Source: an uncultured bacterium
GTDB lineage: Bacteria > Verrucomicrobiota > Kiritimatiellia > CAIKKV01 > CAITUY01
Reading direction: 5' to 3'
DNA: 34,593 nt
Assembly (NCBI GenBank): GCA_903958395.1
Contig: CAJBSZ010000207.1
Location: forward strand, 1-34,593
The notes below the pieces were generated by a model. It was given only the letters and a program-made list of their open reading frames with translations, was not told where the DNA came from and ran no database searches. Of the stretch, positions 1 through 34,593 are shown piece after piece; positions within the stretch are counted from its first letter, which is position 1; each line of letters begins with the position of its first letter. Made by a program: the position numbers and the translations under genes.

Positions 1-814
1 AGGTCTTTGCGGACATCGGCAAAGCGGTTGAAGAGATCCTGGACGGCGGGCGCCTCGAAAAAGTACAGCCGCACCCGGATACTCAACTCGTCGCCCGCCT
101 TCCAGTCCGGCGCGTGATCCGTCGGCTCAGGGATGGTTTTCCCGCCCAGCACCGCCCGAACCGAGCGCATCGGCGGAACGACGACCTTAATAAACGCCTC
201 CTGTTTATCCATCCGCTCGCTAAGGGTGAGCCCCAGGTTTCCGAGTCGCGTGTTTTGCGTCGTGAGCAACCAAAACCCTCTCCTGAGCGAAGGCGATTGC
301 CAGCCGATGGCCGGAGTCGTGAGATTGCCGGTCTGCTCCTCGATCGCGCCCATCCCGTCCGAGGTCAAATGGAGGATATCCATCGTGGTCACGGGGATAT
401 TCGCCCCGCGGTTCTTCGGGTCCTTGAAAAACGCCCACGGATCCTCCTTGAGCACCCGAAACCGGTTTCCGTTATAGACAGAGCCGGGCATCAGCACATA
501 ATTGTCGGTCGACCATTTCGAAAACGCCAGTTCGAGCCCAACGCCAGTTTGCGGGCTTTCCCCTTCCTCAAGACGGAAGCGAACCTCCAGATCGGCCATG
601 CCCGCCTTGCTGTCCAGATCGCCCAAACGCAGCTCGCAGCTCCAGACGCCCTTGCCGACCGTGATCCGGGTTCCATCGAAGGGAACGCTCTGGGCTTTTA
701 GCAGATTCCGATCCTGGTACGTGTAGACCCGCGCATTGAGGCCGCACTGATTGTTTTTAAGAAACTCCTCCAGTCGCAAGCCCTTCGAGTCCGCGGCCTG
801 CAAGGACAGAGTCG
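1..814. repeat. Diverged duplication of 3887-4700
   Basis: Positions 1 to about 814 align with 3887 to about 4700 as two paralogous coding segments in the same orientation. The offset is constant at 3886 over at least the first 480 bases. Identity is highest at the left: 73-158 matches 3959-4044 over 86 bases without a difference. It falls toward the start of the gene. The gradient suggests an old duplication with later local homogenisation. Confidence 0.8.
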
Positions 815-857
815 AGATAAGAAAAGAGATCGAAGCAAGTCGAAGAGTGAAGTTCAT
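1..857 (-). CDS. Secreted glycosidase-like protein, C-terminus beyond window edge
   Basis: This gene is missing from the ORF track because it runs off the left edge. Reading the minus strand from the ATG at 857 gives an open frame to position 1 (about 285 residues). It begins with a signal peptide (MNFTLRLASISFLISTLSLQ, likely cleaved near AAD). The rest aligns without gaps over most of its length with the middle of the 2395-5829 product, at a constant offset of 3886 bases, sharing for example ESPQTGVG and RSVRAVLGGKTIPEPTD. In the paralogue this region leads into an alpha/alpha-toroid domain, so the missing part probably holds that domain. The protein lacks the alpha/beta-hydrolase domain that the paralogue carries. 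It is the last operon gene in the window, 58 bases after the MFS gene. I infer a periplasmic or secreted carbohydrate-active enzyme. The exact family is not recognised. Confidence 0.8.
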   Translation of the reverse strand, partial: MNFTLRLASISFLISTLSLQAADSKGLRLEEFLKNNQCGLNARVYTYQDRNLLKAQSVPFDGTRITVGKGVWSCELRLGDLDSKAGMADLEVRFRLEEGESPQTGVGLELAFSKWSTDNYVLMPGSVYNGNRFRVLKEDPWAFFKDPKNRGANIPVTTMDILHLTSDGMGAIEEQTGNLTTPAIGWQSPSLRRGFWLLTTQNTRLGNLGLTLSERMDKQEAFIKVVVPPMRSVRAVLGGKTIPEPTDHAPDWKAGDELSIRVRLYFFEAPAVQDLFNRFADVRKD

Positions 858-915
858 GATAATATGTGTCCCTGAATTCGATTCTTGAAACATATCTTGT
901 TTCTCCTGCACCCGC

Positions 916-2376
916 TCACGTGATGTCATCTTTGATACTTCTTACGATCGGCACGGCAGTATCCGTTCCGTTTGAACTCCACAGGGCTTCGATCTCCTCC
1001 AACGTCTTGTCCTTGGTCTCGGGGACGTACCGCCACGTGAACAGCGCCTGCGCCAGGGCCATGATCCCGAGAAACAGGAAGGTCGGCCCCTTGCCCAGTT
1101 TGTGGAAAGCGAGAGGGAATAACAGCACGACGACTGCATTAGCCACCCATTGCACAACCACCGGGACAATCATCGCCTCCCCCCGGACCTTGTTGGGGAA
1201 TATCTCGGGTACCAACGTCCAGAAAACCGGGCCGATACAGGCCGCGAACAGCGCGATATACGACAGGATCAGCACCAGCACCAGGTTTCCCTCAAACCGC
1301 CCCGTGTACACGGCAAACGCCAGCAACGCCTGGACCAGGCACATCCCCAACGAGCCGACAACGTACAACGGCTTGCGCCCGTAACGGTCAATGATGCCCA
1401 GCGACACGATCGTGAAGAGAAAAAAACAGAGCCCGACGCCAAAGGTCGAGAACAACGCGGCATCCATCCCGAAACCGGCCGACCGGAAGATGACCGGCGC
1501 GTAGTCGACCACCGTGTTGACACCCGAGAAATGAACCAGGATGGCAAGGATTAACCCGATCGTCAGCGGTTTGCGCAGTTGCGGCTTCGCCCAGTCGCGC
1601 CGCGTCACCTTCTCCGCTGTCATGCTTGCCCGGATCTCGAGCAGTTCGCGTGCGGCCTCGGCCTCCCCGAGGATCTTCCTCAGCAGGTCAAGCGCCTGCT
1701 GCTCGTGGCCAGAGCGGAACAGGTAGCGCGGCGTTTCCGGCGCCCGGGAAAGCATGAGATAAAACACGATGGACGGCGCCACCCCCGTGATAAACATCCA
1801 GCGCCAGTTCCACGGCCCGAGGTCGCACACATGGCTGGTGAACCAGTCCCAGTTCCCCGCGTTACGCAGGAGGTAATTCAGGAGGAAGGACACGAGGATT
1901 CCCGTCGTGATTGCCCATTGGTAACAGGCGCACATCCGACCCCGGTACAGCGGTGGCGAGATTTCCGCAACATACATGGGCACGAGGATCGAGGCCCCTC
2001 CCACGGCGATGCCGCCCAGGAAGCGGAACAGGAGCAGGGCGTGGAAATCGGGTGCCACGCCCGTTCCGATGGAGGTCACCGCAAACAGGGCGGCCACCCA
2101 GAGCAGGGGAAGCCGGCGCCCTAAACGGTCCGCCACTAATCCGGCGACCAAAGCCCCTAGGGCACAGCCGAAGAGCAGGGAGCTGAAGGCGATGCCCATG
2201 CTGATTTCGCTCAGCTGGAAGTGCTGGGTCAGGAACGGGCCGGCGCCGGCGATAATCGCCACATCGAAGCCGAACAGTAGCCCGCCGAGCGCCGCCGTCA
2301 ACCCGAGATAGAAGAGGTAAGGGATGTTAACCCCGGCATTGGATCCAGGATGACGAGTCTTGGTTGTATTACTCAT
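916..2376 (-). CDS. MFS sugar porter (sugar:H+ symporter type)
   Basis: This 486-residue protein is an inner-membrane sugar transporter of the major facilitator superfamily, sugar porter family (XylE/GLUT type). About twelve hydrophobic segments are visible. Family motifs occur in order: GGLLFGFDVAIIAGA in helix 1 (residues 31-45), ADRLGRRLPLL in the first inner loop, PLYRGRM before helix 5, PETPRYLF in the central region, DRYGRKPLY in the loop that mirrors the first, WTLVPEIFPNKVRGEA near helix 10, and VPETKDKTLEEIE at the C-terminus. Length is normal for the family. The start at 2376 has an AGAGG ribosome site about nine bases upstream, and the gene starts 18 bases after the stop of the hydrolase/glycosidase fusion. 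It probably imports the mono- or oligosaccharide released by the surrounding enzymes. The sugar cannot be read from the sequence. Confidence 0.93.
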   Translation of the reverse strand: MSNTTKTRHPGSNAGVNIPYLFYLGLTAALGGLLFGFDVAIIAGAGPFLTQHFQLSEISMGIAFSSLLFGCALGALVAGLVADRLGRRLPLLWVAALFAVTSIGTGVAPDFHALLLFRFLGGIAVGGASILVPMYVAEISPPLYRGRMCACYQWAITTGILVSFLLNYLLRNAGNWDWFTSHVCDLGPWNWRWMFITGVAPSIVFYLMLSRAPETPRYLFRSGHEQQALDLLRKILGEAEAARELLEIRASMTAEKVTRRDWAKPQLRKPLTIGLILAILVHFSGVNTVVDYAPVIFRSAGFGMDAALFSTFGVGLCFFLFTIVSLGIIDRYGRKPLYVVGSLGMCLVQALLAFAVYTGRFEGNLVLVLILSYIALFAACIGPVFWTLVPEIFPNKVRGEAMIVPVVVQWVANAVVVLLFPLAFHKLGKGPTFLFLGIMALAQALFTWRYVPETKDKTLEEIEALWSSNGTDTAVPIVRSIKDDIT

Positions 2377-2394
2377 GCTGTTAAACCTCTATAC

Positions 2395-5300
2395 TCAATA
2401 CTCGATACGTTTTGTCTCTCCGGGTTCGAGGACTAGTGGCTTGATAAGCGGGATCTTAAGGAAACCGAGCGGCTTCTTGGCGTCCTCCGACGACTCGCTG
2501 AGGACTTTGACCTTCGCCTGGTAGCTGGTCGGGTTCTTGACCTCCACCACAAACTTACCGTTCTCCTTGGTTCCTCTGGCTTCAATGTGATCGATCGGAT
2601 AAACCAAACCGGTATCGGGCTGAATATAGAGTCCTGGGACTTCGACCCAGGCGAGGAGCACGGCGCTCTCCGCCCATTTGGCTGAATTGCGGGGGATCTC
2701 GCCCACAGGGAGCGTCGACCACTGCCAGTCCCCCATCTGGATCCGTTCAAAAATATAGCCGGCCGGAATATCTACCGGAGGGGCATTCCTCCTGGCACTT
2801 TGAAGCGGCTTATCAGGCCTTGAGACCCACATCGGCTGCAGCCGATAAATCTCGCGCAGAAGCTCAAGATACCGAAGGTCGCCACTCATGCGGTAGAGCT
2901 TAAAGAGAGCGTCGGTCGAGGCCGTGCAATTCCCGGCGCAAGCCACCTTGTTTTGAGCGCTCGCCCATACGGCGCCGGTCGTCGGCTGCTTCAGGCGGGC
3001 GCACGTTGAGCTTTCCGGCCACTGGTACTGGTAAGACACCACCCAGCTCATATACTGCTTTGCCATCGCTTCGGCATAGCGGACCCATTCCGCCTCGCCG
3101 GTGATCTCATGAAGCACCACAAAGGAGTCGAGGAGCCAATAGGCCGACATCGCCTCGGGCGACTGCCAGACATCTCCAGCCGCAGCGGTTGTGTAGCCTT
3201 TCTGGACATCGCGTTGGTAGTAGAGCCGGGCGGCCGCTTTGGCGACTTCCAGGTATCGCGGTTCGTTGAAGTATTGCGAAGCGAAGGCCAAGGCGCCAGG
3301 CGCCAACGCCCCGCAGGTCGTCGCGCCGATCACAACTTTGCAGGTATCAACATCAATGTAATGCCCGAATTGCCCGCTGTTTTCCCACACCTTCACAAAG
3401 GCGTCCGCAAGGCGGCGAACCGGTCCCTCCCAAGCCTTCGCCCGCCGCTGCTCGTCCGCTGTTCCGTACCGCTGCACCCACGCGAGTTGCTTGAGGAAAA
3501 AGTAGAGCGCATCGGCCTCCTTGCTGACGATGACGAGGTTCTCGGCCCCTGGCCCCAGCGAGCGTCCCTTTGCCCACGTCGTGCCATCAAGCAGTACATT
3601 GTAAAACCCCGAGGGGGTCTGCCCGCCCCTGATCACCAGGTCGAGGTTGCGAAAGGCCCGCTCGCGGGTAAGGGGTTCAGCCGCAGCGAGATAGGCGAAC
3701 GTATTCATCGCCCCCCCAGCCCACCCGAGCCCGAAAAAGCGCCTGTCCTTATTGTGCTCGGGGTTCTTCATATGCAACCGGTAGTACCCATGCTCCTCTT
3801 CCCAGTTGCACCGGTTCTGCTTCTCTTTCACCAGCTCCCAGGCATGACTCATCGGGACCGTCGGCGCCACCGCCTCGCCCTTGAGCAGGTCTTTGCGGAT
3901 ATCGGCGAAGCGGTTAAAGAGGTCCTGGACGGCGGGCGCCTCGAAAAAATACAGCCGTACCCGGATACTCAACTCGTCGCCCGCCTTCCAGTCCGGCGCG
4001 TGATCCGTCGGCTCAGGGATGGTTTTCCCGCCCAGCACCGCCCGCACCGAGCGCATTGGAGGAGCTACGACCTTAAACACGGCTCGCTGCTCGTCCATGC
4101 GCTCACGCACGCTTAGCCCGAGATTTCCCAACCGCGTGCCTTGCGTGGTTAAGAGCAGAAATCCCTTCCTGAGCGAGGGCGACTGCCACCCCATGGCCGG
4201 AGTCGTGAGATTGCCCGTTTGTTCCTCAATCGCCCCCCTCCCATCGGGCGTCAGGTGCAGGATATCTTTCACAGTCACCGGGAAGTCAACGCCGTGGTTT
4301 TTCGGATCCTTGGAAAACTCCCAAGGGTCCTCCTTTAGAACCAGAAACCGGTTCCCGTTGTAGGCCGAAGCCGGCAGGAACACATAGTTATTGGTTGACC
4401 ACGCCGAAAACGCAAGCTCCACCCCAACACCCGTTTGTGGACTCTTTCCTTCCTCAAGGCGAAAGAGGAAGTCCAGATCGGCAACACCCGCAGCCTCGTC
4501 GAGTGCCACCCTTCTCATCGAAACCGTCCACACCGCCTCGCCCACACGGGTCTTCGAGACGCCATCGGCAACGAGCTTGCGACTCTCAAGCAATCGTTGA
4601 TCCTCATACCGGTAAACCGTCGCGCTCAGGCGGCATTGATGGCCGGCCAAGAGGCGCGCCAACGGTTCATTGGCCACGGCATTTGCACCCTCGCCGGCGA
4701 CTTCGCCGCCGCGCTGAAAGGCATGCCAATCCGCGGCGTACTCGGCATTGATCAGCCATGAGGCCGACGCTTTGTCGCCCTCGAAGGAGGCATAGGGTGC
4801 GATGGGCAACGCTTGATAGCCGCCTGGAGAGGAACTCCAGTTCTGCCCAAGATAGCCGTTTTCAACCGTCATCTTGCGGAGCGACACAGGACCTTGTCGC
4901 GGATCGGCATCCGCCGGGACACGCGCCGCGAAGCTGTGGCGCAGGAAGGAGAATACGAGTGGCCAGGTCTTCTCGCCGGGCCCATGACCGGTTTTGGGCT
5001 CAACCGCGATGTTCCAGAGTGCGTTGTACTGCTTCCTCATCGCCGGAACAACGGCGAGGTTCTCATCCTTGGACGGCCGGGCGAAGAAATGATCGTCCTC
5101 GCCAAAGATCACGAGGCCCGGCACCTGTGCACCACCGGGTTGATAGACCTGGAAGGTGATACCAGGGCGCATCGAGACCCAACCCCACACGCGTGAGCCT
5201 TCGGTGGCTGGAAAGAGGGCTGAAAATCCTGTGCCGTTGGAATGGCCATAAAGAAAGAGCGGCGCGTGTTGAAGTTCGAGATGCTGTGCCTTTACCGCCA

Positions 5301-5829
5301 GGGCGTTGAGTCGCTCATACAAGAGACTTTTCGGCCAAAACCCCCGTTGCATCGGATTGCCGACGAACTTGAAGATGGCCAAGTGCAACTCGCGGGCAAG
5401 CTGTCGCAGATCAGGATGCCGGAAAAGCGTTTCGCCGCTGCCGTGGCCCGAGATGGCCACGACCCCTCGCACGTAAGGGAGATCGCCCGGGATCCAAAGG
5501 TCGAACGTGACCGCTTCGCGCTTGCCTTTCTCCCGGACCGCCGCCAGCCATTGCGCATCGGTCACCTTCCAGTCCCAATTGCGAACGACGAGTTGCTGGG
5601 CCGAAGGAGTTCCCCATTTGGCTTCGTCCAAGACGCCATTCCAGCCCTTCTGGTCCTTGGCCTGCATGTTGGCTCGGACCCAACCGATGCTGTGGCATTC
5701 AGGCAACTCGAGCGTCTCGGTAAACTCGAGGTCGCCGGCCAACAACGAAGACCGAGCGACGAGCAACCCTGAGACGACGAGGAAAGCGGTAGTGGTTTTC
5801 AGCACCTTTCGTGAATGGATCCTTATCAT
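2395..5829 (-). CDS. Secreted alpha/beta-hydrolase fused to alpha-toroid glycosidase-like protein
   Basis: This exported protein has 1144 residues and a signal peptide at about 1-31. Residues of roughly 100-300 form an alpha/beta-hydrolase domain with nucleophile elbow GHSNG (Ser197), an acid candidate in FGEDDHFF (Asp245 or Asp246) and His282 in KTGHGPGEK, so a complete esterase-type triad is plausible. From about residue 390 the protein matches the 1-857 gene product (beta-sandwich-like), followed by an alpha/alpha-toroid region with repeated aromatic helices such as AGDVWQSPEAMSAYWLLDSF, of the six-hairpin glycosidase type. A short beta domain ends the chain. The start ATG overlaps the sulfatase stop as TAATG behind an AAGGAG site, so translation is coupled. 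I infer a bifunctional enzyme that removes an ester group and cleaves or binds the glycan. The catalytic residues of the toroid and its CAZy family are not identified. Confidence 0.85.
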   Translation of the reverse strand: MIRIHSRKVLKTTTAFLVVSGLLVARSSLLAGDLEFTETLELPECHSIGWVRANMQAKDQKGWNGVLDEAKWGTPSAQQLVVRNWDWKVTDAQWLAAVREKGKREAVTFDLWIPGDLPYVRGVVAISGHGSGETLFRHPDLRQLARELHLAIFKFVGNPMQRGFWPKSLLYERLNALAVKAQHLELQHAPLFLYGHSNGTGFSALFPATEGSRVWGWVSMRPGITFQVYQPGGAQVPGLVIFGEDDHFFARPSKDENLAVVPAMRKQYNALWNIAVEPKTGHGPGEKTWPLVFSFLRHSFAARVPADADPRQGPVSLRKMTVENGYLGQNWSSSPGGYQALPIAPYASFEGDKASASWLINAEYAADWHAFQRGGEVAGEGANAVANEPLARLLAGHQCRLSATVYRYEDQRLLESRKLVADGVSKTRVGEAVWTVSMRRVALDEAAGVADLDFLFRLEEGKSPQTGVGVELAFSAWSTNNYVFLPASAYNGNRFLVLKEDPWEFSKDPKNHGVDFPVTVKDILHLTPDGRGAIEEQTGNLTTPAMGWQSPSLRKGFLLLTTQGTRLGNLGLSVRERMDEQRAVFKVVAPPMRSVRAVLGGKTIPEPTDHAPDWKAGDELSIRVRLYFFEAPAVQDLFNRFADIRKDLLKGEAVAPTVPMSHAWELVKEKQNRCNWEEEHGYYRLHMKNPEHNKDRRFFGLGWAGGAMNTFAYLAAAEPLTRERAFRNLDLVIRGGQTPSGFYNVLLDGTTWAKGRSLGPGAENLVIVSKEADALYFFLKQLAWVQRYGTADEQRRAKAWEGPVRRLADAFVKVWENSGQFGHYIDVDTCKVVIGATTCGALAPGALAFASQYFNEPRYLEVAKAAARLYYQRDVQKGYTTAAAGDVWQSPEAMSAYWLLDSFVVLHEITGEAEWVRYAEAMAKQYMSWVVSYQYQWPESSTCARLKQPTTGAVWASAQNKVACAGNCTASTDALFKLYRMSGDLRYLELLREIYRLQPMWVSRPDKPLQSARRNAPPVDIPAGYIFERIQMGDWQWSTLPVGEIPRNSAKWAESAVLLAWVEVPGLYIQPDTGLVYPIDHIEARGTKENGKFVVEVKNPTSYQAKVKVLSESSEDAKKPLGFLKIPLIKPLVLEPGETKRIEY

Positions 5830-7283
5830 TACTTCTTCTCCTTCCGTTTATCCAGCGGTACGTCTCCACCCGCCGCGAGCATCTCCGGGTAGATCGCGTC
5901 CCACCACTTGTCATAGGCCTGGAGCAGCCGTCCGGCGATTTCCGGTGACTGCTCGAAGCGATTCGATTGGCAGGCCCAATCCTGCTGCAGATCATAGAGC
6001 GCCCAGCCGGCGCCCGGCGTCAACCCCCAATGAAACGGGGCATTGGTGGTGTAGGTCGCGACCGTGTCGCCCTCGGCGACGCGGCGCAAAGCGGGGCATT
6101 GGCTATCCTTGGTGCATGCGGGATTCCCACAGGGGCTACTGTTCACGAGAAGGTATCGTTGCCAGCGAACGCCCGCCATGCGCTCTTTGTGTAACGCCGC
6201 AAAACCGCTGCCCCACCGGGCATTGTGCTGGAACACCATGCGATCATTGAACCATGCGTCGCTCCGACCCTCGAGCAGGGCGCGCAGGCTATGCCCGTCG
6301 AGCCCCGGGGCCTGCTTTTCAAGATCGTGCACGCCGGCCAGATCCGCCAGGGTGGGCAGTACATCAAGATGCGCCGTGAGCGCATCCACATCGCGGGGGC
6401 GCCATTTTGCGGGCCAGCGCCAGAAGGAAAAGGCGCGGGATCCACCTGGCCAGGCCGTGCACTTGCACCCCCGCATCCCGGCATTCCAGATATCGATCCC
6501 CTGGGTGCCTCCATTGTCGTTCATGACCACGACCACGGTGTTCGTCGCGAAAGGCTGCCGATCCAGCCAACCGATGATTCTCCCGACATTCTTGTCGATG
6601 TTCGAAACCATCGCCAGGAAGCGGACCGTGTTGTCGTCATACCCCATTCCGCGGAACTTGGCCATTTCATCTTCGGGTGCATCCTTGCTGCTGGCCATGT
6701 GGGGAAACCAGGAAGCGAGATAACAGAAGAACGGTTTGCCGGCCGCAGCGCTCGAGCCCATGAACTTGATCGCCTCATCAAACAGCCGATCTTCGCGAGG
6801 GCGGCCCGGATTTTTGACCTGGACATCGAAGCCGCGTTGCTTCGGATTGTATGGGTTCGTATCCTCCATATCGCCGCCAAGGTGCCATTTGCCTACGCAG
6901 GCGGTCGTGTATCCGACGCGCTTCAGCAACTGCGGCAACGTGGTCACCTGCAAATCCATGTTATGACGGGGGCTGATCGTGTGGGTGACCCCCACCCGCA
7001 AAGGGTATTTGCCGCTCATCAGGGCAGCCCGGGTCGGCGAACACGACGACGAGACGCAAAAGTCCGTGAACCGCACGCTCTGATCCTGAAGCCGATCGAG
7101 GTTCGGGGTCTTAAGCACGGGATTTCCGTGCCGGCTCATATCTCCGTATCCCTGATCATCGGTCAAGATGAAGAGAATGTTGGGCTGAGCCGCAGGCTCG
7201 GTCCGGGCATCGGCAAAAACGGCCCAGCCAGCCAAGATTATGACCATGGCGTGGCTTACGGAAAGAGTTTGTGTGTTACGCAT
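5829..7283 (-). CDS. Secreted S1-family sulfatase
   Basis: This 484-residue exported formylglycine-dependent sulfatase hydrolyses sulfate esters, here probably on a polysaccharide or oligosaccharide. A hydrophobic signal segment covers about residues 11-26. The metal-binding start of the fold is ILFILTDDQGYGD (Asp42, Asp43). The modification motif CSPTRAALMSG places the formylglycine precursor at Cys81. GKWHLGG and VVVMNDNGG give the expected Lys/His and the later Asp-Asn metal ligands. The normally Gly-rich segment near the active site reads RGCKCTAWPGGSR, keeping the Lys but with two Cys and without the common EGG. Several Cys near the C-terminus (NPACTKDSQC) suggest disulfides. An AAAGGAAG site precedes the start, and the stop overlaps the next start. 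A maturase is needed but is not in the window. The sulfatase subfamily and substrate are not assigned. Confidence 0.93.
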   Translation of the reverse strand: MRNTQTLSVSHAMVIILAGWAVFADARTEPAAQPNILFILTDDQGYGDMSRHGNPVLKTPNLDRLQDQSVRFTDFCVSSSCSPTRAALMSGKYPLRVGVTHTISPRHNMDLQVTTLPQLLKRVGYTTACVGKWHLGGDMEDTNPYNPKQRGFDVQVKNPGRPREDRLFDEAIKFMGSSAAAGKPFFCYLASWFPHMASSKDAPEDEMAKFRGMGYDDNTVRFLAMVSNIDKNVGRIIGWLDRQPFATNTVVVVMNDNGGTQGIDIWNAGMRGCKCTAWPGGSRAFSFWRWPAKWRPRDVDALTAHLDVLPTLADLAGVHDLEKQAPGLDGHSLRALLEGRSDAWFNDRMVFQHNARWGSGFAALHKERMAGVRWQRYLLVNSSPCGNPACTKDSQCPALRRVAEGDTVATYTTNAPFHWGLTPGAGWALYDLQQDWACQSNRFEQSPEIAGRLLQAYDKWWDAIYPEMLAAGGDVPLDKRKEKK

Positions 7284-7341
7284 GCTAGGTTCTTCCTTTC
7301 GTGTTTATGCTGGGCATTGCCAGCCTGCCCGCCCGTTTTAC

Positions 7342-10300
7342 TCAGGGTTGGCCATTTTGGATGTAGCCTTGAATGTTTTTAGCTTCTATAAGCTCATTCC
7401 GTTTGCGTTCGGCTGTTTTTCTTCCGTAGTAATCCAATTCTCTTTGATCCCAGTCATTCATCTCGTCGTACTCGCCGACGAAGGGGACGTTGAGATCGAT
7501 CCAAGCGGAGACGGTATTTATCTCGTCAGAGGTCAATTCGCATTTCCCATGCTTATTCTTGAGCATCTTGATCAATTCGCTTTTGCAGGAGCCAGCGTAA
7601 TACGGCGGGATGAGTTCCACAGTCAGGAACTTCGTCCAATAATTGACCCATTCGTTTGGCGTGCCTGGACCGAGGCGCTTGTCATTGCCTCCGCGATTGC
7701 GTTCAGCCTTCAATAAAGTCACATAGGACTGGTAGAACTTACGCCGCGTGGAATCAAAGGTCTTATCGCCTGGCAAATCGAGCACAACGGCGTCTGTAAG
7801 ATCGATCGTGGCTGCTTTTTTCCCTGGCGCATGGCAGGCCACACAGTGTTTGTTCCAGATGGGCTGGACCATTTTGGCATAGCTGAAAGGACGGGCGGAG
7901 ACGCCGGCGAATGCGTGCAGCTTCTGCGCATTATTCTGCAGCGCTATGCTCCGTGGCGCATTAATCAGGGGAGGACTATCCTTATCCTCATGGCAACCGA
8001 CGCAGGAGAAATTTTCGTTGGGCATTAATGTGGTCCAACTGCGCATGGTCTGCGCCACATGCCCGTCCTTATCAATCAATTGAAAATAGAGGGGGACACG
8101 GGCTGGAGCTTCGAAAAACACCGATCCATCCTCGTGGACATCCGCCTCGCCAACGATCTCCTTGGCCTCATAGCCGGCCGCCCCAAGGCCGACCGGGGTG
8201 AGGGAATGACGCCCGAAACTGGAGTATTTCTTTCCCGGCCCGCTTTCTTCCGAGGGTGGTTTCCAATCCGCCCCTCCGATCGAGACTGGCTTGTAGAACA
8301 GTCTTACGACTCGCATTTTTTTTATGCTCCCCGGTTCCAGACCGGTGGTGGAGCGCCCGTAATAGACGTTCTGGGCGTAATAGGTGCCGGTGGTCTTTTT
8401 GTAGTCCACCGTGTTGCCCCTTGTTATCGGGAATTTTCGTGTCATCACAGGGACAGCCTGAATGGATGTGAGGGTCTTGTGCCTTGCGAGCAGCTCACGC
8501 CTGCCATCCAACCCCATGAAGTAAAGGCCATAGTGGTCCGGGAAAAAATTCTTGCAGTTCTCCTCCTGCGGCGCAAGCCGCCCTTTCTCATCGCTTCTAT
8601 AACCACCTATGGGGTCGTAGGCGACAAGTAGATGCTCATTGTCAATCGGGACTGGATAGGCGTATTGCTCACCTTCTCGGCCATATCTGTCTCCACTGGT
8701 GACCTTTTTAGTGTGGTCCCAGTTGATGAATGTTATACCCTTGTAGTCCTGCCTGCCCTTGTTGACATCGATGACACAGAGCTTGCCACCTTGGGGGCAA
8801 TGATATCCACCCGCTATGCTTATGGCCTTGCCAGTGCCGGGGATAGGGCGTGTGTGCTGGAAGCTTGTCGGCTCGCATGTGTGGTTGCCATAGTATTCCA
8901 TCTGCTTGGTGCCGTCCTGGTTCATCACAAACAGCGCATGGGAATAGGTCTGCCCGCGATCGTTGTAGTCTCGCCGGGTATAGACAACACGGCCATCGTC
9001 AAGCAAATGGGGGAATGCTGTATGCGTTTGGTCGAATCCAATACGGCGTGCATAATTGCCGTCTTTGTCCATGATAAAGAGGTTACTGCAGTCTCCCCAG
9101 CCGCAGGTCACTTCCTGGACAATCCTCGACGAGCTGAAAATGATATCCCCGTTCGGCAGGTAGCAGGGCTCGAAATCGGCACCATAAGTCTCATCGGTGG
9201 TCAGGGGGCGAATCTGTCGCGTGGCCAAATCCATCTCATATATCTTGTAGTTGCCCTCGGGAGGAGCCATGCAGCCAAGCGTGGCCTTGAACTTGTTGGT
9301 TTTACGCCATGCGAAAAGGAGCCTTTTGGCGTCGAAAGAAATCTCGGGGTCGCGGACGATCCCGTTTTGGGAGTCAAACAGGAGCTCGTCTTTTGGGGCT
9401 TCGCCCTTGGCGACCGGGGACAGATCGATGATCCTTAGCTCCGACCCGTCCGGACATTCCTGGGTCTCCGTGGCCAGATATATCCTCCCCATTTTGTGGT
9501 GTGTGGCGTAAACCACCTTGTCAGTCTTGTCAAGTAGTTGCCGAAGGCGCGCCGTCCTTCGTTTCCAGCAGAGCCGCAGGTATTCCTCGAGGCATTGCCT
9601 GTCGCCGGCCGGATAAGCGGCTTGGGGCTTGTCGCCGGTCTCCTTGGCCACCGACTCCAGCAGTTTGACCTCAAGGGAATTGTCACGGTCTTTTCTGAAA
9701 TACTCGGCGAAATCGCCCCTGGCGTCCAACCCTTCCGCCTTTCCCCAGCCTCTATTAACCTTGTTGTCCTGGAGGAACCAGTCGCATTCCATTGGATGCT
9801 CCGCCCAGATCCTCTGGATCATGTTCTGGAACAGGGTGTCGTCGATCTTTTTTATGCCGGTGTGGCATAATGTCCTGTCAAAATCCTTGTCCTTGGAGAA
9901 GATGATGTGCGTGATCTTCTGGTGGCTTGTCGGCCTGTACTTCCTCAGAAACGTCACCTCAAGCTGGTTGGTTTCGGCGGCAAGGTCAAACTCCCCACCG
10001 ATCTTGACGAGCTTGTCGAGCTCAGGCAGCCCGACTTTTTGGCCGGCGAGCGAGAGTTCCGACGCCTTCACCCAGTTACTGTCCCCAACCATGAACAGAT
10101 GCCATTTCCCGCCTTCCTTGGGCTTGAAACTCCATCGCGCCCTGGCCCCTTCCTTGATCAACATGACACCGTCCTTCTCTTTTCGGGCCGATTGGTCATT
10201 GTCTATGATGATGGCCTCGTCGACCGGGACGGTGAAGAAGTCATGTTCCGCCGTCCGTGAAAAACGCTCACGGCTCCCTGCCATCTTGTCAGCCCAGCCA

Positions 10301-10419
10301 TTATCCATGCCGGCAAGCGCGATGGATCCCAACGCCAACACCGCCGAGGCCAGAACTATAAACCTGACTCGAAAGACTTTTAATGTAACTGGCATATCCC
10401 GCCTTTTTTGTTTATTCAT
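7342..10419 (-). CDS. HzsA-like beta-propeller protein with two c-type haem motifs
   Basis: This 1025-residue exported protein resembles the hydrazine synthase alpha-subunit-like family found in PVC bacteria outside anammox. After an N-terminal signal segment comes a small beta domain, then a long TolB/WD40-like propeller with repeated blades (for example DPEISFDAKRLLFAWR, DGRVVYTRRDY, NGDIIFSSSR). Near the C-terminus are two haem c sites, CVGCH (about 806-810) and CVACH (about 859-863). The role is probably periplasmic electron transfer or an oxidative step; the reaction is unknown and hydrazine synthesis should not be inferred. An alternative start, MPVTLKVF at 10395, has a better ribosome site (AAGG, six bases upstream) than the ATG at 10419. 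Sample lines of this gene counted by hand run near 50% GC, against roughly 60-70% in neighbouring genes, which may point to a different origin. Confidence 0.82.
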   Translation of the reverse strand: MNKQKRRDMPVTLKVFRVRFIVLASAVLALGSIALAGMDNGWADKMAGSRERFSRTAEHDFFTVPVDEAIIIDNDQSARKEKDGVMLIKEGARARWSFKPKEGGKWHLFMVGDSNWVKASELSLAGQKVGLPELDKLVKIGGEFDLAAETNQLEVTFLRKYRPTSHQKITHIIFSKDKDFDRTLCHTGIKKIDDTLFQNMIQRIWAEHPMECDWFLQDNKVNRGWGKAEGLDARGDFAEYFRKDRDNSLEVKLLESVAKETGDKPQAAYPAGDRQCLEEYLRLCWKRRTARLRQLLDKTDKVVYATHHKMGRIYLATETQECPDGSELRIIDLSPVAKGEAPKDELLFDSQNGIVRDPEISFDAKRLLFAWRKTNKFKATLGCMAPPEGNYKIYEMDLATRQIRPLTTDETYGADFEPCYLPNGDIIFSSSRIVQEVTCGWGDCSNLFIMDKDGNYARRIGFDQTHTAFPHLLDDGRVVYTRRDYNDRGQTYSHALFVMNQDGTKQMEYYGNHTCEPTSFQHTRPIPGTGKAISIAGGYHCPQGGKLCVIDVNKGRQDYKGITFINWDHTKKVTSGDRYGREGEQYAYPVPIDNEHLLVAYDPIGGYRSDEKGRLAPQEENCKNFFPDHYGLYFMGLDGRRELLARHKTLTSIQAVPVMTRKFPITRGNTVDYKKTTGTYYAQNVYYGRSTTGLEPGSIKKMRVVRLFYKPVSIGGADWKPPSEESGPGKKYSSFGRHSLTPVGLGAAGYEAKEIVGEADVHEDGSVFFEAPARVPLYFQLIDKDGHVAQTMRSWTTLMPNENFSCVGCHEDKDSPPLINAPRSIALQNNAQKLHAFAGVSARPFSYAKMVQPIWNKHCVACHAPGKKAATIDLTDAVVLDLPGDKTFDSTRRKFYQSYVTLLKAERNRGGNDKRLGPGTPNEWVNYWTKFLTVELIPPYYAGSCKSELIKMLKNKHGKCELTSDEINTVSAWIDLNVPFVGEYDEMNDWDQRELDYYGRKTAERKRNELIEAKNIQGYIQNGQP

Positions 10420-10469
10420 GCTTATCGCCCAAAACCTTTTTCATTATGCCTTGTCTTGCCACAAGAAAA

Positions 10470-11423
10470 CTAACGCATAAGTTTCCCGATCTCCTTCTCC
10501 GAACCGTCAAGCACAAGCACATGGGTCGGATTGCCAATGAGATTTCCGTTCTCCATCCTCCACAAGACTTTCTTGGTCGCCTTGTCGATGGCGTAGAGCT
10601 TGGTCTTGCTGTCGAACGCCGCTATCACGATCACACCATCCGGCATGATCTGGAAACCAGCCGTGTATTTAAGCCCAAGCTCAGCCGGGGCGTCCGCTGA
10701 TGTGAAGCTCCAGACCACCTTGTTGTCCTTGTCGACCTCGGCAAGGCTAGCGACATGACCGCCGCTTATCATCAAATTCCCGTTGTCAAGCTTGACGGCC
10801 GCATGCACCGACACCCATCTGACTCCTTGGGCGGCCATCTCCTTGGATGACACCGAACGGATGATTTTACCATCGGGGTCCAGTTCGCAGACCTTCCCGT
10901 CGCCCGTGGCCACGATCAGATAGTTGCCGTTCGCCAATTTCCTGATCTGCCTTGAGAAGGTGTGGTGGTCGTTCTTTAGCTCCTTTAACACGATCTGCTT
11001 CGCAATGGTTCCATTCGCGTCAAGCTCAATAAGCCTTGAGGTGCCACACTCGGTAAAGAGAACCCGACCATCGGGGAAGGCTTGGCACGTGTGTATCTGA
11101 GTCTTGCCAACATTTGTGGGACTGGTGTATTCCCAGACGATCGCCTTCTCCCTCGTGACGCGCCTGATACACGAAAATCCTGTCAGGACAATGTCCCCGC
11201 CAGGAAGCATCCATGCGTCTTGGCAAAGGCCGGGCATCTTGTATTCCCATTCGATCGCCCCGTCAGGGGTGATGATGTACGCGGCGCCTTTCGTAAAGCT
11301 GGAGACAAGCATGCGCGGCGGCTTCCCGGAGGCCGCCTCTGTCGAACTGGTGACCAGAAGTATTGCCAGAAGCGAACCGGAAAACTTTCTTACAAGAGCC
11401 GCTGTTCTGCTGTTTTTATTCAT
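10470..11423 (-). CDS. Secreted PQQ-like/NHL-like beta-propeller protein
   Basis: This 317-residue protein starts with a signal peptide (about residues 1-31, ending near TEAASG). The rest is a series of short beta-propeller blades with a repeating pattern of D-x-D/N-G-x-I followed by W: TPDGAIEWEY, EKAIVWEY, ELDANGTIAKQI, ELDPDGKIIRSV, VDKDNKVVWSF, and KATKKVLWRM. Such propellers bind a cofactor, a sugar or a partner protein; no catalytic residues can be assigned. It lies just upstream of the HzsA-like haem protein in transcription order, with a 50-base gap, and both begin MNK. They may act together outside the cytoplasm. The downstream neighbours are sulfatases and glycosidase-like proteins. 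No specific function is recognised. Confidence 0.8.
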   Translation of the reverse strand: MNKNSRTAALVRKFSGSLLAILLVTSSTEAASGKPPRMLVSSFTKGAAYIITPDGAIEWEYKMPGLCQDAWMLPGGDIVLTGFSCIRRVTREKAIVWEYTSPTNVGKTQIHTCQAFPDGRVLFTECGTSRLIELDANGTIAKQIVLKELKNDHHTFSRQIRKLANGNYLIVATGDGKVCELDPDGKIIRSVSSKEMAAQGVRWVSVHAAVKLDNGNLMISGGHVASLAEVDKDNKVVWSFTSADAPAELGLKYTAGFQIMPDGVIVIAAFDSKTKLYAIDKATKKVLWRMENGNLIGNPTHVLVLDGSEKEIGKLMR

Positions 11424-11507
11424 ATCACACTCCGACCCATTCCCTTTGCTCTCTTATCCGCAACGCTGTTTCAACGTTTTGAGATCTTGTTAAACAACTT
11501 CTCAGGA

Positions 11508-14500
11508 TTAGTCATGGTCATGCTTCTTCGGCGTTGCGGCACGAGGATGGCGCACGACTTTGACGTCATTTTGCTGCTTTGCGCCCGGGGTGCTTCGCCC
11601 ATCCGTTATGATTTTCTCGAGCAATGCCTTCATCTCCGTCACTTTTTCCGGCATCGCGGCGGCCAGATTTTTGGTTTCCCCAAGGTCATCGGCGAGATTG
11701 TACAGTTGCACCGGCTGGTCGGATTCGCCACCTTTGGACCAGCCGCCCGAGCCAGGGGCAAGGAGGAGTTTCCAAGAACCATCGCGGATTGCCGGCACTC
11801 CTTGGGCAGAACAATTCACGGCGTTGTTGCGTACCGGCCGGTCATCTCCTTTGAGCAAGGGTAAAAGACTGACGCTGTCCTCGCCGGCGTTGTCAGGCAA
11901 TTTGACGCCGAGAATGTCCGCGATGGTGGCCATGATATCGGACTGTTGCGCGAGTTGACCGCACACCGTGCCCGGCTTCACCACGTCTGGCCAGCGCACA
12001 AGGAAGGGTATGCGGTGTCCGCCTTCCCATGCATCGCCTTTGTATCCGCGCAAAGGACCGCTCGGGAAATGCCCCTTTGCTTGAAGGGGTCCCACATTGC
12101 CTATGTTGGGTGAACAACCGTTATCGGAGGTGAATACAACAAGAGTGCGGTTCGCCTGGCCCGATTTCTCGATGGCGTCAAGCACACGGCCGACCACCGC
12201 GTCTGTCTCCATGACGAAATCCGCATAGGCGGAGGAGAGGCCGCTTTTGCCCTGCCATTCAGGGTTTACCGCCAAAGGGCTGTGAGGCGAGGTGAGGGAA
12301 AGGTAGAGCAGATAGGGTGTGCGGCTTTGAGCGGCTTCGGCGACAAGCTTTGTGGCCCGGTCGGCCAAGGACGGCAGGATCTTCTCCAGTTTCCAATCGG
12401 GCAAGGCGGGACCTTGGTTGTTGCACAATCCGTGATCAAAGAATTTGACAGGGAGGAACTGGGAGGGGATACCGACGGTGCGGTCGTTTTCGATGAAACA
12501 GTAGGGAGGAAAGTTAGGGATATCGACGCCGAAGTAGGTGTCGAAACCGTTAGAGGTGGGGCCACCTGGAATCGCCCTGGAGAAAACGGCTTTCCAGGCG
12601 TTTTGCTGTTCGGGCGTGACGGGTGGCGCGGTTTCGCGGTTGACAGTTTCATTCTCGAGCCATGCGCGGACCACAGGAGTGGCGAAAAACTGCCTTTCCG
12701 CGGGCTCGATAGGCCAGTTCCAGCCTAGATGCCATTTGCCGACGGCGGCTGTGCGGTAGCCTTGCGATTTCGCAAGGTTTGCGATGGTGAACCGATTCGA
12801 GGTGATCAGAGGGGGCGCGAATGTTCCCACAATCCCCCACTGGCACCGGGAACGCCAGTGGTAACGCCCCGTGAGCAGGCTGTAACGGGATGGGGTACAC
12901 AATCCCGAGGAGGAATGCCCGTCGGTGAACCGCATTCCCTCACTTGCCAGCCGGTCGATGTTCGGCGTGGGTATTTTACCACGCTGTGGGTTATAACACC
13001 GCACATCGCCATAGCCAAGGTCGTCGGCAAGAATGACCACCACATTGGGTTTAAGTTTTTTTGTGTAAGCGTTCGGGTTCGTGCCGGGCAGATACCAGGC
13101 GTCCGGTTTCTCCCGCCAAAAGCCTTTTCTTGCCTTTGGCATCCCCTCCTTGCGCAGGCGCTCAAAAGCCGGGTCCTCGGGCAGACCGATCCGCGCAACA
13201 TCGACCTCCTTGATCCCGAGTTTCAAGGCCGGGGATTCAGGCATGAAACGGAAATCAAACTTCTCAGGCGACACGAAAAGGGGATCGGCAACCATGCTGC
13301 CTTGATCAAGCCCTTTGGCCTGCATGGCAACTAGTTTCTGCTCATTGGCCTCCAGCGTTCCCGGATTGGAGCTGAAGAGCAGGTTGTTACGGGAGGGCAC
13401 CTTAAAAACACTGTTCCCACCCCTCAATAGCTCGCGCCGGATACCGAGGCCTTGCGCATTCAAGGCAACCACGATATTCCGCTCAATCCGCGGCGACATT
13501 CCGAGTTCAGTAACCATTTTGGCGTCGAAGGGGAATTGACCGCCTCCCATCCCGACGCAGGATTCCCCATTCGGGCTGTAGGCGATGTTGTTGATCGCGC
13601 TATTGACGTTACGGATCGCAAACCCCAGTTCGCCAATGGCGATGTTCTCTTCGAGCAGGGTATCATACTGGTTTTCATCGCACCGGAAACATTGCCCATA
13701 ACCCACATTGTACGCCAAATTGCGGCGAACAATGTTACCCACACCCGTGGCGGTGAGGTAATAGCAGTTACCGTCTCCCAGGCGCAGCACGCAATCGTGG
13801 ACCTCGTTGTCCTGGATCAGATTGTGCCGTGAATGAATGAACGGCATGACGTCCCAATAGTTCGTGGGCGTCCCGACCTCGTTCCAGCGGATGATGCTCT
13901 GCCACTCGCGCCGGTCCTTCGGCGGCACAAATCCGCCGCTCCAAATCTTCGGCTCCGTGATGGTCGCCGCCCACTCACGACAGCGCGGCCCCGCAATCCC
14001 AATGCCGTCATAAGGCATTTCATGGATCCGGTTGTTGAGGATCTGGTTGTGGCCGCTTTGCATGATCAAGATGCCGAAACCATGCCAGGTCACCTGACCA
14101 CAGCGGGTGATGTAATTGTTGACCACACGGTTGTGATGGTTGACATCCTTGGTGCCGGGGCCATACCCGAACAGCAGGATGCCCGTCAGCCCGATGTCGC
14201 TGAACTTGGAGTTCTGCACCGCGTTCTCCTGGGCATACAAGTCAAAGCGGACGGCGCTCTCGCCCGTGCGCTTGAACTCGCACCCATCCACCACGCAACC
14301 CTGCGCACCACGGAAGCGCAGCAGCGCATTGGCCGCGTCGTAAGTCTCCCAATCGTGCCCGGCAGAACGGCTTTGCGGCGTCCATGTGTAGCGGTCACCT
14401 TCGGTGAAAGTCAGGCCCTTAAAAGTGATATTGCGCACCGGTTCGTCGGCAGGCCCGTCGTGGTCGATTTTACCTTCCACACGCACGAGCTCAGTAAGCG

Positions 14501-15446
14501 CGGGCGCGCAAACGCTCTTCAGCTGCTCCTCGTCCTCCGGCCAAAAATAGACTTTTCGATCCGTCGTGTTAAGGACCCACTCCCCGGGTTCATCCAAAGC
14601 CTCCGGCACGTTTTCAACCCAGACACTCTCCCGAATGCAGAGTGTGCGCTTCTTGATCTCGATCCCTGTCATCTCGTAGGTGGCAGGCACCGTCGTGATC
14701 GCCCGCTTGGCGGTAAGATCCACCGACTTCAACGGCAGATAGTTGGCTATCCACATGGCTCCCGGTATCACATAGATCTCCACATCCTGGAGGTTGGGCC
14801 ACTGCTTGATCGTACCCTCCGGAAAATCGAGAATGTCGTTCTCCGTGTAGCATCTGCGGCCATTCCAGCCCTCTTTGTCCGACCGGCGCGTCGGGGCGAA
14901 TCCCGGGCCACGCGCCCGCGGGAGGCGTTTGTCCCCGGCGTAGAGCGTCTTAAAGGTCCAAACCCCGCCTTTTCCGGGATGCTCGGGCACCTTAGCCACC
15001 CACACTTTGCCTTGGGCCACAGCGGGGAAGCCTTCAGGCAGTGTCTGAGCCTTTTTCCAGCCGGTAATCGGATGGGCCGAACTCAAGACCGGTTTCTCTC
15101 CTGGCGCCGCCTGAAAGACCGTACGCCCCTGCGGCGCTGAATCCGCCATCGAAAAGACCAGCGTTTGGCTAAGCCGGTAAACCCCGCCCTTGAGGGTAAC
15201 CGTAATTTCCGCCCCCGGCGCCTTCTCCCGAAGCGCCCTCCCCGCATCGCGGGCGCGCTCAAGCGTCGCAAAAGGTTTCTCCTCGGTTCCCGGGCTCTTA
15301 TCGCTGCCATCGGGCGAAACCCAAAGCGTTCCGGCCTGCAAATGGCCCCCGCACGCCAGCCCCGTCAACACCATCGCTGCCCGGCGAAGAACCCACCGCT
15401 TCGTTTTGCAGGCAAGCGCCGCATTCTCTATTTTCGGATCAGACAT
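11508..15446 (-). CDS. Secreted right-handed beta-helix protein fused to S1 sulfatase
   Basis: I place the start at 15446 (MSDPKIENAAL), not at 15554 as in the track. The ATG has a GGGAGGTGGGG ribosome site and overlaps the upstream UroD stop as ATGTCTGA. The product is 1312 residues. A signal segment lies at about residues 15-38. Residues of roughly 40-780 are a right-handed parallel beta-helix protein, with the N-terminal signature WVSPDGSDKSPGTEEKPFAT and SAHPITGWKK, paralogous to the 16620-19010 product and similar to what I know of GH141. From about residue 799 a complete S1 sulfatase follows: VVVILADDLGYGD, CTPSRYSLLTG with the formylglycine Cys at 850, GKWHLG, VVFTSDNGC, and YKGDAWEGGHRIP. 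The fusion probably joins glycan recognition or cleavage to desulfation in one exported chain. The frame is open throughout, so it is not an annotation artefact. Confidence 0.88.
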   Translation of the reverse strand: MSDPKIENAALACKTKRWVLRRAAMVLTGLACGGHLQAGTLWVSPDGSDKSPGTEEKPFATLERARDAGRALREKAPGAEITVTLKGGVYRLSQTLVFSMADSAPQGRTVFQAAPGEKPVLSSAHPITGWKKAQTLPEGFPAVAQGKVWVAKVPEHPGKGGVWTFKTLYAGDKRLPRARGPGFAPTRRSDKEGWNGRRCYTENDILDFPEGTIKQWPNLQDVEIYVIPGAMWIANYLPLKSVDLTAKRAITTVPATYEMTGIEIKKRTLCIRESVWVENVPEALDEPGEWVLNTTDRKVYFWPEDEEQLKSVCAPALTELVRVEGKIDHDGPADEPVRNITFKGLTFTEGDRYTWTPQSRSAGHDWETYDAANALLRFRGAQGCVVDGCEFKRTGESAVRFDLYAQENAVQNSKFSDIGLTGILLFGYGPGTKDVNHHNRVVNNYITRCGQVTWHGFGILIMQSGHNQILNNRIHEMPYDGIGIAGPRCREWAATITEPKIWSGGFVPPKDRREWQSIIRWNEVGTPTNYWDVMPFIHSRHNLIQDNEVHDCVLRLGDGNCYYLTATGVGNIVRRNLAYNVGYGQCFRCDENQYDTLLEENIAIGELGFAIRNVNSAINNIAYSPNGESCVGMGGGQFPFDAKMVTELGMSPRIERNIVVALNAQGLGIRRELLRGGNSVFKVPSRNNLLFSSNPGTLEANEQKLVAMQAKGLDQGSMVADPLFVSPEKFDFRFMPESPALKLGIKEVDVARIGLPEDPAFERLRKEGMPKARKGFWREKPDAWYLPGTNPNAYTKKLKPNVVVILADDLGYGDVRCYNPQRGKIPTPNIDRLASEGMRFTDGHSSSGLCTPSRYSLLTGRYHWRSRCQWGIVGTFAPPLITSNRFTIANLAKSQGYRTAAVGKWHLGWNWPIEPAERQFFATPVVRAWLENETVNRETAPPVTPEQQNAWKAVFSRAIPGGPTSNGFDTYFGVDIPNFPPYCFIENDRTVGIPSQFLPVKFFDHGLCNNQGPALPDWKLEKILPSLADRATKLVAEAAQSRTPYLLYLSLTSPHSPLAVNPEWQGKSGLSSAYADFVMETDAVVGRVLDAIEKSGQANRTLVVFTSDNGCSPNIGNVGPLQAKGHFPSGPLRGYKGDAWEGGHRIPFLVRWPDVVKPGTVCGQLAQQSDIMATIADILGVKLPDNAGEDSVSLLPLLKGDDRPVRNNAVNCSAQGVPAIRDGSWKLLLAPGSGGWSKGGESDQPVQLYNLADDLGETKNLAAAMPEKVTEMKALLEKIITDGRSTPGAKQQNDVKVVRHPRAATPKKHDHD
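13140..15370. repeat. Beta-helix coding segment paralogous to 16690-18950
   Basis: The beta-helix halves of the 11508-15446 and 16620-19010 genes are diverged copies in the same orientation. The proteins share long near-identical strings such as AITTVPATY, NITFKGLTF versus NLSFKGLTF, and GYGPGTKD, and the DNA is clearly alignable. The UroD-like gene lies between the copies. The shared region ends at FERLRKEG, where one copy stops soon after and the other continues into the sulfatase. Confidence 0.85.
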
Positions 15447-16563
15447 AACGCCCCACCTCCCATGCCGTGTCAAAGGCTGCAAGGATATTCCTCGCCGGAA
15501 CATCGGCCTGAATGTTGTGCCCAGGCGAAAACACATATCCGCCTCCGGGTGCAAGGGCGCGTATTTTCAGGCTCACTTCGTCGCGGACCTCTTCGGGCGT
15601 TCCGTTCGGAAGAACGGACTGATTTCGCAGGTTGGAATAGAAGGCCAACCTCTTTCCGAAAAGCCGTTTAAGCTCATCAGGATCGCCCATGCCCTCCGCA
15701 TCACCCTGCAACGGGTGCACGACATCAAATCCAGCATCGGCAAGGTCATCAAGCGCCCAAGCCACGGAACCGCACGCATGAATCGCGATTTTCACCTTCG
15801 CGCGGCTTTTCACGAAAGCGCAAAACTGTCGGTAACGGGGAAGAAATATCCGCCGAAACAACGAGGGGTTGATGATCGGCCCCTGTTGCGTCCCCCAGTC
15901 ATCCCCCATCCAAATCATCTCAACCCTTTCCCCCACGGCCTCCAAGTAGGGGCCGAAAAAACCGATCCAGTACTCGAGCATCCGATCGACTAACGTCTCC
16001 ACGACGATCGGGTCAGCCGCCAGCAATTCCATGTATTCCTGGAACCCGACCAGTTCCGAGGTTAGATAGAAAAGCGAAGCGGGAGTCCCTGCGATGAGCG
16101 CGTAATCCGTGTTCTTGAACAACGACTCGGCTTTTTCGCTCAGTCCGGCGAAACGCCCCGGGTCTCGAGGGTCAGGAAACCGATAACGCCTGGCCGCACC
16201 CAAATCGCAACCTGCCAGAGGATGCCGGAAGGACTCATCATAGTGGCCGCAAGGCATGCGCCACACCCCCCATTCATCTGCCCAAGAACCATCCGGCATC
16301 CGCTCCAACCTAAACCCGTGCGCGGGGTTGGAAAACAGATATCGCGTGTCCGCATGAAGTCTAAGCAGAATGGCCTCTTTGACCTCCACGAGGTGTTGCA
16401 TCGGATCGTAAGTTTTTATCGTGTCATTCTCGCCCAGTTCTGCAAGCAGATTGCGATAGGCGACTTCATGAATCCCGTTGTGGCAATCCTGCCCGACATC
16501 GATTGGAATGCGGTCGGGTTGTTCGTGTGAGATGGCTTTGCGAAAACGTTCCCGCGATGTCAT
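15439..16563 (-). CDS. Uroporphyrinogen decarboxylase-like (MtaA/CmuA-type) protein
   Basis: This 374-residue cytoplasmic protein belongs to the UroD/methylcobamide methyltransferase superfamily. Family marks are MTSRERFRKAISHEQPDRIPID at the N-terminus, VKIAIHACGSVAWALDDL in the barrel, and GGGYVFSPGHNIQADVP near the C-terminus. The HAC pair matches the first two zinc ligands of MtaA-type methyltransferases, and a His (SPGHN) stands where a Cys is usual in the third position. True haem-pathway UroD is unlikely, because the protein sits inside a glycan operon and a second homologue is present. I infer a corrinoid- or thiol-dependent methyl transfer, or an unknown lyase role on a sugar-derived product. 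An AAGGAG site lies nine bases before the ATG. The gene is coupled by an eight-base overlap to the beta-helix/sulfatase gene. Confidence 0.85.
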   Translation of the reverse strand: MTSRERFRKAISHEQPDRIPIDVGQDCHNGIHEVAYRNLLAELGENDTIKTYDPMQHLVEVKEAILLRLHADTRYLFSNPAHGFRLERMPDGSWADEWGVWRMPCGHYDESFRHPLAGCDLGAARRYRFPDPRDPGRFAGLSEKAESLFKNTDYALIAGTPASLFYLTSELVGFQEYMELLAADPIVVETLVDRMLEYWIGFFGPYLEAVGERVEMIWMGDDWGTQQGPIINPSLFRRIFLPRYRQFCAFVKSRAKVKIAIHACGSVAWALDDLADAGFDVVHPLQGDAEGMGDPDELKRLFGKRLAFYSNLRNQSVLPNGTPEEVRDEVSLKIRALAPGGGYVFSPGHNIQADVPARNILAAFDTAWEVGRYV

Positions 16564-16619
16564 TGCTGCATGCTCCTTGTTGCTTTTGGGTTATTCTCAA
16601 TTGCCACATTGCCTCGCCA

Positions 16620-19010
16620 CTACTTCACCGGCGGCCTGGGAGGGAGGTCATCCGCGGCAATCGGAATCCACAGCTTCTCCTTGTTGTCGTATATCCAGTT
16701 GCCCAGTGATTTGGGCAGCCCTTCCTTGCGCAACCGTTCAAAGGCGGACTGCTCCAACAAACCAATGTGTGACGTGTCGATTTCCTTAAAGCCAAGTTTC
16801 AGGGCCGGTGACTCCGGTTTGAGCCTGAAGTCCAACTTCTCCGGATCGACGAAGAGCGGATCAGCCACAATGCTGCCAGTATCGATCCCCTTTTTCTGGA
16901 GTTTGGCGATGGCCTGCTCATTGGCCTGGCGCGTCGCCGGATCGGGACTGTAGAGAAGATTGCTGCTCGAGGGGATCGGACAATACCTTCCGACTCCTCG
17001 CAGCAGTTCCGCGCGAATCGGCTTGCCGCCCGTGGGATTGGTGCCCACTACGATGTTCCGCTCGACCTTGGGCGACAAGTTCAATGCCTTAGCCAAATCG
17101 CCATCGAATTTGTTTTGGCCGCCGGCAAGGTTGAGGAAATTTTCCCCATGAGGCCAGTAAGCGATGTTGTTGATCGAGGTGTTGATATTCTTGAGGGTAT
17201 AGCCCATCGCGCCCAAATTGATGTTCTCCGTGATAAGCGTGCCGTATTGGTCGTCGTCACAGCGGAACGTGCCGCCATAGCCGACGTTATACATGAGATT
17301 ACGCCGGACCGTGTTGTCCAAGCCCGTGGCGGTCAAATAGACGCAGTTTCCGTCTCCCAGCCACTGGACGCAGTTGTGGACCTCGTTGTCCTGGATCAGG
17401 TTGTGTCGCGAATGGATGAACCGGAAGCACTCCCAGTAATTTTCCGGCGAGCCGATCTCCTTGCGACGGAAAATCCGCTGCCACTCCCGGCGATCATGCG
17501 ACTGTTGATGGCCGTTTTTCCAAAACGTAATGCCATCTTTTAACTTGAGCGTATCGAACTCGCGCGCCCTTACCCCCACCACGCCGAGTCCATCATACGG
17601 CATGTCGTGGATACGATTGTTGAGAATCTCGTTGTGTCCGCTCTGCATGATCAGCAGCCCGAACCCATGCCAAAGGATCTGTCCGCAGCGGGTGATCTCG
17701 TTATTCACAATCCGGTTGTGGTGGTTGGCGTCTTTCGTGCCGGGACCGTAGCCAAACAGGAGAACCCCGGTCAGCCCGAGATCGCTGAACTTGGAATTTT
17801 GAACGACATTCTTCTGCGCGTGCAGGTCCATTCGCAGCCCGGTCTCTCCAGAACGGGTGAATGTACAACCATCGACAACGCACCCCTCGGCGCCCCGAAA
17901 TCGCAAAAGCGCGTTGTCAGCATCGTAGATCTCCCAGTCATGCCCACCGCCTTTGGTTTCTGAAGTCCAGGTGTAGCGGTCCGCTTCACAAAACGTCAGG
18001 CCTTTGAAGCTGAGGTTACGAACCGGCTCATCCGCCGGCCCGTCATGGTCGATGTTGCCCTCAACACGGACCAATTCCGTGAGCGTCGGTGCACACACGT
18101 GCTTCAATTGCTCATCGTTCTCAGGCCAGAAATAGAGTTTCCGCTCCGAGGTGTTGAGCACCCATTCGCCCGGCTGGTCGAGCGCTTCCGGCACATTCTC
18201 CACCCACACCGTTTCCTTGATGTAGAATTTGCGGCTGCGTTCCACCCGCGCCATAAGATAGGTAGCCGGCACCGTCGTGATCGCCCGTTTGGCGGTCACA
18301 TCCACCGACTTTAGAGGCAGCATATTGTCAATCCACATGCAGCTGGGAATGATATGTATCTCCACGTCCTGAAGGTTGGGCCAGTTCCGGAGCGCCCCCT
18401 CGGGAAAATCCAGTTCGTCCCCATTGGCGTAGAACTGCCCCCCTCCCGGCCCATCCGTGTCAACACGGCGCGTCGGGGCAAAGCCCGAGCCGCGCGCCCG
18501 AGACAGGCGTTTGTCATTAGCATAAAGCGTCTTGAACATCCAAACCCCGCCTTTGCCGGGATGCTCGGGCACTTCCGCCACCCAGAGCTTGCCTTGAGCC
18601 GCCTGCGGGAATCCCTCCGGCAACGTCTCCACCTTCTTCCACCCGGAGATCGGATGGGCCGAGCTTATCACCGGTGTTTCGCCAGGCGCCGCCTGCAGCA
18701 CCGTGCGCCCGTCCTTTGCCGAGTCTTCCATTGAAAAGACCAGCGTGCGGCTGAGCCGGTACGTGCCTCCCTTGAGGTTTACCCTGATCTCCTTTTCCTC
18801 CGATCGGGCCCGAACCGCGCGCACTTCGTCCCGGGCACGTTCCAGGGTGGCAAAGGGTTTCTCCTCGGTTCCCGGGTTGCGGTCGTTGCCTTCGGGGGAT
18901 ACCCAAATAGGATTCGCGTGAAGGTTGGCCATTGCCAGGAGGCCAGTGAGCGGCAAGCAGAGCTTGCGGACCAAAACTCTTTTGGATCGGATGCGGTGTG
19001 GGGTTGTCAT
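16620..19010 (-). CDS. Secreted right-handed beta-helix protein, GH141-like
   Basis: This exported protein has 796 residues and a signal peptide at about 10-32. The mature N-terminus reads WVSPEGNDRNPGTEEKPFAT, followed by SAHPISGWKK and KTLYANDKRLSRARG, a layout I associate with GH141 and related beta-helix glycosidases (fucosidase or xylanase activity in characterised members). The centre carries stacked beta-helix coils rich in Asn and Gly, such as HNRIVNNEITRCG and HNLIQDNEVHNC. A C-terminal ADPLFVDPEKLDFRLKPESP segment is typical of secreted beta-helix proteins. It is the stand-alone paralogue of the beta-helix part of the 11508-15446 fusion and ends shortly after FERLRKEG. Its ATG overlaps the preceding small gene as ATGA behind AAGGAG. 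It may cleave or bind the target glycan. GH141 membership is a judgement from memory. Confidence 0.85.
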   Translation of the reverse strand: MTTPHRIRSKRVLVRKLCLPLTGLLAMANLHANPIWVSPEGNDRNPGTEEKPFATLERARDEVRAVRARSEEKEIRVNLKGGTYRLSRTLVFSMEDSAKDGRTVLQAAPGETPVISSAHPISGWKKVETLPEGFPQAAQGKLWVAEVPEHPGKGGVWMFKTLYANDKRLSRARGSGFAPTRRVDTDGPGGGQFYANGDELDFPEGALRNWPNLQDVEIHIIPSCMWIDNMLPLKSVDVTAKRAITTVPATYLMARVERSRKFYIKETVWVENVPEALDQPGEWVLNTSERKLYFWPENDEQLKHVCAPTLTELVRVEGNIDHDGPADEPVRNLSFKGLTFCEADRYTWTSETKGGGHDWEIYDADNALLRFRGAEGCVVDGCTFTRSGETGLRMDLHAQKNVVQNSKFSDLGLTGVLLFGYGPGTKDANHHNRIVNNEITRCGQILWHGFGLLIMQSGHNEILNNRIHDMPYDGLGVVGVRAREFDTLKLKDGITFWKNGHQQSHDRREWQRIFRRKEIGSPENYWECFRFIHSRHNLIQDNEVHNCVQWLGDGNCVYLTATGLDNTVRRNLMYNVGYGGTFRCDDDQYGTLITENINLGAMGYTLKNINTSINNIAYWPHGENFLNLAGGQNKFDGDLAKALNLSPKVERNIVVGTNPTGGKPIRAELLRGVGRYCPIPSSSNLLYSPDPATRQANEQAIAKLQKKGIDTGSIVADPLFVDPEKLDFRLKPESPALKLGFKEIDTSHIGLLEQSAFERLRKEGLPKSLGNWIYDNKEKLWIPIAADDLPPRPPVK

Positions 19011-19213
19011 AGATCAGGTGCTCCTTGGTTAGTGTTTTTATGAACTTCAGAAACCTCGATTTGATCCGTGAATTCCCGTCCCGGCACGTCTGGCAGCCGG
19101 GGTTGTCCGGCTATGGATTCCCGCGGACGGGTGACGAACACCATGCAAATCAAAGGCCCAAGGACCAACCAAGCCAGCCAGCGGTGATTACAAGTCAGCG
19201 ATTTTTGCTTCAT
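19007..19213 (-). CDS. Small exported or membrane-anchored peptide, first gene of operon
   Basis: This 68-residue ORF is short but has good marks of a real gene. A GGGAGG ribosome site lies 11 bases before the ATG, and its TGA overlaps the next gene's start as ATGA. The N-terminus (residues 1-26) has positive charges followed by a hydrophobic stretch, WLAWLVLGPLICMVFV, so it is either a cleaved signal peptide or a signal anchor. The rest is polar, with no recognised domain. It is the first gene after the divergent regulatory region and may be a leader that couples translation into the long operon, or a small envelope protein. No homologue is recognised. It could also be a chance ORF. Confidence 0.55.
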   Translation of the reverse strand: MKQKSLTCNHRWLAWLVLGPLICMVFVTRPRESIAGQPRLPDVPGREFTDQIEVSEVHKNTNQGAPDL

Positions 19214-19241
19214 ATGTGTTTATGCCTCCCGTAGGTTCCTG

Positions 19242-19291
19242 GCCAAGCGCCGCCTGCGGCAACATGCGCCCGTATACTGCCGAATCGTCCG
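19242..19291 (-). pseudogene. Relic fragment of a beta-helix gene in the operon leader
   Basis: About 50 bases here match 18681-18730 inside the downstream beta-helix gene at 39 of 50 positions, ungapped and in the same orientation. Read on the minus strand, the matching frame gives DDSAVYGRMLPQAALGQ, against EDSAKDGRTVLQAAPGE in the gene. No start or ribosome site belongs to it. It is best explained as a remnant of a third copy or a duplication breakpoint left in the leader. Confidence 0.5.
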
Positions 19292-19350
19292 GATGAAACC
19301 ATTCCGCCCGTGAATAAATGATAGTTTTCCATATCCGGCTGCACTTGTCT

Positions 19351-19369
19351 TGTCGCTAAAATAGTGACA
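19351..19369. promoter_or_regulatory. Palindromic operator candidate in divergent promoter region
   Basis: The sequence TGTCGCTAAAATAGTGACA is a 19-base inverted repeat with eight-base arms (one mismatch) and a three-base centre. It lies between the divergent sensor kinase gene and the long minus-strand operon. A second site with the same left arm lies at 21899-21917 before GH3, identical at 14 of 19 positions. A -10-like CATACT (19392-19397) lies 32 bases from its centre on the plus side, and TATCAT (19323-19318, minus strand) lies 37 bases away on the other side. It is a natural candidate binding site for the adjacent NarL-type regulator. The link to that protein is inference. Confidence 0.5.
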
Positions 19370-19411
19370 CGCCGACGGACCCGAGTGCCCCCATACTGTT
19401 TGACTGCCATC

Positions 19412-19434
19412 CCCGAAGCGCGTTACGCTTCGGG
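19412..19434 (+). promoter_or_regulatory. Nine-base-pair hairpin directly before the sensor kinase start
   Basis: CCCGAAGCG and CGCTTCGGG form a perfect nine-base-pair stem around a CGTTA loop. It ends three bases before the ATG at 19438, where no Shine-Dalgarno sequence is visible. If transcribed, it would fold over the ribosome entry region and could lower kinase translation. It could instead be a protein-binding inverted repeat. No run of T follows, so a terminator is unlikely. Confidence 0.45.
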
Positions 19435-19437
19435 CCA

Positions 19438-21213
19438 ATGATAAATCCGGCGTCCATGTTCCCCTTGACCCTCGTGATAGGGCTTCTCGCGGCTTTGCGG
19501 CCCACGATCGCTCCGGCGGCATTGGAACTGCGCGAAGTGGTGCTCGACGGCAAGACGTACCACCTCGCAACGCCGGCGGGGCGGGATCACCTTGAAAAGA
19601 CCACTCCCCGGATCTTCATTCCAGCGGGCACGCGCAAGGCGATCTTCCACATGGACGAGCGGAATGAGCCCGGCCAACCGCAGCACCGCCTCCGCTATAA
19701 GCTCGAGGGGCATGACACCACGTGGCGTGACATTGACCAGGACTACGGCATGCGAATCATGGTCGGATATGTGGATGACGAAATGCATCCGCTCGGCGCG
19801 CTCACCGAAACCCACGCGGGCGAATCCCCCGGATGGCGAGGATCCCCAGCCAACTCGCCCTTCCAGCCTTTCGCCAAGTCAGGAGTCGCGCCCGAGCGAA
19901 CTGCGGCGGTTCGCATTACCCTTTTCTCGCACGGCCTCCTGCCGCTCGTCGGGGCCTTGGCGGTCGACAATATCGTGCTACAAATCGTGACCCCTACCAC
20001 CCTGACCACCAACCGGATTCGCTTTGCGATCACGTCGGGCATCGCGCTGGACCAGCCGATGGGCGTGCCCACCGGCTGGATAAGGCAGGGGAAAAAGGGA
20101 GAAATCGCCCAATTGGCCATCCGCAATTCGCCCACTCCGCACCCGGTGTTCTATCTCTACGATGCCGACAAGGAGGAATTTGGGGTTTGGGCCTCGGATG
20201 GCCACCAGATCCGGGCACAACCAGGGGATGAAGTCACGCTCCGCTGGGAAGCGGCCTATAGCATCGGCGGGTTCGGCCCGGCCGTGGCAACCTACGGCCC
20301 CATCCCTCCCGGGGACTATCGTTTCAGGATCGCGGCGGCGACCCCCGACGGAACACTCACCGGCGAGGAGTTCTGGATTCCCGTGAAGGTCTATATCCCC
20401 CTCTACCGCCAAGCCTGGTTCTGGATGTTGCTTGGCTCTATCTTCTGCGTCATGCTGAGCATTGGCCTGCTCGTATTCCGGAACCGGCACATGCGCCAGA
20501 AGCTCAAGCTGCTGGAGTCTCAACAGGCAGTGGAAGAGGAGCGCACGCGGATTTCACGGGATCTCCACGATGATATCGGTGCCGGCCTGACGGAAATCGC
20601 CATGCAGTGTGGACTTATCCAGCAGGATCTGTCCGCCGTCACCATTCCCCCGAAGACCAATAGCCGGATCGCCCGTATTTGCGAGGCCGCAGTCGACCTG
20701 ACCCGCAAGGTGGATGAGATCGTATGGGCCGTCAATCCCTCCAACGATACCCTCTACCGCTTCGCCCATTACCTGGCCCAGACAACGCGACAGTCGCTCG
20801 ACGCCGTAGAGATGCCGTTGCGGTTCGAAATGCCGCAGGAGATCCCCTCCCTTCCGATGAGCGGGCAGATCCGGCACACACTTTTTCTCGTGGTACGTGA
20901 AGCCTTGGCCAACGCGATCAAACATGCCCAAGCCACCCGGATCCGCGTGGGCATCCGCCTCGCGGATCAAACACTGGCCCTTTGCATCGAGGATAATGGC
21001 CGCGGCATCGCCGTTCATCCCGAATCGCCTGTCGGGACCCAGAACGGGTTGCGCAACATGCGCCTCAGGATGGAGGAAATCGGCGGAGGCTTCACGCTCA
21101 CAAGCCAGCCCGGCCAATTCACGCGCGTCGAGATCACCCTGCCATTCCCGAAACTGAAAGGAGTCCGTCATGTCTTCAAACAAGGCTCGTCAAACCCGCA
21201 TCGTGATCGTTGA
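19438..21213 (+). CDS. Membrane sensor histidine kinase, HisKA_3 (NarX/LiaS-like) type
   Basis: This 591-residue kinase partners the next gene. A signal or first membrane segment is at residues 7-25. About residues 26-320 form an extracytoplasmic sensor of beta-sandwich character (FRIAAATPDGTLTGEEFWIP resembles Y_Y_Y-type domains), without the propeller repeats seen in many PVC and Bacteroidota glycan sensors. A membrane helix follows (residues 325-347). The phosphoacceptor box is ERTRISRDLHDDIGAGLTEI with His377. The ATPase domain has REALANAIKHAQATRI (N box), EDNGRGI (G1) and GTQNGLRNMRLRMEEIGG. The 3' end overlaps the regulator gene by 44 bases. The start is uncertain between 19438 and an ATG at 19456; neither has a clear ribosome site. 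It probably senses a breakdown product of the glycan handled by the divergent operon. Confidence 0.9.
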   Translation: MINPASMFPLTLVIGLLAALRPTIAPAALELREVVLDGKTYHLATPAGRDHLEKTTPRIFIPAGTRKAIFHMDERNEPGQPQHRLRYKLEGHDTTWRDIDQDYGMRIMVGYVDDEMHPLGALTETHAGESPGWRGSPANSPFQPFAKSGVAPERTAAVRITLFSHGLLPLVGALAVDNIVLQIVTPTTLTTNRIRFAITSGIALDQPMGVPTGWIRQGKKGEIAQLAIRNSPTPHPVFYLYDADKEEFGVWASDGHQIRAQPGDEVTLRWEAAYSIGGFGPAVATYGPIPPGDYRFRIAAATPDGTLTGEEFWIPVKVYIPLYRQAWFWMLLGSIFCVMLSIGLLVFRNRHMRQKLKLLESQQAVEEERTRISRDLHDDIGAGLTEIAMQCGLIQQDLSAVTIPPKTNSRIARICEAAVDLTRKVDEIVWAVNPSNDTLYRFAHYLAQTTRQSLDAVEMPLRFEMPQEIPSLPMSGQIRHTLFLVVREALANAIKHAQATRIRVGIRLADQTLALCIEDNGRGIAVHPESPVGTQNGLRNMRLRMEEIGGGFTLTSQPGQFTRVEITLPFPKLKGVRHVFKQGSSNPHRDR

Positions 21214-21838
21214 GGATGATGCCCGGCTACGCCGGGTGTACGCGGAGGTCTTCGAAAACGCGCGGAACTGCGCTGTTGTTGGGTCTTTTGCCGATGGCGC
21301 GAGCGCGATCAGCGGCGCTCCCCCGTTGAAGCCGGACGTGATCTTCATGGACATCAACCTGCCCGACACCACGGGTGTCGCCTGCGTGGAGACCCTGTCG
21401 CCGCTCCTGCCCGACTGCAGGATCCTGATGCTGACGATCTACCAGGATTCCGATGTCATCTTCAACGCGCTGGCCGCCGGTGCCCATGGCTATCTGGTGA
21501 AACCGATCATGCCCCGGGAAATGATCGCCTCGGTCGAAACGATCCAGTCCGGCGGCGCCCCGATAAGCCCCTCGATCGCCAGGAAAGTGATTGACTTCTT
21601 CCATCGCACGCCGCGGCCCGCCTCCGAGTCCCCCGCCCCGGATCTTATGCTGTCGGCCCGGGAGCAACAGGTGCTCGATCACCTGGTCAACGGGCTCTCC
21701 CAGAAGGAGATGGCCGACAACCTGGGCATCGCTATCTCAACCGTCAACACCTATGTGCAACGCATCTACGAGAAGTTGCACGTCCGCAGCCGCCGCGAAC
21801 TCATCGCCCAGCACACCCCGGGCAGAAACCAGGCGTAA
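21170..21838 (+). CDS. NarL/LuxR-family response regulator
   Basis: This 222-residue regulator is the cytoplasmic partner of the upstream kinase. The receiver domain (about residues 10-125) has the acidic pair VEDD, phosphoacceptor Asp61 in DVIFMDINLPD, Thr89 and Lys111 (GYLVKP). The C-terminal LuxR helix-turn-helix (about 155-215) reads LSAREQQVLDHLVNGLSQKE and continues to STVNTYVQRIYEKLHVRSR. GGAG in CTGAAAGGAGTCCGTC precedes the ATG, inside the end of the kinase gene. Proteins of this class bind DNA as dimers at inverted repeats, often next to the -35 element. Two similar 19-base palindromes, at 19351 and 21899, fit this and would let it control the divergent operon, its own operon and GH3. 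Confidence 0.95.
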   Translation: MSSNKARQTRIVIVEDDARLRRVYAEVFENARNCAVVGSFADGASAISGAPPLKPDVIFMDINLPDTTGVACVETLSPLLPDCRILMLTIYQDSDVIFNALAAGAHGYLVKPIMPREMIASVETIQSGGAPISPSIARKVIDFFHRTPRPASESPAPDLMLSAREQQVLDHLVNGLSQKEMADNLGIAISTVNTYVQRIYEKLHVRSRRELIAQHTPGRNQA

Positions 21839-21898
21839 GCCCGGGGACAACGCCGGCAGAGCCGCGTCAATCCCGCGACCAGATCCAGCTGGTCCTCC

Positions 21899-21917
21899 TG
21901 TCGCTAATTTCACGACA
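21899..21917. promoter_or_regulatory. Second palindromic operator candidate, upstream of GH3
   Basis: TGTCGCTAATTTCACGACA is an inverted repeat with perfect five-base outer arms (TGTCG and CGACA). It shares its first nine and last four bases with the 19351-19369 site. It abuts the -35-like element of the candidate GH3 promoter, so its centre would fall near -45 from the inferred transcription start, a usual position for an activator. The bound protein is inferred to be the response regulator encoded just upstream. Confidence 0.5.
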
Positions 21918-21946
21918 TGACGGGCAGGCGCCAACAGAGCTATAGT
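21917..21946 (+). promoter_or_regulatory. Candidate promoter of GH3 and UroD-like genes
   Basis: ATGACG (21917-21922) and TATAGT (21941-21946) are separated by 18 bases and match four of six and five of six positions of the sigma-70-type consensus. The -35 element touches the palindrome at 21899-21917. The inferred start near 21953 leaves a leader of about 70 bases before the GH3 ATG. Sigma-70-like recognition is assumed for this organism. Confidence 0.35.
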
Positions 21947-22023
21947 CACCGGAATTGACGCCTCAGCCGCGCCCTGTAGACAAGCGCGACAGGCTGACAT
22001 CGCAAATCGAAAAAGGAACCACG

Positions 22024-24294
22024 ATGAACCACAACGACCATGCTATCGAAATATTGATCCAGCGCATGACCCTCAAGGATAAGATTGCGCAGATCACCGG
22101 CATCTGGCTGCCCGACCTCCTGGAAGGGGATCGGTTGTCTCTCGAAAAGTGCCGAACCCTGATCCCCAACGGTATCGGCCATGTGTCCCAGTTCTCCTCC
22201 TGCGTGACGCTGGATCCCGCGACGCTCCGCCAAGTGGTCATGGATTTGCAGCATTATTTGAGAACCGAGACGCCCACGCGCATCCCGGCCATCTTCCACG
22301 AGGAGGCGATCACCGGTTTTGCCGCGCGCGGCGCGACGACCTTTCCCCAGCAAATAGGCATGGGCTGCTCGTGGAATCCCGAGCTGCTTGAGCGCAACAC
22401 CCGTGCCACGGCCCGCCTTATGCGGCAAATGGGGGCCACCCATGCCCTTTCCCCAATGCTCGACATCTGTCGCGATCCCTGTTGGGGCCGTGTTGAGGAA
22501 AGTTTCGGGGAGGACCCCTATCTATCCGCCCGAATGGGCCTGGCTTTCGTTCGCGGCCTGCAGGGAAACGACCTGGCCCAGGGAGTTGCGGCGACGAGCA
22601 AGCATTTCGCTGGTCATGGTGGGGGAACCGAGGATCCGCGAACCTTGTGGGAGGATATCCTGTTCCCCCACGAGGTCGCCATCCGCCTGGGCGGCGCCGA
22701 AAGCGTCATGCCCGGTTACCATAGTGTCAATGGCGTGCCCTGTACTGCCTCGAAGGAATTGTTCACGGATATCCTGCGAGACCTCTGGGGCTTCGAGGGT
22801 TTGGCGGTTTCCGATTATGGATCCGTCGAACAGGTCTTTTCCAACTTCAAGCAGGCGCCGGATGTCCAGGGTGCAGCCGTCAAATCCCTGCTGGCGGGCA
22901 TCGATGTCGAACTGCCGCGCGGTGTTGCCTACCCCTTGCTGGCCGCCGCGCTGCAGGCGGGAAATGTCGCGATGCCCGATATCGATCGGGCTGTCCGACG
23001 CGTCCTGCGGCTGAAGGCCCGGCTGGGCCTGCTCGCCGCAGAAACTCCCTTGACGTCCCAAGGCCCTATGGACATGGATCCACCTGAAAATCGGGCCTTC
23101 GCTTATGAATCCGCCTGCCAGGCCGTGGTCTTGCTGAAGAATGACGGAATTCTTCCCCTCGCCGGCATCCGTTCCATCGCCCTGGTTGGACCCAATGCCG
23201 ACGCCGTGCAGTCGCTGTGCGGCGATTACACCTACCAGTCACTCTCCGCCTATTGGTGGAATCTGCCCACCGATCCGGACCATCCCCGGCTCGTGACCCT
23301 GCTGGAAGGCCTTAAGGCTGCGGCCGCTGGCGCGGAGGTGCGCCATGAGCGTGGCTGCGACTGGTCCGGTCCCCTCGGCGCCGCAACGGATCCCTTGGAC
23401 TACTCGATCGGCGACGAGCGCCTTCGCAAACGCAAGGCCCAACAGCAGCGCTTGAGCGATCGCCCCACCGATCCCGAGCGGGCCGTGCAAATGGCCCGCG
23501 AAAGCGATGTGATCATCGCCGCCATGGGGGAAAATCTTTTCTTATGCGGCGAGGGACGCAACCGCACCCCGCCATGCCTCCCAGGTGACCAGGAGGCCTT
23601 CCTCGAGCAACTATCGCAGACCGGAAAGCCGCTGATCCTTGTCCTGTTCGGAGGGCGGCCCATGCTCCTCAATCGCGTCGAGCCCCTTTGCCGCGCGATC
23701 ATCCATGCCTGGTATCCCGGCGAGGAGGGAGGGAGGGCCGTTGCCGACATTCTCTTCGGCACCGTCAATCCCACAGCAAAATTGTGCATGTCCATACCGC
23801 ATGAGGACGCGAGTCAACCCAGTTGGTATGGTGACGGCTATCGCGCCAGACCGCTGTATCCGTTCGGGCATGGACTCAGTTACACTCGCTTTGGCTACCG
23901 TGACCTGGCCATGCCGCAAATGGCCAACCTCGGCGCGGAGTGGATCCCCATCAGTTTCACGCTTCAGAACGAGGGGCCACGGGAAGGAGCGGAAATCGCC
24001 CAGCTATACGTGCGGGATCCTTTGGGGGATCTTCGACTCAAGGGCTTCACCCGGGTGATGCTGGGTGTCGGCGAGTCCCGCCGGATCACCTTCCTGCTCT
24101 CCCCGCAGCAACTGGCGCGCCATGACGGCAACAAGGGCTTCGTCGTTATCCCCGGCTCGTATCAGGTCATGATCGGCGCTTCGTCGTTGGACGCACGCCT
24201 CTCGGCCCCCTTGACGCTCGACGGAAATCGAGTCGCAATCCGTAACCGTTCAACCTTCTTCAGTGAAACCGTGATCTCTGCGAACCCTCAATAA
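22024..24294 (+). CDS. Cytoplasmic GH3 glycosidase (beta-glucosidase/xylosidase type)
   Basis: I place the start at 22024 (MNHNDHAIEIL), not at 21955, because AAAGGA lies seven bases upstream and the family match begins here; this gives 756 residues. The N-terminal barrel has the GH3 marks KHFAGHG, ESVMPGYHSVNGVPCTASKE and the nucleophile in GLAVSDYGSVEQ (Asp264). The second alpha/beta domain contains CQAVVLLKNDGILPLAG and ALVGPNAD. The C-terminal fibronectin-III-like domain is seen in GAEIAQLYVRDP and LKGFTRVMLGVGESRRI. No signal peptide is present, so it probably acts in the cytoplasm on imported oligosaccharides, releasing terminal sugars. It lies directly downstream of the two-component genes with its own candidate operator and promoter. 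The sugar specificity is not determined. Confidence 0.93.
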   Translation: MNHNDHAIEILIQRMTLKDKIAQITGIWLPDLLEGDRLSLEKCRTLIPNGIGHVSQFSSCVTLDPATLRQVVMDLQHYLRTETPTRIPAIFHEEAITGFAARGATTFPQQIGMGCSWNPELLERNTRATARLMRQMGATHALSPMLDICRDPCWGRVEESFGEDPYLSARMGLAFVRGLQGNDLAQGVAATSKHFAGHGGGTEDPRTLWEDILFPHEVAIRLGGAESVMPGYHSVNGVPCTASKELFTDILRDLWGFEGLAVSDYGSVEQVFSNFKQAPDVQGAAVKSLLAGIDVELPRGVAYPLLAAALQAGNVAMPDIDRAVRRVLRLKARLGLLAAETPLTSQGPMDMDPPENRAFAYESACQAVVLLKNDGILPLAGIRSIALVGPNADAVQSLCGDYTYQSLSAYWWNLPTDPDHPRLVTLLEGLKAAAAGAEVRHERGCDWSGPLGAATDPLDYSIGDERLRKRKAQQQRLSDRPTDPERAVQMARESDVIIAAMGENLFLCGEGRNRTPPCLPGDQEAFLEQLSQTGKPLILVLFGGRPMLLNRVEPLCRAIIHAWYPGEEGGRAVADILFGTVNPTAKLCMSIPHEDASQPSWYGDGYRARPLYPFGHGLSYTRFGYRDLAMPQMANLGAEWIPISFTLQNEGPREGAEIAQLYVRDPLGDLRLKGFTRVMLGVGESRRITFLLSPQQLARHDGNKGFVVIPGSYQVMIGASSLDARLSAPLTLDGNRVAIRNRSTFFSETVISANPQ

Positions 24295-24322
24295 GCGATA
24301 TTTTTCATTCAGGAGACAAATC

Positions 24323-25405
24323 ATGACGAAACGCGAGATTATCAAGACCCTCTTGGCCAAGCAGCTTCCCGAGCGCGTGGGGTTGCACGAGCATTTCTGG
24401 CCCTACATCTGCGAGAACGCGTGGCAGCGGCAAGGCATTGCGCCCGGCACGGACTTCGTCCAGCGGTTTAACCTCGATCTGCGAAGCGTCGCCTGGTACA
24501 GCACACCCGCTCCGCGGCCGGATCTCGCCAAGGTCGCGGAGGAATCGGACGAGTGGGTAGTCAAGCGGGACGGCTGGGGCACCTCGCTAAAGACCTGGAA
24601 ATTCAAGGCCGGCACGCCGGAGCACGTGGACTTCACGGTAACGTCACCCGACGCATGGAGGCGGGAATTCCGCGACGCCTTCGAGGCGATCGACGTCCGC
24701 AAGAGTTTCGATTTCGCCACCATCAAGCAGAATTACACGAAGGCCATGGCCGGCGAGGAATTCGTCACCTACTCGGGGTTGTTCGTGTTCGAGGAAATGC
24801 GCCGGATCATGGGCGACGTCGCCATGCTCGAATCCCTGCTGCTGGAGCCGGAGTGGATTCACGACTTCAACACCCTGGTCACGCGCAAGTGCATGCAGTA
24901 TTTCGAGTACCTGTTCCGGGAGGTCGGCCTGCCCGACGGCATCCACATGTACGAGGATCTCGGCTACACGGCATCCTGCTTCGCATCTCCCGAGGCGCAC
25001 CGCGCGCTGGTGTTACCCTACCACAAGAAACTCTTCGGGATGTTCAAGGATTATAAGCTGCCCATCATCATGCACACCTGCGGCGATTTCCGGCCGCATC
25101 TCGACAGCATCGTCGAGGCCGGGGTGGATTGCATCCAAGCTTTGGAAGCCAAGACCGGCATGAACGTGGTGAAACTGGCGGAGCAGTACAAGGACAAGCT
25201 GTGCTTCATGGGCAACATAGACATTCGCGCGCTGGAAAGCGGCGACCGCGACCGCATCCGGGAGGAGTGCCTGGGCAAGCTCAACGGCATGAAAGCGTTG
25301 CGCGCCCCCTACATCTACATGTCCGACCACTCGATCCCACCCAGCGTTTCTTTGGCCGACTACGAATTCATGCTGCAACTATTCTGGCAGAACTGCCACT
25401 ATTAA
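24323..25405 (+). CDS. Second uroporphyrinogen decarboxylase-like protein
   Basis: This 360-residue cytoplasmic protein of the UroD/methyltransferase superfamily follows GH3 by 28 bases with an AGGAG site and is probably co-transcribed. The family core is IIMHTCGDFRPHLDSIVEAG, followed by VDCIQALEAKTGMN and LCFMGNIDIRALESGD. The HTC pair matches the zinc-binding His and Cys of MtaA/CmuA-type enzymes, and SDHSIP near the C-terminus may give a third ligand. It is clearly different from the 374-residue homologue in the divergent operon (a longer N-terminal segment rich in Trp and Tyr). Two such proteins in one glycan locus argue against haem synthesis and for a role in methyl transfer or another modification linked to the sugar. 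The substrate is unknown. Confidence 0.85.
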   Translation: MTKREIIKTLLAKQLPERVGLHEHFWPYICENAWQRQGIAPGTDFVQRFNLDLRSVAWYSTPAPRPDLAKVAEESDEWVVKRDGWGTSLKTWKFKAGTPEHVDFTVTSPDAWRREFRDAFEAIDVRKSFDFATIKQNYTKAMAGEEFVTYSGLFVFEEMRRIMGDVAMLESLLLEPEWIHDFNTLVTRKCMQYFEYLFREVGLPDGIHMYEDLGYTASCFASPEAHRALVLPYHKKLFGMFKDYKLPIIMHTCGDFRPHLDSIVEAGVDCIQALEAKTGMNVVKLAEQYKDKLCFMGNIDIRALESGDRDRIREECLGKLNGMKALRAPYIYMSDHSIPPSVSLADYEFMLQLFWQNCHY

Positions 25406-25441
25406 CCTAACCGGCATAGCCGGAATTATGGTGTTCGCCGA

Positions 25442-25642
25442 TTATTTTACGGCTTCAATCAGTTGCATGTCAGACTTGAGCAACCGATTGACAACAGCCG
25501 ATATGTCGGAACGCCTGCTGGAGGCAATTTTTTCTACAAAACTCAATACATCCGAATCGAGATAGACGGGCAAGTTCATTTTCGCATCTGGTCGAAAGAA
25601 TTTGCCACGCTCTCCTTTTGAAAAGTCATATTCCTTTTTCAT
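25442..25642 (-). CDS. Ribbon-helix-helix antitoxin paired with BrnT toxin (BrnA-like)
   Basis: This 66-residue protein follows the BrnT gene with one base between (TGAAATG) and a GGAG site inside the toxin's 3' end. The C-terminal half has the ribbon-helix-helix pattern: a beta strand (KMNLPVYLD) followed by two helices (SDVLSFVEKIAS and SDISAVVNRLLKSD). Such proteins bind the toxin and repress the operon. The gene order, toxin first, is that of brnTA, but the protein looks closer to CopG-like repressors than to the usual BrnA (DUF4415) sequence, so the name brnA is not certain. Confidence 0.75.
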   Translation of the reverse strand: MKKEYDFSKGERGKFFRPDAKMNLPVYLDSDVLSFVEKIASSRRSDISAVVNRLLKSDMQLIEAVK

Positions 25643-25643
25643 T

Positions 25644-25949
25644 TCATTTCTCCATGTACTGACTGATTTCCCGCTTTACGGCCTTCCGAGACGAAATAAT
25701 CCGAATACAGGCGCTTGATCCACTTCTTTCCCGGTAGGTGTGATGGATCACCAAAACTCCACCACTGGCCGAAAGGCCAATCGTCACCCAGCGGTCTTCG
25801 GTTTTGCTGTGCTCCTCATCAAACACAGTGATGGCCCTGGGGTCACGGAAAACATGCGTCGCTTGCTCGAATCGCACACCATGATTTTTCCGGTTAAGGC
25901 GATCTTTTGCGGGATCCCACTCGAAATCATAATTCATCGGGTTGCCCAT
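25644..25949 (-). CDS. brnT: BrnT-family ribonuclease toxin
   Basis: This 101-residue protein matches the BrnT (DUF497) family, RelE-fold ribonuclease toxins that inhibit translation. Family marks appear in order: YDFEWDPAKDRLNRKNHGVRF, a central FRDPRAITVFDEEHS, EDRWVTIGLSASGGVLVIHH, and IRIISSRKAVKREISQYMEK. The His in KNHG and the Arg residues near IRIISSRKA are the parts usually linked to activity. A second start, MNYDFEW at 25937, is equally possible and is closer to typical BrnT N-termini. A sigma-70-like promoter lies just upstream at 25970-25997. The antitoxin gene follows directly. Confidence 0.9.
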   Translation of the reverse strand: MGNPMNYDFEWDPAKDRLNRKNHGVRFEQATHVFRDPRAITVFDEEHSKTEDRWVTIGLSASGGVLVIHHTYRERSGSSACIRIISSRKAVKREISQYMEK

Positions 25950-25969
25950 TTTTTATTCATGTGCCCGGC

Positions 25970-25997
25970 ATTGTACGACAAGTGGGACGAAAATCAA
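25970..25997 (-). promoter_or_regulatory. Promoter and operator candidate of the toxin-antitoxin operon
   Basis: On the minus strand TTGATT (25997-25992) and TACAAT (25975-25970) are separated by 16 bases and match the sigma-70 consensus at four and five of six positions. The palindrome TTGTCGTACAA (25981-25971) overlaps the -10 element, a usual place for autorepression by a toxin-antitoxin complex. The inferred transcription start is about 14 bases before the toxin ATG, so the leader is very short. Confidence 0.5.
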
Positions 25998-26049
25998 TCC
26001 GATGTCTTTGATCATTTTTTGCAAACGTCCTACTCTCGGGCGGCGAGCC

Positions 26050-26442
26050 CCAGGAGGTCAAAATATCAAGTATTTGCCGTTTTCATTTACCGAGCATGGA
26101 GCCATTATGGCGGCGAACGTTTTACGATCTGAACAGGCCGAGGAAATGAGCGTCGCCGTGGTACGTGCCTTTGTCCGGTTACGCCGACTCGCTCTGTCAG
26201 TCGAGGGGCTTGCCCGGAAGGTCGCTGCCCTTGAAAATAAGTACGATGCCAGTTTCCGCGCCGTCTTTGATGCCATCCGGGACCTCGTGGAGGGGCAGAA
26301 TGGGGTAAGCCACCCGAAATTCCTTGCCCGAGCCCTGCCCTTTCTTTATACAACCCCGAATGAAATTTCTACTGGTCAGGCCTCCTGTTTTTCTCCGGGT
26401 AGCGGAACGGTTTCATGCGTTCCTCCACCTGGAGCCGCTTGA
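26050..26442 (+). pseudogene. C-terminal remnant of an ORF6N-domain (phage-type) protein
   Basis: The translated stretch from 26050 reads GGQNIKYLPFSFTEHGAIMA, then a Val/Leu-rich segment with MSVAVVRAFVRLRRLA and VAALENKYDASFRAVFDAIRDLV. This is the conserved second half of ORF6N proteins, found in phages and mobile islands. The N-terminal DNA-binding half is missing: the sequence upstream (25950-26050) shows no family match, start or ribosome site. Recognisable similarity ends near 26300, and the frame then runs to 26442 across the start of the radical SAM gene, where the usual C-terminal IGF-type end is not seen. The ORF in the track (25942-26442) is therefore a decayed fragment. It marks an old mobile-element boundary next to the toxin-antitoxin genes. 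Confidence 0.65.
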
Positions 26443-27796
26443 CCTTGAAATCGTCGCGGCCGGAATCGGACCCGGCCATGAAATCCGGATCCTCGATCTG
26501 ACACTCAACCAGCGCTCGGCGATGTCCGATTTTAAATCGGTCATGAAAACGTTCGCCCCCGATGTCGTCGGATTCGGCGGGTATTCCAACCAGGCCGGCA
26601 ATATCAAGGAGCTCGCCCGGCTCGCCAAACAAATCCAGCCTGGCGTGAAAACTATCGTGGGCGGTGTTCATGCCACCATTGTCCCGGAGGATTTCCAGCT
26701 GCCCGGCACCCTCGACTGGGTCGTCCGCGGCGAAGGCTCGACGGCCATCCGGGAACTGATCACCCACTGGGAAGCCGGAACCACCGTCCCGGAAAGCGAC
26801 CGGATCCTCCCCACCGGAAGCCCAGCTTATGCCGCGCTCGCGGCCCTGCCGCCCCCCGCCCTCCCGGACTACGATGCCCTGCCCTGGCCGCGCCGTGACC
26901 TGGTGGATCGATCCCGTTATTTCTGCGTCTGGGCCGGTGCCCGCGATGAGCGCGTCAAAACCCTCTTCCCGCGCGTCGCCACCCTGCGAACCAGCACCGG
27001 CTGCCCGCATCGCTGCAATTTCTGCGTGGTTCACTACCTTGCCAATGGAAAATATCTGCAGCGAACCCCGGCGGATGTCGTCGCGGAAATCGAGGCCGTC
27101 CCCGAAACCCACATTTATTTCGTGGATGACGAGATGTTCATCAGCGCGAAGCGGGCGGAGGCCATCGGCCGGCTCCTGCTGGAGAAGGGCATTCAAAAAC
27201 GCTACATCAGCTGGGCGCGAAGCGACACGATCTGCAAGCATCCTGATCTTTTCAAGCTCTGGAAGCAGGCAGGCCTGGAAGTGGTCTATGTCGGACTCGA
27301 GTCGCTGGAAAGCAAGACTCTCACCGATTACAACAAAGGGGTTCAGCCCGACACCAACCGGCGCGCCATCGAAATCCTGCGGGAACTGGACATCATTCTC
27401 CACGCCGCCCTCATGGTGAACCCGGACTTCACGGCAGACGACTTTGTCCGGCTTCGCAACAGCCTGAAGGAAGTGGCTCCGGCGGAAATCTCCTTTACCG
27501 TCTTCTCCCCGCCGCCGGGGACCCCGCTCTGGAACCAGCACAAGGACCGCTTCATCTGCAAGGATCCCCACGCCTTCTATGACTGCATGCACACCATTAT
27601 GCCGACCCGGCTTCCCCTGAAAACCTTTTACCGCTATTTCTCGCTCCTGTACCTTTTCGGATTCCGCCACAATCCCTGGCGAAGCCGCCGCATCAAGGCG
27701 CCCTTCCGGGATCTGGTGCGTCTCTTTATCTCCGGTGCCCGTTGCGGCCATGCGTTGAAAACGATCTACAAGGAGTACGACCGATCACAGTGGTGA
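26360..27796 (+). CDS. B12-binding-domain radical SAM protein (first of two)
   Basis: I prefer the start MKFLLVRPP at 26360 over 26324 because class B radical SAM proteins begin this way; the product is then 478 residues. The N-terminal Rossmann-like cobalamin-binding domain (about residues 1-130) includes APDVVGFGGYSNQAGN and VKTIVGGVHATIVPEDF, but I see no DxHxxG motif. The radical SAM cluster motif is GCPHRCNFC, with Cys215, Cys219 and Cys222. Later segments YFVDDEMFI and VVYVGLESLESKTL are typical of the family. The C-terminal part is rich in aromatic and basic residues and may contact membrane or lipid. The stop overlaps the next gene as GTGA. Such enzymes often methylate or rearrange unactivated carbons in lipids and natural products. 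The substrate here is unknown. Confidence 0.88.
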   Translation: MKFLLVRPPVFLRVAERFHAFLHLEPLDLEIVAAGIGPGHEIRILDLTLNQRSAMSDFKSVMKTFAPDVVGFGGYSNQAGNIKELARLAKQIQPGVKTIVGGVHATIVPEDFQLPGTLDWVVRGEGSTAIRELITHWEAGTTVPESDRILPTGSPAYAALAALPPPALPDYDALPWPRRDLVDRSRYFCVWAGARDERVKTLFPRVATLRTSTGCPHRCNFCVVHYLANGKYLQRTPADVVAEIEAVPETHIYFVDDEMFISAKRAEAIGRLLLEKGIQKRYISWARSDTICKHPDLFKLWKQAGLEVVYVGLESLESKTLTDYNKGVQPDTNRRAIEILRELDIILHAALMVNPDFTADDFVRLRNSLKEVAPAEISFTVFSPPPGTPLWNQHKDRFICKDPHAFYDCMHTIMPTRLPLKTFYRYFSLLYLFGFRHNPWRSRRIKAPFRDLVRLFISGARCGHALKTIYKEYDRSQW

Positions 27797-29262
27797 ACAA
27801 ACTCCTTCTGGTCCATCCCCTGGGATACCGGGCCGACGCGGCCGGGTCCGATATCGCCCGGCTCGCGAACATCATGCCGCCCATCGGCCTCGCCGGGCTT
27901 GCCGCCTGGCTGGATCGGAAAGGCTTCCAGACCGCCCTGGTTGACTGTTATGCCAAGCCGGACGCCTTGTCGCATATCCGGCAAATTCTCCAGGATCAAA
28001 AACCGGATTTCCTGGGGCTCAGTTGCACCACCTCCAGCTTCAGAGACGGCGTCCGCCTTGCCGAACTGGCAAAATCCATCCAGCCCTCCATCAAAACCGT
28101 TGTGGGCGGCCCCCATGTTTCAGCGCTCAAGGCCAAATCGCTCGCCGGGTATCCCGCCCTGGATTTCGGAGTAGTCGGCGAGGGCGAGGAAACGCTTGGC
28201 GACCTTGCCGCAGGCGGCTGGGAACAACCGGGCACGGTCCAGGGGCTGGTCTGGCGCGAGGCCGACGGCACCCCGGTCTTCAACGGGTACCGGGATCATC
28301 AGCTCGTTCTGGACGAACTCCCCTTCCCGGCCTATGAAAAGCTCGACGGATATCCCTCCGCCTATACCCTGCCGATTTTCAACTACCCGCGCGTCCCCAA
28401 TGCGAGTTGCGTCTCCAGCCGCGGCTGTCCCTACGCCTGCACTTACTGTGACCGGTCTGTTTTCGGACGCAGTTTCCGTTTCAATTCCGCCGATTACATG
28501 GTGGCGCATGTCCGGTATCTTCAGGAGCGGTTCGGAACCCGGCACATCAATTTCTATGATGACCAGTTCACCTTCAACCGGAAACGGGTTGAGGCGTTTG
28601 CTAACCAGCTCATCGAAAACCCGATGCGCATCACCTACAACTGCGCCGCCCGTGCCGAACACCTGGACGAGGATCTGTTGCGCCTGATGAAAGCCTCCGG
28701 CTGCTGGATGATCAGCCTGGGCATCGAGACGGGTGACCCCGAGCTTCTAGCCCAACACCGGCAACGATCCGACCTGGATCTTCTCGCCGAGCGTATCCGG
28801 ATGATCAAACGCGCCGGAATCCGGGTCAAGGGTCTCCTGATGATGGGGCTCCCCGGGGAATCGGAAACCAGTGTCCGGCGCAGCATGAAGTATGTGTATT
28901 CCCTTCCCATTGATGATTTCAACCTGACCAAGTTCACCCCGTTCCCCGGCTCGCCCATCTATGAAACCATCCGGGAGCAGGGTGAATTCGACGAGACCTG
29001 GGAAAAGATGGATTGCATGCACTTCCTGTTCATCCCGAAAGGCATGACCCGCCCCCAGCTCGAGGCGCTGTTCAGGGAATTCTACCGCCGCCATTTCATG
29101 CGGGCCCGAGTGCTCTGGGATTACACCACCATGATCTGGCGTTCACCCGACAGTTGGCGCCGGTTCTGGTTCAGTGCAGGCCGCTTCCTGAAATATGCCT
29201 TCGGAAACCGCCGCCTGGGCGAAAAAGAAGACCTCCCGGAAGGGGTAAAAAACTGTTCCTGA
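27793..29262 (+). CDS. B12-binding-domain radical SAM protein (second of two)
   Basis: The track start at 27742 lies deep in the previous gene. I place the start at GTG 27793 (VNKLLLVHPLGY), whose GTGA overlap with the upstream stop indicates translational coupling; the product is 489 residues. AAGGAG lies upstream but rather far. The cobalamin-type domain includes MPPIGLAGLAAWLDRKGFQ and VVGGPHVSALKAKSL, again without DxHxxG. The radical SAM motif is SSRGCPYACTYCDRS, with Cys212, Cys216 and Cys219. NFYDDQFTF, ISLGIETGDPELL and KGLLMMGLPGE are standard later motifs. The C-terminal region (MRARVLWDYTTMIWRSPDSW) is basic and aromatic, as in BchE/HpnJ-like proteins. It is paralogous to the preceding protein, and the two probably act on one pathway intermediate. 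Confidence 0.88.
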   Translation: MNKLLLVHPLGYRADAAGSDIARLANIMPPIGLAGLAAWLDRKGFQTALVDCYAKPDALSHIRQILQDQKPDFLGLSCTTSSFRDGVRLAELAKSIQPSIKTVVGGPHVSALKAKSLAGYPALDFGVVGEGEETLGDLAAGGWEQPGTVQGLVWREADGTPVFNGYRDHQLVLDELPFPAYEKLDGYPSAYTLPIFNYPRVPNASCVSSRGCPYACTYCDRSVFGRSFRFNSADYMVAHVRYLQERFGTRHINFYDDQFTFNRKRVEAFANQLIENPMRITYNCAARAEHLDEDLLRLMKASGCWMISLGIETGDPELLAQHRQRSDLDLLAERIRMIKRAGIRVKGLLMMGLPGESETSVRRSMKYVYSLPIDDFNLTKFTPFPGSPIYETIREQGEFDETWEKMDCMHFLFIPKGMTRPQLEALFREFYRRHFMRARVLWDYTTMIWRSPDSWRRFWFSAGRFLKYAFGNRRLGEKEDLPEGVKNCS

Positions 29263-29271
29263 AACAGGAAC
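29247..29271 (-). terminator. Intrinsic terminator for the minus-strand operon, possibly bidirectional
   Basis: GTTCCTG and CAGGAAC form a seven-base-pair stem around a three-base loop (29255-29271). On the minus strand the stem is followed by AG and then six T, the usual layout of a factor-independent terminator. On the plus strand the hairpin overlaps the stop codon of the second radical SAM gene but lacks a T run. It would end transcription of the methyltransferase operon after reading through the XRE gene in antisense. Confidence 0.6.
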
Positions 29272-29304
29272 GGAAAATAACGCGCATCGAACAGATATCT
29301 CGTT

Positions 29305-29326
29305 GCGCGTGAACATGTTACGTCGC
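29305..29326. promoter_or_regulatory. Imperfect palindrome upstream of the XRE gene
   Basis: The segment GCGCGTGAACATGTTACGTC, continuing GC, is centred on the perfect palindrome AACATGTT, with outer arms GCG and CGC. A TTGCGC element (29303-29308) and a CTAATT/TAATTA element 17 bases downstream could be a weak promoter overlapping it. It may be the operator of the small regulator, by analogy with autoregulated Cro/C proteins. The rest of the gap 29263-29380 shows nothing else recognisable. Confidence 0.3.
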
Positions 29327-29380
29327 TAATTACCGTTTCCGTTTTGGCCACATGCCAGCGAATAGAGTATCTTTTCTCCA

Positions 29381-29701
29381 ATGAAGGAGAAGGCACTATA
29401 TTCTGAACCCCTCCAAACGTTACGGAACTGGCTTCGGACAAGCCGGAAAGCCCGGAATATTCCCATGCGCACCTTGGCCACCCGCCTGAAGGTCTCCCAT
29501 TCCTGGGTTGCCAAAACCGAAAACGGAGAACGCAGGCTTGATCTGTTGGAATATATCAATCTCTGCATGGCCATCGGGCTTGATCCCCACACAGGCCTTG
29601 ACCTGCTCATCACCAGCCAATCCTCCCTTCATCGCGCGCGCCATGATTATTTTCTGGCCGCCGAAACCCCTCCCAAATATGGGGCTAGGAAGAAGGCCTG
29701 A
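29381..29701 (+). CDS. Small XRE-family helix-turn-helix regulator
   Basis: This 106-residue protein has a Cro/CI-type helix-turn-helix at about residues 15-70. LRNWLRTSRKARNIPMRTLA and TRLKVSHSWVAKTENGERRL give the five-helix pattern, with the recognition helix in SHSWVAKTE. The C-terminal tail (HDYFLAAETPPKYGARKKA) is short and basic. No good ribosome site precedes the ATG. Its last 17 bases overlap, tail to tail, the end of the methyltransferase gene on the other strand. It lies between the radical SAM pair and the biosynthetic operon, so it may control one or both. Transcripts of the opposite operon would cross it in antisense before the terminator at 29247-29271. The target DNA is not known. 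Confidence 0.82.
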   Translation: MKEKALYSEPLQTLRNWLRTSRKARNIPMRTLATRLKVSHSWVAKTENGERRLDLLEYINLCMAIGLDPHTGLDLLITSQSSLHRARHDYFLAAETPPKYGARKKA

Positions 29702-30419
29702 CGGCAATAAATCCCGCCCTGGGAAGGGGTGGATAGAAGTAATACAACCCGTGCCCGAAGGGTTGCCGGATGACAAATCCTTCCTCTTCAAGAAGTACCC
29801 GGATCTCCTTCGCCGTGCGCATGTGAATCACGGAAACCCCCACCCTGAGCAGTTTGAGGTTCCAGACATTCATGAAGCCAAAACGGGAGGGAATCGCCTC
29901 CCACACGCAAAACCGTCCGCCCGGCTTCATCACACGCTTCACCTCACGAATCATGTCGCGTAACCGGTCGTCGGATAAGTGTTTGACCATATAGCCGCTG
30001 AGAATCACATCAAAGGCCCCGTCGCCATACGGCAACTTCGTGGCGATTCCCTCCGTAATCCGGATGTCCTTCTCCAGTCCCCTCTGGCCGATCTCCTCCC
30101 GGGCCCGCTGAACCATCAGCGATGAGTTATCCAGTCCTTCCCATCCCGACGCGGCCCCGGGCACCCCTCCCAGTATACGGCGCAAATAAAGCAAAACACC
30201 CCCATAGCCACAGCCAACATCCAGAATTCTGTCGGAAGACGAAATCCCCGCCGCCCGGGGCAGCGTACTGATCGGGGTATTCAACCAGAGGATCCGCCGG
30301 GGCGAAAACCAGAACCGCACCCAGCGTGCACTCAGGGTGTTACGGGACAACCAGCGATCATATTCGCAGGCCGTAAACCGTTGCTCGTCGCAGTGCGGAA
30401 TGAAGGGAGGGGACTCCAT
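29685..30419 (-). CDS. Class I SAM-dependent methyltransferase
   Basis: This 244-residue cytoplasmic enzyme transfers a methyl group from S-adenosylmethionine. The binding motif ILDVGCGYGGVLLYLRRI lies near residue 60. DVILSGYMVKHLSDDRLRDM and VKRVMKPGGRFCVWEAIPS are the later motifs of the Methyltransf_11 type. The C-terminal region (LYYFYPPLPRAGFIAV) is aromatic and hydrophobic, which would suit a lipid or quinone-like substrate, though this is a guess. The ATG overlaps the ligase stop as TAATG behind an AGGAG site, so the two are co-translated. It is the last gene of the minus-strand operon, and its end overlaps the XRE gene by 17 bases. Confidence 0.9.
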   Translation of the reverse strand: MESPPFIPHCDEQRFTACEYDRWLSRNTLSARWVRFWFSPRRILWLNTPISTLPRAAGISSSDRILDVGCGYGGVLLYLRRILGGVPGAASGWEGLDNSSLMVQRAREEIGQRGLEKDIRITEGIATKLPYGDGAFDVILSGYMVKHLSDDRLRDMIREVKRVMKPGGRFCVWEAIPSRFGFMNVWNLKLLRVGVSVIHMRTAKEIRVLLEEEGFVIRQPFGHGLYYFYPPLPRAGFIAVRPSS

Positions 30420-31858
30420 TAGTATCTCCTGATCTTTCCGCTCGCGGTCCGTTTCAAAGCCCCGACAAACCGGATCTCCTTGGGAACCTTATGGGCGGGC
30501 AGCCGCTCAAAACAAAACCGCCTGATTTCGGAGGCATCCGGTTTCCCGGCCTCCGGCTTCAGCACCACCTCCACCACCGGCATCTGGCCGAACAACGGAT
30601 GAGGCACTCCCGTTACGCGGCATTCCTGAACCGCCGGATGCAACGCCACAACAACTTCCACCTCATGGGGAAAAATCTTCATGCCGACAAAATTGATGAC
30701 ATTCTTCTCACGCCCCAGGAGCGTCAGGCAGCCCTGCCCATCCACTCGTCCGACATCCCCGGTGTTGAACCAGCCCTCCTCCAGAGCTTCCTTCCGGATT
30801 TTCCATGGCGACACATAGGCATCGAATAGCCCCGGCCCGCGGATCAAAACCCTCCCCACACCCTCGGCATCCGGTGCCACAATCCTGACCTCGTACCCCG
30901 GCTGCGCGCGTCCCACAGCACCTGGAATGGCACCCGCCCCGGCGTTGATAAAGGGTAACCCCACCTCAATGATCCCGTACGCCTCCGTGAGACCAAACCC
31001 GAACTTTTCGCGGAAGGCCGACGCCGTTTCATCCGATAGTTTCATCGCCGTTGAAACCGCCAGACGCGTCGAAGCCAGACATTCCGGGGAAACCAGCGGC
31101 GAGGTGGCCAGCACATGGAAATGGAAAGGGGCGGCGTAAAAAACTGTGCCATGCCGGTTCCGGGCGGCCTCCAGGAAGGATTCCGGAAAGGGCTGCCTGC
31201 AGATCACCACCGTCGCTCCGCGCCGCAGATAAAGCAGGATTGTGACCACAAAATGAAAACTCATCGAAAGCACCCAGATGACCGTATCGCAGGATGTGAT
31301 CCCGAGCCCCTGGTTGGCCGCCTCCGTTCGCTCCAGGAGGGTCTGGTGCGACAGAAGCACCCCCTTGCTGTCGCCTGTGGTGCCGGAGGAGAAGCGAATG
31401 AAGGCCGGATTCATGGCGGCATACTCCGGCGGAAATTCGTCACGCGCTGAACACCGACGCAGTGAAAATGTGCGGGCTACAAATCCACAGGGCTCCAATT
31501 GCTCCCCGCCCACCCCGGGATCAACAGACGCTTCCACCATCAGAAAATTGACATCCATTCGATCCAGCACCGTCTTCACTTCGTCGCCCATCAGGGACGG
31601 CGATACCGGAACGATCACAGCGCCCCGTTGAAGCAGAGCCAGGCTCCCCACAACATAATCCGCGCAGTCCTCACACAGGAATGCCACCCGATCCAGCGGC
31701 CGGATCCCGCGACCGGCAAGGGCCTGCTCCACCTGATCCACCGCCCGGAATAACTGGTCGTAAGACAACTCGATGTCACCATCAACCAGGGCGGTATTTC
31801 CCCGTATCGCTTCCGTCTCGCGCCGGATCACATCAACTATGTTACAGTCCTTCTTCAC
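30419..31858 (-). CDS. AMP-forming acyl ligase (ANL superfamily)
   Basis: This 479-residue enzyme activates a carboxylic acid as acyl-adenylate and passes it to CoA or to the nearby acyl carrier protein. Core motifs are visible: FIRFSSGTTGDSKGVLLSH (P-loop, A3), EAYGIIEVGLPF (A5), GWFNTGDVGRVD (A7), GREKNVINFVGMKIFPHEVE (A8 hinge) and KRTASGKIRRY with the catalytic Lys (A10). The start is GTG at 31858. An in-frame TGA lies two codons upstream, and no ATG gives the full N-terminus. This GTG lies inside a 14-base tandem repeat that also holds the stop of the previous gene. With an acyl carrier protein and acyltransferase in the operon, it probably loads a starter or fatty acid. The acid is not predicted. 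Confidence 0.92.
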   Translation of the reverse strand: MKKDCNIVDVIRRETEAIRGNTALVDGDIELSYDQLFRAVDQVEQALAGRGIRPLDRVAFLCEDCADYVVGSLALLQRGAVIVPVSPSLMGDEVKTVLDRMDVNFLMVEASVDPGVGGEQLEPCGFVARTFSLRRCSARDEFPPEYAAMNPAFIRFSSGTTGDSKGVLLSHQTLLERTEAANQGLGITSCDTVIWVLSMSFHFVVTILLYLRRGATVVICRQPFPESFLEAARNRHGTVFYAAPFHFHVLATSPLVSPECLASTRLAVSTAMKLSDETASAFREKFGFGLTEAYGIIEVGLPFINAGAGAIPGAVGRAQPGYEVRIVAPDAEGVGRVLIRGPGLFDAYVSPWKIRKEALEEGWFNTGDVGRVDGQGCLTLLGREKNVINFVGMKIFPHEVEVVVALHPAVQECRVTGVPHPLFGQMPVVEVVLKPEAGKPDASEIRRFCFERLPAHKVPKEIRFVGALKRTASGKIRRY

Positions 31859-31889
31859 ATCTCACGCTTCACATCTCACGTTTCACATC
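31853..31889 (-). repeat. 14-base tandem repeat bridging stop and start codons
   Basis: The unit cttcacatctcacg occurs at 31853-31866 and 31867-31880, followed by a partial copy with one change to 31889. On the minus strand the unit is CGTGAGATGTGAAG. The TGA that ends the FAD oxidoreductase (31885-31883) and the GTG that starts the acyl ligase (31858-31856) both lie in copies of this unit. GAG or GTGAG within the unit is the only ribosome-site-like sequence before the ligase. Confidence 0.85.
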
Positions 31890-33043
31890 CTACCGGCTTC
31901 CCGGCCGGCGGCTTCGCCCAGAGCCATGCAGGTTCCCATCACCCGGGTTGCCGCCAAAGCCTCATGCGTAGCCGAAATACATCGTCCTGCACAGAACAAA
32001 TTACTGGCTTCCGCCGCTTTCAGGCACCGCAAGGGAATCTCGCACGCCGTGCCGGATTCGGGATAACGATACGTCGGCCCTCGCGCCGGATCCCATAATT
32101 CAAGGGGCCAGGCACTTCGTGCCACGGCATCCGGAAACCGGCGTGACTCCAGAATATCCGCTTCGGTCAAAGTGTACTGCCCCTTGAGTCGGAGCCCTTC
32201 CCGCTCCAGGACCTCCGGCGAGCGGTTCACAATCCTGGCGGCACGAAACGCGGGCAACTCTTCCCGCAGATAATCATGAAGTCGCGTGGCCGCCTGACCC
32301 GCCTCCTCTTCCGTCGTGCCGGAAGGCACACTCAACTTGCAATCGCCCTCATCGCGGCCCTCACCGGGGAAAAATGTAGTGAACCGAAGCCAGGAAGGAA
32401 GCGCCCCTGATTCCACACCCTGACGAATGGCATAGGGAACCCTGATGGGAAGCATTTCATCCGTGCCCGCCATTCCGGCAAACTGGAGGACCAGTCCGGC
32501 AAGCTGTCGCCCGGCCGCCGGCGTGGCTTCGTGAAGCGAGGGATGGCACCCTATGATCACGCCATCGCCGGAACAATCGACCACTCGTCCCGCATGGATC
32601 TCATCCGACCCGGCCGTGACCGATTGAATCCGCCCGCCTTCAAACCGGGCGCCTTGGATTTCCGTCCCGAATAGAACTCGCAGGCGTTTCTCCGCCTGGA
32701 TCAACTCCGCATACACGATCCGGAGTTGGTCGGGGAGATAGGGAAGCACATCCACTTTGCCCAGCCGGATCGGACGCCGGGCGGGCGACAGGATCGCCAA
32801 CCGGTCGCAAATTTCACGGACCAGTCCGCCATTCACCAGCGACTCGTTTGATGCCGTCCCGCCGGCTCCCCCGAGGGGATAGAGTCCACACAGGGTCCGA
32901 TGCAATCCCACCACGCCGGCGCCTCCCGGGAATGCCCGTTTCTCAACCAGAATCGTGTCTGCTCCGGCCCGCGCCGAAGCCACAGCCGCCGGAACGCCCG
33001 CCACTCCCCCTCCCACCACTAATACATCACATTGGAGCTTCAT
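31883..33043 (-). CDS. FAD-dependent oxidoreductase (FAD_oxidored/GIDA-like)
   Basis: This 386-residue protein has an N-terminal dinucleotide-binding fold, CDVLVVGGGVAGVPAAVASA (residues 5-24), followed by VEKRAFPGGAGVVGLH. The middle segment GRVVDCSGDGVIIGC and the C-terminal NLFCAGRCISATHEALAATR, followed by GTCMALGEAAG, are the second and third FAD-contact motifs of the FAD_oxidored family (PF12831). Members oxidise or reduce C-C or C-N bonds. The specific reaction cannot be read here. The start lies two bases after the stop of the acyltransferase gene (TAACCATG). The stop is supplied by the tandem repeat at 31853-31889. In this operon it probably acts on a carrier-bound or free acyl intermediate. 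Confidence 0.88.
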   Translation of the reverse strand: MKLQCDVLVVGGGVAGVPAAVASARAGADTILVEKRAFPGGAGVVGLHRTLCGLYPLGGAGGTASNESLVNGGLVREICDRLAILSPARRPIRLGKVDVLPYLPDQLRIVYAELIQAEKRLRVLFGTEIQGARFEGGRIQSVTAGSDEIHAGRVVDCSGDGVIIGCHPSLHEATPAAGRQLAGLVLQFAGMAGTDEMLPIRVPYAIRQGVESGALPSWLRFTTFFPGEGRDEGDCKLSVPSGTTEEEAGQAATRLHDYLREELPAFRAARIVNRSPEVLEREGLRLKGQYTLTEADILESRRFPDAVARSAWPLELWDPARGPTYRYPESGTACEIPLRCLKAAEASNLFCAGRCISATHEALAATRVMGTCMALGEAAGREAGRM

Positions 33044-33045
33044 GG

Positions 33046-34365
33046 TTATAAAAGCCGCCGTATCATCTCACGGAACTCCCGGATATCCTCATCGTCCAAC
33101 ATCCCGTCCACGGTGGCGAGCACCGCATTCATCTTGGATCCGAACTGGTTGATAAATAATCCGAGGCCCGGCGGCACGGGGACCAGGGGCATATGAATCA
33201 GGTTCACCAGTTCCGCCTCGCCAAACCGGTCGAACGGGTATCCGCTTTTACCCACACAGGTAAACCCCAGCGAGGCAAACTCCCCGCGCATCGGCCTGAG
33301 CATGATCCGGCTCAGGAAAGGAAGCGGCGCCAGCCTCATCAGCATGCTGGACTCATGAAGCGCCTTGGGAAAACCGCTCTTGACCTGTTCATACATCTGG
33401 GACCGGAGCAGGCTCAATACCTGGGGGCGGTCGCCAATCAGGGCTTTGGGAATCTGGAAGAAGACGAACGACAGGTGATTAAAAAACAGCCGGACAGGCG
33501 CCGTGTCGGGCGTCCTCAGGTCAACCGAGACCGATACTACGAAGTCATCCCCGGTATCCCCGTGCCGGGCGAAGGCGGGTGCCAGCGCCTCGAGGGAGAC
33601 CGCCAGGGTGTAGGGCAGGAACATCAGAAAGCCCGCCTCGCGACTGGCCCGCTCAGCGATGGCACGCGATTCAGCGGCATCAAACTCAATGACCGTGAAC
33701 GTGATGCGCCGTCCTGCCAGGGGCGCGGGACGGGAGAGCACGCACAGTTTCCTCTCCGCGAATTTCCTGACCATCCGGATCAGCTGCTTCCCGGCTTCGA
33801 ACTTCTGCATCCAATCGCGGAGGTGGGCGGGCTCCTTCAATGAAATCGCGTCGATCCGGATCCGGCAGTCCTCGCCCGTCAGCCATCGATGAAAAAGGTC
33901 AAGAAAAGCCTCGGCCCCGGTGGCATCAAACAACCGGTGATCGAACTGGACGGCAAGGACGTGCCGGGTTTCGGCGATATGAAAGACCCGCAACGCAAGA
34001 TGAATCCGGCTCTCTGAAAACCGCGTATTGGCGCTTTGCGCCAAGGCCGCTGACAGGGCGGGCTCCTCTATGCGGAAAAATTCAAGCACCAGGGGAACCG
34101 ACTTCGCTGGAGGCGGCATCTTCCAATACGGCGCTCCCGTCCAGTCCCGCGCGGAAGTCCCGCCCAGGGCCGGGAACTGCCGTACAAAGGCTTCCGCCTC
34201 CCGCTGGAAGCGGTCATCGTCAAAGGACCCCTTGAGTTCGAGGACAATCTGAAAGGAATTTCCGCCGCCGGTGGCGCGGTGGCTCATGTTGTCCAACGCC
34301 CCGATCATCCAGTCAATCCCGGTCAAGTAGCGTCGGTTTTGGACATAAGGCAGGCTGACCTTCAT
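33046..34365 (-). CDS. Condensation-domain/WS-DGAT-like acyltransferase
   Basis: The track start at 34557 is too long. The ATG at 34365 (MKVSLPYVQNRRYL) overlaps the carrier-protein stop as ATGA and gives 439 residues. The fold is that of the CAT/condensation superfamily: an N-terminal half with FQIVLELKGSFDDDRFQREA and the active-site motif DHRLFDATG, where His143 and Asp147 form HxxxD; and a C-terminal half with VVSVSVDLRT, RLFFNHLSFVFFQIP and SLGFTCVGKSGYPFDRFGE. Such enzymes join an acyl group from CoA or a carrier protein to an alcohol or amine. Its position directly after the carrier-protein gene suggests carrier-bound substrate. Whether it makes an ester or an amide is not known. Confidence 0.82.
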   Translation of the reverse strand: MKVSLPYVQNRRYLTGIDWMIGALDNMSHRATGGGNSFQIVLELKGSFDDDRFQREAEAFVRQFPALGGTSARDWTGAPYWKMPPPAKSVPLVLEFFRIEEPALSAALAQSANTRFSESRIHLALRVFHIAETRHVLAVQFDHRLFDATGAEAFLDLFHRWLTGEDCRIRIDAISLKEPAHLRDWMQKFEAGKQLIRMVRKFAERKLCVLSRPAPLAGRRITFTVIEFDAAESRAIAERASREAGFLMFLPYTLAVSLEALAPAFARHGDTGDDFVVSVSVDLRTPDTAPVRLFFNHLSFVFFQIPKALIGDRPQVLSLLRSQMYEQVKSGFPKALHESSMLMRLAPLPFLSRIMLRPMRGEFASLGFTCVGKSGYPFDRFGEAELVNLIHMPLVPVPPGLGLFINQFGSKMNAVLATVDGMLDDEDIREFREMIRRLL

Positions 34366-34593
34366 CCCTGAAGGCCTTTGCTGATGCGGGTGGCAAGGGC
34401 ATGAATCGTCTCGAAATCCTCGCGGGTGAGGCCCGATTCGATCAGGCGCAAATTGAACACCTTCTCGATCACCACCAGAAGCTCCACGAATCCCATCGAA
34501 TCCACTCCCAACGAGGGAAGCGACGCCCCGGGCGAAATGGAAGCGGGCTCCTTGCACAGGATGATGGCCACCTCCCGGATCAATCTCTGCTCG
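34362..34593 (-). CDS. Acyl carrier protein, N-terminus beyond window edge
   Basis: The frame stays open to the right edge (EQRLIREVAIILC at the edge), so the TTG start proposed in the track at 34583 is doubtful and the true start is probably outside. The visible 77 residues contain the phosphopantetheine site LGVDSMGFVELL, with Ser as the attachment point, then VIEKVFNLRLIESGLTREDF and ETIHALATRISKGL. This is the normal four-helix carrier-protein layout. The stop overlaps the acyltransferase start as ATGA. It is a dedicated carrier for this cluster and not obviously the housekeeping AcpP. Confidence 0.9.
   Translation of the reverse strand, partial: EQRLIREVAIILCKEPASISPGASLPSLGVDSMGFVELLVVIEKVFNLRLIESGLTREDFETIHALATRISKGLQG

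Follow-up and report, generated by a model that had tools for sequence, protein, structure and literature searches.

Two 19-bp palindromes flanking a two-component operon of an uncultured bacterium are most probably the operators of that system, at which its NarL-type regulator would activate, in a class II-like manner, both its own operon and a regulon for polysaccharide use. They lie in a stretch of 34,593 nucleotides, hereafter the window, which is contig 207 of a 5.2 Mb source genome (G000).

Two palindromes flank a two-component operon

Both palindromes (operators 1 and 2, Table 1) are present exactly as a prior sequence-only reading of the window had described them, with identity at 14 of 19 positions, and in each of them seven of nine base pairs are symmetric. 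The hexamers CATACT, TATAGT and ATGACG that the same reading had assigned to promoters were confirmed in the sequence, and the arrangement ATGACG-18-TATAGT at 21917-21946 was reported independently by a promoter scan. The palindromes had been said to flank a NarL-type regulator gene, which is correct, the full flanked unit being a two-gene operon of histidine kinase (HK) and response regulator (RR), whose first ATG lies 69 bp beyond the end of operator 1. A further 10-base match lacking the second arm, GTCGCTAATT at 29322, does exist, but its level is that of chance and we dropped it from the motif, because a simple count predicts one 10-mer match to either site in DNA of the window's size. 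A loose palindrome search confined to the window gave 7 matches against 4.7 expected, which is not significant. The presumed 5' UTR of the kinase gene also holds a GC-rich hairpin, CCCGAAGCGCGTTACGCTTCGGG (window 19412-19434; folding z -1.9), which ends 3 bases before the ATG.

Table 1. Coordinates of the features in the window, and location of a second class of sites in the source genome.
Feature	Position	Strand	Basis and remarks
Divergent exported beta-helix/GH141-like protein	16620..19010	-	Pfam; 359 bp from operator 1
Operator 1, TGTCGCTAAAATAGTGACA	19351..19369	+	Between divergent beta-helix gene and HK-RR operon; sequence, member of genome-wide motif
-10-like CATACT (HK-RR promoter)	19392..19397	+	Starts 23 nt after last base of operator 1
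Histidine kinase	19438..21213	+	Pfam, AlphaFold model; HisKA_3, HATPase_c and one TM helix behind an exported, all-beta N-terminal part with a Y_Y_Y-like domain
NarL/FixJ-type response regulator (receiver + GerE/LuxR HTH), proposed binder of both operators	21170..21838	+	Pfam, NCBIfam, PDB relatives, clade tree
Operator 2, TGTCGCTAATTTCACGACA	21899..21917	+	Upstream of GH3; sequence, member of genome-wide motif
-35-like ATGACG	21917..21922	+	Abuts operator 2 and shares its last A; sequence, promoter scan
-10 TATAGT	21941..21946	+	Starts 24 nt after operator 2; sequence, promoter scan
GH3 glycoside hydrolase, proposed direct target	22024..24294	+	ATG at 22024, ORF open from TTG 21955; Pfam GH3 N, C, Fn3-like
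URO-D-like protein	24323..25405	+	Pfam; 28-bp gap to GH3
TGTCATCARTTTTGATGACA sites	G000 contigs C83, C127, C150, C194, C436, C535 (L278, L326-L330, L280)		

The regulator gene encodes a receiver domain (PF00072, 3.8e-24, residues 11-122) and a C-terminal GerE/LuxR HTH (PF00196, 2.1e-16, residues 160-212), and the overlapping gene upstream supplies the HisKA_3 kinase partner (PF07730, 1.4e-9), the combination expected of the NarL/FixJ type. Its NCBIfam NarL match (1.9e-33) and its best PDB relatives, VraR (2e-38), NarL (1.5e-37) and DevR (2.4e-36), point the same way. The AlphaFold model of the kinase has a pLDDT of 77.8, and its sensor part is confidently modelled as all beta (pLDDT 87.5). 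Nine of ten sensors have a weak Y_Y_Y match (best 3.6e-7; the window's own copy falls below the curated cut-off), and the sensor sequence is weakly similar to Bacteroides HTCS sensors (structures 4a2l, 3ott), a similarity which hints that the exported domain may sense carbohydrates. Fold searches returned kinase domains for the full-length query, and TM-scores of at most 0.27 on the query for the sensor alone, naming no fold.

The motif recurs genome-wide at a fixed distance from promoters

Searching the source genome for TGTCRNNAWWWTNNYGACA with at most one mismatch yielded 16 sites, compared to 2 for a reversed-pattern control, and with zero mismatches 7 sites compared to 0. At two mismatches the pattern tried first equalled its control (29 versus 29), so sites were trusted at low mismatch only. 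Matches such as those on contigs C225, C153 and C41 were set aside for lying inside coding sequence, as were TGTCGCAAATTTTGCGACA in genomes G018 and G275 and similar palindromes in G032, which are probably coding. The operator consensus is TGTCRYNAWWWTNRYGACA, or, in degenerate letters, TGTCRYNA-N3-TNRYGACA; bases of the half-sites vary with their symmetry kept (TGTCGT...ACGACA, TGTCGC...GCGACA, TGTAGT...ACTACA). Rather than being scattered at random or through coding regions, which the sequence-only reading had named as the outcome that would count against a regulon, the motif is enriched over control and mainly intergenic. As expected of a regulon operator, its sites exceed controls and hold a fixed position relative to promoters, and we conclude that the two palindromes are real control sites, not chance occurrences.

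This fixed position is apparent from 16 oriented promoters of the source genome and its close relative G005, which align without gaps. Directly 3' of the palindrome, most of the 16 carry TGAC (reading ATGACG), which we take to be the -35 element and not part of the operator, since it is frequent downstream and its mirror image is rarer upstream. The -10 element starts 23 nt past the palindrome, or 24 nt at some sites; in an offset test on 24 sites, which counted duplicated promoters once and included sites of further genomes, the TATAAT score peaked at offset 23 (3.41 versus a mean of 1.90; z 4.7-4.8 for the peak at 23/24). Assuming a transcription start 7 nt after the -10, the palindrome is centred at about -44/-45 and abuts a 4/6 -35, where a class II operator abuts or overlaps the -35 near -41.5, and from this geometry we infer compatibility with class II-type activation. 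The GH3 promoter in the window, ATGACG with TATAGT, matches the sigma-70 consensus at 9 of 12 positions. At C114:5282 and G604:C726 a -10 stands at offset 23-24 in both directions, which suggests a single operator serving divergent promoters.

Sites precede glycoside hydrolase, PATR and two-component genes

With few coding exceptions, the sites lie upstream of GH2, GH3, GH59, GH78, GH95 and GH106 genes, PATR surface protein genes and HK-RR operons, typically with 56-110 bp between palindrome and start codon (located sites of G000 and G005). HK-RR operons with a site are found in the source genome on C207 and C114, and divergently on C242; PATR genes with an upstream site lie on C46, C170, C242 and G005:C2. 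The glycoside hydrolases comprise GH95 and GH106 (both C114), GH59 (C480), GH78 (C62, G005:C359) and GH2 (G005:C2), to which a DUF5703/GH95-like protein (G005:C187) and the GH3 of the window are added. Sulfatase and UroD loci had been suggested at the outset as places to look for the motif; none of the located targets is a sulfatase, and the UroD-like gene is at most a downstream member of the GH3 operon, with which, judging from the spacing, it is possibly co-transcribed.

Whether operator 1 also acts on the divergent beta-helix gene is uncertain, although possible. Scored with model R1, operator 1 reaches 27.2 bits towards the beta-helix gene versus 22.5 towards the kinase, and a distantly similar beta-helix protein is encoded by the first gene downstream of the operator at L209:6094; the strand on the beta-helix side has no -10 at offset 23.

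At L052:1845, L065:4406 and L165:3581, the promoters of GH106, GH59 and the DUF5703/GH95-like protein have some 100 bp of sequence surrounding the operator in common, in spite of the different genes they serve, as if one promoter module had been copied among these loci.

The operator follows one clade of regulators

In the source genome, the closest paralogues of the regulator are encoded on C114 (57%) and C242 (56%), and on both contigs a palindrome precedes the HK-RR operon; none of this type lies upstream of paralogues with lower similarity. As an independent test, foreign loci were fetched by regulator similarity alone and then scanned for the palindrome. In genome G094, from another family of the same class (regulator 54%), the 2.5 Mb hold just one zero-mismatch site, located upstream of the kinase gene. 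The 3.8 Mb of G603, the genome of locus L209 (regulator 57%), contain two, of which one directly follows the regulator gene and precedes a beta-helix gene, with the -10 TAACAT at 23. Two sites also occur in the 11 Mb of G604, the genome of locus L210 (regulator 55%). The first stands 103 bp upstream of the kinase gene, with the -10 TAGAAT at 24; a GDSL-lipase gene is divergent from that kinase, and the second site precedes a paralogue of this lipase gene. Under the stricter pattern, controls gave 0 in these genomes. At another locus, L218 (regulator 56%), TGTCATAAAGAAAACGACA lies upstream of the kinase gene.

The operator copy of G094 (L119:11827-11877) occupies the middle of a 51-bp perfect palindrome, in the region between kinase gene and divergent PATR gene. 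As it also lacks a -10 at offset 23, this copy could be a hairpin.

Of 65 regulators placed in a tree, the seven that stand beside a clear operator all belong to one 16-member clade (SH-aLRT 100), and a PWM scan detected operator variants beside most of the remaining members, with no site near member L224. The G475 locus carries TGTAGTAAAGATTACTACA twice, each time with a -10 at exactly 23 (TATAAT, TAAAAT), and a third copy elsewhere in that genome has TATTAT at 23. Planctomycetota-labelled loci have TGTRGAYAAAAT..GCGACA-like sites, several with a -10 at 23-24; the spread across phyla is provisional, since the names of these lake MAGs are submitters' labels, some of them (Akkermansia, Kuenenia) doubtful. 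Four genomes of the same genus that lack a close regulator contain no strong site, and G005, which is very close to the source genome and 78% complete, has sites with no close regulator detected. The expected conservation in relatives is borne out where the regulator clade is present, the motif being absent or at chance level elsewhere. Chance would place so many sites so close (within 400 bp) to clade operons with a joint probability of about 7e-20, a figure that conveys scale only, as it assumes random placement, with a site definition taken partly from the source genome and genomes partly chosen afterwards. Taken together, these sequence comparisons indicate that the NarL-type regulator very probably binds the palindrome.

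Further putative operator classes differ in their inner bases

A second operator, TGTCATCARTTTTGATGACA (20 bp, TGTCATCA-N4-TGATGACA), occurs in nine exact copies in the source genome and, at up to two mismatches, in 12 copies versus 1 in the control. Most copies have a -10 at offset 23-24, and they lie upstream of exported GH106, GH127, GH67N/CBM6, DUF6055 and PATR genes. This operator may belong to a paralogous two-component system. Inner bases vary among the palindromes seen, from TGTCRYNA (19 bp) and the 20-bp form to TGTCGTAC-N4-GTACGACA (one copy) and TGTAGTAA (G475). It is conceivable, though less likely than not, that several paralogous systems of this lineage share one architecture (TGTC/GACA palindrome, ATGACG, 17-18 nt, -10) while reading different inner bases, operators and recognition helices having diverged in step.

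Two further palindromes were noted. At L282 (G000:C531:3634-3684), TGTCGTACATTTGTACGACA, possibly a third operator type, precedes ATGACA and a -10-like GATAAT beside a PATR-like ORF. In G320, of the same phylum, TGTCGACAGAATGTCGACA and near copies number 17 versus 0 in the reversed-pattern control, and are probably another operator or a repeat.

Proposed mechanism and alternative explanations

In the mechanism we favour, the exported all-beta sensor of the membrane kinase would detect a polysaccharide breakdown product or a surface signal, and the kinase would phosphorylate the NarL-type regulator. A regulator dimer would then sit on the palindrome directly upstream of the -35 and recruit RNA polymerase much as class II activators do, switching on its own HK-RR operon, the GH3 gene of the window and the other glycoside hydrolase and PATR genes.

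The same regulator could instead repress from the same operator, or act both ways, with the signal lifting the block. We consider this unlikely: the palindrome lies upstream of the -35 and at no site with a clear -10 does it overlap the -35/-10 interval, and several poor -10s (CATACT, TACCAT) suit activation, even if the GH3 promoter is close enough to the sigma-70 consensus to fire unaided and the site lies between kinase and regulator genes without a matching -10 at several Planctomycetota-labelled loci. Geometry alone does not identify the regulator, since the 20-bp operator class has similar geometry and no adjacent two-component system. That class, to which no regulator was assigned, is one of several observations that would suit an unlinked transcription factor (e.g. 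of LacI or GntR type) controlling the same genes, along with the distance of most sites from any two-component system, the G005 sites lacking a detected close regulator and a LacI-type gene upstream of the C62 site. Such a factor is nonetheless quite unlikely in view of the distant genomes, where the site is nearly unique with one copy beside HK-RR each time, the loci were found to have no genes in common but those of kinase and regulator, and the presence of the operator tracks a single clade of regulators.

It is very improbable that the palindromes are chance matches, a repeat element or hairpins copied along with duplicated promoters. Copying would explain the flank of about 100 bp common to C114:1845, C480:4406 and G005:C187:3581 and the nearly identical pair on C170, and the 51-bp hairpin of G094 and the insignificance of the window by itself fit this explanation as well; yet most copies have unrelated flanks and still an equal -10 offset, the two arms change in sequence without losing their symmetry, and the -10 peak survives counting duplicated promoters once.

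If regulator and operator are paired as we propose, the palindrome provides a searchable and testable operator for a two-component system whose exported sensor is linked to PATR surface proteins and glycoside hydrolases. Few operators have been described in such bacteria, our knowledge of which comes mostly from metagenomes. The motif allows target genes to be predicted from sequence and orphan enzymes to be sorted by the control they share, and its variants can be used to study how NarL-type regulators gain new specificity. Co-diverged operators and helices, if true, would amount to a naturally evolved specificity code among the NarL-type regulators that govern polysaccharide use.

Comparison with known systems

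NarL, VraR, DevR and UhpA likewise combine a receiver with a GerE/LuxR HTH, a HisKA_3 partner and a palindromic operator near the promoter. The NarL box consists of TACYNMT heptamers in a 7-2-7 arrangement, and the DevR box is GGGACT...AGTCCC. TGTCRYNA-N3-TNRYGACA resembles neither, and by inspection neither window palindrome contains TACYNMT heptamers in the 7-2-7 arrangement. Unlike these four systems, the one described here has a large all-beta exported domain as its sensor, and polysaccharide enzymes and PATR proteins as its targets.

Hybrid systems of the HTCS type control polysaccharide utilization loci in Bacteroidota (PMC3878776). Shared with them are the Y_Y_Y-like domain in an exported sensor, the control of glycoside hydrolases and the weak match to 4a2l and 3ott. 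In contrast, an HTCS is a single polypeptide that comprises sensor, kinase, receiver and an AraC-type HTH, whereas here kinase and regulator are separate genes, the kinase is of the HisKA_3 type and the output domain is a GerE/NarL-type HTH; Pfam scans of the window kinase and related kinases reported no beta-propeller repeats. A further comparison is with Pontiella agarivorans, of the PVC superphylum, in which HK (PF07730/PF02518) and RR genes lie near GH and sulfatase genes and substrate sensing was proposed (PMC10880615). These are two-component genes of the same sort, likewise next to polysaccharide genes, likened here by description only, and the portion of that account considered here defines neither an operator nor its targets nor the geometry of promoters (PMC10880615). 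In the literature searched, no operator of this kind was described. By its domains the regulator is a member of the NarL/FixJ family, and the predicted operator and regulon are newly described here.
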